Below, in pieces: positions 1-64,000 of a stretch of 64,000 bases of DNA (position 1 is the stretch's first letter; every line of letters begins with the position of its first letter). Both the position numbers and the translations under genes were made by a program. A model generated the notes under the pieces. It was given only the letters and a program-made list of their open reading frames with translations, did not search any database and had not been told where the DNA came from. Source of the DNA: Arenicellales bacterium (GTDB lineage: Bacteria > Pseudomonadota > Gammaproteobacteria > Arenicellales > UBA868); contig JASMBC010000003.1 of assembly GCA_030754035.1 (NCBI GenBank), forward strand, positions 1 through 64,000, written 5' to 3'.

Positions 1-1
1 C

Positions 2-919
2 AACGACGAAACCATAATTGAGCGCGACGATTCCGGCAGCAGCGATATCCTGTCTTTCGGCGAGAAAACGCTCTACAAAGCTTTACTCAGTCTCACGGGC
101 GCTGTTCGTCTGAATAATACTAACCACAAGGCCATCTCAAGTGCGCGAAAAAAACTTAAGTCCCGGCTCTCGGACGAGTACCACGCAACCTACTTTTTCC
201 AGAACCTGAAGTGGCTGATACCGGGCCTGACAATTTCTGTGATCATGCTGGTCGGCATCGCCGTTGCCGAACCCGAACAACTCCTGCTCTCTGGTATGCC
301 TATGATTTTTCTGTCGGTATTTCTTTTGCAGGCGGGCAGGCTCTGGAAGCAGGGCAGGCGGTTGATTGCAGGAGTCGTTTTCCTGGTTTCTGGATTCGTC
401 GTTACAGCGCAATTTGGATTTTCATTTTTTGGAGATATTAATCTGGTCTTTGCACTGGTTGTGATACTTCTTTTCGGTATCAACACTTTTTTTTACTTTC
501 TCCTCAAAGCGCCTACGCGCCTTGGCCGTAAGACCATGGATGAGATAGAAGGATTCAGAAAATATCTTGGCACTGCTGAGGCCGACCGACTGAACATGCT
601 CACGCCGCCGGAACAGACCCCTGAACTGTATGAAAAATACCTGCCTTATGCGCTGGCTCTGGATGTCGAACAAGAATGGTCCGAGAACTTCAGCGAAGTG
701 CTGGCTCGCGCCGCCCAAAGCGGAGACAGCGCGTACCAACCGCGCTGGTATCACGGCAACTCCTGGGATGCCCACGAGCCGGCCAACTTCGGCAACAGCC
801 TCGGCAGCTCCCTGTCGTCAACGGTCGCCTCCGCCGCCAGCCCACCCGGCTCCAGTTCCGGCTTCAGCGGCGGCTCTTCCGGCGGCGGTGGTGGCGGTGG
901 TGGCGGTGGTGGCTGGTAG
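2..919 (+). CDS. DUF2207-like predicted membrane protein, 5'-truncated by window edge
   Basis: Frame is open from base 2 (NDETIIERDDSGSSDILSFGEKTLYKALLSL...) into the 239..919 ORF. Two or more TM segments, then a Ser/Gly-rich tail ending SGGGGGGGGGGGW, as in DUF2207 proteins. Confidence 0.75.
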   Translation, partial: NDETIIERDDSGSSDILSFGEKTLYKALLSLTGAVRLNNTNHKAISSARKKLKSRLSDEYHATYFFQNLKWLIPGLTISVIMLVGIAVAEPEQLLLSGMPMIFLSVFLLQAGRLWKQGRRLIAGVVFLVSGFVVTAQFGFSFFGDINLVFALVVILLFGINTFFYFLLKAPTRLGRKTMDEIEGFRKYLGTAEADRLNMLTPPEQTPELYEKYLPYALALDVEQEWSENFSEVLARAAQSGDSAYQPRWYHGNSWDAHEPANFGNSLGSSLSSTVASAASPPGSSSGFSGGSSGGGGGGGGGGGW

Positions 920-934
920 GCTGGTCTGTAGAAT

Positions 935-2083
935 CTAACCTGCCGATACTGCCCAGCGCGGGGTCCGGTAACCTCCGGCAAGACCCCCCACCGAAAGCAC
1001 GAGTTGCCACAGGTGGTCCTCCCGCGAACGGAAGGTGCCGGCACTAGCCAGTAGATAGTAGTCGAACATGCGCTTGAAACGCTCGCTGTAACGATCGCAC
1101 AGCGCTGGCCAGGCCGCGTTAAAGTTGCGGTGCCAGGCCATCAGGGTGGGGTCGTAATCAGCACCGAAGTTGTGCCAGTCCTCAATCGTGAAAAACGCGC
1201 TGGCATGCCGCGCCAGAGCGGCAACTGGCGGCACTACTCCGTTCGGAAAAATATACTTTTCTATCCAGCGATCGGTGGCAAATCCACCCCGCCCGGCGCC
1301 GATTGTGTGTAACAGGAAAAGCCCGTCTGCTTTGAGTAGCGACTGGAGCTTGCGAAAAAAAGTACGGTAGTTCTTCTGCCCAACGTGCTCGAACATCCCC
1401 ACCGAGACGATTCGGTCGAACTGCCCCTGCAGGTCGCGGTAATCCTTTATCCTGATCGTGACAGGCAATCCGGCGCAGCGCTCACCTGCCAGTTGTGCCT
1501 GCTCCTTTGAGACCGTGATGCCTGTAACACTGACGCCATGATGCTCAGCCATCCAGCGGGCCAGCCCACCCCAACCGCAGCCGACATCCAACACCTGCAT
1601 GCCGGGTTCCAAACCCAATTTCTCACAGATCATCTGCATTTTATTCACCTGCGCCTGCGCAAGGCATTCGGCCTTGTCCCAGTAGCCGCAGCTGTAATTC
1701 ATGTACGGGTCCAGCATGTGCTCGAAGACGTCGTTACCGATATCGTAGTGCTGTTCCCCAACTTGGAAGGCCCGGTTCCGGCTTTGCCGGTTGAACAGGC
1801 GAGACCTAAGGAAAAAAACCAGAAATCGGAAATTATTGCGCACCCGATCTTCCAGGCCGGCACGAAACGCACGGTTGATCATCTCGTCCAACCGCTGGCA
1901 GTCCCACCAGCCGTCCATGTACGCCTCACCCAGGCCCAGGGTGCCATCACGCAGAACGCGACGGAAAAGGTCAGGGTTATTGACCTGCACGTCCCATTCA
2001 TTGGGACCATCCAGGCGAATACCGGCTGGCTCCAGCAACCCCTGGAAGTGCTTGATCTCTGGAGACTGCACGGCACTTTGCAT
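935..2083 (-). CDS. cfa: Cyclopropane-fatty-acyl-phospholipid synthase
   Basis: 382 aa; SAM-binding motif VLDVGCGWGGLARWMAEHHGVSVTGITVSKEQ and HYDIGNDVFEHMLDPYMNYSCGYW typical of Cfa. Confidence 0.93.
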   Translation of the reverse strand: MQSAVQSPEIKHFQGLLEPAGIRLDGPNEWDVQVNNPDLFRRVLRDGTLGLGEAYMDGWWDCQRLDEMINRAFRAGLEDRVRNNFRFLVFFLRSRLFNRQSRNRAFQVGEQHYDIGNDVFEHMLDPYMNYSCGYWDKAECLAQAQVNKMQMICEKLGLEPGMQVLDVGCGWGGLARWMAEHHGVSVTGITVSKEQAQLAGERCAGLPVTIRIKDYRDLQGQFDRIVSVGMFEHVGQKNYRTFFRKLQSLLKADGLFLLHTIGAGRGGFATDRWIEKYIFPNGVVPPVAALARHASAFFTIEDWHNFGADYDPTLMAWHRNFNAAWPALCDRYSERFKRMFDYYLLASAGTFRSREDHLWQLVLSVGGLAGGYRTPRWAVSAG

Positions 2084-2193
2084 CAGTGGGATCCTCGCGG
2101 GCTGTTGCTCGTTGCCACCTTCGGGATTGGGCCAGTCTAGGCCGGGAAGCCGCGTGCAATCTTACCTGTCGATTATCTGAAAACCAATACGAT

Positions 2194-4299
2194 TTACCGG
2201 GGTGTTGCCTCTGGCAAGCCGCCATCAATCGGCAAGGTGGCGCCGGTGCTGGGCGTACGCCGCTCAAGGAAAAAGAGCACACCCTCTGCGACCTGGCTTG
2301 CCGTAATCTTGGCTTTCAGCAAATTGCGGTTACGGTAGTACTCTTCTAGTCCAGATTGGTCCAGGCCGCGTGCACGCATTCGCTCCGGCCCTACTTCAGC
2401 CCACAGCCCTGAACGGCGTTCACCCTGGGCAAAGACGGCATCCGGGGCAACCATGTTGACCCGAACATCGTTGGCGGCCATCTCCTGGCTGGCTACTCGC
2501 GCCAATTGGTGCGCGGCGGCCTTGGTTGCACTGTAGGCGCCAAAACCAGCACCAGGGGCAAACACATTCTTGGTCGATACTAAAACGATATCGCCGCCCG
2601 TAGCCTGACGCCGGAACAGGCCAGCCGCCGCCCGCAACAGCAGCACCGTGCCGTCGGTGTTGACCCGTTCCAGGCGGCGAAAATGTTCCATATCCATCTC
2701 TTCCAGCGTAGCAACATGGGCTAGGCCTGCGTTGATAACCAGCCCGTCCATACCGCCCCAGACCCGGCATACTTCGGCAAAACTTGCAGCCACTGATTCG
2801 GCCTCAGATACGTCCTGGTGCAGCCCGATGATGCGGTCGCCATAACGCTCAGACAGTTCCCCAACCAGACTCTGGAGACCAGCATCATCCAGGTCAGTTG
2901 CCACCACATGTGCGCCCGCCTGCAGCAGACGGCTGCAAATTCCGGAACCGATTGCGCCGGCTGCACCGGTCACCATGACCACGTCGCCCGTCAGCGGTTG
3001 CTCGCCGTCGCCAAGCTTGAGTTGCTGCTGGGGCAAGTACTCCATGTCGAACAGGTGTTCCTCCTCTGGCACCCGGTAAACACCACCCATAGCGGCGATA
3101 CGGTCTTTCACTTCAAGGGTGTGCGCTGTGACATCCCGGGCAATACGCGCAGCTGCCGCATCCGAGCCGGCACATAAGGCACCAAGGCCGGGAATCAGAA
3201 CCACTCGCGGCCGCAGATCAGTGGCTGTAGCAGTGGTCGGTAGCCTCGATAGGTGGCGTTCAAAATAGTCCTGGTAGTCTTGTGCATACTGAGCCAAAAC
3301 TTCTTCGAGTTGGGATCGCAGCCGTTGCTCGTCATCAAAATCAGGTGCCTCAACCCACGCCGGCAAGAGCCTCGTTCGGATCAGGTGATCACTGGTCAGT
3401 GGTGGCGAGACATGCTGAGAACGGCTCCCGCCCGCCAGGATACCGGCTGTCCAGGCGTCGACCAGAGGCTGCAACACACAACGCCGGTAAGGGCGGCCGT
3501 CGTCCCCGGTCGAGGCTGCGAGCAGGCCACGCAGAACAGGCGCGAGCCGAGCCAGACGGCGGTCCGAGATTTCGGCGGATTCGTCGGTACGTGAATAAGT
3601 CCGTGCCGGTGCAGCCTCAGCGAGATATTGCTCAGCTCGGGAAACCAACTCAATCATCCGGTCATAGCTTTGCCGGGCCGTATCTCCCCAGACAACGATG
3701 CCATGGTGCTCCCAGACCATGGCTCGGGCCTGCGGGACCTTGGGCAATGCCTCCGCCACCTGCCGCGCCAGTGGAAAACCCGGGCGCACATAAGGCAAAA
3801 CCACCACCTCTTCCCCGAGCGCTCGGCGCACGTGGTCGGCCCCGCCCTGCTGGTTGGTCAATGCAAGAATCGCATCGGCGTGGGTATGATCGATGAAACG
3901 GCCTGGCAGAAGCGCGTGCGCCAACGTTTCGATCGAGGGGGCCGGTGCACTCTGGTTAAAGCGGCTGGCGCAGAGTTCATTCAGCATTGCTTGGTCGGAG
4001 ATGGCCGCAAGCGTTTGCAGTGATTGCAGCCGCTGCAGATCGACGGCTACGTGGTCTTGAGGTTCAATCGCTGCCAGGTCAAAACCGGATGCCTTGATGA
4101 ACAGCGCCGGCGCCGGTTCACCAAATACATCTGGGAAGTGATCCTTAAGGGAGGTATTGCCACCACCGTGCAGTACCAGGGAAGGTTCTGCGCCCAGCAG
4201 CCGCCCTGAATAGCTACGCAGAATCAGCTCTCGCGGGTAATCCTCGCCGTAATACGACAACAACGCTTGGGCATCGCGATCGGACCAGCGGTTTTTCAT
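2194..4299 (-). CDS. Bifunctional class II aldolase (RhaD-like) / short-chain dehydrogenase
   Basis: 701 aa; N-terminal class II aldolase (HGGGNTSLKD, DHTHADAILALT, EHHGIVVWG) and C-terminal SDR (VTGAAGAIGSGICSRLLQAGA, YSATKAAAHQLAR). Confidence 0.9.
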   Translation of the reverse strand: MKNRWSDRDAQALLSYYGEDYPRELILRSYSGRLLGAEPSLVLHGGGNTSLKDHFPDVFGEPAPALFIKASGFDLAAIEPQDHVAVDLQRLQSLQTLAAISDQAMLNELCASRFNQSAPAPSIETLAHALLPGRFIDHTHADAILALTNQQGGADHVRRALGEEVVVLPYVRPGFPLARQVAEALPKVPQARAMVWEHHGIVVWGDTARQSYDRMIELVSRAEQYLAEAAPARTYSRTDESAEISDRRLARLAPVLRGLLAASTGDDGRPYRRCVLQPLVDAWTAGILAGGSRSQHVSPPLTSDHLIRTRLLPAWVEAPDFDDEQRLRSQLEEVLAQYAQDYQDYFERHLSRLPTTATATDLRPRVVLIPGLGALCAGSDAAAARIARDVTAHTLEVKDRIAAMGGVYRVPEEEHLFDMEYLPQQQLKLGDGEQPLTGDVVMVTGAAGAIGSGICSRLLQAGAHVVATDLDDAGLQSLVGELSERYGDRIIGLHQDVSEAESVAASFAEVCRVWGGMDGLVINAGLAHVATLEEMDMEHFRRLERVNTDGTVLLLRAAAGLFRRQATGGDIVLVSTKNVFAPGAGFGAYSATKAAAHQLARVASQEMAANDVRVNMVAPDAVFAQGERRSGLWAEVGPERMRARGLDQSGLEEYYRNRNLLKAKITASQVAEGVLFFLERRTPSTGATLPIDGGLPEATPR

Positions 4300-4360
4300 T
4301 AACCAAAAGCAGCCGCGGGCCGCCGACAGGACAGCAGATACTTCGAGTCACAAGTCATTC

Positions 4361-5269
4361 TCAAGGCTGAGAATCCTGCTGATCGCGTATTTCAAGATAA
4401 TAATCGTAGGCTTCCTGCACTCTGGCATTTTCGTGTACTACCTTGCGCACAGCCTGGATCATGGCCAACGGGCATTCGGACTGAAAGATGTTGCGGCCCA
4501 TATCAACCCCGCAGGCACCCTGGTCGACCGCGTTGAAAGCAAGCTCCAGTGCTTCCCGCTCAGGCAGCCTCTTGCCACCCGCGATGACTATGGGAACCGG
4601 GCAGGATGCAACTACCGTATCAAACCCTTGTTCAACGAAATAGGTCTTAACGTACGTTGCACCGAGCTCTGCGCAGATCCGGGTCGCAAGCCGCATGTAA
4701 TTCACATCACGTACCAGATCGCGGCCGACGGCAGTTACCCCCAAGGTAGCGATGCCGTGTTGATTGCCCAGGTCGATCAGGCGGGTCAAATTGTGGATCG
4801 ACTTGGTTTCGTATTCTCCACCGATGAACACTTGCACTGCCATGGCTGCAGCATTCAGCCGAACAGCTTCATCGATGCTGATAGCGATCTCCTCATTGGA
4901 CAATTCCTTCAAGATACTGGGACCGCCGCTCGATCTTAAAACGATACCACCGGTATAGGTGGGCGGGATACAGCTGCGCAGGATGCCCCGTGTCAGCATC
5001 AGGGTATCGGCGTACGGCGTGAGTGGCACAATATTGAGGTCAATGCGCTCGAGCCCACTGGTCGGGCCAAGGAAATAGCCGTGGTCAAACGCCAGCATCA
5101 CGGTGCGGCCTGACCCGGGATTAAAAATCTGCGACAGGCGATTTTGCAGTCCCCAGTCAAGGTGGTTTGAACCTTTAAGGAAAAAGGGTTCATTGCGCGC
5201 AGGAACTTCAGCCTGGTAACTTCTCGCGCTTTCTGTATCTTGGTCAGCCACGTCTTTGTTCTCCCCCAT
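4361..5269 (-). CDS. LsrF-like class I aldolase/thiolase family protein
   Basis: Near-colinear with remembered E. coli Lsr[45 protein letters not shown]..., [18 protein letters not shown]..., [21 protein letters not shown]. Confidence 0.88.
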
Positions 5270-5440
5270 CTGTTGGTAGTGCCGGATAGTGGGACTCCCT
5301 CATGAGTTCAGTGTAGCCAGTGGGACAATTTCTGTAAACGCGAGCCCTAGCACCAAGTAGGTTTACTCAGATTTTCAACTTGGTAACGAGGCCACGGAAA
5401 CGGTTTGCAGCACGGGTTGGTCTTTAACGATATCGGCGGA

Positions 5441-6019
5441 TCAGGTCTTTCCCCCGGTGAGCCACTTGTGCCCGACCGGGGCCTGGTAGGAGAGACAGGC
5501 ATCGATCACCTCGGCTGGTGTCGAGGCGATAATAAGCATGTCGCGGGTCTGCTGCTTGAGAAATCGTGCCGCCGCCACCTCATCCAGAAACGCGATCAAG
5601 CGGTCAAAGTACCCATCGAGGTTCAAAAGTGCACAAGGCTTATGATGCTCGCCGAGTTGGCCCCAGGTCCAGACCTCGAACAACTCTTCAAGTGTGCCGA
5701 TACCACCTGGCAGGGCGATGAACCCATCCGATAACCCGGCCATCAATGCCTTGCGCTCATGCATCGAGGACACGATGCGCAGATCCTCCACCCCCGGGTG
5801 GGCGAACTCCCTGTCCATCAGTGCCTGTGGAATCACCCCGGTTACGGTACCACCGGCCTCCAGCGCAGCATCGGCAACCGCACCCATCAACCCTACTTGG
5901 GCGCCGCCGTAGACCAATCCAAAGCCACGCCCGGCAATAGCCTGACCAAGTTCCCTTGCACCAGCAAGGTAGCCTGGCCGATCACCGCTACTGGAGCCAC
6001 AAAAAATACAGAGTTTCAT
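5441..6019 (-). CDS. LOG-family (TIGR00730) Rossmann-fold nucleotide hydrolase
   Basis: MKLCIFCGSSSGDRPGYLAGARELG... with GGAQVGLMG, PGGIGTLEELFEVWTW (PGGxGTxxE). The longer ORF start at 6265 is rejected; ATG at 6019 fits the family start. Confidence 0.9.
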   Translation of the reverse strand: MKLCIFCGSSSGDRPGYLAGARELGQAIAGRGFGLVYGGAQVGLMGAVADAALEAGGTVTGVIPQALMDREFAHPGVEDLRIVSSMHERKALMAGLSDGFIALPGGIGTLEELFEVWTWGQLGEHHKPCALLNLDGYFDRLIAFLDEVAAARFLKQQTRDMLIIASTPAEVIDACLSYQAPVGHKWLTGGKT

Positions 6020-6211
6020 ACCATTCTCACTTCCCGAAAAGCCCTGGTGCAATGCTAGCCGGAAAAGGGCTGTCGCTGAAACCGAAAAAAAAATGAGCCA
6101 AGCCGGGCTACAATGACCGATAGTATCCCAACCAGAGTACGGCTGATCCGGCTGCACCAATAAAGCGACGCCAGCTGCCAGACTCGATATTTCAGAAGAG
6201 GAAAATGAGCC

Positions 6212-6565
6212 ATGAGTATTCAAAGACTCCAGACCGGCGAGCGCATGAGCCAGGTCGTCATCCACGGCAATACGGTCTACACCGCGGGCCAGGTCGCACT
6301 GGACGCACCGGGTGAGCCCGTCACTGACCAGACCCGGGACATACTGAAGCGCATAGACAGCCTGCTGGCGCAGGCCGGCAGCGACAAGTCCAGGTTGCTC
6401 AGTGCTACCATCTGGATTTCTGACATGAGCACCTTTGGCGAGATGAACGCTGTCTGGGATGCCTGGGTCGCTCCGGGTGCGACGCCGGCCAGGGCCTGCG
6501 TGGAGGCAAAGCTGGCCACACCCCAGTTCACTGTCGAGATCGCGGTGATCGCGGCCCTTAACTAA
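6212..6565 (+). CDS. RidA/YjgF family enamine/imine deaminase
   Basis: 117 aa; VIHGNTVYTAGQVALDAPGEPVTDQTRDILKRIDSLLAQAG..., ATPQFTVEIAVIAAL; RidA fold length and motifs. Confidence 0.88.
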   Translation: MSIQRLQTGERMSQVVIHGNTVYTAGQVALDAPGEPVTDQTRDILKRIDSLLAQAGSDKSRLLSATIWISDMSTFGEMNAVWDAWVAPGATPARACVEAKLATPQFTVEIAVIAALN

Positions 6566-6585
6566 GGCAACACCCGGGACAGATC

Positions 6586-7845
6586 ATGCGCGTGGTTATC
6601 CTCGGCGCTGGCATCATCGGCGTCACCGCCGCCTGGGAGTGCCTGCGCGACGGCCACCAGGTCACGCTGGTCGACCGCGCCGCCGAACCGGCAAGTTTCG
6701 CCAGCCATGCCAACGCCGGCTTGATCGCGCCGGGGCACTCATACGCCTGGGCCTCACCCCACTCGCCTCGAATCATGCTGCAGTCGCTGTGGCGCAACGA
6801 CCAGGCCATCCGCTTTCACCCCGCTGTCAACCCCGCCCAGTGGGGCTGGATCATGCGCTTTCTTCGCCAGTGCACCGAGGCGCGTACTGCCATCAACACC
6901 CGGCGCAAAACCCGGCTGTGCATCTACTCCCAGGCGCGCTTTGCTGAGGTGATCGCAGAAACCGGTTTCGAATTCGCGCATAACAGCGGCGGGCTCATCT
7001 ACTTTTACCGCTCACAGAAAACCTTTGATGCTGCCGCCGAAAAAAGCGATATTTTGCGCAACGAGGGTCTTGATATTCAGTCGCTGGATCGCACTGCACT
7101 GGTTGCCCGGGATCCCGGGCTGGTTGACGCGCGCGACCATATTGCCGGGGGGCTCTTTGTTCCGACCGACGAAAGTGGTGACGCGCGGTTGTTCGCCCTC
7201 GCACTCACCCAGAAATGCCGGGAAGGTGGCGCCAGATTGTGCATGCAGACCAGCGTCACTGGCCTTGCAACCAACGGCGGCCAGATCTCTGCAGTGCAAA
7301 CATCCGGTGGGACCCTTGAGGGAGATGCGTTCGTGATTGCGCTCGGCGTTTTTAGTCCACACCTGGTCAAGCGGCTCGGCCTGAAACTGCCTATCTACCC
7401 GGTTAAGGGTTACTCGGTGACTTTGCCGGTAGACGCCCGTCACCGCCCGCCGCTCCTGGGTGGCCTGGACGAGGACAACTGGCTAGCCTATTGCCCGATG
7501 GATAAGCGGTTTCGGATCACTGCCACCGCAGAGATTGGCAATTACAACACCGACCACAGACCGAGCGACTTCAAGCGCATGCTGTCTACAACCAGAGAAA
7601 TACTGCCCCGGGCCGCCGACTATTCAGCGCCCGAATACTGGGCTGGGCTGAGGCCGATGACTCCCACCGGACTACCGGTTGTAGGGAAGACCCACTGGGG
7701 CAACCTGTGGCTCAATACCGGCCACGGCCACATGGGCTGGACCATGGCCTGCGGCTCGGCCCGCATTCTGGCCGACCTGCTGGGCAACAAAACACCAGAA
7801 ATTCCGCTGGACGGGATAAACCCGGCGATCATGGGGGGTCACTGA
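6586..7845 (+). CDS. dadA: D-amino acid dehydrogenase (DadA-like FAD oxidoreductase)
   Basis: VVILGAGIIGVTAAWECLRDGHQVTLVDR; NAGLIAPGHSYAWASP; C-terminal GLRPMTPTGLPVVGKT, NTGHGHMGWTMACGS typical of DadA. Confidence 0.88.
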   Translation: MRVVILGAGIIGVTAAWECLRDGHQVTLVDRAAEPASFASHANAGLIAPGHSYAWASPHSPRIMLQSLWRNDQAIRFHPAVNPAQWGWIMRFLRQCTEARTAINTRRKTRLCIYSQARFAEVIAETGFEFAHNSGGLIYFYRSQKTFDAAAEKSDILRNEGLDIQSLDRTALVARDPGLVDARDHIAGGLFVPTDESGDARLFALALTQKCREGGARLCMQTSVTGLATNGGQISAVQTSGGTLEGDAFVIALGVFSPHLVKRLGLKLPIYPVKGYSVTLPVDARHRPPLLGGLDEDNWLAYCPMDKRFRITATAEIGNYNTDHRPSDFKRMLSTTREILPRAADYSAPEYWAGLRPMTPTGLPVVGKTHWGNLWLNTGHGHMGWTMACGSARILADLLGNKTPEIPLDGINPAIMGGH

Positions 7846-8636
7846 TGCCGACGCAACAAGAAACGAGTGCAGGTTTACACACCATCAACCACATACCTTT
7901 CGAGGTGGATAAAGGCATCGCCGCGCGGGCCAGGATCGGCCTGGTGGTGCTGGCAACCGACCATACCATGGAGCACGAGTTTCGCCAGATCGTGACTCTG
8001 CCCGGGGTCGCGTTCTACCACTCGCGTATCCCCAACTCACCGACAGTCAACCCCGACACCTTGCAAGCGATGGCGGGCCACATCAGCGAACGCGCTGCCG
8101 AAATCCTGCCCGGCATGCCGCTCGACGTAGTGGCCTACGGCTGCACCTCAGCCTCGATGGTGATCGGCGAGGAGCGGGTGTTCGAACTGATCCACGCCAC
8201 ACGGCCCGAAGCAGCAGCCACCACTCCGATCACTGCCGCGTTCGCCGCCTTCAAAGCGCTGGGCTGCCGCCGCATCGGCGTACTGACTCCGTACCGGGAC
8301 GACGTCAACCGCATGGTGCGTGAATACATCATAGCCCGGGGTTTCGAAGTGCCGGTGTTTGGCTCTTTCAACGAGGAAAATGACAACACGGTAGCGCGGA
8401 TCTCGGCCCAGAGTCTGCGCGCGGCAATCCTCGAGATTGGCCGCCGGGATGAGGTCGATGCGGTCTTCCTGTCATGCACCAGCCTGCGCCTGGCCGGGGC
8501 GGTCACATCCATCGAGCAGGAACTGGATAAACCGGTGACCTCCTCGAACCACGCGCTGATCTGGCATACCCTGAGGCTCGCCGGCATCGACGAGCCTATC
8601 GGCGGATTCGGCCGGCTGTACCAACTACCCGATTGA
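7845..8636 (+). CDS. Asp/Glu racemase superfamily protein (maleate isomerase/arylmalonate decarboxylase/EutA-like)
   Basis: Two catalytic-type Cys motifs VAYGCTSASMVIG and FLSCTSLR. Start ATG 7845 overlaps the DadA stop (TGATG). Confidence 0.8.
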   Translation: MPTQQETSAGLHTINHIPFEVDKGIAARARIGLVVLATDHTMEHEFRQIVTLPGVAFYHSRIPNSPTVNPDTLQAMAGHISERAAEILPGMPLDVVAYGCTSASMVIGEERVFELIHATRPEAAATTPITAAFAAFKALGCRRIGVLTPYRDDVNRMVREYIIARGFEVPVFGSFNEENDNTVARISAQSLRAAILEIGRRDEVDAVFLSCTSLRLAGAVTSIEQELDKPVTSSNHALIWHTLRLAGIDEPIGGFGRLYQLPD

Positions 8637-8661
8637 ACATCGAGCGCTAGCCACCCCACCC

Positions 8662-9369
8662 TTGCCACAGAAAATTATCCTGGTAGAACACAACCCCGAG
8701 CCGCGGGATAACGGGGCATCGATCTGGCTGGCAGAACAGGGCTTCAAGCTCCACTGGTGCCAGCCGTTCGCGGGCGAGCGCCTGCCGAGTCCCACGGTCG
8801 AGGTCGCGGGGGTCGTTATTCTGGGTGGCAGCCAGAACATCGATGAGATGAGCCGATCTCCTTTTCTTGCCGACGAAGCCTGCTGGCTGGAGACGTGCCT
8901 AGCCCAGCAGATTCCCGTGCTGGGCCTGTGTCTCGGCGGGCAGTTGCTGGCACACGTGCTCGGCGCACACGTAGGGCCGCGAGAGGACGGCACCGTAGAG
9001 TTTGGCTTTTACCCGATACAGCCTGCTGCGCAATGCGCCGACTTTGTTCCCGACAATTTTTTCGTCATGCAATGGCATGGCCGAGGCTTCGAGGTGCCCG
9101 CTGGGGCCGAGGCGCTCGCCGCCGGTGAGGTTTTTCCCAACCAGGCCTTTCGCTACGGCGACACCGCTTACGGCCTGCAGTTCCATCCCGAATGCACGCT
9201 ATCAGTATTGAGACGATGGCAGGAGTACGAGGGAGCGCCCTGGGATAAACCCGGGGCCCAAAACCACGGTGAGCAGGATCGTCTTGCCCAAGTGCACATG
9301 GCGACCATGCACGAGTGGTTCACCAGCCTGCTGGGTCGCCTTTTCTGCGCCACCAACCCCACCATCTGA
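8662..9369 (+). CDS. Class I glutamine amidotransferase-like protein (TTG start)
   Basis: VLGLCLGGQLLAHVLGA nucleophile-elbow Cys, FHPECT His/Glu; GMP-synthase-amidotransferase-like. No ATG at the expected 5' end. Confidence 0.8.
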   Translation: MPQKIILVEHNPEPRDNGASIWLAEQGFKLHWCQPFAGERLPSPTVEVAGVVILGGSQNIDEMSRSPFLADEACWLETCLAQQIPVLGLCLGGQLLAHVLGAHVGPREDGTVEFGFYPIQPAAQCADFVPDNFFVMQWHGRGFEVPAGAEALAAGEVFPNQAFRYGDTAYGLQFHPECTLSVLRRWQEYEGAPWDKPGAQNHGEQDRLAQVHMATMHEWFTSLLGRLFCATNPTI

Positions 9370-9378
9370 GATTCCGCA

Positions 9379-10602
9379 ATGCATCCTGGCCAGACTCTCG
9401 CCCTTGAAACCAGTTCCATCGTCGCAAAGCACTGCCATAACCCACTGGCATTGACCGGGCAACTCTATCCCCCGGCAATAGAAAAAACACTGCCGCGAAG
9501 AACTTGTGAAAATGCTCGCCAGGCAATCACCAGTTGGGCCAACTATGCACCAACTCCGCTGTACAGCCTCAAGGCCCTGGCCTCCCACTGCAACGTTGCC
9601 TCGGTGCATTACAAGGATGAGGGGCCTCGCTTTGGCCTCGGCAGCTTCAAGGCACTGGGCGGTGCTTATGCGGTGCAAACCGTACTACAAAAAGTTCTGG
9701 GCGAGAAAATACCCGGAACAACAGTTACCCTGAAAGACGTCGCTGATTCACGCTACCCTGAGATATGCAGCGAGATTACCGTGGTTACCGCCACTGACGG
9801 CAATCACGGTCGCTCTGTCGCTTGGGGAGCGCAACGCTTTGGCTGCCAATGCGTGATCTATCTGCACGCCGAGGTTAGCGAAGGCCGGCAAAGGGCGATC
9901 GAGGCATTGGGCGCGAAAGTAGTGCGAATCACCGGCCACTACGATAATTCGGTGCACCAGGCCGAGCGTGACGCTAAAGACAATGACTGGTTCGTGGTCT
10001 CGGACACTTCCTGGCCCGGCTACACGGAGATTCCGCGCCAAGTCATGGCCGGTTACACAGTAATGACCGGTGAGGCCATGGATCAACTGCCAGACAATCT
10101 CACCCCCACACATGTGTTTATCCAGGGGGGCTGTGGCGGGCTTGCCGGCACGGTCTGCGCTGACTTATGGCGCCGATACGGCCTTGCCCGGCCACGACTG
10201 GTAGTGGTCGAGCCCGAATCGGCGGCTTGCCTTTATCTTAGCGCCCTGGCGGGTGAGCCCAGGGTGGCATCCATCACGGCAGAAAGCCTGATGGCCGGGC
10301 TATCCTGTGGCGAAGTGTCGCTGGTGGGCTGGCAAATTCTGGCACTCGGAGCACAGGACTTTGTTACCATCACCGATGAATCAGTTGCTCCGCTCATGCG
10401 CCTGCTGGCAGAAAACAACTGGGGTGATCAGGCAATAGTTGCCGGCGAATCGGCTATTGCTGGTCTCGCAGGCCTAATCGCCGCCAGAGCAGACCCACAG
10501 TTGTCGGATAAGCTCGGCCTGTCACAAAACAGTCATGTCCTGCTTTTTGGTACCGAGGGTGCAACTGACCTGGAGGTGTACCGACAACTGGTGAAGCAGT
10601 AG
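9379..10602 (+). CDS. dpaL: Diaminopropionate ammonia-lyase
   Basis: PLP fold-type II: YKDEGPRFGLGSFKALGGAYAV, ATDGNHGRSVAWGAQRFGCQCVIYLH, QGGCGGLAGTVCADLW, LLFGTEGATDLEVYRQLV; DpaL-like throughout. Confidence 0.88.
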   Translation: MHPGQTLALETSSIVAKHCHNPLALTGQLYPPAIEKTLPRRTCENARQAITSWANYAPTPLYSLKALASHCNVASVHYKDEGPRFGLGSFKALGGAYAVQTVLQKVLGEKIPGTTVTLKDVADSRYPEICSEITVVTATDGNHGRSVAWGAQRFGCQCVIYLHAEVSEGRQRAIEALGAKVVRITGHYDNSVHQAERDAKDNDWFVVSDTSWPGYTEIPRQVMAGYTVMTGEAMDQLPDNLTPTHVFIQGGCGGLAGTVCADLWRRYGLARPRLVVVEPESAACLYLSALAGEPRVASITAESLMAGLSCGEVSLVGWQILALGAQDFVTITDESVAPLMRLLAENNWGDQAIVAGESAIAGLAGLIAARADPQLSDKLGLSQNSHVLLFGTEGATDLEVYRQLVKQ

Positions 10603-10621
10603 GGCTATCAACTTGTTAACC

Positions 10622-11800
10622 ATGGAAAAGCCAGTGAGCGTCTCATTGCAACGGGGGTTCCCCCAGGCTGAATTCGAACAGCGCACCAGCCGCGTCCAGG
10701 CGGCAATGCATCAAGCACGCCTGGATGCACTACTGGTCACTACCGAGCCTGAAGTACGCTACTTCAGTGGCTTCCACACCCAGTTCTTCGAGAGCCCCAC
10801 CCGCCCCTGGTTCGTGGTGGTGCCCCTGGAAGGTAAACCGATCGCCGTAATCCCGGAAATTGGCCTCGCCGGTATGCAGGCCACCTGGCTAGACAGCATT
10901 CACACTTGGCCCTCGCCACAACCCGGAGATGATGGCATCTCCCTGCTTACGAGTGTGCTCAATGCCCTGCCCACACGCTTTGGCCAGCTCGGCCTGCCAC
11001 TGGGGCCCGAAAGCGTACTGCGTATGCCAGTAGCCGATGTCAATACACTGACCGATGCGGTCTCACTCGAGGTTGCCGACTGTGCACAAATGCTGCTCAG
11101 TCTGCGGTTTATCAAGTCGACGGCAGAGATTGAGAAAGTCCGCCGTGCCTGTGAGATTACCTCCGAGGCATTCGCAGCCTTGGCTCAAAACATGGCTGTT
11201 GGCGACACCGAAATTGAGATCAGCCGGCGCCTGCGCATCGACCTGCTTCAGCGCGGCGCTGACAGTACGCCGTTTCTGGTCGCTGGTTCAGGACCGGGCG
11301 GCTACGACAGCATCATCATGGGGCCGACCGAAAAGCGCCTGGCGTCGGGTGATGTACTCATCATCGATACCGGCACGGTCTATGACGGGTACTTCTGCGA
11401 TTTCGACCGCAACTTTGCCTTTGGTCAACTCGCCGAGGATGCGCACCGAGCCAACGAAGCCTTGTACCGGGCAACTGATGCTGGCTTCGCCACGGCTCGA
11501 CCGGGCGTACCCATGTCTGAGGTTTGGTCGGCCATGTGGGCGGTGCTGGAAGCCGGCGGGGCTCTCGGTAACAGCGTTGGCCGCATGGGCCATGGCCTGG
11601 GTATGCAGTTGACCGAGTGGCCGTCGATACGGCCGGACGACTATACCGTGCTCGAAGCCGGTGCCGTGATCACGCTGGAGCCCGGCATGACCTTTGCCCC
11701 GGGGCGCCAGTTGGTACACGAGGAAAATATCGTCATCACCCAAGATGGTGCCGAGTACCTGACTCACCGAGCCAGCCCTGAAATGCCTGTGGTGTCCTGA
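10622..11800 (+). CDS. M24 family (Xaa-Pro peptidase/creatinase-like) metallopeptidase
   Basis: Creatinase N-domain plus pita-bread motifs IIDTGTVYDGYFCDFDR, GRMGHGLGMQLTEWPS, ITLEPGMTF, VHEENIVIT. Confidence 0.85.
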   Translation: MEKPVSVSLQRGFPQAEFEQRTSRVQAAMHQARLDALLVTTEPEVRYFSGFHTQFFESPTRPWFVVVPLEGKPIAVIPEIGLAGMQATWLDSIHTWPSPQPGDDGISLLTSVLNALPTRFGQLGLPLGPESVLRMPVADVNTLTDAVSLEVADCAQMLLSLRFIKSTAEIEKVRRACEITSEAFAALAQNMAVGDTEIEISRRLRIDLLQRGADSTPFLVAGSGPGGYDSIIMGPTEKRLASGDVLIIDTGTVYDGYFCDFDRNFAFGQLAEDAHRANEALYRATDAGFATARPGVPMSEVWSAMWAVLEAGGALGNSVGRMGHGLGMQLTEWPSIRPDDYTVLEAGAVITLEPGMTFAPGRQLVHEENIVITQDGAEYLTHRASPEMPVVS

Positions 11801-11845
11801 GTGCAGCTACCGGTAGGCCCGGTTGCAAAACTCGGGTCAAGTTCC

Positions 11846-12754
11846 ATGCGTAACATCATCCTGGTCAATCCCCAGGCCGGCCGCGGTGCCGGACCCAACC
11901 TGTGTCGGGACCTGCTTAGGCGGCAGCCGCAGTTAACGGACGCCCGCATCATCGATGCGCCAGATGCACTACAGGCAAAGCGCGAACTGATACGTGCGCT
12001 ATCGCCGACAACGGATACGCTGGTCGTGATCGGCGGTGACGGCTCGCTGAACCTGGCAGTCGATGCTCTGCTCAAATGTTCACTGGGTAAACAGGTGCGG
12101 GTGTGTCCGATATCCGCTGGTACCGGTAGCGATTTTGCCCGCGCTTTACACCCGCGACTGGACATCGATCTCGCCTGCCGAATGCTTACTGATAGCCGGT
12201 CACGTCCGCTAGACGCACTGGAAGTTACCTGGCCCGATGGTAGTTCCCGTTACGGCATCAACACTTTCTCGGCCGGTGTCGCGGGGTTGGTCAGCGCAAC
12301 GATGGCATCCCGTGCCACCCGGAGTGGTGCGGCCTACCTGCGGGCGACTCTGTCGGCGTTTTTCCGCTACCACGCATGCAACTGTCGTGTCACAGTTGAC
12401 GGTAGGGATTGGCACGAGGGACCCCTGTACTTGCTGGCTGTGACCAATGGCAGTCACTTCGGACAGGGCATGCGGATAGCACCAAAAGCGCAATTGGACG
12501 ACGGCCTGGCCGAGGTGCTGGCGGTAACGCCGATGTCGCGCTTGCTGTTGCTGCTGCGACTTGTACGACTGTACCTGGGCAATCACCTCGGCGCACCATA
12601 CGTGCGTTACTGCCGTGGACAAACCGTGACAGTAATCCCAACAGAGAGTCTGCCGGCATTTGACCTCGATGGTGAGATGGTACCCGTCGGGCGGGTAACG
12701 ATCCGGTTACTGCCTGGGGTGATTCGGCTGGCCTGCCAAGATTCCTGTATTTGA
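11846..12754 (+). CDS. Diacylglycerol/lipid kinase family protein
   Basis: MRNIILVNPQAGRGAG..., LVVIGGDGSLNLAVDAL, CPISAGTGSDFARAL: DAGK catalytic domain motifs. Confidence 0.87.
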   Translation: MRNIILVNPQAGRGAGPNLCRDLLRRQPQLTDARIIDAPDALQAKRELIRALSPTTDTLVVIGGDGSLNLAVDALLKCSLGKQVRVCPISAGTGSDFARALHPRLDIDLACRMLTDSRSRPLDALEVTWPDGSSRYGINTFSAGVAGLVSATMASRATRSGAAYLRATLSAFFRYHACNCRVTVDGRDWHEGPLYLLAVTNGSHFGQGMRIAPKAQLDDGLAEVLAVTPMSRLLLLLRLVRLYLGNHLGAPYVRYCRGQTVTVIPTESLPAFDLDGEMVPVGRVTIRLLPGVIRLACQDSCI

Positions 12755-12862
12755 TCAGGCCGAAGAATGTAGATGCTCTCAAAGCCCGCCAATACACTCG
12801 ATGCACTTGGTAGAAAACGCAGCCGCGGGGAGAAAGATCAGTTTGAAACTCAAGGTTGTCTT

Positions 12863-13270
12863 TTACACTTCTTTATCCATCATGTGCGGCTTGTATTTCA
12901 TGTCTTCTTTGAGGATGTGCTGGTCGAACCATTGCATGAGGAATTCATAGATTTTCTCCCGCAGGTCGTCCTGATCCGCTGACTGGAGCAGGGTTTCCAT
13001 CTTGCGGGCGTACTCTGCATGTAATTCGAGGTGGTCATTCACCAGTGGATAGCCCATCTCACGCAGAATCTTCTCTTCGCACCGGAAATGGAGTTGCGCG
13101 TAGTTATTCATCTTAATCAGGCACTTCATCATAGACACCGCCGAATGGTCCGGCAGGCGCGATAACTCGATGCAACTGTTGATTATCTCCACCAACTGCT
13201 GATGCTGGTTATCGAGCTCTACATGTCCGACGCTGAATTTCCCGGAATCCCAGACGATCTTTTTCATCAA
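12863..13270 (-). CDS. Bacteriohemerythrin
   Basis: HVELDNQHQQLVEIIN, HFRCEEKILREMGYP, DHLELHAEY, FDQHILKEDMKY: diiron His/Glu/Asp pattern. Confidence 0.88.
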   Translation of the reverse strand: MMKKIVWDSGKFSVGHVELDNQHQQLVEIINSCIELSRLPDHSAVSMMKCLIKMNNYAQLHFRCEEKILREMGYPLVNDHLELHAEYARKMETLLQSADQDDLREKIYEFLMQWFDQHILKEDMKYKPHMMDKEV

Positions 13271-13470
13271 ACCATGCTATTGACAGACATGGGCCTTATC
13301 CTAGAGAGCGGCCTGGGGCTAGCCCTGATCTAGATCAAGAATCGAGTTGGTTAGCAATAGCCGATGGACCACTTGACCGCCCGCGACAGAGGGTCCGGCT
13401 GGGTGACAGCGTCAGCGAGAGTCGCGAGGCTTAACGGCTGGTGCGACCCTGATCCTGCCCCCGCTCAGAA

Positions 13471-14493
13471 TCAGTATCGCAACGCGCCCGAAAAGAACTG
13501 CTCGAGTTCCTGGTAGTAGCGATCCGGCTCGAGCAGCAAGCCCTCGGTGTGATCGGCGTCAGCAAAAGTGTGCAGGGTTACGCTCTTACCGATTGCCCTG
13601 GCGAAAGTCACAAGATCAGTTGCGTTGTGGTAGGGCACCCGGGAATCGGCGCTACCGTGCAACACCTGCAGCGGGCGCTCGCCCATACGCTTGATGCCAT
13701 CGGAAGGGGTCAATGCCATCAGGTCCGTGCCGCGCACCCGTGCAGCCCAGTAAGCCGCACGCCAGAGAAAACCTGGGAAACCCTGGTATTCCACTTCGTG
13801 TGTCGCCGCCTTGTTGAAATCAAAGATCGGCGCTTCCAGACTGAAGGCGGCGATTTCAGGATTCTTGGCTGCAGTAATCATGGCGGCCAGTGCCCCACCG
13901 GAAACCCCATGCACACCGATCTGCGACATCGGAATCGCCTTGGCACTTTTCAGCCAGTAGGCAGCGGTAACGATATCGTCTGACTCATCCTGGCCCGCAG
14001 AATGCCGGCTATCCTCACAGGTCGTATCACCCTGGTCACGAAGATCGATCAGTAGAACATTGAAACCTGCCTGCGCTAGCATGGTAGCCGGCATCAATGT
14101 GTCGAAGTTATGTCGCGAACTGTTGATGCCGTGCGCAACGATTACGGTTGCCTTGGAATTTCCAGAAGTCGGGGTGATCCACCAACCGGCTATGGTGACC
14201 GACCGCTCAGGATCACGAATCCGGACTTCTTCGACTGGGATATCGGGAATCCACCAGCGGGAAAGATCATGGCCGACCCAGCGATCCCAGCCGCTGCCTT
14301 TGAAGGGACCATTCCCCTGACTTGCGGTTTCAAAACGCGCCGGGGTGTTACCCAGATGGTACGGATGAATACCACAAAGAACCGCTGTGCCGGTTCGGTA
14401 TACGTAGTCGCCTACGACCAGCAGGATGCCGATGCCAAGCACCAGCACCACTGCCAGGGCAGTCAGGAATTTTCGCAGAACCATTTGTGCCAC
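13471..14493 (-). CDS. Alpha/beta hydrolase, membrane-anchored or exported
   Basis: N-terminal hydrophobic segment; VIVAHGINSSRHNFD, GVHGVSGGALAAM (GxSxG), VLHGSADSRVPY, DADHTEGL. Confidence 0.8.
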   Translation of the reverse strand: MAQMVLRKFLTALAVVLVLGIGILLVVGDYVYRTGTAVLCGIHPYHLGNTPARFETASQGNGPFKGSGWDRWVGHDLSRWWIPDIPVEEVRIRDPERSVTIAGWWITPTSGNSKATVIVAHGINSSRHNFDTLMPATMLAQAGFNVLLIDLRDQGDTTCEDSRHSAGQDESDDIVTAAYWLKSAKAIPMSQIGVHGVSGGALAAMITAAKNPEIAAFSLEAPIFDFNKAATHEVEYQGFPGFLWRAAYWAARVRGTDLMALTPSDGIKRMGERPLQVLHGSADSRVPYHNATDLVTFARAIGKSVTLHTFADADHTEGLLLEPDRYYQELEQFFSGALRY

Positions 14494-14576
14494 CGGTGGC
14501 GAATCAGCAGTGCATGCTACAGGATATCAACAGACCGGTCGCTTTGTTATGCCGCTGGCGTAGAAAACTGCCGCTG

Positions 14577-15977
14577 TCAACCCTGCCACAGCCCTTCGCG
14601 GACCAGGTCATTCATGGTCTCACGGATGCTCTCGTGCAACACTGTTACCATGGTGTCTATCTGTACGCGCTCGAGAATCAAAGGCGGTGAGAGCACGTTG
14701 AGGTGGGCGAGCGGTCGGACGATGACCCCCCGGCGCTGGCAGCCCTTTGCAATACGTTCACCGATGGCGGCTTCCGCAGGCAACAACTCCTTGGTCTCGC
14801 GGTCGGCCACATTCTCGATACACATCATAAAGTGACTGCCGCGCACATCGCCCACGATAGGATACTCGCGCAGGGTTTGTAGTTGCTCCTCGAAGTACGG
14901 TCCAACCTCGCGGACATGGCTGCAGAGATCCTCACGCTCCATGATCTCGATGTTCTTCAGCCCAGCTGCGCAGGCAACAGGATGCCCCGAGTAGGTAAAA
15001 CCATGGGTAAAAAGTGCGCCTTCAGCTTGTGGCACGCTGATGACATCGTAAATTTTCTCCGACAGCAACGTTGCCGATAAGGGCAGGTAGCCAGACGAGA
15101 TACCCTTGGCACAGGTAATGATATCCGGCACAAAATCAAACACCGCCTCAGATGCAAAAAAGTGTCCCAGCCTACCGAAACCTGTCACCACCTCGTCGGA
15201 GATATAAAGCACCTCGTATTTATTACATATCTCGCGGGTGCGTCGGTGGTAGCCCCGTGGCGGAACGATTACGCCGCCAGCTCCCATAATCGGCTCGGCG
15301 ATGAAACAAGCTACATTCTCAGGACCAAGTTCCAGTATCTTGTTCTCAAGATCCGCTACCGTCTGGTCGCAAAACTGCTCTTCACTCATGCCTTCCGGGC
15401 GACGGTACGGATTGGGCGCGGGAATGTGGTGCACCAGGTCGGGGGCAAGATCAAAGCCCTGGTGATCAAACTCTATACCCGTCATCGACATCGCGAGGTA
15501 AGTACTACCGTGGTACCCGTCCGTTCTCGAGATGATCTTTTTTTTATTTTTCTTACCCAGGCGATTGAAGTAAAAATGAATAATCCGGATCGCCGTATCG
15601 TTAGACATGGAGCCGCCAGTGCCATAGAAAACGTGATTCAGTTTGCCCGGGGTTAGCGTTGCAAGCTTTGCTGCAAGTTCTGCAGCTGGCGGGGTGGTCA
15701 TGTGGGTGAAGGTCGAATAGTAGGCGATTTTTCGCACCTGATCTGCGATTGCCTCGGCCATTTCCTCATTGGCATAGCCGATGTTTACGCACCACAAACC
15801 GCCGATCCCGTCGATGTAGCGATTGCCCTCTGAATCAAAAACATAGGCACCCTCAGACTCCGCCATTACCATGGAGCCTTCCTCTTTGAACGAGGAGAAA
15901 TCCGTCCACGGGTGGATATAGTGATCTAGGTCCTGACGCCAAAGCGCTTCGGTGTTATAGCGGTGCTTGATCGGCAT
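14577..15977 (-). CDS. Class III aminotransferase (omega-amino acid/putrescine-pyruvate type)
   Basis: FDSEGNRYIDGIGGLWCVNIGYANEEM, SRTDGYHGSTYLAMSMTG, ISDEVVTGFGRLGHFFASE, CAKGISSGYLPLSA, FTHGFTYSGHPVACAAGL. Confidence 0.88.
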   Translation of the reverse strand: MPIKHRYNTEALWRQDLDHYIHPWTDFSSFKEEGSMVMAESEGAYVFDSEGNRYIDGIGGLWCVNIGYANEEMAEAIADQVRKIAYYSTFTHMTTPPAAELAAKLATLTPGKLNHVFYGTGGSMSNDTAIRIIHFYFNRLGKKNKKKIISRTDGYHGSTYLAMSMTGIEFDHQGFDLAPDLVHHIPAPNPYRRPEGMSEEQFCDQTVADLENKILELGPENVACFIAEPIMGAGGVIVPPRGYHRRTREICNKYEVLYISDEVVTGFGRLGHFFASEAVFDFVPDIITCAKGISSGYLPLSATLLSEKIYDVISVPQAEGALFTHGFTYSGHPVACAAGLKNIEIMEREDLCSHVREVGPYFEEQLQTLREYPIVGDVRGSHFMMCIENVADRETKELLPAEAAIGERIAKGCQRRGVIVRPLAHLNVLSPPLILERVQIDTMVTVLHESIRETMNDLVREGLWQG

Positions 15978-16015
15978 ATCGTGTCTCCCCTGGCGCTATT
16001 TGCCTGCGTAGAAAT

Positions 16016-17041
16016 TCAATTTTCGAAACCAGCCAGAACATTTACCGTATTCACTCCCACCTCGTCAATATCATAGCCTCCCTCCATCACGAATAAAGTC
16101 GGCAAGCCAACCCCAGCAATCAACTGACCGGTGGTGAAATAATCGTCTGTCTTGAGTTTGAAGAAACTGATCGGGTCGTTCTCGAATGTATCCACACCCA
16201 ACGACACGACCACTGCCTCAGGCGCGAACGAATGGATTCGGGCCAGGGCATCCGCAAGTGCTACCCGCCACTCGCCAAACAACGTGCCAGGCGCTAGCGG
16301 ATAGTTAACATTGAAGCCCGCGCCGACACCGCGGCCTTTTTCATCCGCATAACCCAGAAAATTTGGAAAAGCTTCCTCGGGATCTCCATGCAACGAACAA
16401 AAAAGGACATCGTCGCGTGCGTAAAAGATGTCCTGGGTGCCATTGCCATGATGAAAATCTATATCAAGCACGGCAACTCGATCAGAGCCCATGTCACGAA
16501 AGTACTGAGCCGAGATTGCAGCATTGTTGAGGAAACAATAACCGCCGAACATATCCCGCGCCGCGTGGTGGCCAGGTGGGCGGCAAAGGGCAAATGCAGC
16601 CGGCTCCCCACCGGCGACAAGCGATGCTGCAGTCAGCCCGACGTTCTTTGAGGCAAGTGCAGCTTCCCAGGTGCCTGCTGTGATCGACGTTTCGGCTGCC
16701 AGGGCGTAGTAACCGATTCGACCCTCGATGAAGCACGGCGGCTTCTGTTGCATCCGGCGGGCCGGCCAGTTGGTTGCCATTGCTTCGCCCGCGAACCCGG
16801 CAGCTTGCCAATCGTTCCAGGCACTTTGGAGAAAGTCGACAAAATCAGCATCGTGCACCTTGAGCACCGGTTCAAGGCCATGCTCCAGTGGCTTTTCTAT
16901 GGGTCCGAGATCAGCCAATTGCACCGCTTGCAGGATACTCTCAGCCCGCGAGGGCCGCTCGAAGGGTTCAACCAGTTCGCCGCCGTAAAGTTCCGTTTTG
17001 GCATTGCGCAGTTTGTGTTTTTCTGAATAGACTGTCTTCAT
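16016..17041 (-). CDS. Acetylpolyamine amidohydrolase (histone deacetylase family)
   Basis: HKLRNAKTELYGGELVEPFE, CRPPGHHAARDMFGGYCFLNNAA, LDIDFHHGNGTQDIFY, SLGVDTFENDPISFFKL; closely resembles remembered Mycoplana APAH. Confidence 0.92.
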   Translation of the reverse strand: MKTVYSEKHKLRNAKTELYGGELVEPFERPSRAESILQAVQLADLGPIEKPLEHGLEPVLKVHDADFVDFLQSAWNDWQAAGFAGEAMATNWPARRMQQKPPCFIEGRIGYYALAAETSITAGTWEAALASKNVGLTAASLVAGGEPAAFALCRPPGHHAARDMFGGYCFLNNAAISAQYFRDMGSDRVAVLDIDFHHGNGTQDIFYARDDVLFCSLHGDPEEAFPNFLGYADEKGRGVGAGFNVNYPLAPGTLFGEWRVALADALARIHSFAPEAVVVSLGVDTFENDPISFFKLKTDDYFTTGQLIAGVGLPTLFVMEGGYDIDEVGVNTVNVLAGFEN

Positions 17042-17091
17042 GATCTTCCTTTATCTCGCCGCGACCACAAGCACAACCAGCCAGAGTCACT

Positions 17092-18297
17092 TCAGATTGG
17101 CAACCGCTGTGACTGCAGGTATCGGACCAGGCGGCCGAGGAAATCCCAGCACTGTGTCAGCTGACCCACTTCGACATATTCATTCGGCCGGTGCGCCTGC
17201 AGAATGCTGCCCGGCCCACAGACCACGCAGGGTACGCCGACCTGTTCGTTAAACAATCCAGCTTCCGACCCGAAGCTGATTTTTCCTGTCGGCCCGTCCC
17301 CACCCAACAGTGACTGGACAAAACCAACGACTGGGGAATCCGCAGCCGTGTGCAAACCTGGGTAGCCGGCAAGCAGTTCGAAGCTGATCCCGGTATCTGC
17401 ATCCACCGAATGCATCGCCGGCTCGAGCACATCCCGCGCATACTCGGCCACCTGCTGGAAATACGCCGTCGATGTTTCCTCGGGCAAGTGGCGTACCTCG
17501 AAACTGAATTCGCAATGGTCGGGCACGATGTTGAGTACCCGACCCCCCTGTATCGGCCCCACCTGTAAGGTGGTATGCGGCACGCGATAGGCGCCGTCGA
17601 CTGTGCCGGTTTCGGCTACGGTTGAATAGATACGCCGAATGTGGCAGATGAGTTCCGCCGCGATCTCCACGGCGTTGACCCCCTCGACCGGGTAGGCAGA
17701 ATGGGCGGCCCGACCCCGCACCGTCACCCGCCATCCCTGCTTGCCCTTATGCGCATTAACCACTTTCATGCTGGTGGGTTCGCCGATGATGCCTATCGCC
17801 GGAAGCACCGGCAGGTTCCCCAGCACATCAAGCAGCCGACGCACTCCAATGCAACCAACCTCTTCGTCGTAAGACAAAGCAATATGCACAGGCGTCTGCA
17901 GGGGCGCCTTGAGCATATCCGGCACCCGTGCCAACACACAGGCGATAAAGCCCTTCATGTCAGCCGTACCGCGGCCGATGTAACGTCCATCCTGTAGTTC
18001 GACCGAGAAAGGATCTGTGGCCCAGGCCTGCCCGTCTACCGGTACGACATCCGTATGGCCCGACAACATGACGCCAGGACGGTCTTGGGAGCCAACCGTT
18101 GCATACAGGTTGGCCTTGCTGCTGGAGTCGTCGTGTACGAGCCGGCAACTGACCCCGAGCCCTTCGAGGTATTGTTCTACGTAACGAATCAGATCGAGGT
18201 TCGAGTTGCAGCTGGTGGTGTCAAAAGACACCAGTTCCGACAGCAGCCGGCCGATCCGTTCATCCAGGGCCGACGCGGTCTGGGTAATATCTTTCAT
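17092..18297 (-). CDS. argE: Acetylornithine deacetylase / M20 peptidase
   Basis: LSGHTDVVPVDGQAW, GRGTADMKGFIACVLA, LSYDEEVGCIG, EPTSMKVVNAHKG, FGSEAGLFNE: M20/ArgE motifs. Substrate inferred only. Confidence 0.83.
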   Translation of the reverse strand: MKDITQTASALDERIGRLLSELVSFDTTSCNSNLDLIRYVEQYLEGLGVSCRLVHDDSSSKANLYATVGSQDRPGVMLSGHTDVVPVDGQAWATDPFSVELQDGRYIGRGTADMKGFIACVLARVPDMLKAPLQTPVHIALSYDEEVGCIGVRRLLDVLGNLPVLPAIGIIGEPTSMKVVNAHKGKQGWRVTVRGRAAHSAYPVEGVNAVEIAAELICHIRRIYSTVAETGTVDGAYRVPHTTLQVGPIQGGRVLNIVPDHCEFSFEVRHLPEETSTAYFQQVAEYARDVLEPAMHSVDADTGISFELLAGYPGLHTAADSPVVGFVQSLLGGDGPTGKISFGSEAGLFNEQVGVPCVVCGPGSILQAHRPNEYVEVGQLTQCWDFLGRLVRYLQSQRLPI

Positions 18298-18469
18298 CGC
18301 GCACCAGAGTCAGTAGCCGTTGCCGATATCGGTCCGTAACGCCCTGGAAGGATAATTGCACTAGCCCCAGCCCCAACCCACGGGCAGCGGCTGTCGACAC
18401 TGCTGCTGGAGGTAGTGATAGCCGCATCCGCCGTGCTCCTGCGCTCACACCGGCCGACTATCGAATAAC

Positions 18470-19351
18470 TCATATCCTGTTGCCCTGGCCGGCCGCTTTT
18501 TGCCCCTGCAGGCCGAAAAACGAATCATCCTGGTAAGGCGCGAGAACTTCTATAGTGCCTTCGCGCAGCCGTGCCACATGGGTCGGTTCGCCAGCGACAA
18601 TTCTCTGGTAGAACCTCGAGGGCACGGTCGGTGAAGTCAGGGCAAAAGCATCGGCAGCACGGTAATCGGCAATCAGCAGGCGCCGAGGCCGGTCCCGCGA
18701 GGTATTGGGGCCACCGCCGTGCAGAGTCCAGATATGCATCAGGCAAACATCCCCTGCCCGCCCGCAGATACTGTCGGCACGTTGGTCAAATTCTTCGAAC
18801 AATACTGGATCAGTCGAGCCGGTGAATGCTCCTTCCCGGAAGTGGCTATAACGCTCGGCTTGGGAGCCCGGAACAATGCGGGGACAACCGTTACCCTCGT
18901 CCATGTCATCAAGCATGAGCAACATGGTGATGCCGTCGTCATTGGTGTGTGGATCGTAGGGGTGATCGGCGTGGTACTCAACCCGGGTCCCCGTTCCCGG
19001 AAACTTGTTATTGAGTTTACAGTGATGAAACTTAACGTCGGGGCCGATCAGATCGGCCACCACTGCAGGAATCGCGCCTTCGAATAGGACCTCCTGGTAG
19101 GCCGTTGCGACATCACACGGATTGGCGATCCGCCGTAGCCGCGGGTGTGCGGCACTATGGCCTTGCTCAAGATCAAAACGGGCCTTGCCATCTGGTGTGT
19201 CAAAGTCGTAATTAGCGTCGAATGCGCAGGACGCCTCTACCCATTGCTCAAGTTCGGCCAGCATATGCTTGCGGGCGGCGGCAGGTACCAGGTCGCGCAC
19301 GACCAGATAACCCTGCTTGCGAAACTGATCTATCTGTGTTGGGTTCAGCAT
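18470..19351 (-). CDS. Phytanoyl-CoA dioxygenase (PhyH) family Fe(II)/2OG oxygenase
   Basis: QIDQFRKQGYLVVRDLV; VEYHADHPYDPH (HxD), HIWTLHGGGPNTSRDRPRRLLIADYRA (distal His/Arg). Confidence 0.85.
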   Translation of the reverse strand: MLNPTQIDQFRKQGYLVVRDLVPAAARKHMLAELEQWVEASCAFDANYDFDTPDGKARFDLEQGHSAAHPRLRRIANPCDVATAYQEVLFEGAIPAVVADLIGPDVKFHHCKLNNKFPGTGTRVEYHADHPYDPHTNDDGITMLLMLDDMDEGNGCPRIVPGSQAERYSHFREGAFTGSTDPVLFEEFDQRADSICGRAGDVCLMHIWTLHGGGPNTSRDRPRRLLIADYRAADAFALTSPTVPSRFYQRIVAGEPTHVARLREGTIEVLAPYQDDSFFGLQGQKAAGQGNRI

Positions 19352-19518
19352 GTCTCAGTTCTCCTCCGGGTTGTAGGCCCAACCATTCCATATCATGTTC
19401 TTGTTCCTCTGTTCGTCTGTGTGCTACCGCTGCCGGCAATGACATCGCTGGCGAAGGCGGCGCAACGCAACTAACCGAATAACTATGAGCCGCGACTGCC
19501 GCTGGCGCCGAGCCACCG

Positions 19519-20775
19519 TCAGTGTAACCTCGAGGTGATGCCTAGCGAAGCGGCGACCTCTATTGCGGCCCGCTCGCCGGTTATCTTGGCCCCGTGGCAG
19601 GTACAGAATTGGTTGGTTGATGTCGCCTCCCCGCAGAAGAACAACCGCTCGTTCAGCGGTCCGGCCAAGGCTGCTCGCTGGTGAAACTGCCCCGGGGCAC
19701 TGGCAGAATAGGCCCCGAGCACGTAGGGGTTACCCCGCCATGCCGACTGGCGGTCGCCCCTGACGTGCTTTGCCATATCATTGCCAAGGGCCTGGCACAG
19801 GCTGTCGATGACCGCTTGGCGGGAGGCCTCGGGCCCGGCCCGTTCGAGCCAATCGGCGTAGCGTCCAGCGACCATGCCGACCACGCAATCCTGCTGGTAG
19901 GGGCGCAGGGCCAAAGACATCGGCGGCAGTTCCCCGTGCTCAACCACAATGCGCTCGGGCAGATCATCGGCAAACAGGTGTCGGTCGATTTCCAGGCGAA
20001 TACGGTTGTAGTTACCCAGGGGCAATGCCGCGATGGCGGCCAGTTTCGATCCGGGCAGTTCCGGCATGAAGCGTATCTGCCCGGCTGCGAGCACGCCGGT
20101 GGATACCGCAACGATAATGCGGCTGGCCGTTAATGTTCCACGGACAGTCTCCACGGCAACACCCGCACCATCCCAGTGGATTTGCTGTACGGCAGTGTTC
20201 AATTGCACGGGAATACCGGCGGCCCAGCGTGTCACCAGTTCCCCATAACCATCGCTGACCGGCCAGTCTTCTTCAGTATCCTGATAGTTCAGGATATCGC
20301 CGATCGAGACCTGGTCGACCTCCGCGGACGTGTTGAGGGCAGTGAAATAATCGAGCACCGGCGTCCACGGACTGTCCCGGTCGATCGCCTCGAACACGGA
20401 TATGTCCTCGCCGCGCGACCAGGCAGCCGCCATGGCCACTTTATAATCTATTAACGCCTGCTCCAGAGTTGCAGCCTCTGCCACCGGCAACCAGCGCCCG
20501 CCCCGAACATAGCGGCCAGAAACGGCACGTTTTTGGTACCGGCAACCGAGTTGATCGGCAATAACCACGAATGGGTTGATGCTGGCCGAATGCAACCAGT
20601 GGCAGCCAAGATCAAACGGTGAGCCATCCCTCATCGTCTCGGTGTGGGCCCGGCCGCCGCTGCGACTGTCGGCCTCGAGCAGGGTGACACTGAGCCCCGC
20701 CTGCAGCAGTGAGCGGGTGGCAGCAAGTCCTGCCGCGCCGGCACCGACTACCGCCACGTCTACTTCAGCCACCAT
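19519..20775 (-). CDS. FAD-dependent amine oxidase
   Basis: DVAVVGAGAAGLAATRSLLQAGLSVTLLEADSRSGGRAHTE; C-terminal FFCGEATSTNQFCTCHGAKITGERAA. Confidence 0.88.
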   Translation of the reverse strand: MVAEVDVAVVGAGAAGLAATRSLLQAGLSVTLLEADSRSGGRAHTETMRDGSPFDLGCHWLHSASINPFVVIADQLGCRYQKRAVSGRYVRGGRWLPVAEAATLEQALIDYKVAMAAAWSRGEDISVFEAIDRDSPWTPVLDYFTALNTSAEVDQVSIGDILNYQDTEEDWPVSDGYGELVTRWAAGIPVQLNTAVQQIHWDGAGVAVETVRGTLTASRIIVAVSTGVLAAGQIRFMPELPGSKLAAIAALPLGNYNRIRLEIDRHLFADDLPERIVVEHGELPPMSLALRPYQQDCVVGMVAGRYADWLERAGPEASRQAVIDSLCQALGNDMAKHVRGDRQSAWRGNPYVLGAYSASAPGQFHQRAALAGPLNERLFFCGEATSTNQFCTCHGAKITGERAAIEVAASLGITSRLH

Positions 20776-20995
20776 AGCCCCCCGTGAATCCAGAGCAAAG
20801 GCGACAGTTTACATCGCGTTAACTACTACGGTCCTGCGCCGCAGCGCACACGGCTTCCCTTGCGCCGGCCTGACTCTGGCGAGGCGACGGGTCGCAGCGC
20901 TGGACAAAGGCCTCGGCCAGATCTAACCTGACACCGGGCAAGGTAAATCAATCAGCGACAAATCCTGGAGCCTGAATTTTCCGGCTCTATTTCAA

Positions 20996-23008
20996 GTGAA
21001 AAAAATACTCTACTTAATATTCAGCCTCAGCGTAACTGCTGGCGTCTTCTATTATCTGCTTTCCGAGATCTCGATTAGCGACGTCCTCAAACTTATCTCC
21101 AACGTAGACCGACATGGATTATTGTTGTTTGTTACCTGTTCCCTGGCAATGAGCTTTTTTATTACCTGGCGCTACAAATTACTGATTTCAGTTTCCGGTT
21201 TTAGCCCCAGTCCTGTTCTGCTTTTTCTCGTAGTTTTAGTCCGCAACTTGTTTGCCGACTTATTACCGGCCCGGATCGGCACCTTCGTCTATATTTATAT
21301 CGTTAATTCCAGGCTGGGCGTAGCCCTAAGCGCCGCAACCTCAAGTTTTGTACTAGCGACCCTGTTGGACATACTGGCGTTGATGATATTGCTGATTGTG
21401 CTGGTCGGCGTAGGGTTTGATGCGTTGCCTCCCGCTTATCTTCTTGCATTTGCCATTTTGATCGGCGGGATCATCTGGGTTGTGATCTACAACCTGCCCA
21501 GGTTACTTAACTGGCTGGTTCAGATATTGCCGAAGTCTCCCACGATGGAGAAATTAACAGTTCTGTTCAGTTCTATTGAGCGTGAGGTGACGGCTTCGAG
21601 ACAGGCTGGAGTTTTTACCCGTCTGATAGCGCTATCACTGCTCGTCCGAATAACCAAGTATGCCGCTCTTTACTTCTTTTTATACGCCCTGCTTCGACCA
21701 CTGGCATATACTTTCTCAGACCTGAATGTAAGCAAGGTGCTGGTCGGCCTGGTTGCGGCGGAATCTTCGGCAAGTCTCCCGGTATCCGGTATCGCCGGGT
21801 TTGGCGCCTACGAGGGAGTTTGGGCGTTCACTTTTGAATTTTTGGGATTTCCAGAAAAAATTGCCCAGTTGACTGCAATATCACACCACCTGTTCACCCA
21901 GTTGTATGGTTACAGCATTGGGGCACTGGCTCTTATGCTACTGCTGCTGCCTATTGCCAGCCGCGCCCGCGTAACCAGTGTGGCCAACTACAATGAAAGG
22001 GCGAGTTCTTTTTACTTGAAGGTCTCACTCAGCGTCGTGCTTCTGGCGCTCGTCTTAGCCGCTTTCCTGGGTAGCCTGCCAGCACAATCCGGCGCAAAGT
22101 CGCTCGATAATCATAACCCGGTTCTGCTATCCAAAAAAGAAAAGGCGGCGCTCGAAAATCTAGGCAGCAAACTACCCAGGCGGATACTTTTTGACTCCAA
22201 CCGCTCCGGGACTTTTGGCATTTACAGCATCAGAGTTGATGGCACTGAATTAATGACACTGGCAGACGGAAAACAGCACGAAATGTATCCAAGCGTATCG
22301 CCAGATGGCCGGTGGATCGTTTATGCCTCGGCCCGCTCTACCGCCCGCCATGCGCCAGCGGAAATCTGGATTATGGATATCAACGGTAACGGCAACAGAC
22401 TGGTCGCGGCGGATGGAACCTTCCCCAGTTTCAGCAGTACTGGCAATTCTATTTATTTTGAGCGCGATAGAAGCAAGGTAATGAGCGTCAAACTAGATGG
22501 CTCACAGATGAAAGAGATTTATCCCGCAAATACCAAACCGTTCAGAAACCATGCCGTGGTCAAGCCGCGCATCTCCCCGGACGGCACCATGGTTGCGTTT
22601 ACCTCCGATAGACGCGGACGCTGGAACGCCTGGTACGATCGTCTTGACGGCAGTTCCCCGGTGCACATAAGCAAAGGCTGCGAACCCAACTGGCACCCCA
22701 ATGGGAAAGAACTGGTTCTGGTGTTATCTCGTGCCAAAAATGCCAAAGCGAAGTCCGGCCTCTTTGACTACCATTTGGCCAGTAAAGCTATTTCGGTATC
22801 ACAGGATGACGGCCCGCCTTTTGGTCATGAATATTTTCCTGCACTAAGTAGTAACGGAAAGTTTCTGTTGTATAGTGCAGCGCCGGCTGATCAACATGAT
22901 CATTTCAGCGCTAACTATCAGATATACCTTAAGGATCTCGAATCAGGCACTACGACCCGGGTAACTTTCGACAACCATACTAATCGTTGGCCGACCCTGC
23001 TGCCTTAA
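20996..23008 (+). CDS. Fusion of flippase-like (LPG synthase TM/UPF0104-type) membrane domain with C-terminal TolB-like beta-propeller
   Basis: 670 aa from GTG 20996. Residues ~1-370 are polytopic with flippase-type motifs (RIGTFVYIYIVNSRLGV, VSGIAGFGAYEGVWAF); residues ~400-670 carry repeated TolB blades (SNRSGTFGIYSIRVDG, YPSVSPDGRWIVYAS, PRISPDGTMVAFTSDRRG). Confidence 0.8.
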   Translation: MKKILYLIFSLSVTAGVFYYLLSEISISDVLKLISNVDRHGLLLFVTCSLAMSFFITWRYKLLISVSGFSPSPVLLFLVVLVRNLFADLLPARIGTFVYIYIVNSRLGVALSAATSSFVLATLLDILALMILLIVLVGVGFDALPPAYLLAFAILIGGIIWVVIYNLPRLLNWLVQILPKSPTMEKLTVLFSSIEREVTASRQAGVFTRLIALSLLVRITKYAALYFFLYALLRPLAYTFSDLNVSKVLVGLVAAESSASLPVSGIAGFGAYEGVWAFTFEFLGFPEKIAQLTAISHHLFTQLYGYSIGALALMLLLLPIASRARVTSVANYNERASSFYLKVSLSVVLLALVLAAFLGSLPAQSGAKSLDNHNPVLLSKKEKAALENLGSKLPRRILFDSNRSGTFGIYSIRVDGTELMTLADGKQHEMYPSVSPDGRWIVYASARSTARHAPAEIWIMDINGNGNRLVAADGTFPSFSSTGNSIYFERDRSKVMSVKLDGSQMKEIYPANTKPFRNHAVVKPRISPDGTMVAFTSDRRGRWNAWYDRLDGSSPVHISKGCEPNWHPNGKELVLVLSRAKNAKAKSGLFDYHLASKAISVSQDDGPPFGHEYFPALSSNGKFLLYSAAPADQHDHFSANYQIYLKDLESGTTTRVTFDNHTNRWPTLLP

Positions 23009-23037
23009 CCTGCCCAAAGACAACAATTTAACCGGCG

Positions 23038-23622
23038 TCAGCCGGCAAGATCCTGCACCAGTGCCGCGCACACGGCATCGCTTAGAGCGGCCTCGTATCG
23101 ATAAGCCGCGTGATCGACACCAAAACGCAGATTCGTACCTGCCTTAAGTGCGGTAATCGCCTCCAGGGTGAGTTCGAAGCGCAGAAAGTGCACCGACGAG
23201 GTCTTCTCGAGCGTTTCCCGCTCAAGGTCTTCATTAGCGATCGGCGCCACCCGGCCCAGTTCGCCAATCTGCAGCCACAGCGCTCTTTCGATACCGATCA
23301 AGCGCGTCAGCGCCACTTTTCGTTCTTCAGCATCCGGGTACTCGATCATGCAGGTGGCTTTTAGGTTACTGCCATCGGGGATCAAGGGGTTGTAGGCGTC
23401 GAGCTCCTGCTGGATTTGCTCCGGCGCAAAAATCCGTTCGATTCTGAGCATCTCCTGCACCTGATATTGCATGGTCAGTGCATCTTCAAAGTACAGTGTG
23501 ATATTAGGCCCGATCGGTACCCGCCGACTGACCTTGTGCGCCGTCACCCGCGAACGGAATGACTCGCGCTCGGCCGCGTACTGCTCGAGCGTTAAAAGAT
23601 CATCACGAGTCAGTTTTTTCAT
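23038..23622 (-). CDS. DUF3501 family protein
   Basis: MKKLTRDDLLTLEQYAAERESFRSRVTAHKVSRRVPIGPNITLYFEDALTMQYQVQEMLRIER matches the DUF3501 family as remembered. Confidence 0.8.
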   Translation of the reverse strand: MKKLTRDDLLTLEQYAAERESFRSRVTAHKVSRRVPIGPNITLYFEDALTMQYQVQEMLRIERIFAPEQIQQELDAYNPLIPDGSNLKATCMIEYPDAEERKVALTRLIGIERALWLQIGELGRVAPIANEDLERETLEKTSSVHFLRFELTLEAITALKAGTNLRFGVDHAAYRYEAALSDAVCAALVQDLAG

Positions 23623-23636
23623 TTTTCCTCGATGAA

Positions 23637-24974
23637 TCAGATACCGTAAGCGGCGCGCAGCAGACTGACCGGGTGGGCCGGGGTACTGCCATCACCCAGA
23701 CCGTTAGCCAGGTGATGGCCCGCGATCGGGCAGTCACTGCCGTAATGATCTGGGCGGGCTTGTTCGATACGCTCGACCACCGGCCGGCCAATTTTCATTG
23801 CCTTGTCGAAAGTCTCAAGCTTAACCCCGTAAGTGCCATCGTGGCCCGAACAGCGCTCGATAACGGTGACTTCTGTTTGTGGCACCAGCGACAACAGGTC
23901 ACGGGTCTTGCGGCCGATGTTCTGCGCCCGCTGATGACAGGCTACATGGTAGGCCACCTTGCCAAGACTTTGCACAAATTCGATCTTGAGTTTTCCTTCT
24001 TTGTGACGGGCCAGCAGGTATTCGAAGGGGTCAAAAAATGCCGCCGCCACTTTCTTGACCTGCTCGTCGCCGGCAAAGAGCAGCGGCAGTTGTTGCTTGA
24101 ACAGCAGCACGCACGAAGGCACCAGCGCCAGGATATCCCAGCCGTCATCGACCAGGCGCGCCAGTTGCGGGATGTTCTGCTCTTTGGCCCGGGCAACTGA
24201 CTCGAGGTCCCCCAGTTCGAGCCGGGGCATACCGCAGCAGCGCTCCTGCTGGGGCACGGTGACTGGAATACCGTTGTGCTCGAGCACTGCAACCAGGTCT
24301 TCCCCGAGACCTGGTTCGTTGCGGTTGGCGTAACAGGTGGCGAACAGGGCGACCTTGCCGCGACTGCGCACGCCGGCCACGGCAACAGCTGGATCAAGGC
24401 CCCTCGGGCCAGCCAGGCGCCGGCGCAAAGGCCGGGATTGGTAACAGGGCAAGCGGGCGCCGGCATGGATACCCGCGACTTTTTCCAGCGCCTTGCGCAG
24501 CGGCCCGGAGCGGCTGGCCGCGTTGACCAGCACGGAGATGCCCGGGATACCAGCCACTGTGCCGACCAGGTCGGTGCTGGCCAGCAATTTGTCCCGCGTC
24601 CGGGCGCCGTGTTCCTTAAAACGCGCCGCCTTGGCCCGCAGCATCAATTGGGGAAAGTCGATATTCCACTCGTGCGGCGGCACGTACGGGCACTTGCTCA
24701 TGTAGCACAGGTCGCACAGATAACACTGGTCGACTACTTTCCAGTAATCTTTTTTGGCAACTCCGTCTACCTCCAGGGTCTCGGAGTTATCGGCCAGGTC
24801 AAACAGCGTGGGAAAACTGTCGCACAGCGACAGGCAACGCCGGCAACCGTGACAGTGGCCGAAAACGCGCTCGAGCTCGGCGTAAAGCTTGGCCCCGTCA
24901 TAGAAGTCCGGGTTGCGCCAGTCAAGCGGCTGCCGGGTGGGCGCCTCCAGGCTGCCTTCGCGCTGCACGCTCAT
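23637..24974 (-). CDS. Heterodisulfide-reductase/GlpC-like Fe-S oxidoreductase with CCG domains
   Basis: Two 4Fe-4S motifs [15 protein letters not shown] and [20 protein letters not shown]-type [12 protein letters not shown]. Start set at ATG 24974 (MSVQREG); the ORF can extend to 25034. Confidence 0.85.
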
Positions 24975-25030
24975 CGATCGGTTCCCGACAACAGCATAGG
25001 GAGGCGGCCAGGCCGCCTCCCGCTCAACGA

Positions 25031-25450
25031 TCAATCATCCAGCGTATCCAGGGCCTTCTGGAAACGGTTGGCGTGGGAGCGCTCGGCCTTGGCCAGAGTT
25101 TCGAACCAATCGGCGATCTCATCAAAACCCTCTTCCCGGGCAGTTTTGGTCATGCCCGGGTACATGTCGGTGTACTCGTGGGTCTCACCGGCAACGGCGG
25201 CTTTTAAGTTATCGGCGGTGGCGCCAATCGGCAGGCCGGTGGCCGGGTCGCCAGTTTGCTCGAGGTACTCGAGGTGGCCGTGGGCATGGCCGGTCTCGCC
25301 CTCGGCAGTAGAGCGGAAAACGGCAGCAACGTCGTTATAGCCCTCGACATCGGCTTTGGCGGCAAAGTACAGGTAACGGCGGTTGGCCTGGGACTCACCG
25401 GCAAACGCATCTTTTAAGTTCTGTTCGGTCTGGGTGTTTTTAAGTGACAT
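25031..25450 (-). CDS. Rubrerythrin family protein
   Basis: [56 protein letters not shown]: diiron ExxH ferritin-like motifs. Start ATG 25450. Confidence 0.9.
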
Positions 25451-25587
25451 GGTCTCCTCCATGGGGTAATTGGTGATTTGAGGGCACGGCGCCGGCTGCA
25501 CGACCGGCGCACAAGGGTTACTGTAGGTGGAAACAAATAATATGTATAATCGTTTATTAATATTATTTTAATAGTTTTTTCCTATTA

Positions 25588-26520
25588 TTGATTATGAACG
25601 TGCGTGACCTCAAATACCTGGTGGCAGTGAGCGAAACCCTGCACTTCGGCCGTGCCGCCAGCCGCTGTTTCGTCAGCCAGCCGACCCTGTCCGGCCAGAT
25701 CCATAAACTGGAACAGGAGCTGGGGGTTACGCTGTTCGAGCGCACCAACCGCAGCGTCAACATCACGCCGGTGGGAGAGCACATCACCGCCTACGCCCGC
25801 CAGGTGCTCGAGCAAGTGGCAGCCATTCACACCCTGGCACAGGGGCACAAGGACCCCCTCGCCGGACCCTTGCGCGTGGGTGCCATCCACACTCTTAGCC
25901 CTTATCTGCTGCCGCTGTTCCTGACCGAGTTGCGCGAACGCCACCCGGAACTGTCGCTGGAACTGACCGAGGCGACCACCGACCAGCTGCTGGGGGGCCT
26001 GCGCGATCACAGCCTGGATGCCGCCTTGCTGGCCACACCGCCGGACCGCGACGACCTCGAGGCCATGGCGCTGTTCGCGGAGCCGTTCTGGCTGGCGCAC
26101 CCGCGTGACCATGCACTTTATACCCAGGACGACATTACCCTCAAGGACCTCAAGGGACTGGACGTGCTGCTGCTGTCGCAGGAGCACTGCCTGTCGGAGC
26201 AGGTGATGGCGGCCTGCCGCTTGACCGAGCGCCCCGACACCGGTCCGATCGCGGGCCTCAAGGCCTCGAGCCTGGAAACGCTGGTGCAACTGGTCGGCAT
26301 GGGCCTGGGTGTCACCCTGGTACCGGCACTGTCGGTCCACGCCGGGCGCCTTGCCACCGATCGGGTCATCCTGCGCCAGATACACATCCCGGGCGCAACC
26401 CGCCAGGTACGCCTGGTCTATCGGGCCAGCTTTCCACGCCAGCCGGCGCTCACGCTGTTTGCCGACATCATCCAGAAGGTGTTGCCAAATACCGTCAAAC
26501 TGGTTGCACTAAACGGCTAA
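25588..26520 (+). CDS. oxyR: OxyR-like LysR-family peroxide sensor
   Basis: LysR HTH (MNVRDLKYLVAVSETLHFGRAASRCFVSQPTLSGQIHKLEQELGVTLFERTNR) and a redox Cys pair with OxyR spacing, HCLSEQVMAAC. ORF begins at 25588; the first in-frame Met codon is there or at ATG 25594. Confidence 0.88.
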   Translation: MIMNVRDLKYLVAVSETLHFGRAASRCFVSQPTLSGQIHKLEQELGVTLFERTNRSVNITPVGEHITAYARQVLEQVAAIHTLAQGHKDPLAGPLRVGAIHTLSPYLLPLFLTELRERHPELSLELTEATTDQLLGGLRDHSLDAALLATPPDRDDLEAMALFAEPFWLAHPRDHALYTQDDITLKDLKGLDVLLLSQEHCLSEQVMAACRLTERPDTGPIAGLKASSLETLVQLVGMGLGVTLVPALSVHAGRLATDRVILRQIHIPGATRQVRLVYRASFPRQPALTLFADIIQKVLPNTVKLVALNG

Positions 26521-26668
26521 CTCTTACCTAACACTGATTGAAACCGTTTGCTCATGGCTGCGGCTGGGCGGCTTCCCCTTCGGGATTCCTACAAAAAATC
26601 TATCCCCCTTGTATGGGTTTTTCTATAAGCCGAAGACTTACGGATTTGGGTCAGCGGGGTGTTGGCAG

Positions 26669-26744
26669 CAACTGACCTGACGCCCCCACCAAATCCTCTG
26701 CTCTGGTTGCTTCTCGGTAACAGCAATTAAGATAGCGGTATGAA
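26669..26744 (+). repeat. Dispersed intergenic repeat, copy A
   Basis: GCCCCCACCAAATCCTCTGCTCTGGTTGCTTCTCGGTAACAGCAATTAAGATAGCGGTATGAA; near-identical to copy B. Confidence 0.85.
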
Positions 26745-26786
26745 ACTATTCAAAACTAACCGAAAAAATACCAACAAATATATCCC

Positions 26787-27353
26787 GTGGAACTTCAACT
26801 AATTACAAAGAGGTTAACCTTACGACCTCTTTCAATTAACGATGTGGGTCTGGCCATAGAGATGTTCACGGACGAGCAGGTAATGAAATATGCTGGAGGC
26901 ACAGTTGCAAAGGAGAAGATCATAGAAGAAATGGAGATGTGGACGCACCGTGGTGGTAATGGTTGCATTGGCGTATGGTGTATCTGTGATCGAACTACGG
27001 GAGAAAGTTTTGGCTCCACTGCCTTAACGCCGCTTCCAATAGATAAAGACGATACCGACTGGGAACAGGTGGTCGAAGACCAGTTACCAGATGGTGAGAT
27101 GGAGATTGGATATTTTCTGAAACGGACCGCTTGGGGAAACGGTTATGCGACAGAGGCTGTTGAACGCATATTGCGATTTGCATTTGAGGATTCTCCGCTT
27201 GAGGAGGTCGTGGCCGTTATCGACCCGAAAAACGAAAGTTCAAGGCGGGTGCTCGAAAAGACTGGGTTTTTAAGCACGGGGATTCGACGTGCTTATGGAG
27301 AAGACTTGCCGGGATTCCAGATTATTCGAGAGAATTGGTTGGGTAGGCAGTAA
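26787..27353 (+). CDS. GNAT family N-acetyltransferase (RimJ/RimL-like)
   Basis: LITKRLTLRPLSINDVGLAIEMF..., EIGYFLKRTAWGNGYATEAVERILRFAFE, NESSRRVLEKTGF. Confidence 0.9.
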   Translation: MELQLITKRLTLRPLSINDVGLAIEMFTDEQVMKYAGGTVAKEKIIEEMEMWTHRGGNGCIGVWCICDRTTGESFGSTALTPLPIDKDDTDWEQVVEDQLPDGEMEIGYFLKRTAWGNGYATEAVERILRFAFEDSPLEEVVAVIDPKNESSRRVLEKTGFLSTGIRRAYGEDLPGFQIIRENWLGRQ

Positions 27354-27425
27354 CTAACCTAACCTCCCCCACCAAATCCTCTGCTCTGGTTGCTTCTCGG
27401 TAACAGGAATAAAATAGCGGTATGA
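27351..27425 (+). repeat. Dispersed intergenic repeat, copy B
   Basis: CTAACCTAACCTCCCCCACCAAATCCTCTGCTCTGGTTGCTTCTCGGTAACAGGAATAAAATAGCGGTATGAA, starting at the GNAT stop codon. Confidence 0.85.
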
Positions 27426-27474
27426 AGCATCTGGGATTAAGCTAAGCCAATAAATTAGCTGTAACTATTTTCAA

Positions 27475-27909
27475 ATGTTTTGGAGATTAATAAATCCGCT
27501 TACCATAGCGATTGCAAAATCGCCTCTGCATTTCTTGATCAGTCAGAATCTTGTTGTATTGAATTTTGTAGGAATCAGAACTGGTAAAAACTATGCACTT
27601 CCAGTAAGTTATTTTGAGGAGCCAGAGGGAAAACTAAGTTGTGTAACAGATAGACGAAATATCTGGTGGAGGAATCTTCTTCAAACATCTAGCATCAAAA
27701 TTTTGTACAAAGGTAGACTAACTGATGCTCTAGTTACCGTTGAGCATGAGAATAATAGGATAATTGCCGATCAACTAGAAGCCCTTTGTTCACACAGCAG
27801 AATTGATGGATATTTTGCTAAAGTCGGTTATGAAAATGGCAAGCCAATACGAAAAGATATAGAGGAAGCCGCCTCAATAATGACTTTGATACAACTTTCT
27901 ATATATTGA
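27475..27909 (+). CDS. Small protein resembling deazaflavin (F420)-dependent nitroreductase family
   Basis: FVGIRTGKNYALPVSYFEEPEGKLSCVTDRRNIWWRNLLQTSSIKILYKGRL; Ddn-like pattern. Family assignment tentative. Confidence 0.55.
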   Translation: MFWRLINPLTIAIAKSPLHFLISQNLVVLNFVGIRTGKNYALPVSYFEEPEGKLSCVTDRRNIWWRNLLQTSSIKILYKGRLTDALVTVEHENNRIIADQLEALCSHSRIDGYFAKVGYENGKPIRKDIEEAASIMTLIQLSIY

Positions 27910-27945
27910 ACGTTTTGATCAAGGTTGCAGTTTTAGCGGGCTGTT

Positions 27946-27967
27946 GGGAATAAGATAGCGGTATGAA
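27946..27967 (+). repeat. Dispersed intergenic repeat, partial copy C (right end only)
   Basis: GGGAATAAGATAGCGGTATGAAG matches the right arm of copies A, B and F. Confidence 0.6.
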
Positions 27968-27995
27968 GTATCTGTTTGCCATATCTTGAGGAGAC

Positions 27996-28415
27996 ATGGA
28001 AATGAAAATCGATGGAGGTTGTTTGTGCACGAACGTCACCTATGAGGCAGAGGTGAACCCAGAGAGAGTTGTTATTTGTCATTGCACGGATTGCCAGACC
28101 CACTCTGGAACCGCATACGGGGTCGTTGTGGGCATCATTGACGAGTGCTTTCATCTATTGAGCGGCACCTTGAAGACCTACGAGAAAATTGCCGAAAGTG
28201 GAACGGTCAGAGCGCTCGCATTCTGCCCAGAGTGTGGCACCCGTATTTACGCAAAGACGGTTGGAGAGGGTTCATCCCTCTTCGGATTGCGCGTCGGAAC
28301 TGTACGCCAACGCGCTCAACTAATACCTAAAGCCCAAGTTTGGTGCCGATCAGCGCAAGAGTGGGTGGGCGACTTAACATCGATTCCAAAATACGAAAAA
28401 CAGCCAACATTGTAA
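27996..28415 (+). CDS. GFA/CENP-V family zinc-binding protein
   Basis: GGCLCTNVTYEAEV, VICHCTDCQTHSGTAYG, AFCPECGTRIYAKT: GFA cysteine pattern. Confidence 0.87.
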   Translation: MEMKIDGGCLCTNVTYEAEVNPERVVICHCTDCQTHSGTAYGVVVGIIDECFHLLSGTLKTYEKIAESGTVRALAFCPECGTRIYAKTVGEGSSLFGLRVGTVRQRAQLIPKAQVWCRSAQEWVGDLTSIPKYEKQPTL

Positions 28416-28450
28416 TAAGGCCAGCTCCTCACTAGCACAAGTGGTAACCG

Positions 28451-28509
28451 CTAACTAATCCAACCTCTCCACCAAATCCTCCGCTCTTAAGTGATAGGGT
28501 AGCGGTATG
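28451..28509 (+). repeat. Dispersed intergenic repeat, copy D (variant)
   Basis: CTAACTAATCCAACCTCTCCACCAAATCCTCCGCTCTTAAGTGATAGGGTAGCGGTATGG. Confidence 0.7.
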
Positions 28510-28562
28510 GCTTACGGAGCGGTGAGTTTGAAACGCACATTGGTAACAGTCAGGAGAAAATC

Positions 28563-28943
28563 ATGTCTCATCCTATAACTATAGAATATCTCGATGAAAT
28601 TTGTCAGGAATTTAACCGGCAAGACGTGGATGCGATTCTTTCCCACTTTGCCACAGACTGTGTCTGGCTGATGGCACGGGGTCCCAATTCACCGGAGGGC
28701 CGGCGCTGTGTCGGGAAAGAGGAGATTGGCACTGTTCTTAGAAAGCGCTACGTCGAGATTCCCGATATGCGCTGGGAAGAGATGCGCCATTGGGTATGTG
28801 ACGAAACCAAGGCCATTTCGGAATGGGTCGTACGCGGTACACCAGGAAGCGGAGAGGCATTTGAGTATCTTGGTTGTGATCTTTGGGAGTTTAAAGATGG
28901 CTTGGTGACTAAAAAGGACACCTACTGGAAATCTATTTCATAA
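28563..28943 (+). CDS. NTF2/SnoaL-like family protein
   Basis: 126 aa; EFNRQDVDAILSHFATDCVWLMARGPNSPEGRRCVGKEEIGTVLRKRY..., YLGCDLWEFKDGLVTKKDTYWK. Confidence 0.8.
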   Translation: MSHPITIEYLDEICQEFNRQDVDAILSHFATDCVWLMARGPNSPEGRRCVGKEEIGTVLRKRYVEIPDMRWEEMRHWVCDETKAISEWVVRGTPGSGEAFEYLGCDLWEFKDGLVTKKDTYWKSIS

Positions 28944-28970
28944 GGCCCGTGACAATGGAGTAGGCGTTAG

Positions 28971-29012
28971 TCTCCCCGCCAGATCCTGTGCTCTTAAATG
29001 CGCATAGCGCAT
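28971..29012 (+). repeat. Dispersed intergenic repeat, copy E (left arm)
   Basis: CTCCCCGCCAGATCCTGTGCTCTTAAATGCGCATAGCGC matches the left/centre of copies D and F. Confidence 0.55.
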
Positions 29013-29120
29013 CTGCCGTTACGCGTCTGATGGCTGCCATTTTGAAATCTCACTGTGCCAAAAGTATGCCAAGCGAGAGTTCTCGAGAAAGTTAGGCTGG
29101 CGCTTTGCACGTAGCCGGCT

Positions 29121-30050
29121 GTGGAAAACGACGGACAAACGTCGATGCGTGATACGGAATCAACCCGCCGGCGGTTCTGGTTAGGTAGCGCCGCTGCCCT
29201 GATGTCGGCCGTTGCGTTTTCGTCCAATGTCGCACTGTCGAAGCTGGCTTATGACTTTGGCACGAATCTGCATGCGCTCAATCTAATCCGGGCTGCTGTT
29301 TTTTTAGGTTGTCTGCTGGTGGCGGTATGGTTGTCCGGCTCTCAAGTTTCTATAAATCGGAATGAACTGTATCGTTGTCTAGCTCTCGGGGTATTGCTGT
29401 GTGCCGAGATGTATCTGTTGTTGGCGTCAATTCTTTTTATTCCAGTCGCTCTGGCAATACTCGTTTTCTATACTTATCCGATAATGATCGCCCTTTGGAC
29501 CTGGCGCACAGGGCAATGCCATTTTTCTTACTTTGGTCTGGGTGTTATGGCACTGGCCTTTATCGGCTTGATTATCACCTTGACTGGATCGGGTAGGCTG
29601 TTGGTAGGCTGGGATGGCAGAAACGGTATTGCCCTTGCCTTCATTGCCGCGATTTGCCTGGCGGCTATACTGCTGCTTAGCGAACGGGTTCTGGCAAGGC
29701 AGCCGGCAAAGATCATGATGCTCTACATGCTGTTCGGTGCAACAGCTGTGGTAGGTTTTGTGTCCTTATTTATCGCCGAGTTAACTTGGCCGGCGTCCCT
29801 CCAGGGGTGGCTGGCTTTGTGCGGCAGTGCCGCCTTGTACGTTGTAGCCACAATGCTGTTATTCAAGGCGGTTGACCTAGTCGGCTCCCTGCAGACAGCC
29901 ATTATCGATAACACCTCGCCCGTATGGGCCATGATTCTTGGGGTCATTGTGCTGGGGCAGTGGCTGACTGCACAGCAGGTGATGGGGGCGAGTGTCACGG
30001 TTGCCGCGGTGATGTTACTGCAGTGGATAGCGCGACCAAAGACTCGGTAG
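29121..30050 (+). CDS. EamA/DMT family transporter
   Basis: About 10 TM segments; ALMSAVAFSSNVALSKLAYDFGTNLHALNLIRAAVFL and a C-terminal EamA repeat (DNTSPVWAMILGVIVLGQWLTAQQVMGASV). Confidence 0.87.
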   Translation: MENDGQTSMRDTESTRRRFWLGSAAALMSAVAFSSNVALSKLAYDFGTNLHALNLIRAAVFLGCLLVAVWLSGSQVSINRNELYRCLALGVLLCAEMYLLLASILFIPVALAILVFYTYPIMIALWTWRTGQCHFSYFGLGVMALAFIGLIITLTGSGRLLVGWDGRNGIALAFIAAICLAAILLLSERVLARQPAKIMMLYMLFGATAVVGFVSLFIAELTWPASLQGWLALCGSAALYVVATMLLFKAVDLVGSLQTAIIDNTSPVWAMILGVIVLGQWLTAQQVMGASVTVAAVMLLQWIARPKTR

Positions 30051-30144
30051 ACGTTATGAACTGATACACGAGGTGGACCCGCTCATCTGCCCCCTTGCTC
30101 AGGTATTACCATAAGCGATTAAAGCCGGCGTTCGTCCAATTTCT

Positions 30145-30219
30145 GGGGGGCGTATACGGGGCAACTTCTAACCTCTCCCTTTACCATTGCTAGGCTCTAA
30201 AGTTACGTATACGCCCCCC
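30145..30219. repeat. Inverted repeat, 13-bp perfect arms GGGGGGCGTATAC / GTATACGCCCCCC
   Basis: Arms at 30145-30157 and 30207-30219, with an additional GGGGCAA (30158) / TTGCCCC (30225) pair. Confidence 0.85.
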
Positions 30220-30399
30220 ATATATTGCCCCTACGGCCTTTCTAAAGTAGTAGCAGATAGGCTCGTCCCTCTCTTCGCAGGGGCAATGCAAATCTCGGGT
30301 TCGTGTAAAACCCCTTAAATAGGCTGATTCTGGTACCCCCTTGAAAGCACCCTTCGTTTGCCCATTCACCTACAAGAAGTGGGGGAGTAGGATAAGGCA

Positions 30400-31455
30400 A
30401 TGAAACGCCTTCTTTTCTTATTGCTGGCGACTACTTTGCTGGTGATTGCTCCGCTCACCACTTTTGCCTGTCCAGAAGGTCAAAAAGCAAATAGCCGGAC
30501 GGGTGATTGTGAGCCGATACCGGGTCGGAAAAAAGCAGACCCTAACAAGATCAAACTAGATTCCTATGATATTGAATCTACTTTGCCGTCAACTGCGTCT
30601 GATTGGAGCAAAAACTCCCTCAAAGTTGACGCGACGTGGTCGTTCCCGGCTGAGGGAAAGCAGCCGTACCCGCTAGTCATCTATCTCCTCTCAAGCGGGG
30701 GGTACTGGAGTAGCTATGATGGGAAATGGATTAAATGGTTCAACAATCAAGGCTTTGCCACCTTATGGGTTGATCAGTACACCGCGCGAGGTATGAGCCT
30801 TAAAAAGGGTCTTGGTACCAAACAAAGTGGAATGTCGGATGCCTCCTATGTGAGCGATGCGTATGCCGCGATTAGAACAGCGAAAGCCGATCCGCGTATC
30901 GATCCCGAACGCATTGTAACTTTTGGGATGTCTTGGGGCGGTGGTGTGCAAATGTATTTAATGAGCCAATGGTTTCAGAAACAACTAGGTAATGGCAACG
31001 TCAATATTGCCGGCCATATCGCCTTGGGGCCAGCGTGTTATTTAACGGTTGAAAAACCTAAACCCACTACTGGCAAGATGCTTATGCTGTTGGGTGAGAA
31101 GGATAATTGGAATCAGCCAAAACCGTGCAGGAATTACGCAAAACGCCTACAGCAAGCTGGAGCGTCAATTACAGTGGAGACTGTGAAAGATGCAAACCAC
31201 GCTTGGGATTTGGATAAGACTACGAAGAGCTATCGTGCTGTTGTCTACCATTGCGATATTCGTTTCGACCCTGAAACGATGAACGCAAGAAATGTAGAGG
31301 AAGGGATAAAGGTCAATTTTTCGAGAGATGGTTGGGGGAGTCTTTGGGATAAATGTGAAAAGGAGGCAAAAGTAACCACTGGGGGAACAAAGAAGCAACT
31401 TAACTGGACACGTGAGCGTGTGAGAAAACATCTTGCAGACACGCTTGGTATGTAG
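30400..31455 (+). CDS. Secreted alpha/beta hydrolase (dienelactone hydrolase-like)
   Basis: Signal peptide MKRLLFLLLATTLLVIAPLTTFACP; ATLWVDQYTARG, VTFGMSWGGGVQMYLMS (GxSxG-like), DANHAWDLD. Confidence 0.78.
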   Translation: MKRLLFLLLATTLLVIAPLTTFACPEGQKANSRTGDCEPIPGRKKADPNKIKLDSYDIESTLPSTASDWSKNSLKVDATWSFPAEGKQPYPLVIYLLSSGGYWSSYDGKWIKWFNNQGFATLWVDQYTARGMSLKKGLGTKQSGMSDASYVSDAYAAIRTAKADPRIDPERIVTFGMSWGGGVQMYLMSQWFQKQLGNGNVNIAGHIALGPACYLTVEKPKPTTGKMLMLLGEKDNWNQPKPCRNYAKRLQQAGASITVETVKDANHAWDLDKTTKSYRAVVYHCDIRFDPETMNARNVEEGIKVNFSRDGWGSLWDKCEKEAKVTTGGTKKQLNWTRERVRKHLADTLGM

Positions 31456-31622
31456 TCTGAAAGGTATACGGTGTTAGTGACTGTTGGGAATGAAGCAAAC
31501 AGGGCATACAACGTAGACCCTGCACAGGGGGATTTGTCCCCATTCATGACTACACCAGACTTAGTACAGTGCGGTAAAAAAATAGGCAACCACTCAGCAA
31601 CATAACCGGTTAAGTCATCACA

Positions 31623-31659
31623 CCTGAATCCTGCCGGTCATCGACCGGCGGGATTCAGG
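31623..31659. terminator. Strong hairpin, 16-bp stem with one wobble
   Basis: CCTGAATCCTGCCGGT-CATCG-ACCGGCGGGATTCAGG, downstream of the hydrolase. No clear T-tract, so the terminator role is tentative. Confidence 0.55.
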
Positions 31660-31734
31660 GTATACCCAGATGCCTTAAGATGGTGATGTAGTAGCGTCGT
31701 ATTCCTCCTTTGCGTCTACCTTCCCCACGCTGAT

Positions 31735-31837
31735 ACCTAACCCAACCTTCACCCAATCCTCAGCCCATAAATGCGTATATCGAATTAGTATTACCCTCTG
31801 GTCGCCTCTCTGTAACAGGAATAAGATAGCGGCATGA
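31735..31837 (+). repeat. Dispersed intergenic repeat, copy F (longest form)
   Basis: CTAACCCAACCTTCACCCAATCCTCAGCCCATAAATGCGTATAT...CTCTGGTCGCCTCTCTGTAACAGGAATAAGATAGCGGCATGA. Confidence 0.75.
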
Positions 31838-31917
31838 GACAGGCGATAGTCATTCTCCTTGTGGGCTTCTTTACTTGGAGCGCGCACAGTTCAGCCCAGA
31901 GCAGGGTCAGGAATTGA
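31834..31917 (+). pseudogene. 27-codon stump: signal peptide followed by early stop
   Basis: ATG at 31834: MRQAIVILLVGFFTWSAHSSAQSRVRN*; hydrophobic core and AxA-like site, immediately after repeat copy F and at the island edge. Confidence 0.5.
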
Positions 31918-31993
31918 TGGGCAGCGACGGCTTTGGATTCCGCCGCACCGCAATAGGATCATCCAGGGAGTGAGGGGGCTGGAGTCTTGAGTA

Positions 31994-32956
31994 ATGCCGG
32001 GCACTGATCTCGATCCCCAGATGATGGCGGTGCTGGAAAAACAGCGAACGCTGGCAGCCCCTGCCGGCGACCTCGCACAAATGCCGCTGGAGGAAATACG
32101 CCGCTGTTATGAACTTGAACGCAGTTACTGGAACGCCGGCGCACCGGATGTGGCTTCGGTCCGGGAATCTACTATAAAGGGCCCGGTCGGCGATATCGCC
32201 CTGCGTTGTTACTTGCCGACAACCGACTCGCCTTTGCCAGGGCTGGTCTACCTGCACGGTGGTGGCTGGGTCGTGGGCAGCCTCGACAGCCACGACCGGA
32301 TCATGCGCCGCCTCGCCGCCGACTCTGGCACCGCGGTGGTGGGCGTGAACTACAGCCTCTCGCCGGAATACAAGTTTCCTGTCGCCCTCGAAGAAACCAC
32401 GGCCGTGATCGAATACCTCCAGGCCAGTGGTGGGGAACTGGGGGTAGACGGTCGCAGGCTTGCGCTCGGTGGTGACTCGGCCGGGGCCAACATGGCCGTC
32501 AGCGTTGCCCAGGCACAACATGCAGCCAACCCTGGCACCGTCCACTACCTGCTGCTGTATTACGGCGGCTACGGCCTGGCCGACTCGGCTTCCCGGCGCC
32601 TTTTTGGCGGCGCGGACGACGGCATGAGCGCCACAGACCTTGCCTTTTACCGTGACTGCTACCTGCGCAGCCCCGGCGAGGCCAAGGATTCGCGAGTCAA
32701 TGTCCTGGACGGCAATATCGCCGTGCTGCCGCCGGCCTTCATCGGCGTAGCGCAGTGCGACCCTCTGCGTGATGATTCCCTGGCCCTTAAGGCGCTGATG
32801 GCGCGCGCCGGAATCGCCAGTGAACTGCACATGTACCAGGGCGTGCTGCACGGGTTCCTGCACTACGGCCGCATGCTGGATAAGGCAAATACTGCCCTCA
32901 AAGAAGGCGCAGCTGCACTCGGGCAAGCGGTTCATCAGCTTAAAGAAGGTCTTTAG
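31994..32956 (+). CDS. Alpha/beta hydrolase (HSL/lipase type)
   Basis: YLHGGGWVVGSLDSHD (HGGGW oxyanion motif), LALGGDSAGANMAVSVA (GDSAG), LHGFLHYG. Confidence 0.9.
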   Translation: MPGTDLDPQMMAVLEKQRTLAAPAGDLAQMPLEEIRRCYELERSYWNAGAPDVASVRESTIKGPVGDIALRCYLPTTDSPLPGLVYLHGGGWVVGSLDSHDRIMRRLAADSGTAVVGVNYSLSPEYKFPVALEETTAVIEYLQASGGELGVDGRRLALGGDSAGANMAVSVAQAQHAANPGTVHYLLLYYGGYGLADSASRRLFGGADDGMSATDLAFYRDCYLRSPGEAKDSRVNVLDGNIAVLPPAFIGVAQCDPLRDDSLALKALMARAGIASELHMYQGVLHGFLHYGRMLDKANTALKEGAAALGQAVHQLKEGL

Positions 32957-32977
32957 TGGAACCCTTGACGCCATCTA

Positions 32978-33011
32978 TTACGTTAACGTAAACTAACTGA
33001 CGTTAGCGTAA
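32978..33011. promoter_or_regulatory. Tandem palindromic operator upstream of fadD
   Basis: TTACGTTAACGTAA (32978-32991, perfect palindrome) and TGACGTTAGCGTAA (32998-33011), 20 bp apart. Confidence 0.75.
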
Positions 33012-33060
33012 TAGCCAGCCCAACCCCGCCAGAGGTGGGCTAAACGACAGGGAGGATCGC

Positions 33061-34755
33061 ATGGAGCAATCAACACCGGCCTGGGTAGCCCATTATCCAC
33101 AAAGCATCGACTGGCAAGCGCCACTAGAGCGCCAACCGCTTTACCAGACCCTCGAGCAAACGGCCAGTAACTATCGTGACCATCCGGCCATCGACTTCCT
33201 CGGCCGCAAGTTGAACTACGGCGAGTTGTTCGAGCAGGTCAACCATGCGGCCAAAGGCTTGCAGTTGCTGGGAGTAAAGCCCGGCACCCGCATCGGCCTG
33301 TGCCTGCCCAATACACCTTATTCGGTCATCTGTTATTACGCCGCATTGTGCGTCGGAGCCACGGTAGTCAATTACAACCCACTGTACGTCGAGCGTGAAC
33401 TGGCCTTCCAGGTGGATGACAGCGGTACCGAAATCATGGTGACCATGGACCTCGAGGCCCTGTACCCCAAGGTTGCCGCGATGCTCTCGCGCACCGAGAG
33501 CCTCAAGAAGATTGTGGTATGCAAAATGGCCGCGGTGCTGCCGTCGGTCAAAGGCGTGCTCTTCAGCGTGTTAAAGCGTAAAGATATCGCCAGCATAGAA
33601 AAAAGCGACGCGGTGGTGCGCTTCGAGGATCTGATGAACAACGACGGCGATCCGACACCGGCCGAAGTGGATCTCGACGAAGGTATCGCAGTACTGCAGT
33701 ATACCGGCGGTACCACCGGCCAGCCCAAAGGTGCGATGCTGACCCAGGGCAACCTCTCGGCCAACGTCGCCCAAATGACGCTGTGGTTCATCGGCCTGCG
33801 GCCTGGCGAGGAGAAAGTGCTCGGCGTACTGCCACTTTTTCACGTTTTCGCCATGACCTGCGTGATGAATTTCGCAGTTGCCAGCGGTGCCGAGATGATC
33901 CTGCTGCCACGCTACGAATTAGAGCAAACGCTGAAAACCCTCCACAAGACGCACCCCACCCTGTTTCCGGCGGTGCCGACCATCTATACCAGTATCAACC
34001 AGGCGCCGACCTTGTCGAAGTATGACCTATCGTCCATTCGCTACTGTGTTTCGGGCGGGGCCCCGCTGCCACTGGAGGTCAAAAATACCTTTGAGAAACT
34101 GACTAAGTGCCGACTGGTCGAAGGCTATGGACTTAGCGAGACAGCGCCGGTTGCCACCTGCAACGCCATGGTGGGTGTCAACAAGGAAGGCTCTATCGGC
34201 CTGCCGGTGCCCCGCACTGAACTATCTATCCACGCTCTGGAAGAACCCCAGAATGCATTGCCCTCGGGCGAGCGCGGTGAGGTCTGGATCAAGGGTCCAC
34301 AGGTGATGAAGGGCTACTGGAATCGTGAGCAGGAAACCGCCGATAGCCTGCAGAACGGCTGGTTCCGCACCGGTGACGTGGGCTACATGGACGAGGAAGG
34401 GCACTTTTTCCTGGTCGACCGGATCAAGGACCTTATTCTCTGCGGTGGCTACAACGTGTACCCGCGGATGATCGAGGAGGCCGTCTACCTGCACCCGGCT
34501 GTGGCGGAAGTTACCGTTATCGGCATTGATGACGCCTACCGTGGGCAGAGCCCCAAGGCATTTATCAAGTTGAAGGAAGGCGCCAGTGTCACCGAGGACG
34601 AGATGCAAGCCTTTCTTGCCGACAAAATCTCGAAGATCGAGATGCCTTCCACTATCGAGTTTCGTGATGAGCTGCCCAAAACCATCATTGGCAAATTATC
34701 CAAAAAAGAACTGGTAGCCGAGGAGACTATGCGAACAAGTGAGCCTTCTGCCTGA
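33061..34755 (+). CDS. fadD: Long-chain fatty acid-CoA ligase
   Basis: AMP-binding motifs YTGGTTGQPKGAMLTQGN, YGLSETAPVATCN, GWFRTGDVGYMDEEGHFFLVDRIKDLILCGGYNVYPR; preceded by GGGAGG. Confidence 0.93.
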   Translation: MEQSTPAWVAHYPQSIDWQAPLERQPLYQTLEQTASNYRDHPAIDFLGRKLNYGELFEQVNHAAKGLQLLGVKPGTRIGLCLPNTPYSVICYYAALCVGATVVNYNPLYVERELAFQVDDSGTEIMVTMDLEALYPKVAAMLSRTESLKKIVVCKMAAVLPSVKGVLFSVLKRKDIASIEKSDAVVRFEDLMNNDGDPTPAEVDLDEGIAVLQYTGGTTGQPKGAMLTQGNLSANVAQMTLWFIGLRPGEEKVLGVLPLFHVFAMTCVMNFAVASGAEMILLPRYELEQTLKTLHKTHPTLFPAVPTIYTSINQAPTLSKYDLSSIRYCVSGGAPLPLEVKNTFEKLTKCRLVEGYGLSETAPVATCNAMVGVNKEGSIGLPVPRTELSIHALEEPQNALPSGERGEVWIKGPQVMKGYWNREQETADSLQNGWFRTGDVGYMDEEGHFFLVDRIKDLILCGGYNVYPRMIEEAVYLHPAVAEVTVIGIDDAYRGQSPKAFIKLKEGASVTEDEMQAFLADKISKIEMPSTIEFRDELPKTIIGKLSKKELVAEETMRTSEPSA

Positions 34756-35171
34756 TGGGTGCTGCGCAGATGGAAGACATGCTTACCGTGACTGGCCTGG
34801 CGCGCGAACTCGATCTAACGCCGCGGGCGATCCGCTTCTACGAGAGCAAGGGCTTGCTCCACCCCCAGCGGGCTGGCACTACCCGGGTTTATACCCACCG
34901 TGAGCGTGGCCGCTTACAGATCATCCTGCGCGGTAAGCGGCTGGGCTTCAGCCTGGCCGAGATCCGAGAATACCTGGATTTGTACGACGCCGACCCAGCC
35001 CAGCATGATCAGCTGGTGCTGCTGCTGAACAAGGTAAGTGAGCGCCTGGCAGATCTCAGGCGCCAGCAACAAGACCTCGAGGCCATTCTCGGGGAATTGA
35101 CTGACATCCGTACCCAGACATTGGCGGCCCTCGAACAACAGCCAATGCGCGCCGTCGGGGCCGATAACTGA
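34755..35171 (+). CDS. MerR family transcriptional regulator
   Basis: LTVTGLARELDLTPRAIRFYESKGLLHPQRAGTTRVYTHRERGRLQIILRGKRLGFSLAEIREYLDLYD; start overlaps the fadD stop. Confidence 0.92.
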   Translation: MGAAQMEDMLTVTGLARELDLTPRAIRFYESKGLLHPQRAGTTRVYTHRERGRLQIILRGKRLGFSLAEIREYLDLYDADPAQHDQLVLLLNKVSERLADLRRQQQDLEAILGELTDIRTQTLAALEQQPMRAVGADN

Positions 35172-35236
35172 CCCGCGGCATTTGGCCAAGCCAGCCCCGG
35201 GTAACGCGAACAACTCGCCAACATGGAGTAGCAAAA

Positions 35237-36373
35237 ATGAAAGACGTAGTTCTGGCCGGTTATGCCCGGTCGCCGTTTCACTTCGCCAGCAAGGGGGCCC
35301 TCGTCAAAGTACGGCCTGATGATCTCGCCAGCGCCGTGGTCAAAGGTCTGGTCGAGCGCACTGGGGTCAACCCTGACGACATCGAGGACCTGGCCCTGGG
35401 CTGCGCCTTCCCCGAGGGCGAGCAAGGCTTCAACATGGCCCGCCTGGTCGTGCTGATGGCGGGTCTGCCAATTTCCGTGGCCGGGGTCACGATAAACCGC
35501 TTTTGCGGCTCGTCCATGCAGGCCATCCACATGGCTGCAGGTGCCATCCAGATGGGTGCAGGTGAGGCCTACATCTGCGCCGGAGTCGAGTCCATGAGCC
35601 GGGTACCCATGTCGGGTTTTAATCCCATGCCCAACGCCGCGCTGTACCAGACCATGCCTGAGGCCTACATGTCTATGGGCGAAACTGCCGAGAACGTCGG
35701 CCGCGAGTACAACATCTCGCGTGAAGAGCAGGAAATGTTTGCGCTCGACAGCCAGCAAAAAGCGGTGGCTGCCCAGTCCGACGGGCGCCTGGCCGGGGAG
35801 ATCGTTCCGATCCAGGCCAATGGCAGCAACATCGACGCCGATGGCTGCATGCGACCCGATACCAGCCTTGAGGGCCTGGCTGGCCTTAAACCCGCTTTCG
35901 ACGAAAAGGGCACCGTCACCGCCGGCACCGCTTCACCACTCACCGACGGTGCAGCGGCCACGTTAGTCTGTACTGCAGAGTATGCGGCAGCAAATAACCT
36001 GGCACCGCTGGCGCGTATCGCGAGCTTTGCGGTCTCCGGTTGCCAACCGGAGACCATGGGCCTGGGACCTATTTTCTCCTCGCGCAAAGCCCTTGAGCGC
36101 GCCGGTATCAGCGCCGGCGATCTCAATGTAGTCGAGATCAACGAGGCATTCGCGACCCAGTCCATCGCCTCGATCCGCGATCTCGAACTCGACCCCAGCA
36201 CGGTCAACATTGACGGTGGCGCCATCGCCATCGGCCATCCACTGGGTGCAACCGGTGCTCGCATCACCGGCAAGGCCGCCCAGGTCCTGCAGCGCGAGGG
36301 CGGTCGCTGGGCGCTCTCGACCCAGTGCATCGGCGGTGGCCAGGGCATCGCCACGGTGCTGGAGGCAGTCTGA
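35237..36373 (+). CDS. fadA: Acetyl-CoA C-acyltransferase (thiolase)
   Basis: NRFCGSSMQAIHMAAGAIQMG, NEAFATQS, GGAIAIGHPLGATGAR, STQCIGGGQGIATVLE. Confidence 0.93.
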   Translation: MKDVVLAGYARSPFHFASKGALVKVRPDDLASAVVKGLVERTGVNPDDIEDLALGCAFPEGEQGFNMARLVVLMAGLPISVAGVTINRFCGSSMQAIHMAAGAIQMGAGEAYICAGVESMSRVPMSGFNPMPNAALYQTMPEAYMSMGETAENVGREYNISREEQEMFALDSQQKAVAAQSDGRLAGEIVPIQANGSNIDADGCMRPDTSLEGLAGLKPAFDEKGTVTAGTASPLTDGAAATLVCTAEYAAANNLAPLARIASFAVSGCQPETMGLGPIFSSRKALERAGISAGDLNVVEINEAFATQSIASIRDLELDPSTVNIDGGAIAIGHPLGATGARITGKAAQVLQREGGRWALSTQCIGGGQGIATVLEAV

Positions 36374-36375
36374 CC

Positions 36376-38703
36376 ATGCAGGCAATCGACAAAGTCGCCG
36401 TAATCGGTGCCGGCGTCATGGGCGCCGGTATCGCGGCTCAGGTCGCCAACACGGGCCTGCCCGTGGTTTTGCTCGACATCGTCCCGGATGGAGCCAAGGA
36501 CCGCAACGTGGTAGCCAGCAGCGCGCTGCAAAAGATGCTTAAAACCAGTCCCGCGCCGCTCATGCACCCCCGCAATGCCAAGCACATTCAGGTGGGCAAC
36601 GTGGAGGATCACCTGCAGTGGCTCTCAGACTGTGACCTTGTTATCGAAGTGGTCATTGAGCAACTCGAAATCAAGCAAGGCCTTTATAGAAAAATTGAAC
36701 AACACCGCAAACCCGGTTCCATTGTCACCTCCAATACCTCGACCATTCCGCTTGCGCACCTGGTCGAGGGCCTGCCGAAAAGTTTCCAGCGCGACTTTGC
36801 CATCACCCACTTTTTCAATCCGCCACGCTACATGCGGCTGCTGGAACTGGTTGCCGGGGCGGACACCCGGCCGGAAGCCATAGCGGCACTACGCACTTTT
36901 GGCGATCGCTTGCTGGGCAAATCGGTGGTGGACTGCAAGGATACGCCCGGCTTTATCGCCAACCGCATTGGCATCCTGTGGCTGGGGGCTGCGGTGCGTT
37001 TTGCCTTTGAGATTGGGCTCACCGTCGAGGAGGCCGATGCGGTCATCGGTAAACCCATGGGCATCCCCAAAACCGGTGTCTTTGGCCTGCTGGACCTGGT
37101 TGGCATCGACCTGCAGCCGCACGTAGAACAATCCATGCTCGCGACTCTGCCCGAGGGTGACCTGTACCGTGAGATACACCGGCCTAGCACCTATATCGAA
37201 CGCATGATCGAAGAGGGTTACATTGGGCGCAAGGGCAAGGGTGGGTTCTATCGTCTCAATCGCAGCAAGGGTGGCAAGGTCAAGGAAGCCCGCGACCTGG
37301 AGACCGGCGAGTACCGCCCGGCCGTCGCCCCCTCGCTTGCCAGCGTCAGGGCCGGCCGCCAGGGTATGCGCGCACTGGTCGAACACCCCGACCGCGGCGG
37401 CCGCTACGCCTGGCGGGTGCTGTCGCACACTTTGAGCTATGCCGCCGCGCTAGTGCCGCAGATCGCCGATGACGTCCACGCCGTGGACCAGGCCATGAAA
37501 AACGGCTACGCCTGGAAGAGGGGCCCATTCGAGATGATCGACCAGCTGGGGCCGAAGTGGTTTGCCCAGCAACTTGCAAAAGACGGCCTGGCAGTGCCGC
37601 CGCTGCTTGAACAGGTGGGTGATGGTAGTTTCTACCGGCTAGAGGACGACAGGCTGCAGTATTTTGGCACCGACAGCGCCTACCACGACGTACAACGGGC
37701 CGACGGCGTGCTGCTGCTCAGTGACATCAAACGGGGAGCCGAGCGGGTAGCCGGCAACCGTTCGGCCAGCCTGTGGGACATTGGCGATGAGGTCCTGTGC
37801 CTTGAGTTTCACTCCAAGATGAACAGCATCGACGAGGGCATCGTGGCTATGATTTCCAAGGCCATCAAAATCGTGCCAAGCAAGGGTTACAAAGCGCTGG
37901 TCATTCACAACGAGGGCGACAACTTCTCCGTTGGCGCCAACATTGGGCTGGGGCTTTTTGCGGCGAATATCGCGGCCTGGCTGCAAATCACCGAGTCGGT
38001 CAAACAAGGCCAGTACGCCTACAAAGCGCTCAAGTTCGCGCCCTTTCCGGTGGTCGGTGCCCCTGCCGGTATGGCATTGGGCGGCGGCTGCGAAGTCCTG
38101 CTGCACTGCGACGCCCTACAGGCCCACGCCGAAACCTACATGGGCCTGGTAGAGGTCGGAGTCGGGCTGGTACCGGCCTGGGGTGGGTGCAAGGAGATGC
38201 TGCTGCGCTGGAGCAACAACCCACGCCATCCCAAGGGGCCTATGCCGGCTGTCAGTAAAGTATTCGAGACTGTGGCGACCGCCACAGTGGCGAAATCGGC
38301 AGAGGAGGCAAAATCACTGCTGTACCTGCGCCCTGGCGATGGCATCACCATGAACCGCGACCGGCTGCTGGCTGAGGCTAAGGCCATGGCCCTGGCCATG
38401 GCTAAGGATTACGCACCACCCGAGCCCCGCGAACTACAACTGCCGGGCTCGGCCGGCGAGACCGCCATGACTCTGGTGCTGAACGACTTCCGCCGTGCCG
38501 GCAAGGCCACCGACCACGATGTGACCGTAGGCAAAATCCTCGCCCACGTACTTGCGGGCGGCAATACCGACCCCACGGCAGCGGTGAGTGAAGACAAGTT
38601 GCTGACTCTGGAGCGTAACGCCATCGTCAGCCTGCTCAAGACACCCCAGACGCTGGACCGGATCGAACACATGCTCGAGACCGGTAAGCCTTTGCGTAAC
38701 TAA
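36376..38703 (+). CDS. fadB: 3-hydroxyacyl-CoA dehydrogenase / enoyl-CoA hydratase fusion
   Basis: MQAIDKVAVIGAGVMGAGIAAQVANTG; HFFNPPRYMRLLELVAG; C-terminal crotonase-like APAGMALGGGCEVLLHCD. ATG 36376 preferred over 36325. Confidence 0.9.
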   Translation: MQAIDKVAVIGAGVMGAGIAAQVANTGLPVVLLDIVPDGAKDRNVVASSALQKMLKTSPAPLMHPRNAKHIQVGNVEDHLQWLSDCDLVIEVVIEQLEIKQGLYRKIEQHRKPGSIVTSNTSTIPLAHLVEGLPKSFQRDFAITHFFNPPRYMRLLELVAGADTRPEAIAALRTFGDRLLGKSVVDCKDTPGFIANRIGILWLGAAVRFAFEIGLTVEEADAVIGKPMGIPKTGVFGLLDLVGIDLQPHVEQSMLATLPEGDLYREIHRPSTYIERMIEEGYIGRKGKGGFYRLNRSKGGKVKEARDLETGEYRPAVAPSLASVRAGRQGMRALVEHPDRGGRYAWRVLSHTLSYAAALVPQIADDVHAVDQAMKNGYAWKRGPFEMIDQLGPKWFAQQLAKDGLAVPPLLEQVGDGSFYRLEDDRLQYFGTDSAYHDVQRADGVLLLSDIKRGAERVAGNRSASLWDIGDEVLCLEFHSKMNSIDEGIVAMISKAIKIVPSKGYKALVIHNEGDNFSVGANIGLGLFAANIAAWLQITESVKQGQYAYKALKFAPFPVVGAPAGMALGGGCEVLLHCDALQAHAETYMGLVEVGVGLVPAWGGCKEMLLRWSNNPRHPKGPMPAVSKVFETVATATVAKSAEEAKSLLYLRPGDGITMNRDRLLAEAKAMALAMAKDYAPPEPRELQLPGSAGETAMTLVLNDFRRAGKATDHDVTVGKILAHVLAGGNTDPTAAVSEDKLLTLERNAIVSLLKTPQTLDRIEHMLETGKPLRN

Positions 38704-38715
38704 AGAGAGAAGATC

Positions 38716-40500
38716 ATGCCCAGTTACACTGCGCCGCTGCGCGATATGCGCTTCGTCTACCACGAACTGTTTGATGCCGGCGACATTACCGCCCTGCCCG
38801 GTTGCGAAGATGCCACTGCCGACCTGGTTGATCCCGTGCTGGATGAGGCGGCACGCCTGGCCGAGAACGAGTTGTTCCCGCTCAACCACAGCGGTGACCG
38901 CGAGGGCTGCCGCTACCAGGATGGTGCCGTCACCACACCCGCTGGCTTTAAAGCTGCTTACGAGCAGTACGCCCAGGGCGGCTGGATCGGGCTCGCCTGT
39001 GATCCGCAGTACGGCGGCCAGGGTATGCCAGCCACACTTAACGTGCTGCTGGAGGAGATGGCCTGCTCGGCCAACGTCTCTTTTGCCACTTACATCGGCC
39101 TCACTCGCGGGGCTTATCGTGCCATCCGAGCCTTCGCCAGTGAGGCGCTCAAGGACCGCTACCTGCCGAAGATGGTAAGCGGCGAATGGTCCGGCACCAT
39201 GTGCCTGACCGAGCCGCAGTGCGGCACTGACCTGGGGCTCATTCGTGCCCGGGCCGAACCCGCCGAGAACGATGGTTACCGCATCAGCGGCACCAAAATC
39301 TTCATCACTGCCGGCGAACACGACCTGACCACCAACATCATCCACCTGGTGCTGGCCCGCTTGCCCGGCGCGCCCGCCGGTATCAAAGGCATCAGCCTGT
39401 TCCTGGTGCCCAAGTTCCTGCCCACCGAAGATGGCGAGGCGGGGGAGCGAAATGCTGTTACCTGTGCCGGCATAGAGGACAAGATGGGCATCAAGGCATC
39501 TGCCACCTGTGTGATTAACTTAGACGGTGCTATGGGCTGGCTGGTGGGTGAGCCGCACAAAGGCATGCGCGCCATGTTCACCATGATGAACGAAGCCCGC
39601 CTGGGTGTGGGCATCCAGGGCCTGGGACTTGGGGTCAGCGCCTACCAGGCGGCGGTCGACTACGCCCGCGAGCGGCAGCAGGGGCGCGCCCTCGGTGGCA
39701 CCCAGTACCCCGAGCAGCCGGCAGACCCGATCATGGTGCACCCCGACATCCGCCGTATGCTTCTCACCATGCGGGCATTTACCGAAGGAGCGCGGGCGCT
39801 CACCACGTGGGTTGCGCGCCAGATCGATGTGCGCGATCACAGCGAAGATCCACAAGCACGTAAAGAAGCGGACGACCTTGTTCAGTTGCTGACACCACTC
39901 GTTAAATCCTATCTTTCCGAAGTAGGCCACGATGCGGCGCAAATGGCCGTGCAGGTGTATGGCGGCCATGGTTACATTCGTGACAACGGAGTGGAGCAAT
40001 ACGCTCGCGACGCGCGCATCGCCATGATCTACGAGGGCGCCAACGGCATCCAGGCCTTGGACCTGGTGGGCCGTAAGTTGCCGGCCCACACTGGCCGTTA
40101 CCTGCGTCGATTCTTTCACCCGGTGCAGGCCTGGATCGACGCCAATACTGCAGACCAGGCACTGCAACCGTTCGTGCTGCCGCTGGCCAAGGCTTTCGGC
40201 CGCCTGCAACTGGCCACCGGCCAGGTCGCCCAGGCTGGACTCAAAGATCCTAACGAGGCTGGAGCGGCGTCGAGCGAGTACCTGAAACTCTTCGCCCTGG
40301 TAGCGTTGGCTTTCCTGTGGGCGCGCATGGCCAAGATCGCACTGGCAAAGCGGGAGGGCGATGACAGCGGCTTCTACGACGCCAAACTTATGACGGCGCG
40401 CTTTTTTGTCGAGCGAGTACTGCCGCAAAGTGGTTCACTGTTTGCCACCATCATGGCAGGCGGCAACACCATGATGAGCTTCCCCGACGAGGCCTTCTGA
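38716..40500 (+). CDS. Acyl-CoA dehydrogenase (FadE-like)
   Basis: MCLTEPQCGTDLGLIRARAEP, YRISGTKIFITAGEHD, QVYGGHGYIRDNGVEQYARDARIAMIYEGANGIQALDLVGRKL. Confidence 0.92.
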   Translation: MPSYTAPLRDMRFVYHELFDAGDITALPGCEDATADLVDPVLDEAARLAENELFPLNHSGDREGCRYQDGAVTTPAGFKAAYEQYAQGGWIGLACDPQYGGQGMPATLNVLLEEMACSANVSFATYIGLTRGAYRAIRAFASEALKDRYLPKMVSGEWSGTMCLTEPQCGTDLGLIRARAEPAENDGYRISGTKIFITAGEHDLTTNIIHLVLARLPGAPAGIKGISLFLVPKFLPTEDGEAGERNAVTCAGIEDKMGIKASATCVINLDGAMGWLVGEPHKGMRAMFTMMNEARLGVGIQGLGLGVSAYQAAVDYARERQQGRALGGTQYPEQPADPIMVHPDIRRMLLTMRAFTEGARALTTWVARQIDVRDHSEDPQARKEADDLVQLLTPLVKSYLSEVGHDAAQMAVQVYGGHGYIRDNGVEQYARDARIAMIYEGANGIQALDLVGRKLPAHTGRYLRRFFHPVQAWIDANTADQALQPFVLPLAKAFGRLQLATGQVAQAGLKDPNEAGAASSEYLKLFALVALAFLWARMAKIALAKREGDDSGFYDAKLMTARFFVERVLPQSGSLFATIMAGGNTMMSFPDEAF

Positions 40501-40535
40501 CACCGGGCTGTTGCTGGCACTGAGTTCTATACGCG

Positions 40536-41063
40536 ATGTATCCCTTCTTTCGGGCCGGTCGGGTGCTGGCAGGCGGCTTACGGCGCCACCCCATGGGGAC
40601 CTTGACGGCATCGGCACTGAAAATGCGGGTGTGGCCGAACGACCTCGACACCAACCTCCACATGAACAACGGCCGCTACCTGACGCTGATGGACCTGGGC
40701 CGGTTCGACCTCATGATCAAGTGCGGTCTGCTGCCGGCCATCGTGCGCCAGCGCTGGTATCCGGTCGCGGGCGGCGCCATGATCCGCTTCAACCGGCCGC
40801 TGCACGCGTTTGAGAAGTTCACGCTGGCAAGCGATATCTGCGGCTGGGACGCCAGGTGGCTGTACTTCCGCCACGACCTAGTAAGCGGTGACAAACTGGC
40901 AGCAACGGCGCTGGTCAGAGGCCTGTTCCGCTGCCAGGGCCGATCAATACCGGTTGCTGAACTGCTGGCCAGCATCGGCTACGATGGGCCAGCAATAGAC
41001 CCGCCAGCGAGCGCTGTCAACTGGAGTGATGCCGACAAGCTGATGCTGCAGACTGCGCCTTAG
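40536..41063 (+). CDS. Thioesterase family protein (hotdog fold)
   Basis: TALKMRVWPNDLDTNLHMNNGRYLTLMDLGRFDLM. Confidence 0.85.
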   Translation: MYPFFRAGRVLAGGLRRHPMGTLTASALKMRVWPNDLDTNLHMNNGRYLTLMDLGRFDLMIKCGLLPAIVRQRWYPVAGGAMIRFNRPLHAFEKFTLASDICGWDARWLYFRHDLVSGDKLAATALVRGLFRCQGRSIPVAELLASIGYDGPAIDPPASAVNWSDADKLMLQTAP

Positions 41064-41116
41064 CGCAGTTCAGAGTTCGTCCCGGCCCAACACCAATCAC
41101 GCCACTGCCTGGCCCA

Positions 41117-42040
41117 TTACTCAAACCCGGCTTCACGAACTCTGACAACGGCGCTGATGACTTCGTTGTAAGGGGCCTCAGTACCGACTTCCCTTGCGAC
41201 CACCGGCACCATACCGTTGATGGCGTCTATCTCGGAGCGCTGACTGGCCAGGTGGTCGAGCAGCATCGAGGGCCGGGCGTCAGGCATCCGCCGGCCGAAG
41301 TCGCTGATGTAACGAACCGGATCGGTGAAGGAGAAATTGATTGCCTTTGCGCATCCGGCTCGGTATGCCTCCAGGCCGCAGTTTTTCGCAATCTGCCAGG
41401 TCATGGGATCGTCCATGACCTCACCTATGGTGCGGCCAAAGACGGTGCACGGGCCGCTGAAGGTCACGTTACAGACGAACTTCTCCCAGATCAGCTGGTT
41501 GATGTCGGCGAAGGCCTTGACCTTGAAACCAGCCTCCCGCCACAGCGCGGCCAGATCCTCGAGCCGCTCACTCAAGCCGCCGTGCATCTCACCCAGCCGG
41601 ATCAACTCCATGCCATTGTGGTGCACGTGGCCTAATCCGCGAATCGATGCGCCGAAACCGCCGGCAACCCCGAGCAGGACATTGGCGGTATTCAGGTGCT
41701 GACCGATCCGTTCGCCGGCACCCAAGCCATTCTGGATGGTCAGTACCAGTGTACTCGGCGTGACGATGGGCGCGATGCTTTGTGCAGCCGCCGCGACCCC
41801 GGCTGCCTTGGTGGCGATGATCACGAGATCACACGGTCCAGCATCCGCGGCACTTGTTGCCACGTTAATGGAACTTACCAGCCGATCGCCGCTCGCCCCT
41901 TCGACCCGCAGGCCTTTCTCGCGGATCGCAGTCAGGTGCTCCTGCCACAAATCAATAGCCCAAACCTCGTGCCCGGCATCGGCCAGCAGTCCTGCGTAGA
42001 CCGAACCCATTGCCCCCACCCCGATTACCGCGATCCTCAT
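41117..42040 (-). CDS. panE: 2-dehydropantoate 2-reductase family protein
   Basis: MRIAVIGVGAMGSVYAGLLADAGHEVWAIDLW; KFVCNVTFSGPCTVFG; DHLASQRSEIDAINGMV. Confidence 0.85.
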   Translation of the reverse strand: MRIAVIGVGAMGSVYAGLLADAGHEVWAIDLWQEHLTAIREKGLRVEGASGDRLVSSINVATSAADAGPCDLVIIATKAAGVAAAAQSIAPIVTPSTLVLTIQNGLGAGERIGQHLNTANVLLGVAGGFGASIRGLGHVHHNGMELIRLGEMHGGLSERLEDLAALWREAGFKVKAFADINQLIWEKFVCNVTFSGPCTVFGRTIGEVMDDPMTWQIAKNCGLEAYRAGCAKAINFSFTDPVRYISDFGRRMPDARPSMLLDHLASQRSEIDAINGMVPVVAREVGTEAPYNEVISAVVRVREAGFE

Positions 42041-42094
42041 CGGCTCATCCAGTCAAGACGGTCACGCCTTCTGCCAGCGATTGCTGCTTCGCCA

Positions 42095-42562
42095 TCAGTC
42101 ACACCAACTGGCGCGCTCACCCGTCTCGACTGCAAGGTACTTGTAGAGCAGTTCCTGGCCGAGGCTTAATTTATCGACATAGACCACAGCACTCAGCTCA
42201 CCCGCTTCGTTGGTCTGCTGCTCAGCAAGCGTAATCTCTGATGCCTTGGACAAGAGCTTGCCGGCATATTCCTTTGCCTGCAGCGCTTTGGCACCTTCTG
42301 CTTCGCACCAGTTGTCTTTTGATGCCGGCTCCGGTGCAAGCCTGGGGGTTATGATCCCCGCAAGGTGTACTATTTTTTGTTCGCCCTTAATCTCCAGCGC
42401 CATAGTGTTGCCATCAAGTACGTCGACCAATGTGGCCGGGGTGTGACTGCACAAACACGCAGCCATAACTGCCTGACACAGCAACAACCCAGTGGCCCCA
42501 ACAAAAAAGCGGCAGTATCTGGATAAGTGTTGCACGCTAGATCGCCCTCGGTTCTTCATCAT
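42095..42562 (-). CDS. Exported thermonuclease (SNase)-like small protein
   Basis: Signal/TM segment; DVLDGNTMALEIKGEQKIVHLAGIITPR, GAKALQAKEYAGKLL, VDKLSLGQELLYKYLA resemble a degenerate SNase domain. Confidence 0.6.
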   Translation of the reverse strand: MMKNRGRSSVQHLSRYCRFFVGATGLLLCQAVMAACLCSHTPATLVDVLDGNTMALEIKGEQKIVHLAGIITPRLAPEPASKDNWCEAEGAKALQAKEYAGKLLSKASEITLAEQQTNEAGELSAVVYVDKLSLGQELLYKYLAVETGERASWCD

Positions 42563-43018
42563 TGAGGCAATAATTATTGTCGATCAGTAATCACGGGAAG
42601 ATCAAAACTGAGTTCGGCGCGAGGCAAGGTTAAATGGCCATCTTGGTACATTTGCAACATTGAACGATATGAAATTGCCTGTAAGCGAAAAATAACATTC
42701 ACCCATACAAACAGCGCAACCCTGTTATCACCTTTTTATATTGAAAATAAGGAAACTACGCCTTCAATCAGGGTTTTACGGGCCTTTTCCGAGATAAAGG
42801 TATTAACTGTTGACTGAGTTTAGCCTGTATGTTTCACTGCAGTAACAACTCTATAAACCGAGCCTGTAGCTGTCAATTGAAACTCGCGTTGGATGAATAG
42901 ATTTCAATTGCCCGTTTGGCGTTTTGGAGATTAGATAACACGGCCGATCTGGCCTATTACCGGTGGCTTAGTCAAACAGACAGGAGGCCGCCATCTTTGC
43001 ACCGGAGGAAATAGGAAA

Positions 43019-44596
43019 ATGAAAGAAGTTAAGACTTTTCAACAGATGTATCGCGACGGCCATGTGAGTCGCCGCGAGTTTCTGGCAGCCATGGGCGCCT
43101 TGGGCGTGACGGCTGCGACGGCGGGTAGTTTGCTGACATCCGCTAGCGCACTGGCAGGAACGCCAACTCGGGGCGGCTCGGTTATTTTCGCATCCAACCT
43201 GCATGGGCCGGATGACACCCTGGATCCGCTCCTCGGAACATCCACCATCGACTATACCCGGTCGAATGCCTCGCGCAACGGCCTCATTCAGATCTGGGAT
43301 GACATGAGCCTAAATGCGGAGCTCGCTGAAGAATGGTCAGTCAACAGCAACGCAACCGAATATACCTTCAAGATCAGAAAGGGCGTAACGTTCCACGATG
43401 GCTCAGAGTTGACGGCAGAGGATGTGGTTTGGAGCATGGAGCGCCACCTGGGTGAAGATTCACCATCTTCGATCAAGTCCTTCTTTACGAACGTCACAGA
43501 GTGGAAGGCCGTTGATAAATACACGGTGAAACTCAGTCTGTCATCGCCAGACGCTGATATGCCTTACAAGCTGACTCAACCACAAGCAAAGATCGTTAAG
43601 GCCAATGCGACCGACTGGCTGACGGCGGGTTCTGGCCCGTACCTGGTTGACTCCTTCCAGGCTGGCGTGAAATCAACCCACTCACGCAATCCCAACTACT
43701 GGCGCGATACTGGTCAGTGGCTCGACGGTATCGAGATCACGGCTATTACCGATATGAACGCCCGTTTGAACGCGTTGCTAGCTGGCAGTGTCGACATGAT
43801 TACTTCGATCAGCCCCAAGCAGATCCAGAAGATCGAAGAGTCAGGCAACAACGTGCTGTCGGTGCCTGCTGGCCTGTACGGCGGTATCTGCTGCCTGAAG
43901 AACACCGCGCCGGGTGAAAACGATGACCTCGTCCAGGGCCTTCGGTATATCCAGGATCGCGAGCGAATCGTGCGCAAGTTCCTCAAAGGTCACGGCACCC
44001 TCGGCAACGATCACCCGATCAACGTGTCTTACGGGGCCGATCACTGCCACGAGCTGCCGCAGATTCCATACGATCCGGAAAAAGCCAAGTACCACCTCAA
44101 TAAATCCGGTTATTCCGAGGCTGAGCTCTTCGTCGCACCGGTAACCGGCATCATCGAGGACGTATGCCTCCTGATGCAGGCCAACCTCAAAAAGATCGGC
44201 TTCAACCTTAAGCTCAAAAAAGTGCCGTCCGACGGCTACTGGGGTGCGGTATGGATGAAAGAGCCGCTTAATGTCGTGAGCTGGAACATGCGTCCGACTG
44301 CTAACTCCATGATGGGTATTCAGTTTGGCCCGAACGGCAACTGGAACGATACCTTCTGGAACAGTGATCGCATGGGTGAGCTGCTGAAGGATTCTCTTGC
44401 CGAGACCGATGCTGCCAAACGGCACGAGATGCACTGCGAGATGCAGAAGCTGGTGTCGACCCAAAGCGGCATCATCATTCCTTATCACACTAACGTTCTG
44501 GACGCCCATAACCCCAAGGTACAGGGTTTCTCCAACGTGCCGCTGGGCCAGTTTGGCGGAAACCAGTGGATGGAGCATATCTGGAAAAACGCCTAA
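43019..44596 (+). CDS. Peptide ABC transporter substrate-binding protein (SBP family 5), Tat-type signal
   Basis: SRREFLAAMGALGVTAATAGSLL signal; VTFHDGSELTAEDVVWSMERHL; SBP_bac_5 architecture. Confidence 0.92.
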   Translation: MKEVKTFQQMYRDGHVSRREFLAAMGALGVTAATAGSLLTSASALAGTPTRGGSVIFASNLHGPDDTLDPLLGTSTIDYTRSNASRNGLIQIWDDMSLNAELAEEWSVNSNATEYTFKIRKGVTFHDGSELTAEDVVWSMERHLGEDSPSSIKSFFTNVTEWKAVDKYTVKLSLSSPDADMPYKLTQPQAKIVKANATDWLTAGSGPYLVDSFQAGVKSTHSRNPNYWRDTGQWLDGIEITAITDMNARLNALLAGSVDMITSISPKQIQKIEESGNNVLSVPAGLYGGICCLKNTAPGENDDLVQGLRYIQDRERIVRKFLKGHGTLGNDHPINVSYGADHCHELPQIPYDPEKAKYHLNKSGYSEAELFVAPVTGIIEDVCLLMQANLKKIGFNLKLKKVPSDGYWGAVWMKEPLNVVSWNMRPTANSMMGIQFGPNGNWNDTFWNSDRMGELLKDSLAETDAAKRHEMHCEMQKLVSTQSGIIIPYHTNVLDAHNPKVQGFSNVPLGQFGGNQWMEHIWKNA

Positions 44597-44622
44597 GTCT
44601 GGCGTTTCAGAGGTCTTTGAGA

Positions 44623-44650
44623 GGGGTTCGTACGGTAGCGTGCGAACCCC
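44623..44650 (+). terminator. Stem-loop between SBP and first permease (terminator/attenuator)
   Basis: GGGGTTCGTACG-GTAG-CGTGCGAACCCC followed by TTTATTT; 12-bp stem. Confidence 0.75.
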
Positions 44651-44693
44651 TTTATTTAAGCCTGTAGGCAATCTGATTAGCAACTAGTCAGCC

Positions 44694-45659
44694 ATGCTCT
44701 GGCGCGCATTACTCAGCAGGCTTGGAATCAGTCTGGTCACCCTGTGGGTGGTCTCAGTGCTGATCTTTATCGGCACCAACCTGCTCCCCGGAGATGTGGC
44801 CCAGATCATTCTGGGGCAGATGGCAACGCCTGAGAGTACGGCAGCGCTGCGGGCAAAACTCGGTCTTGATAAGCCGCCTTACCTTCAGTACGTGGTGTGG
44901 CTTCAGAATGTGGCCATGGGCGATCTGGGGATTTCCAAGGCGGGCCTTGGCGCGGGCCTGGGCACCCCGATCGTGGAGATTCTTGAACCGCGAATATTCA
45001 ATACCCTGCGCCTGACCGGGCTAGTCACAGTAATCGTGATTCCAATCTCCCTGTTTTTGGGATTAATTGCGGCGATGCACCCGGGCACGCGCCTTGATCG
45101 TGCGGTTACTTTTTCGACGCTCAGCCTTATCTCAGTGCCTGATTTTCTTGTGGCAACTATGCTCGTTCTGATTTTTGCAGTTTTCCTGGGGTGGTTTCCG
45201 GCGATTGTTTACCTGAGGGGTGACGAGACGGGTTGGGTATTAATAAAGACCCTGGCGATGCCAATATTGACTCTGGTTATTGTCGCCTCCTCGCAGATCA
45301 TACGGATGACACGAGCGACTGTGCTTAATGTAATGAGTTCGCCTTACATTGAGATGGCGATCCTCAAAGGGGTGCCGCGAAAAAGAATTATCTTAAGGCA
45401 CGCCCTGTTTAACGCGGTGGGTCCGATCGTGAACGTGATTGCCTTGAACCTTGCCTGGCTCGTGGGCGGTGTCGTTGTGGTAGAGCAGATATTTTCGTAC
45501 CCCGGCCTGGCAAAACTTATGGTCGAAGGGGTCTTGATGCGGGACCTTCCTCTGGTACAAGCATGTGCCATGATATTCTGCGTTACCTATATCGTCCTGA
45601 TTTTTATTGCCGATATGGCCACGATTCTTTCTAATCCGCGGTTGCGCCATCCCAAGTGA
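44694..45659 (+). CDS. Peptide ABC transporter permease (DppB-type)
   Basis: Six-TM permease starting LWRALLSRLGISLVTLWVVSVLIFIGTNLLPGDVAQIILG. Confidence 0.92.
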   Translation: MLWRALLSRLGISLVTLWVVSVLIFIGTNLLPGDVAQIILGQMATPESTAALRAKLGLDKPPYLQYVVWLQNVAMGDLGISKAGLGAGLGTPIVEILEPRIFNTLRLTGLVTVIVIPISLFLGLIAAMHPGTRLDRAVTFSTLSLISVPDFLVATMLVLIFAVFLGWFPAIVYLRGDETGWVLIKTLAMPILTLVIVASSQIIRMTRATVLNVMSSPYIEMAILKGVPRKRIILRHALFNAVGPIVNVIALNLAWLVGGVVVVEQIFSYPGLAKLMVEGVLMRDLPLVQACAMIFCVTYIVLIFIADMATILSNPRLRHPK

Positions 45660-45671
45660 GAAGTTCAGGAA

Positions 45672-46616
45672 ATGTCTGATACACCTACACCGCAAAACAC
45701 GAATTCGGCTATACAGTTTGACGAACTACCCGACGCGCCGCCAAAGCGCAAGATAAAACTCAGCCTGCTGGGCAAGATCGGTGTGGTCGTGCTGATATTC
45801 TGGGCAATCGTTGTCGCCATCGGGCCGATGATTGCCCCCTACCACGAGGCCGATATCCTCGACGAGGAGCTCTTTATCGTTCCGGGCAGCGACGAGATGT
45901 ATCCCGATACGGACTTTCAACCGCCCAGCAAGATCGTATTGCTGGGAAGTGATTATCTCGGCCGCGATACGCTGTCACGGATTCTTTTTGGCGCCAGAAC
46001 CACCATTGGTATTTCGTTTATCGCGACAACCCTAGCGTACCTACTCGGTGTCCTACTGGGTATTGCGGCTGCAGTCGGCAGTAAGCGGCTCGATATGATC
46101 TTGAGCCGGCTGAACGACGCATTGCTGTCTATTCCTTCCATCATGTTTGCGCTTGTCATGATTGCAGCTCTGGGCAGTACCATACCGCTGCTGATACTGC
46201 TCACCGGCATCATCTATGCCACCAGCGTTTTCCGCATCGCGCGATCACTGGGCCAGGAAGTCATGGTCAGTGATTTTGTGGAGGCAGCCCGGGTGCGTGG
46301 TGAGGGGCTGTGGTGGATCATCACCCGGGAGATTTTGCCCAACATCGCCATGCCGCTGGCAACAGATTTCGGACTGCGTTTTGTCTGGGTGATCCTGTTT
46401 ATCTCTGCCTTGAGTTTTCTCGGCCTCGGCGTGCAGCCGCCGATGTCAGATTGGGGCAGCATGGTGAAAGAGAATCTACCCGGGCTCATCTATGGTTCGG
46501 TGGCACCGATAATGCCTGCCCTGGCGATAGCGACGCTGACCATATCGGTGAATATGATCGTGGATGATATCTCGGCACACACTGGTGGTAAATTGGCCAA
46601 GAGAATGATTGCATGA
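45672..46616 (+). CDS. Peptide ABC transporter permease (DppC-type)
   Basis: HEADILDEE..., LLGSDYLGRDTLSRILFGARTTIGISF, EAARVRGEGLWWIITREILPNI. Confidence 0.92.
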   Translation: MSDTPTPQNTNSAIQFDELPDAPPKRKIKLSLLGKIGVVVLIFWAIVVAIGPMIAPYHEADILDEELFIVPGSDEMYPDTDFQPPSKIVLLGSDYLGRDTLSRILFGARTTIGISFIATTLAYLLGVLLGIAAAVGSKRLDMILSRLNDALLSIPSIMFALVMIAALGSTIPLLILLTGIIYATSVFRIARSLGQEVMVSDFVEAARVRGEGLWWIITREILPNIAMPLATDFGLRFVWVILFISALSFLGLGVQPPMSDWGSMVKENLPGLIYGSVAPIMPALAIATLTISVNMIVDDISAHTGGKLAKRMIA

Positions 46617-48427
46617 GCATCCTGCTCGAGGTCGATCACCTCAAGATAAGCGCGCGCAAGGACGACGACAACCTGACGCCGATCGTCAAAGGAGTCAGTT
46701 TCAACGTCGCCCGGGGCGAAGTCATAGCGCTGATCGGTGAATCAGGCTCGGGCAAGACCACCATCGCTTTAGCGGCGCTCGGATACACCAAGCCGGGGCT
46801 TGAATTCACGGGCGGCCAGGTGCGCCTAGAGGGCGAAGACGTTATTACCATGGCATCGGATCAACTGCGGGCACTGCGCGGCCAGCGGGTGGCATACCTA
46901 GCTCAAAGTGCAGCGGCAACATTTAACCCGGCGCTTACGATCGGCGAACAAGTAACTGAATCCTGTGTTCTGCACGGCATCTTGAATCAGGAGCAGGCGA
47001 ATGAACGCGCTGAATTTCTTTACCGGGCCCTGGAACTGCCGGACCCTGACCGGTTGGGTAAACGTTACCCGCACCAGGTATCGGGTGGACAACTGCAACG
47101 CCTGATGGCGGCAACGGCGCTGTGCGGCAAACCCGACCTGCTGGTGCTGGATGAACCCACCACCGCGCTGGATGTCACCACTCAGATAGAAGTACTCAAA
47201 GCTTTCAAGTCCGTGATCAAGCAGGAAGGCTCGGCGGCAATTTATGTGACCCATGACCTTTCGGTGGTGGCCCAGATCGCCGACCACATCGTGGTGCTGT
47301 ACGCGGGCGAGGTCCAGGAACACGGTAGCGCTGAACAGGTCGTCAGCCATCCGGGACACGATTACACCCGCCGCCTGATGCACGCGGTACGGCCGCCACC
47401 TGGCGCCGGACAGGGCGAGGAAACCAGCAGCGAGCATCACCGCGAGGCGCCTGCGCTCGAAGTAAAAGATATCGTTGCCGGTTATGGCAAAACACAAAAT
47501 GGCATTCCCTCAATAACTGTACTGCGCGATGTCAATGTCTCGATAGAACGCGGCCATACAGTCGGCGTGATTGGAGAGTCCGGTTGTGGCAAATCGACCC
47601 TGGCCCGGGTCATGGCGGGCCTGCTGCCGGCGGCACAGGGAAAAGTTCTGCTTGATGGCGAGACACTTAAGCCGGCACTCCAGCGGCGAAGCCGCGGCGA
47701 GTTGCAGAAGGTCCAGTTTGTTTTTCAGATGGCCGACACAGCGCTCAATCCGCGACAGCGGATTGATCATATCCTCGGTCGCCCGCTTGAGTTCTACCTT
47801 GGTCTTAAGGGCAAAGAAAAGCGCCGGCGTATCGGCGAGCTGCTGCAGATGGTGGAACTGCCCCAGGAGTTTGCTGGCCGGTATCCGGAAGAACTCTCAG
47901 GCGGTCAAAAGCAGCGCGTCAATCTGGCCCGGGCGCTGGCGGCATCACCCGAAGTGCTGCTTTGCGATGAAGTGATCTCGGCACTGGATTCCATCGTTGG
48001 CGCGAATGTGATCGAGTTGCTCAAGCGGTTGCGTAAACAGACTGGTGTCTCGTTTGTCTTCATCAGTCACGACTTGTCGACAGTGGCATCCTTTGCCGAC
48101 GAAATCGTGGTGTTGTATGCAGGTCGGGTGGTGGAAAAAGGCGCCACCGACGCGGTGCTCTCCCCACCGTATCATCCTTATACCCGTCTTCTCATCAGCT
48201 CGGTTCCCGAGCTGCGGGTGGGCTGGCTTGAAGAAACCATGCAGACGCAGGAGGCACAGGCCGGGATCGACCGAGTGGTTACCTTGACTGACACTGGTTG
48301 CCCGTTTTTTGACCGTTGCCCGCTGGCGATTAAAGACACCTGTGATCGCGAGACAGCACCGGCCCGCCAACTCGGTGCCGGCCACACCATCGAGTGCCAT
48401 CGCAGCGAGGCTGAGTTCGTCCATTGA
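46613..48427 (+). CDS. Peptide ABC transporter, fused dual ATP-binding protein (DppD-DppF type)
   Basis: Two ABC cassettes in one chain: [11 protein letters not shown]...[14 protein letters not shown]...[11 protein letters not shown] and [13 protein letters not shown]...[15 protein letters not shown]...[12 protein letters not shown]-terminal oligopeptide Cys motif. Confidence 0.94.
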
Positions 48428-48469
48428 CCGGCAGTGGGGTGAACTTTTTTTGACAAAGTTTTTTTTTGG

Positions 48470-49147
48470 ATGACTGAAGATCTGACTCCGTTCTTGCAAC
48501 CCGGTCCTGCCGTGCAGAGCGAGGATGACGCCGTGGTGGGTTTTACCCGTCGCGCCATCGGTACCGAGACCCGGATCATCGAGCAGGTCGTGCTGCTGTA
48601 TTACGCGGTGCGCGACCAGATCCGTTACGACCCCTACGGGGCGGTGGTGTCGGTCACGGGCCTGAGCGCCCGGCGCAACCTCGAAGTTGGCCACGGTTGG
48701 TGCGTCTCCAAGTCGATACTGCTGGCGGCCTGCTGCCGGGCTATTGGCGTGCCAGCGCGGCTGGGCTACGCGGATGTGCGCAACCATCTGGCGACCGAGA
48801 AGATGCGATCGATAATGCAGACCGACATCTTCTACTGGCACGGCTACACCTCCATTTACCTGGACGGTAGCTGGATCAAGGCCACCTCCGCCTTTAACCT
48901 CGAACTGTGCCATAAGTTCCGTTTGAAGCCGCTGGATTTCAATGGCCGCGAGGACTCCATCTACCACCCGTTCGATCTCGACGGCCGGCGTCACATGGAC
49001 TACCTGCACGATCGTGGCGAATACGCCGAACCACCCATAGCTGCGATGCGGGAGACCTTCCGCACGGAATACCCTGGCTGGAATATGGAGGGTGAAGCTA
49101 TCGCCGGCGATTTCGAAACCGACGTGGCACTGGAAACCGCAAGTTAA
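48470..49147 (+). CDS. Transglutaminase-like domain protein
   Basis: HGWCVSKSILLAACCRAIGVPARLGYADVRNHLA; HGYTSIYLDGSWIKATSAFN (Cys/His/Asp transglutaminase triad pattern). Confidence 0.88.
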   Translation: MTEDLTPFLQPGPAVQSEDDAVVGFTRRAIGTETRIIEQVVLLYYAVRDQIRYDPYGAVVSVTGLSARRNLEVGHGWCVSKSILLAACCRAIGVPARLGYADVRNHLATEKMRSIMQTDIFYWHGYTSIYLDGSWIKATSAFNLELCHKFRLKPLDFNGREDSIYHPFDLDGRRHMDYLHDRGEYAEPPIAAMRETFRTEYPGWNMEGEAIAGDFETDVALETAS

Positions 49148-49173
49148 GTCCCGGGCGCGGGCACCCTGACGGT

Positions 49174-49354
49174 CTCAGGCGGCCTCTGGCGCATACAGCC
49201 GCTCGATCTCCTGGGCATAGGATTTACTGATTTTCTGACGGCGGACTTTCATCGTGGCTGTCACCTCGCCGTCGTCGTGGTCCAACTCCTTGGTCAGCAG
49301 ATGGAAGCGGCGCACTTGTTCGGCCGGGGCCAGTTCCGCGTTGGCGCGCCAACA
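49174..49354 (-). pseudogene. C-terminal remnant of an AMP-forming acyl-CoA synthetase
   Basis: Reverse-strand frame reads WRANAELAPAEQVRRFHLLTKELDHDDGEVTATMKVRRQKISKSYAQEIERLYAPEAA*, the C-terminus of long-chain acyl-CoA synthetases. No upstream body is present. Confidence 0.75.
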
Positions 49355-49366
49355 GAGCGCCGGTCG

Positions 49367-50299
49367 TCAAAACGAAATCTCCATTTTCCCGAAGGCGCGC
49401 AACTTGCATTCTGCGGAGTCGTGTTCAGGTGTCACGACGATATGTTCCCTGAAGAAATCGACCCGGACATGCCCGTCAATTCCGTTGACCCAGACCGGGA
49501 GTTTTTTTTGCTTGACCCATTCCCTTGGCCGGGCCCCGCGGTCACCGCACCATATCCATTGCGGACCTGGCACCAGCACGTAGCCTGGGTCGACCCGCTC
49601 GAAAAAAGCATTCGGTGCAAGGCTGGTTGCACCGTGATGCGGCATCTTCATGAAGTCAGAATTCATCCGCGGGTCATCGCTCAGCACAGTGCCAACTTTC
49701 ATGTTCAGGTCGCCAGTAAACAACACGGTGGCATCGTTGATGGACCACTGCATGATGAGCGACAAATCATTGACGTCGATGGTGTCAGCAGCCAGATCAT
49801 CTTCCTGGGCGTGGAGAATCTCGATGGTGGAGCCCAAGCCGAAATCATAGCGAAGGCCAGCTTCCGGCTGGCGAATGATGACACCGTGGGCTTTTGCTTT
49901 ATTCACTAAAGCGGCGATATCGGCCATGTCACAGCCCCACGGTATCTCCCGGTCACAGATATGCTGCGGCGGAATGCGCAGGTGCAAGTTGGAAATTGTC
50001 ACGCCCGCTTCCAATAGTGCAACCAGCCCCTCGTAATGATCCCGGTGCGGGTGGGACACAAAAAAGTGATCGATCTTGTCGATACCAAGCTCGGCAAGGT
50101 AGGGCAGCAGCGACTTTTTCGCTTCGCTGTAGTAACCGCCGTCGATCATGATGACCGAATCGCCGGTTTGGATCAGGTTGGCATCTCCCTGCAGTTCGCC
50201 CGTGTTGACGTTGACCATATGCCAGCTTGCATCCGGTTTGCTGCTACACCCGGCAAACAGGAATACAGACAGAAAAAAGATGAGCCAGCTTTTTCTCAC
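49367..50299 (-). CDS. Lipoprotein MBL-fold hydrolase (ComEC C-terminal-like)
   Basis: Lipobox FLFAGCSSKPD; IMIDGGYYSEAKKSLLPYLAELGIDKIDHFFVSHPHRDHYEG (HxHxDH); LFTGDLNMKVG. Confidence 0.85.
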   Translation of the reverse strand: MRKSWLIFFLSVFLFAGCSSKPDASWHMVNVNTGELQGDANLIQTGDSVIMIDGGYYSEAKKSLLPYLAELGIDKIDHFFVSHPHRDHYEGLVALLEAGVTISNLHLRIPPQHICDREIPWGCDMADIAALVNKAKAHGVIIRQPEAGLRYDFGLGSTIEILHAQEDDLAADTIDVNDLSLIMQWSINDATVLFTGDLNMKVGTVLSDDPRMNSDFMKMPHHGATSLAPNAFFERVDPGYVLVPGPQWIWCGDRGARPREWVKQKKLPVWVNGIDGHVRVDFFREHIVVTPEHDSAECKLRAFGKMEISF

Positions 50300-50366
50300 A
50301 CCGGATTTCCACCCAGTTTGTCGGCCAGATCAGTCAGCGAAGAACAACACGGCAAATGTGATTTCC

Positions 50367-51242
50367 TCACCCACCCGGATTCATGGCCATGACCAATGGC
50401 TCTACCTCGGGGATGTCATCGGGCACGAAAAAGTCGCTCCACAGGGATTTCTCTGGGTCCATGCGGTAACCGCTGAAATCGGTGACGCCCTCACTAGAGA
50501 GGAGTACGTCGTCGATACAGAAGTTGCCGGTGAATTCCCCGGCATCCTTGCCCAGGATCACGGCGGCTGCGTCGGCCATGATCTCCGGCTTGCGACAGTG
50601 CGGGAAGGCGATACTGCCTGCGACCACGTTGCTGATGGCGGCGGTTGCTATCACCGAGTGCGGCCACAGCGCATTCACCCCGATGCCCTTGGTCTTCAGT
50701 TCTTTAGCCATGCCCAAAACGCACTGGCTCATGCCAAACTTGGAGATGGTGTAGGCCACCGACGGCGCGAACCACTTGGGCTGCATGTCGAGTGGCGGTG
50801 AGATGCTGAGGATGTGCGGATTACCTCCCTTGACGAGGTGCGCCAGGCATTCCTTAGAGAGCATGAAGGTGCCGCGCACGTTGACCGCAAACATGAGGTC
50901 AAAGCGCTTCATCTCGGTTTTCGCCGTAGGGGTGAGCGATATTGCACTGGCGTTGTTGATCAGAATATCGAGCCCGCCGAATTCATCAGCAGCCTGCGCC
51001 ACCGCCGCCTTGACCTGCGCCTCTTCCCGGATATCGGTGACGATCGGCAGTGCCCGGCCGCCGGCGGCTTCGATCTCTTCAGCCGCTGTAAAGATGGTGC
51101 CGGGTAGCTTGGGATGTGGCTCTGTGGTCTTGGCCAGGATGGCGATACAGGCACCGTCGGCCGCGAGCCTCTTGCCGATGGCCAGGCCAATGCCGCGGCT
51201 GCCGCCCGAGATGATCACGCGCTTACCGGAAAACGTCCCCAT
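50367..51242 (-). CDS. Short-chain dehydrogenase/reductase (HSDL2-like)
   Basis: KRVIISGGSRGIGLAIGKRLAADGA; LINNASAISL; VAYTISKFGMSQCVLGMAKELK. Confidence 0.9.
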   Translation of the reverse strand: MGTFSGKRVIISGGSRGIGLAIGKRLAADGACIAILAKTTEPHPKLPGTIFTAAEEIEAAGGRALPIVTDIREEAQVKAAVAQAADEFGGLDILINNASAISLTPTAKTEMKRFDLMFAVNVRGTFMLSKECLAHLVKGGNPHILSISPPLDMQPKWFAPSVAYTISKFGMSQCVLGMAKELKTKGIGVNALWPHSVIATAAISNVVAGSIAFPHCRKPEIMADAAAVILGKDAGEFTGNFCIDDVLLSSEGVTDFSGYRMDPEKSLWSDFFVPDDIPEVEPLVMAMNPGG

Positions 51243-51519
51243 GAACCTGCTCCTTTGATTGATGCTGTGCTGGTGCCGTGACTGTCACCAGCCCGCGCCC
51301 ACACGGCCCGGCTGGGTACGGCTTACCGTAGCGCCTGATTGTAACGGCTGTCTACTGGCCTGACTTTAGCCGGCACGGCAATAACCTGGTACCAGGCCCA
51401 GTTACCCGCTGACGGACAAACGCGGCCCTCGCCTCGGACTGCGTCAATGGTCGCGGGCCAGCAAGCCGCTCCGACCCGTTTCGATTAGACTGCGCCGGCC
51501 CTCCAGCCGCCGGCAGACG

Positions 51520-52524
51520 ATGAGCGCCACCCAACTGGCCACATACCGACTCCTCGACCCCATGACGGATACTGCGAAGCAAACTGCAGCGCAAAACATT
51601 GCCACAAACTCCAGCCAGCCGGGCGGTGTTGCCGACAAGCGCCCGTGGGCCTGGCTGGTACTGCTTTTCCTGGGTGTTGCCTGGGGCCTGTCTTTTTCCC
51701 TTGCCAGGATGTCCACCGAGGGCGGCGCGCATCCGCTCGGAATCAACTACTGGGTGTCGCTGATCGGCGCGTTGCTACTGCTCGTTGTCAATAGTTTTAA
51801 AGGGCGGCGCCTGCCGTTAAAGAAAAACTACCTTTTTCTTTATGTCATCTGTGGCCTGCTGGGCTCGATAATCCCGGGCATCTTGTATTTCTATGCCGCC
51901 TCGCGCGTCACTGCCGGGGTGCTGGCTATCACTGTTGCCACCGTGCCGCTGATGACATTCATCGGTGCCGCAATCCTGCGGGTGGAAAAAATCTCGATTA
52001 TGCGTATGCTGGGTGTGTTGTTCGGCATCTTCTCGGTGGTACTGCTGGTAGCACCCAACGAGAGCTTGCCAGACTCTGCCGCCACACCGTGGGTACTGAT
52101 CGTCATCCTGGCCGCGCTCTGTTACACAGCGGAGAACCTCATCATTGCACTGCGCATGCCGACAGGCGCCAACCCTTTTGTAATCGTGACCGGCATGCTC
52201 CTTGCAGCAACACTCATGATGACGCCCGCAGTGTGGCTTACCGGCACGTTCGAGCCACTCACCTGGCCATTGGGCCGCCCAGGCTGGGCAATACTCGGCA
52301 TGGCCGCAATCAGCGTGATCGCTTACGGGCTGTTTTTGTACCTCGTGATGTACGCCGGCCCGGTGTTCGCCAGCCAGACAGCATACGTGGTAACGCTATC
52401 GGGGGTGCTCTGGGGCATACTGATCTTCGGCGAATCCCATTCGCTCTGGATCTGGTTGTCGCTGGTAACGATGATGGTTGCGTTGTCGCTGGTTAAGCCG
52501 CGCACTGGTGCCAGGCCCGGCTAG
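51520..52524 (+). CDS. EamA/DMT family transporter
   Basis: Ten-TM pattern; GVAWGLSFSLARMSTEGGAHPLGINYW..., YVVTLSGVLWGILIFGESHSLWIWLSL. Start may be ATG 51562. Confidence 0.87.
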   Translation: MSATQLATYRLLDPMTDTAKQTAAQNIATNSSQPGGVADKRPWAWLVLLFLGVAWGLSFSLARMSTEGGAHPLGINYWVSLIGALLLLVVNSFKGRRLPLKKNYLFLYVICGLLGSIIPGILYFYAASRVTAGVLAITVATVPLMTFIGAAILRVEKISIMRMLGVLFGIFSVVLLVAPNESLPDSAATPWVLIVILAALCYTAENLIIALRMPTGANPFVIVTGMLLAATLMMTPAVWLTGTFEPLTWPLGRPGWAILGMAAISVIAYGLFLYLVMYAGPVFASQTAYVVTLSGVLWGILIFGESHSLWIWLSLVTMMVALSLVKPRTGARPG

Positions 52525-53054
52525 GTCACCGGCCCCTTTGCTATTACCAACAGGGTGATTGCGATTACAACGAAGACAGCATAAGCCACCAGGCCAGCGA
52601 TGATGCGCCGGATTCTGCGCCAGCGACGGCGGGCCTGTACCCGGCGCAGCCGGAACTGTTCCGCCGGTGCGACCAGTGGCATGAAGCCGGGGTCGAGGCT
52701 TATCGATTCGTCGGCCGCCGAACCTACCCGAATATATGTACCGTCGTCGAACTGGTAGCAAGCGTCGAATTCCCCGAGTGCGAGGCGATAGACCGTATCG
52801 GGAAAGCCCGGGCAGGTAGACTTGAGACGATGCTCGACCTGCTTGCGGTATACCGACCAGTTGGGATGAACAGCCCCATAGAGGCGGTCCGGTGCCTGTT
52901 CCAGCGCCCCTTCCAACCAGGCCAGTGCGGCATTAACCTGGCCCTCGGTCTGGTCGCTCCACCGCTGCAGAAAAAACGTTACCATGACCACCCCGGCACT
53001 AATGAGGATGGCATGGTCCAGCACGGTGGTGCCAATGGCACGGAGGATTTCCAT
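52521..53054 (-). CDS. Hypothetical membrane protein
   Basis: 177 aa with N- and C-terminal TM segments; no family recognised. Confidence 0.6.
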   Translation of the reverse strand: MEILRAIGTTVLDHAILISAGVVMVTFFLQRWSDQTEGQVNAALAWLEGALEQAPDRLYGAVHPNWSVYRKQVEHRLKSTCPGFPDTVYRLALGEFDACYQFDDGTYIRVGSAADESISLDPGFMPLVAPAEQFRLRRVQARRRWRRIRRIIAGLVAYAVFVVIAITLLVIAKGPVT

Positions 53055-53112
53055 CAGAATCCTTGGCAGTAGAAAATAATCACAACGTACCCAGACGCAG
53101 GAGAGCTAGCCC

Positions 53113-53736
53113 ATGACCTACAGACTCTACTACTCGGAACCCTCAGCCGCCATGGGAGTGCGCGCCATACTGGAGGAAATAGGTACGCCTTATGAGTTGG
53201 TGTGGACGGACATCTCCTCACCTACCTGGCGCGACCCCGCATTGCTCGCAGCCAATCCCAACGGCTGGATTCCGGTACTCGCCTGGGAGAATAGTTCCAT
53301 CTACGAGTGTGGCGCTATAACCGTCTTGCTTTGTGACCGGCACCCGGAGGCCGCCTTGGCACCGGCTGCCAGCGATCCGGACCGGGGCCTGTTTCTGCAA
53401 TGGCTGTTTTACTTCTCGAGTTCGATCCAGGTTGCCTATCAGATGAGCTACCATACGGAGCGTTTCTGTGCAGCAACAAAAGACGAGGACAGCGTCCGGC
53501 AGCGCTCGGCCCGGCGCCTGGAAGAAGTCTGGCAGGTAGTGGACGATGCCATTGGTGAAAATTCCTGGCTGTTGGGCGAGCGCTTCAGCGCGATCGACAT
53601 CTACCTGTACATGCTCACCACCTGGTTGTCGCCGAAGTACGGCCACCCGGTAATCGACCGTTTTGCCAATGTGCAACGGGTGGCTACCAGTGCTGCCACT
53701 CGACCTGCAGTGCGCAGCGTGTTTCAACCAGATTGA
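53113..53736 (+). CDS. Glutathione S-transferase family protein
   Basis: YRLYYSEPSAAMGVRAILEEIGTPYELVWTDIS, IYECGAITVLLCDRHP, WLLGERFSAIDIYLYML. Confidence 0.85.
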   Translation: MTYRLYYSEPSAAMGVRAILEEIGTPYELVWTDISSPTWRDPALLAANPNGWIPVLAWENSSIYECGAITVLLCDRHPEAALAPAASDPDRGLFLQWLFYFSSSIQVAYQMSYHTERFCAATKDEDSVRQRSARRLEEVWQVVDDAIGENSWLLGERFSAIDIYLYMLTTWLSPKYGHPVIDRFANVQRVATSAATRPAVRSVFQPD

Positions 53737-53829
53737 TCGAACGCGAACGGTGCTCCCCCGGGGGGTATCTACGCATCTACCGGGATTGCGGCATCAAGAT
53801 CGCAGCACTGAGGTCGCGGCCTTGCTCAC

Positions 53830-54048
53830 CTAGGCTGACCGCTCCCAGCCCTTGCCAGCGCCGCAGCGCAGGCAGCGCTGGCTCATGAAGATCTTCTCCC
53901 AGTCGGCATCGACGGCGACATAGTCGAGAATAACCCGCAACGCCTTGGAGGTACTGCGAAATCCATAAAGTTCCCTGGCGTGCTCCAGCATCCCGACCAT
54001 ATCCGGATGCAGTTCCACCTCCAGGGTAGTTTTCTTGCCCATTGCCAT
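53830..54048 (-). CDS. Small hypothetical protein with possible ribbon-helix-helix region and C-terminal CxxC
   Basis: MAMGKKTTLEVELHPDMVGMLEHARELYGFRSTSKALRVILDYVAVDADWEKIFMSQRCLRCGAGKGWERSA; ATG 54048 preferred over 54234. Confidence 0.6.
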   Translation of the reverse strand: MAMGKKTTLEVELHPDMVGMLEHARELYGFRSTSKALRVILDYVAVDADWEKIFMSQRCLRCGAGKGWERSA

Positions 54049-54219
54049 GCTGCGGTTTCTCCTGGTGCTTGATCGAAGCGTATGGTAGCAGCGGCCGGGT
54101 ATACCGGGCAGCCCCGCATCGCCATGTCCCGGTATATTGTCCGGGAATTGATTCAGCAAGGTGACATGCTCCATTATTGGCCCGTGTCCAGCCCACCCAC
54201 GAAACAGGAGGAGCAGCCC

Positions 54220-55008
54220 GTGGACCTTACTCATGTCGATTACCAGCGCGACGACTCGCTCGCGATCATCTGCTTAAACCGTCCCGAGGCTGGCAATACG
54301 CTATCCCGCCAGATGGCGCTCGATATCCTCGCTGCAGCCACCGCGGCACGGGACGATGAAGCCGTGCGCGCCGTGGTCTTTAGCGCGCGCGGGCCCATGT
54401 TCAGTTTTGGCGGTGACCTGAAGGAATTCCAGCTCTTTGGTACCGATACCGAAAAACTGGCTACGATCGCAGACCGCTGGCACGAGGCTCAACACATCCT
54501 TCTGACCATGCCTAAGCCCGTGGTCGTGGGGGTCAACGGCATTGCGGCCGGGGGCGGCGTACCCATGACGCTGGTGGGCGACATCGTGCTGGTCGACGAA
54601 ACCGCCCGCTACCGCCTTGCCTACACCGCAGCGGGCCTGAGCCCAGATGGTGGCTCCACCTGGCTGTTGCCACGACTGATCGGCCTGCGCCGCACCCAGG
54701 AGCTCATTTTCGAGAACCGCGAACTCTCAGCGGCAGAAGCCGTTGACTGGGGGCTGGCAACCAGAACCGTCCCCGAAGGCGCTGCCCTGGAGGCAGCCGT
54801 CAAGGCTGCCCATACGCTGGCCCGGGGTGCGACCCAGGCCTACGCCTCGGCGCGCAGGATGCTGCAGGCCAGTTTTGAAAACGGTTTTATTACCCAGACC
54901 AATATTGAAACCGTCGAGATCGCCGCCAATCTGGCTGGGCAGGACGGCCAGGAAGGCATCGATGCTTTCATCAACAAGCGTGTTCCACAATTCAGAGGGA
55001 TGCACTGA
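54220..55008 (+). CDS. Enoyl-CoA hydratase/isomerase family protein (GTG start)
   Basis: GTG 54220 just after AGGAGGAG; SFGGDLKEFQLF, GVNGIAAGGGVPMTLVGDIVLV, GLSPDGGSTWLLPRLIGLRR. Confidence 0.9.
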   Translation: MDLTHVDYQRDDSLAIICLNRPEAGNTLSRQMALDILAAATAARDDEAVRAVVFSARGPMFSFGGDLKEFQLFGTDTEKLATIADRWHEAQHILLTMPKPVVVGVNGIAAGGGVPMTLVGDIVLVDETARYRLAYTAAGLSPDGGSTWLLPRLIGLRRTQELIFENRELSAAEAVDWGLATRTVPEGAALEAAVKAAHTLARGATQAYASARRMLQASFENGFITQTNIETVEIAANLAGQDGQEGIDAFINKRVPQFRGMH

Positions 55009-55082
55009 TCCAACGGGAACGAAACACCAATGCAGCTCGAATTCGAGCGGCCAGGCCGGTCAGTTTGAGAAACCGTCCGCGA

Positions 55083-56081
55083 TCAGGCCCCCAGGAACGA
55101 GGTGTAACCAAAAAGCCCGGCCGCACCACCGGTGTGTAAAAAGACGATGTTCTGGTCTTGTTCGAATTCGCCTTTTCGTACCAGGTCGATCAGGCCGGCC
55201 ATACCTTTGCCTGAATAGACCGGATCGAGCAGGATGCCCTCCAGCCTTGCCAGCAAATCGATCGCCTCCAGTGTGCTGGGCGCTGGAATACCGTAGCCCT
55301 CGCCCACATAGTCGCTGTTAGCGGTTACGTCGTCACGGCTGACCGCGCCGGCAGCGCCGAGTTTTTCAGCAGTCGTACAGGCCAGGCGAAAAACGTTTTC
55401 TTCCTGCTGCGCCTTTTCGGCGCGCACGCTGATGCCTAATACTGGAATGTCGCTGCGAATACCGGACAGCCCCGTCACCAGGCCCGCCTGAGTGCCGGTA
55501 CTGCCGGTCGCGTGGATCACCTGGTCGATGCGCAAGTCGCGGTCATTGGCCTGGCCCACGAGTTCAAAGGCCGCGTTGACGTAACCCAGTGCACCGGTGG
55601 CATTCGAACCTCCGCCGGGGATGAGGTAAGCATTCTTTCCCTCGGCCTGGAAACGCTCGGCAGCCGCCGTCAGTGCCGCCTCCATGTCGGTACCGCCAGG
55701 ATAGCGCTCTATGGCTGCACCATGCAGGCGATCGAGCAGCACGTTGCCATTGTGTTGGTAGTTGCGCTCGCCGATACCGGTGCGATCCTCGAGCAGGATG
55801 TGGCAGGCGATACCGAGGCGGGCAGCAAACGCCGCCGTCTGTCGGGCATGATTCGACTGGGTGGCACCCTGGGTGAGGACAACGTCGGCACCTTGCACAT
55901 GCGCCTGAGCCAACAGGAACTCGAGCTTGCGGGTCTTGTTGCCGCCGGTGGACATACCAGTGCAGTCGTCGCGCTTGATCCAGATACTCGGACCACCGAG
56001 TTCACGACTGAGATTCTGCAGAAGTTCCAACGGTGTTGGCAGGTGGCCCCAGTGCAAGCGGGGAAAACGGGCAAGGTTCAT
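55083..56081 (-). CDS. D-cysteine desulfhydrase / L-cysteate sulfo-lyase family PLP enzyme
   Basis: [60 protein letters not shown]...[20 protein letters not shown] 56081 preferred. Confidence 0.87.
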
Positions 56082-56280
56082 AACTACTGGTCTGGGGGCG
56101 AGTGCTGCTCTGAAAATCTTACGGCCTATTCTATCCTGCCGCCGGTACTGGTGGCCGCCATTGGACCGTAGCACTTGCCCCTGCACCCAAAGTGGCTTAA
56201 CCATTCCCACCACAGGTTGGGCGTGTTTCAGATTAGCCTAGCCTTCCTCTTGCCCGAATGGCCAGCAGATTGCTGGGAGT

Positions 56281-56691
56281 TCAAGCCGGCATCTTGTCAA
56301 AGGCCTTGACCGCCGGGTCCAGCGGCGTAGACGGCAAACTGCGACAACTGTAAACGTAGGCAGTCGCCTGGAACCAGCTGGCATCGTCAATCACGCCCAC
56401 CCGCACACCGCGCCGATCCGGCGTTCGGGTATTGCTGGTGAACATCTGTGACCCACAGGTCGGACAGAAATACTTGGTCATGGTGTTACCGGTATCGCTC
56501 AAATGCTGATAACTTCCGGTTGTCCCACGAATGCTGAGCGCCTCGACCGGCACGAACACCAGCGACCCATAGACCGCACCGGTGTTCCGGCGACAGTCAT
56601 CGCAATGGCAGTTGGCCTGGAACACGGGTTCGGCGCTGCACTCGAACCGCACCGCCCCGCAAAGACAACGGCCGGCAAATTTCTCCACCAT
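56281..56691 (-). CDS. GFA/CENP-V family zinc-binding protein
   Basis: GRCLCGAVRFECSAEPVFQANCHCDDCRRNTGAVYG, KYFCPTCGSQMF. Confidence 0.87.
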   Translation of the reverse strand: MVEKFAGRCLCGAVRFECSAEPVFQANCHCDDCRRNTGAVYGSLVFVPVEALSIRGTTGSYQHLSDTGNTMTKYFCPTCGSQMFTSNTRTPDRRGVRVGVIDDASWFQATAYVYSCRSLPSTPLDPAVKAFDKMPA

Positions 56692-56853
56692 ATTTTCCCC
56701 TCTATTGACAGGCCAGGCGTCACCTCCAGGACACACTGACCTTTTTGCTGGAAACACGAGTGTACCCACAGACCGAGCCACGGTGTAGTAGGGTCTGCTG
56801 GCAGGCTTGCCTCGCTGAAATACCGGGTTACACTGACCCCGGATTCAAAGGGC

Positions 56854-56950
56854 TCCGCACTCTTCGAAAGCCAAGACCTGATCCAGATCGATATCGATGC
56901 GCTTCAAAAGATAAGAGGCGGGAGCATCGGTTTCATCTTTCAAGACCCGA
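56854..56950 (+). repeat. Orphan 97-bp duplicate of internal oppD/dppD sequence (source copy 61728-61824)
   Basis: Ungapped offset of 4874 bp, 3 mismatches by eye: TCCGCACTCTTCGAAAGCCAAGACCTGATCCAGATCGATATCGATGCGCTTCAAAAGATAAGAGGCGGGAGCATCGGTTTCATCTTTCAAGACCCGA. Confidence 0.93.
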
Positions 56951-58136
56951 GAAAATTCCATTTTAAATAATTTTTCTGCAACAAGAGAAAGGTCAATACC
57001 ACCAACAGGGCAACTGTACCGCCCAAATGAAAAACCTGACTGTAGTCCATACGGGTTAGGAGTACACCCGCAGTAAGCGGCCCTGCCACTTTGCCAAAAT
57101 TGCGTACCGCACCGAAGAATCCCATACCCGCACCCAAATGACGGGTGTCCACACACTGACCAACAAACGCGACTGTGGAGGGAAAAATCAGCCCTTGGCC
57201 GGTACCGATGACAACAGCAATGGCCAATAACTCCATGTGTGCAGTTGTATATGGTAACAACGAGAGCCCAATCACGAGAACAAGATACCCGGCGTTGATT
57301 GCCGTCAGATAACCCACTCGATCACCAAATCGGCCGCCAACAGGTCGCATCACAAGATGCACTGCCTCTTGTATAGTAAAGAACAGCCCTACTGCGAGCA
57401 AATTGAAATCCGCCGCGTACAGCGCGTAGAGCGGCAGGAATGCCTTGATCGAATACGTGACCAAATAGACCAGCATCTCGAGGACGCCGGCCACCCACAG
57501 CCTGGAATTGGACATCACGGCGCTGAAAGCGCTTTTCCACGCCCGCCCGAATTCCCTTTCCTGTTTCATATTCCATCTATGTGGTGGGCCTGAAAAATCC
57601 ATCATGCATACGGGCAGAAAGGCAAGACAGCTCATGAAACCAATTAAGGTGAATACGGTAGCCGGGTCCATCCAGGTGAGAAGCCATGCGCCCAAAAGTG
57701 GCGCCAGCAAATAACTGCCGCTTCGCGCCATACCAAACCAGCCGAGGCGTTCCGCCTTCCCAGAGACCGCCATCTCAGCCACAAAAGCCAGCGTAACAGG
57801 TCCGAAAACTGCAGTAGCGAGTCCATGCAGAAGGCGCAGTGCAAAAAGTTCTTCCGGGGTATTGACCCATGAATAGAGAAACGGCATACCCGAAAACAGC
57901 ACAAGGCCCGTCAAAAGCCAAAGCCTTCTTCCCCACCGATCCGAAAACCAGCCGAAAATCGGCTTGAGTACCATGCCCGTCATCGTCGAGACCGATACGA
58001 TAGCCCCAACCAAAAGTTCTCCGGCCCCAAGAGATGCCGCAAACAGCGGCATCAGCGGTGTTTTACCCACCTGATAGGCGGTACGTACAATTAGATCAGC
58101 ACAAGTAATGCGCCATAAATCCAGCGAAACTCGCAT
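56940..58136 (-). CDS. MFS transporter
   Basis: Twelve-TM pattern; GWFSDRWGRRLWLLTG, RLGWFGMARSGSYLLAPLLGAWL. Its last codons and stop lie inside the 97-bp repeat. Confidence 0.88.
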   Translation of the reverse strand: MRVSLDLWRITCADLIVRTAYQVGKTPLMPLFAASLGAGELLVGAIVSVSTMTGMVLKPIFGWFSDRWGRRLWLLTGLVLFSGMPFLYSWVNTPEELFALRLLHGLATAVFGPVTLAFVAEMAVSGKAERLGWFGMARSGSYLLAPLLGAWLLTWMDPATVFTLIGFMSCLAFLPVCMMDFSGPPHRWNMKQEREFGRAWKSAFSAVMSNSRLWVAGVLEMLVYLVTYSIKAFLPLYALYAADFNLLAVGLFFTIQEAVHLVMRPVGGRFGDRVGYLTAINAGYLVLVIGLSLLPYTTAHMELLAIAVVIGTGQGLIFPSTVAFVGQCVDTRHLGAGMGFFGAVRNFGKVAGPLTAGVLLTRMDYSQVFHLGGTVALLVVLTFLLLQKNYLKWNFLGS

Positions 58137-58147
58137 GATGTAAAGAC

Positions 58148-61100
58148 TCAGGCGATGATCGCGGGGACGCCAGCTTTTCCTACTTTTGCATTCAGTGTCG
58201 CAATCGGCCCATCGACAAGTTTGTTGAGCTTTCGGATTTCACCATCGATTTTTCGAACGACCTCCACTGACACCTCCCGGGTCTGAGCCGGAGGCGCCGT
58301 ATCAGACATCGTGACACACCACATCATGCCACCCAATGTGTCATCGAGACCCGCTGGATGACGCAACTCATCACGTGGACTCTCGCGCCGCGTATCTACG
58401 AACGTGTTTTCGATTACCTCCAGTTTTTTTCGAATCGAAATAGCACTCGACACGGCTCGTCGCAGTCCTTTGGGCAATTTTTGGATGAGGTCATCGAGTT
58501 GTCGCTTCATCCGACGAATACGGTCAACATGCGTGTGCAATTCCGAACGTTTGGCGGTCAGTTCCTGTAGCAACTCGAACTGCTCATCGAGATCAGCCTG
58601 GGTGGCATCCACCCGGGGATCCTTAAGTAGCAACAATGACGCAGTGGCACTTCTTCCACCAACTGATATCCGAATATCGTACCGCCCCGGAGGCGCGGCA
58701 GGCCCCCTACCCTTGGGTTCTTGTGCTAACGGTTCATAATCCCTTGTGGCCAAGGACGGATCAAGCGGTTTCGCAGCCTGATAACTTAGATTCCAGACAA
58801 ACCGATTCAATCCCGAATTTGCCGGCAATCGTCGTTCTGGTTTCTCGGTTTCCGCACTAGAAAAACTTTCAATCATGACGCCCGTTTTATCGCAGATCGA
58901 GAGTTCGACGGCAGATTCCTGTTTACTCTTCAACCAGTAATAGATAATCGCGCCCCCTGGCGGATTCTCACCGACATCAAGGTGTCGCCGAACAGTCGTA
59001 CCATCGGGCTGTTTTTGGCGATAGGTCGTGCCAGTAAGACCAAAGGCTGGGCTGTAATCTTTGCCATCACCATCAAATACACCCGCCGCCCACTGGAGTT
59101 TGAGACGGTAGGTCGGGCGCGGAGTGAACAGCAGTGGGATTACCTTCCTGTCCGTGCTAATCGGCATTTCTCGAAGCGGCGTAATGTCGTCTAGTATCCA
59201 GAAGGAGCGACCGTGGGTTGCGGCCACCAGATCAGCGTCTTTGATCTTGAGATCGTAAACTGGGGCAACCGGTAAGCCACCGCGCATACGGCTCCACTGC
59301 TGTCCGTCATCGAGCGAATAAAAAATTCCAGTCTCGGTACCGACAAACAGCAAACCTGGTCGTATAGCATCGGATCGGATGACTCGAGTGATTTCCCCTG
59401 TCGGAAAATTACCGTTGATAGATTGCCAACTCTTTCCCCCATCTTGCGAACGGTAAAGGTATGGATTGTAATCATCTAACTTGTAACGGGTCGCCGAAAG
59501 ATAAATGGTATCAGCCTTATGCGCGGAGATCTCAACAGCGCCGATGTAGGACCATTCTGGCAAATCCTTCGGTGTCACTTTCTGCCACTTATCACCGTCG
59601 TCTCGACTCACATGTAAAAGGCCGTCATCAGTGCCCACCCACAGCTCCCCCGGACGGTGAGGGGATTCGACGAAAGTGGACAGGGTCGCATACTGCTCAG
59701 CACCGGCACCGTCGAGCGTCAGTGCACCTCCCGACAGACCGAGTGTTTCAGATTCGTTTCGGCTGAGATCTGGACTGATGGCCTCCCAGCTCTGCCCCTC
59801 GTTACGGCTGCGAAAGAGGTGATTGCCACCGGCATAAATCGTATTGGTATCGTGGGGTGAGAAGGCAACAGGAAATGTCCAAGCAAAGCGGTACTTCAAA
59901 TCCTTGGGAGCAAAGCCCGTTGACTCTTCCGGCCAGACATTGATCATCTGGATCTGCCGGGTCCGGTGGTCGTAGCGCTGTAAAGCACCGTTGCCGCCGG
60001 GGGCAGAACCGACGGCTCCGCTGTAAACGATATTGGGATTTTCTGGGTGCACTGCGATAAAACCACTTTCACCGGTACCCGGCAACGTGCAATCACTCAT
60101 GGTGATCACGCCCCATTCGGCAGCACTCGGCACACTGATTGAGGTGTTGTCTTGCTGTGTTCCGTAAACCCGGTAGGGAAACTGATTATCGATATCCAGT
60201 CGGTACAGTTGCGCTGTCATCTGGTTATAAATAGTCGACCACGTATCGCCTCCATTGAAACTGACATTGGCACCACCATCGTTTCCCTGGACCATTCGCT
60301 GGTTGTTTTTTGGGTCAATCCACAGGTCGTGGTTGTCCCCATGCGGCGTTGTAACTTCCTGAAAACTGGTGCCACCATCCGTTGACTTCCACATTTGAAG
60401 GTTGGTGATGTAGACCGTATTCCTATCGCACGGGTCTGCAAACACATGGGTGTAGTACCAAGGTCGATGCAACAGATCGCGGTTGGGGGATACCAGCGAC
60501 CAACTGTCGCCACCATCCTCGGAACGGTACAGGCCTGCTTGCTCCGCTTCAACCAACGCCCAGACTCGACCGGGTTTTGCGGGTGACACAGCGACGCCGA
60601 TCTTGCCTTTCATGCCCTGCGGGAATCCTGGGTGCGTACTGACTTCTTGCCAGGAATCTCCACTGTCGGTGGAGCGAAATAACGCACTGTCGGGTCCGCC
60701 ACTCGAGAGATTCCAGAAATTTCGCTTCGTTTCCCATATTGAAGCAAAAAGAATCCGGGGGTTTGTTGGATCCAGCGAGAGATCCACAGCACCGGCTCGC
60801 GCGCTTTGATGCAAGATCAAGTCCCAGTGCTTACCCCCGTCGGTGGTCCGGTAGACCCCCCGCTCGGGATTCTCGCCAAACGCATGACCAAGTGCGGCAA
60901 CATATGCAATATCCGAATTTTCGGGATGAATACGGATCTCCCCTATATGGCGGGTCTCCTCAAGACCGAGGTGAATCCAACTTTTCCCGCCATTGCTCGA
61001 CTTGTAGACACCATCGCCAAAAGAGACATCGGTGCGAATCGTGGTCTCACCGGTGCCCGCGTAAATCACATTTGGATCACTGTCTGAAACCGCGAGCGCC

Positions 61101-61336
61101 CCGATGGTGGCGCTGGTTAGATACCCATCCGAGACGCATTCCCAGTAGGTTCCGCCGTCCGTGGTTTTCCAGATACCTCCAGCACAAGCGCCAAAGTAAA
61201 ACGTCATCGGGTCTGTGGGATCGCCGGCCACTGCTACGACGCGACCGCCCCGCGGTGGACCGATACAACGCCATTTGAATCCTTTAGTGATGGAATCTTT
61301 TCCCTGCTTTGTCTCGTTTTTCATTACATACCCCAT
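58148..61336 (-). CDS. Giant BNR/VPS10-sortilin-like beta-propeller protein (glycosyl hydrolase-like)
   Basis: 1062 aa with many Asp-box/BNR repeats (GGIWKTTDGGTYWE, GVYKSSNGGKSWIHL, GVYRTTDGGKHWD, GLYRSEDGGDSWS, LYRSQDGGKSWQS) and a C-terminal helical domain. Confidence 0.88.
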   Translation of the reverse strand: MGYVMKNETKQGKDSITKGFKWRCIGPPRGGRVVAVAGDPTDPMTFYFGACAGGIWKTTDGGTYWECVSDGYLTSATIGALAVSDSDPNVIYAGTGETTIRTDVSFGDGVYKSSNGGKSWIHLGLEETRHIGEIRIHPENSDIAYVAALGHAFGENPERGVYRTTDGGKHWDLILHQSARAGAVDLSLDPTNPRILFASIWETKRNFWNLSSGGPDSALFRSTDSGDSWQEVSTHPGFPQGMKGKIGVAVSPAKPGRVWALVEAEQAGLYRSEDGGDSWSLVSPNRDLLHRPWYYTHVFADPCDRNTVYITNLQMWKSTDGGTSFQEVTTPHGDNHDLWIDPKNNQRMVQGNDGGANVSFNGGDTWSTIYNQMTAQLYRLDIDNQFPYRVYGTQQDNTSISVPSAAEWGVITMSDCTLPGTGESGFIAVHPENPNIVYSGAVGSAPGGNGALQRYDHRTRQIQMINVWPEESTGFAPKDLKYRFAWTFPVAFSPHDTNTIYAGGNHLFRSRNEGQSWEAISPDLSRNESETLGLSGGALTLDGAGAEQYATLSTFVESPHRPGELWVGTDDGLLHVSRDDGDKWQKVTPKDLPEWSYIGAVEISAHKADTIYLSATRYKLDDYNPYLYRSQDGGKSWQSINGNFPTGEITRVIRSDAIRPGLLFVGTETGIFYSLDDGQQWSRMRGGLPVAPVYDLKIKDADLVAATHGRSFWILDDITPLREMPISTDRKVIPLLFTPRPTYRLKLQWAAGVFDGDGKDYSPAFGLTGTTYRQKQPDGTTVRRHLDVGENPPGGAIIYYWLKSKQESAVELSICDKTGVMIESFSSAETEKPERRLPANSGLNRFVWNLSYQAAKPLDPSLATRDYEPLAQEPKGRGPAAPPGRYDIRISVGGRSATASLLLLKDPRVDATQADLDEQFELLQELTAKRSELHTHVDRIRRMKRQLDDLIQKLPKGLRRAVSSAISIRKKLEVIENTFVDTRRESPRDELRHPAGLDDTLGGMMWCVTMSDTAPPAQTREVSVEVVRKIDGEIRKLNKLVDGPIATLNAKVGKAGVPAIIA

Positions 61337-61505
61337 GAAGTGGCTTCAAACCAATCTCAATCCCGGCCAACCAGGCAAACCCCCATCTCGCTGCAAAGAT
61401 ATCACGACGCCCCCTCATTCAAGAAGAAGAAAAAACCAACGGAATCCGTTGACAGAATCGAGGCCTGACGGTTCCAATAGGGTAATTATCTGAACCGTTG
61501 CTGCC

Positions 61506-62519
61506 ATGCTATCAAATCCTGACTCAGATGTTGTGCTGTCCGTAACCGACGTCGTCACCCAGTTTGACACGGCCGACGGCAGGGTGCATGCCGTGAATGG
61601 GGTCAGTTTCGATGTTCGGGAGGGGGAATTGTTGGGTGTCGTCGGCGAAAGCGGCTGTGGCAAAACCGTCACCATGATGTCACTCGTCAAGTTGCTGCCC
61701 ATGCCGCCCGGGGAAATTGTTGGGGGATCCGCACTCTTCGAAGGCCAAGACCTGATCCAGACCGATATCGATGCGCTTCAAAAGATAAGAGGCGGGAGAA
61801 TCGGTTTCATCTTTCAAGACCCGATGACGTCACTCAACCCCGTTCTAACGGTTGGCTACCAGCTGACGGAAGCATTGCGCTTGCACAAAAATTCATCGAA
61901 GTCCGCTGCCCGGCAACGCGCCGTTGAACTTCTTGAACTGGTTGGAATTCCGATGGCGAAAGACCGACTCGATGATTATCCCCATCAATTCTCCGGTGGT
62001 ATGCGGCAACGTGTCATGATCGCCATCGCGTTGTCTTGCGATCCGAAACTGTTGATCGCTGATGAGCCAACGACCGCGCTCGACGTAACGATCCAGGCTC
62101 AAATTCTCGATCTGGTCAAAACTCTCAGACAGGAACTTGGCATGGCCATTATCTGGGTCACCCATGACCTTGGCGTGGTTGCCAATCTCGCGGACCGCGT
62201 GATGGTGATGTACAGCGGTTTTGTTGTCGAGCGGGCCGATGTTGAAAAACTTTATCGCACACCGAAACACCCCTACACCTATGCACTGCTTCGAACCCTG
62301 CCAGAAATGGAAGGAGAGCGGGCCCAGCGTCTGGAATCCATCGAGGGCCAGCCGCCCGACCAATTACAACGACCGGATTCCTGTCCGTTTGCACCGCGCT
62401 GCGCCTATGCGTTCGAGCGCTGCACTCAAGAGAACCCCCTTTTAGAGTTCGTTTCAGAAGGTCATGAGGTCGCCTGCTGGTGGAACATGGAAAAAAATGC
62501 ACCACGCGAGGCGAGCTGA
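61506..62519 (+). CDS. Oligopeptide/dipeptide ABC transporter ATP-binding protein (DppD/OppD type)
   Basis: [74 protein letters not shown]-terminal [14 protein letters not shown]. Confidence 0.94.
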
Positions 62520-62537
62520 CAACAAAATAATGCGCCC

Positions 62538-63527
62538 ATGAGTGATACCCACCTTTCCGAACCTTTACTTCAAGTAAAAAACGTGAAGCAACATTTTCCG
62601 GTCACGGCAGGTTTGCTGCGTCGACAGGTTGGTATGGTCAAAGCGGTGGACGGCGTCGATTTTGATTTGTTTCCGCGGGAAAATCTTGGACTCGTGGGCG
62701 AAAGCGGATGCGGAAAAACGACGTTAGGCCGCACCATATTACATCTCTATCGTCCAACCGAAGGCCAGATCCTGTTTAAGAATGCGGATCTAACACTCCT
62801 TAAACCATCGGCCTTGCGCGCATTGCGCCCGAAAATGCAGATGATCTTCCAGGATCCACAGGACAGTCTTAATCCCCGCATGACGGTCGGCAGCATCATT
62901 GCCGAACCACTGGATGAACACAGCATCATTAAAGATAAAGAGCGTAGTAATCGGATCGAAGAATTGCTGGACGCCGTCGGCTTAAACCCGAGATACACCA
63001 ACCGCTACCCACACGAGTTCTCCGGCGGTCAGCGCCAGCGAATTGGGATCGCACGCGCTCTGGGACTCAATCCTGAATTCATCATTTGCGATGAACCAAT
63101 TGCAGCTCTCGATGTATCAATCCAGGCCCAAGTCGTTAATCTGCTGGAAGATCTGCAGGAAAAACTGGGGCTCACATACCTTTTTATCAGTCACGATCTG
63201 GGAATGATTCGCCACATCTCCAAACGGGTCGCGGTAATGTATTTGGGTAAGATTGTCGAACTCGGACCCGCGCACGAACTTTACAGCCGCTCGCAACATC
63301 CCTACACCAAGGCCTTGCTTTCTGCGGTGCCGCTACACGACCCAGGGCGCGAAGCAAAACGAGAGCGTATCATCCTCTCAGGTGATGTCCCGAGCCCTGC
63401 CAACCCGCCCACGGGGTGCCCGTTCCGAACGCGTTGCCCCGTGGCAGAAACGCGCTGCGCTACCTCAATGCCCGAACCCAAGAATCTGGGTCTGGGCCAC
63501 TGGGTGGCCTGCCATCTTATGGAATAA
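62538..63527 (+). CDS. Oligopeptide/dipeptide ABC transporter ATP-binding protein (DppF/OppF type)
   Basis: [66 protein letters not shown]-terminal [14 protein letters not shown]. Confidence 0.94.
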
Positions 63528-63679
63528 CTAATTGCGGTAGACTCTCACCCAGAACTGGCTTGCGGTGAAGCTTTGGCGATCTAATAAACATCGGTGACCG
63601 AGGCTGTTGCTTCTTTTTGGTTCTCAGTAAACCGGCTGACCTTCGGGTTCGCTATTAACTACAACATGAGGGAAGGAAA

Positions 63680-64000
63680 ATGAGGAATACACTTCTTTTT
63701 AGTATCGCGCTTTCTTCCGCGGTCGCACTGGCGGGCACTGCCTGGGCTGCGGATCGAGGGCGAGACGGTGAGTTGAGATTGCTCTACTGGCAAGCGCCGT
63801 CGACCATGATGCCGTTCCTCTCGGGCGGCACCAAGGAGTTGGAAGCCTCGTCGGTCGTGATTGAGCCACTGGCTCGTTATGACAACGACGGGAAGATGCA
63901 CGCCTGGCTTGCCGAAGAGATTCCAACGGTTGCAAACGGTGGCGTTGCAGAAGACCTGAAGTCAATCACCTGGAAAATCAAACGTGGAATCAAATGGTCG
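63680..64000 (+). CDS. Peptide ABC transporter substrate-binding protein, 3'-truncated by window edge
   Basis: MRNTLLFSIALSSAVALAGTAWAADRGRDGELRLLYWQAPSTMMPFLSGGTKELEASSVVIEPLARYDNDGKMHAWLAEEIPTV...; Sec signal plus SBP family 5 start. Confidence 0.88.
   Translation, partial: MRNTLLFSIALSSAVALAGTAWAADRGRDGELRLLYWQAPSTMMPFLSGGTKELEASSVVIEPLARYDNDGKMHAWLAEEIPTVANGGVAEDLKSITWKIKRGIKWS

Follow-up and report, generated by a model that had tools for sequence, protein, structure and literature searches.

Elements of the CIME and ICE type accrete in tandem at a single att site at the 3′ end of a gene and restore the target gene, and in phage Mx8 the attP site lies inside intP. The cassette arrays described here differ from both in that the apparent target is the integrase gene of a resident platform and the units are many single genes. 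Suicidal, or SSV-type, integrases of archaea carry an attachment site of about 40-50 bp inside the int gene, which is split by integration (PMC8371274), and a review regards self-disrupting recombinases as confined to archaea (PMC8371274). In our case the site would likewise lie within the int gene (as in PMC8371274), yet at the catalytic-tyrosine codon of its 3′ end, and the gene appears to be restored, with no int body split at the core. In additive flexible genomic islands and other tRNA-targeting islands, cassettes accumulate at a tRNA gene, and repeats of the 3′ end of the target form their borders (PMC4119200, PMC10872708; Islander, PMC4383910). Here too cassettes accumulate beside tRNA genes and int adjoins the tRNA, but the border repeat is the 3′ end of int rather than that of the tRNA, and the modules mostly hold one gene. 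With integrons the arrays share a tyrosine recombinase at the end of a mostly single-gene array, short recurrent sites, integrase-less arrays and exchange of cassettes. In contrast to integrons, the enzyme is not IntI, and the recurrent site, formed by the coding 3′ end of its gene, resembles a double-stranded palindrome rather than a folded attC. Genes mostly face the recombinase, a promoter-like block is present in many modules, and the platform lies at tRNA genes. We found no published description of cassette arrays bordered by an integrase tail in the open-access literature.

The window is a stretch of 64,000 nucleotides from an Arenicellales bacterium whose genome assembly is fragmented (1.75 Mb, 69% complete). 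On balance, comparison with related genomes favors reading the array in it as a decayed, integrase-less member of an integron-like cassette system on tRNA-linked islands. We regard it as a relic because the window has no integrase gene and no tRNA gene, and a good recombination core only in one repeat copy, E. A first-pass annotation had proposed single-gene modules separated by a conserved intergenic repeat, and six copies (A to F) do lie where it placed them, beyond chance: the 17-mer core of the repeat has five matches in the window versus 0.22 expected, and the 20-mer at its end has four versus 0.00. In a search of the host genome, five of six matches fell in the array, and the sixth was marginal (E = 0.03). 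The annotation took the repeat to be one unit and overlooked that a tyrosine-recombinase gene, read antisense, contributes its 3′ end as the first half; the second half resembles a promoter or leader block in its own right. The repeat is a composite of up to three blocks, L, R and M, and its copies are not uniform. Copies A and B are L fused to R, F is L-spacer-R, D is L with a truncated R, C is M and R without L, and E is L alone. The features are as follows:

26636..26666, + strand: degenerate M-like block before copy A, assigned from sequence; 26650-26704 matches the M.L consensus; no ORF upstream
26672..26704, − strand: L block of copy A (26672-26746), antisense integrase 3′ end, recombination core lost
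26705..26746, + strand: R block of copy A, promoter-like, with −10-like TAAGAT
26787..27353, + strand: module 1, GNAT acetyltransferase (PF13302, 1.9e-30)
27355..27388, − strand: L block of copy B (27355-27426), core lost
27389..27426, + strand: R block of copy B
27475..27909, + strand: module 2, 144-aa protein without family match
27921..27968, + strand: copy C, M (27921-27946) directly joined to R (27947-27968), no L
27996..28415, + strand: module 3, GFA-family protein (PF04828, 1.6e-27)
28456..28510, + strand: copy D, L (28456-28493, antisense integrase tail) and truncated R TAGCGGTATGG
28563..28943, + strand: module 4, SnoaL-like (NTF2 fold) protein (PF12680, 1.2e-16)
28969..29013, − strand: L block of copy E, the best-kept core of the window (ATGCG 28998-29002, CATAG 29003-29007, CGCAT 29008-29012)
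29121..30050, + strand: module 5, EamA transporter (PF00892, 4.4e-18)
30400..31455, + strand: module 6, dienelactone-hydrolase/PHA-depolymerase-like protein with N-terminal hydrophobic stretch (PF01738, 2.1e-07; NF050057 sub-threshold)
31459..31489, + strand: M-like block after module 6, assigned from sequence; 31459-31479 matches M
31738..31788, − strand: L block of copy F (31738-31839), degenerate core ATGCG-TATAT-CGAAT
31796..31839, + strand: R block of copy F, then a 27-codon ORF remnant that resembles a signal peptide

With their cores gone, copies A, B and D could not keep the local array active. Pfam matches place genes of the array in the GNAT, GFA, SnoaL, EamA and dienelactone-hydrolase types, while the label 'Ddn-like' finds no support in Pfam or NCBIfam. 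The region is AT-richer, as had been noted, with a GC content of 0.38-0.55 across 26.5-31.9 kb versus about 0.58-0.66 in the near flanks. A known RNA element was rejected as the identity of the repeat, with no match in Rfam. Between the EamA and hydrolase modules, at 30142-30232, lies an imperfect inverted repeat, GGGGGGCGTATACGGGGCAAC ... GTATACGCCCCCCATATATTGCCCC, which resembles a hairpin (GGGGcATAC..GTATaCCCC) found directly after L elsewhere (L084 at 134, L096, L136).

The L block (56 bp, antisense) corresponds to the 3′ end of a tyrosine-recombinase gene. It comprises the stop codon and the codons ...MRYTHLRAEDLVGRLG, the catalytic tyrosine included, and its opposite strand reads ...MLMRYTHLRAEDLVGRLG-stop, the C-terminus of a PF00589 recombinase. 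A recombinase had been suggested as worth seeking in relatives with arrays, and a tyrosine recombinase was indeed found there, outside the window. Full-length int genes encode 325-345 aa with PF00589 E-values of about 1e-26 to 1e-29 (4e-26 in one) and occur in genomes G010, G006, G004, G016 and G024, with more distant ones in other families of the order. The protein has the PF00589 domain and a catalytic Tyr near the C-terminus that mark a tyrosine recombinase, and in sequence alignment its YTH motif falls on the YT of XerA, of which the Tyr is the catalytic tyrosine. At several loci, int is followed by repeats that copy its own last ~45-55 bp, among them three in contig G010:C10 and one at 91% in G010:C37, and the 3′ ends of full-length int genes in relatives face arrays of the kind seen in the window. 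Profile iteration yielded an alignment of 109 distinct L sites. Among these, the 68 copies that clearly belong to cassettes have in common a 56-bp stretch that begins at the stop codon of int and reaches to two codons before MRYTH, and information drops to background on either side. Their mean mutual identity is about 0.66-0.70, and the genomes abound in 56-bp direct repeats. Conservation is lowest at third codon positions (0.94 versus 1.22 and 1.27 bits), which we take as a trace of coding history. A change of tail type in the int of G010:C10 is not claimed as a tail swap; the altered residues are confined to the last codons and do not run from the core.

Each of 98 cassette L copies was compared with full int genes. 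In 46 of them, homology to the integrase stops within 12 bp, at +27 to +38, with a peak at +31 to +34; breaks spread uniformly over the observed range of 0-204 would place about 6 of 98 in this interval. The peak lies immediately past the inverted repeat ATGCG-TATAG-CGCAT, which covers the catalytic-Tyr codon, and the sequences joined at the breakpoint are of more than 20 unrelated kinds. About half of the copies break elsewhere, nine of them at +13 and the rest up to +204. Those nine, which include A and B of the window, are joined at +13 to R and may go back to one event spread by descent, since all of them share R. The breakpoints of L-R fusions and M-R junctions lie away from the core. No int body ending at the core was seen, so insertion appears to leave int unsplit; full-length int genes adjoin cassettes, which sets the enzyme apart from suicidal integrases.

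In relatives, int genes are co-oriented with a tRNA gene and lie about 100 bp downstream of its 3′ end; the tRNAs concerned are Pro(cgg), Val(cac), Ala(cgc), Met, Phe, Lys and Gly. Incomplete tRNA copies that retain the 3′ end are dispersed within or close to arrays, and several of them start around the anticodon loop (nt 24-33). Because int adjoins tRNAs and partial tRNA 3′ copies lie near arrays, the int-bearing loci are probably tRNA islands; an island complete at either end within a single contig was seen neither in the window nor in the relatives. Several L copies belong to mini-islands composed of a tRNA or tRNA fragment, a leader, an internally deleted int and L (L046, L157, L137, L178). 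At L137 (5553-5860), tRNA-Met is followed by an in-frame miniature int, formed by internal deletion, in which the start codon region is fused to ITGHNNPCMLLRYTHLR. At L189 (5095-5150; G003:C148), the 3′ part of tRNA-Pro is joined to L at the common word AATCCTCT.

Modules are common to different genera at about 79-97% identity, with boundaries at or near repeats and with different neighbors, a pattern consistent with an array of mobile, mostly single-gene modules. Module 2 of the window is found in G006:C6 (27410-27922, 90%) and in G004:C1 (27435-27926, 87%), module 3 in G002:C99 (27947-28330, 86%, starting at the R core) and module 5 in G001:C49 (29112-30034, 78.5%), each beside other genes. 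Elsewhere, a module 94% identical in G006 and G010 stops at ATGCGTA inside the core, and one module is 97% identical between G002 and G006. We also compared the gene content of the oxyR locus across relatives, as had been proposed: the array is absent there. In genus g5, oxyR and an abhydrolase gene flank unrelated genes, while in g3, g4 and g6 oxyR is followed directly by the acyl-CoA ligase (window 33061). No L, M, R or int is present at this locus in g3, g4, g5 and g6 beyond a single weak L-like match (L115) inside oxyR. Since the orthologous locus lacks the array, we consider it a lineage-specific addition. The cassette-like reading in the first-pass annotation therefore stands as far as modules cross genera, the orthologous locus is free of the array and an integrase exists outside the window, but the system is not an integron. 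Genome G011 was rejected as an independent strain for judging gain or loss; its contig C49 (L048) is 99-99.7% identical to the window, with an adjoining stretch at 71%, and probably derives from the same population or is misbinned. A further 5 kb (L036 156-5153 and L049 1-5000) is 99.5% identical between two genera (G006 and G002), reflecting either very recent transfer or misbinned contigs.

The R block is a conserved 27 bp, found in 28 copies. At 25 of the 28, a same-strand ORF of at least 60 codons starts within 138 bp, the distance being 0-85 bp and mostly 0-55, with one case of 138. Its TAAGAT has four invariant positions (TAnnAT), with a weak −35-like box at a distance of 17 nt, and R is probably a promoter. 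No exact match to the block is present in viral contigs. The M block reads as a conserved C-terminal peptide, FTVLVGCWE/Q*, and is on this ground probably the remnant of a cassette gene; the idea that it is half of a recombination site was rejected for the same coding character. M.R junctions without any L occur. The peptide KAERFTVLVGCWE/Q* (KAKKFTVLVECLQ* in G010) ends many short, otherwise unrelated frames (L040, L042, L036, L177, L184 and others). A single hairpin formed by M.L was dropped as a candidate, with z-scores of −2.7/−3.0 in one copy and no such fold in two others tested.

These comparisons suggest how such arrays may grow. The platform would be a tRNA gene with int about 100 bp downstream in the same orientation, and the last 56 bp of int would double as the attachment site L. 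Recombination between the L of a circular cassette and the one that ends int would take place through the core ATGCG-TATAG-CGCAT that spans the catalytic-Tyr codon. The cassette would land beside int and provide it with a fresh ...YTHLRAEDLVGRLG tail that keeps the gene open, while the old tail would be pushed outwards to become the border of the next cassette. Cassette genes would mostly face int, with R, the probable promoter, on the 5′ side of many of them. The circular form of the cassettes, the precise point of crossover, the action of Int on L, the renewal of the tail and the promoter function of R are all inferred from comparison; among the family genomes, which are fragmented and one per species, we saw no circular cassette or strand exchange, and no cassette gained or lost between strains where int ends. 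Recombination of Int at L would explain the sharp 56-bp block and the fixed joint at the Tyr codon, the likeness of the copies to the resident int and their codon-like conservation where they are non-coding. It would also explain gene direction: in 48 of 64 cases the nearest (left-hand) ORF that ends at L is oriented towards int.

The main rival, which we think unlikely, is that the arrays are graveyards of tRNA islands that inserted repeatedly at tRNAs and mostly lost int by internal deletion, L being a leftover and the modules non-autonomous islands mobilized via tRNA sites. The position of int at the tRNAs named above, the tRNA 3′ fragments in or near arrays, the mini-islands with a deleted int and L, and some longer int tails with scattered ends all speak for this history. 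Such accretion and deletion accounts for the mini-islands but not for the fixed joint, as random deletion would not gather 46 of the 98 breakpoints into a 12-bp interval and join them to over 20 unrelated sequences; moreover, our search found no tRNA fragment in most arrays, that of the window included. A mixture, with tRNA islands as platforms and L as a second site, is possible. The joint also weighs against L as mere homology for RecA-dependent or homology-facilitated recombination, through which modules would be exchanged without a site-specific step. Abundant 56-bp direct repeats of about 70% mutual identity and the off-core breakpoints of L-R fusions and M-R junctions fit such exchange, but that identity is low for RecA, and the joint peaks just past the palindrome at the catalytic-Tyr codon instead of falling anywhere in the repeat, which makes this explanation improbable.

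An R block that is by itself the mobile or regulatory unit, a promoter-bearing MITE- or REP-like element with L as a passenger, would suit its conserved ~27 bp, its usual place before a same-strand ORF and its −10-like motif and spacing. We judge it very improbable, given that L copies without R are far more common (109 L versus 28 R) and that a shuffle-calibrated scan for consensus promoters found no excess in the region and did not list R. The MITE/REP alternative, already raised in the first-pass annotation, would alone leave the integrase-tail identity and the fixed breakpoint unexplained. Least credible of all is a bona fide integron or CALIN (an attC array without integrase), despite the small single-gene modules, the one dominant orientation, the cassette-like cargo and the AT-richer region. 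The integrases score 23-32 bits with TIGR02249 versus the IntI cut-off of 265, and none lies in the window; the recurrent site, unlike attI, is the 3′ end of int, so that L is int coding sequence. An attC-like hairpin in the repeat is not borne out either, as on neither strand does L.R fold more stably than its shuffles (z about +1.5), in keeping with the earlier remark that neither paired attC core sites nor an integrase could be found.

Under recombination of Int at L, the marine hosts appear to amass rows of genes through insertion into the last codons of the gene for the inserting enzyme. We tentatively raise the idea that these gene-capture platforms form a class apart from integrons, where the catalytic-Tyr codon of the recombinase would be the insertion site and each cassette would renew the C-terminal tail, with enzyme and site co-evolving. 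If true, cassette arrays arose a second time in marine gammaproteobacteria, with another tyrosine recombinase and without a folded attC, and tools that seek IntI and attC would miss them. An attachment site on the active-site codon would tie each insertion to the keeping of a working enzyme and make enzyme-site co-evolution directly testable, and the 3′ tail of int would be a simple sequence tag for hidden gene-capture arrays in metagenomes.

Matches to the window consensus occur in 20 of 33 family genomes and to the M.L consensus in 25 of 33, with up to 28 matches per genome. Named records that carry the same block are marine gammaproteobacterial MAGs, such as 'Acidiferrobacteraceae bacterium NP54'. 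Homologues of int in other families of the order also sit at tRNAs, and tail repeats were clear in none of the nine loci with more than 1 kb downstream; in viral contigs, they were found at none of 55 homologues. As far as could be seen among relatives in the order and in viruses, the tail array thus appears to be a feature of the host family. In genus g5 arrays, small genes of ~90-100 aa are repeated beside L (L090 3732-4034; L154, L166, L169, L144), in tandem in L154, and presumably resemble Nif11-type leader peptides.
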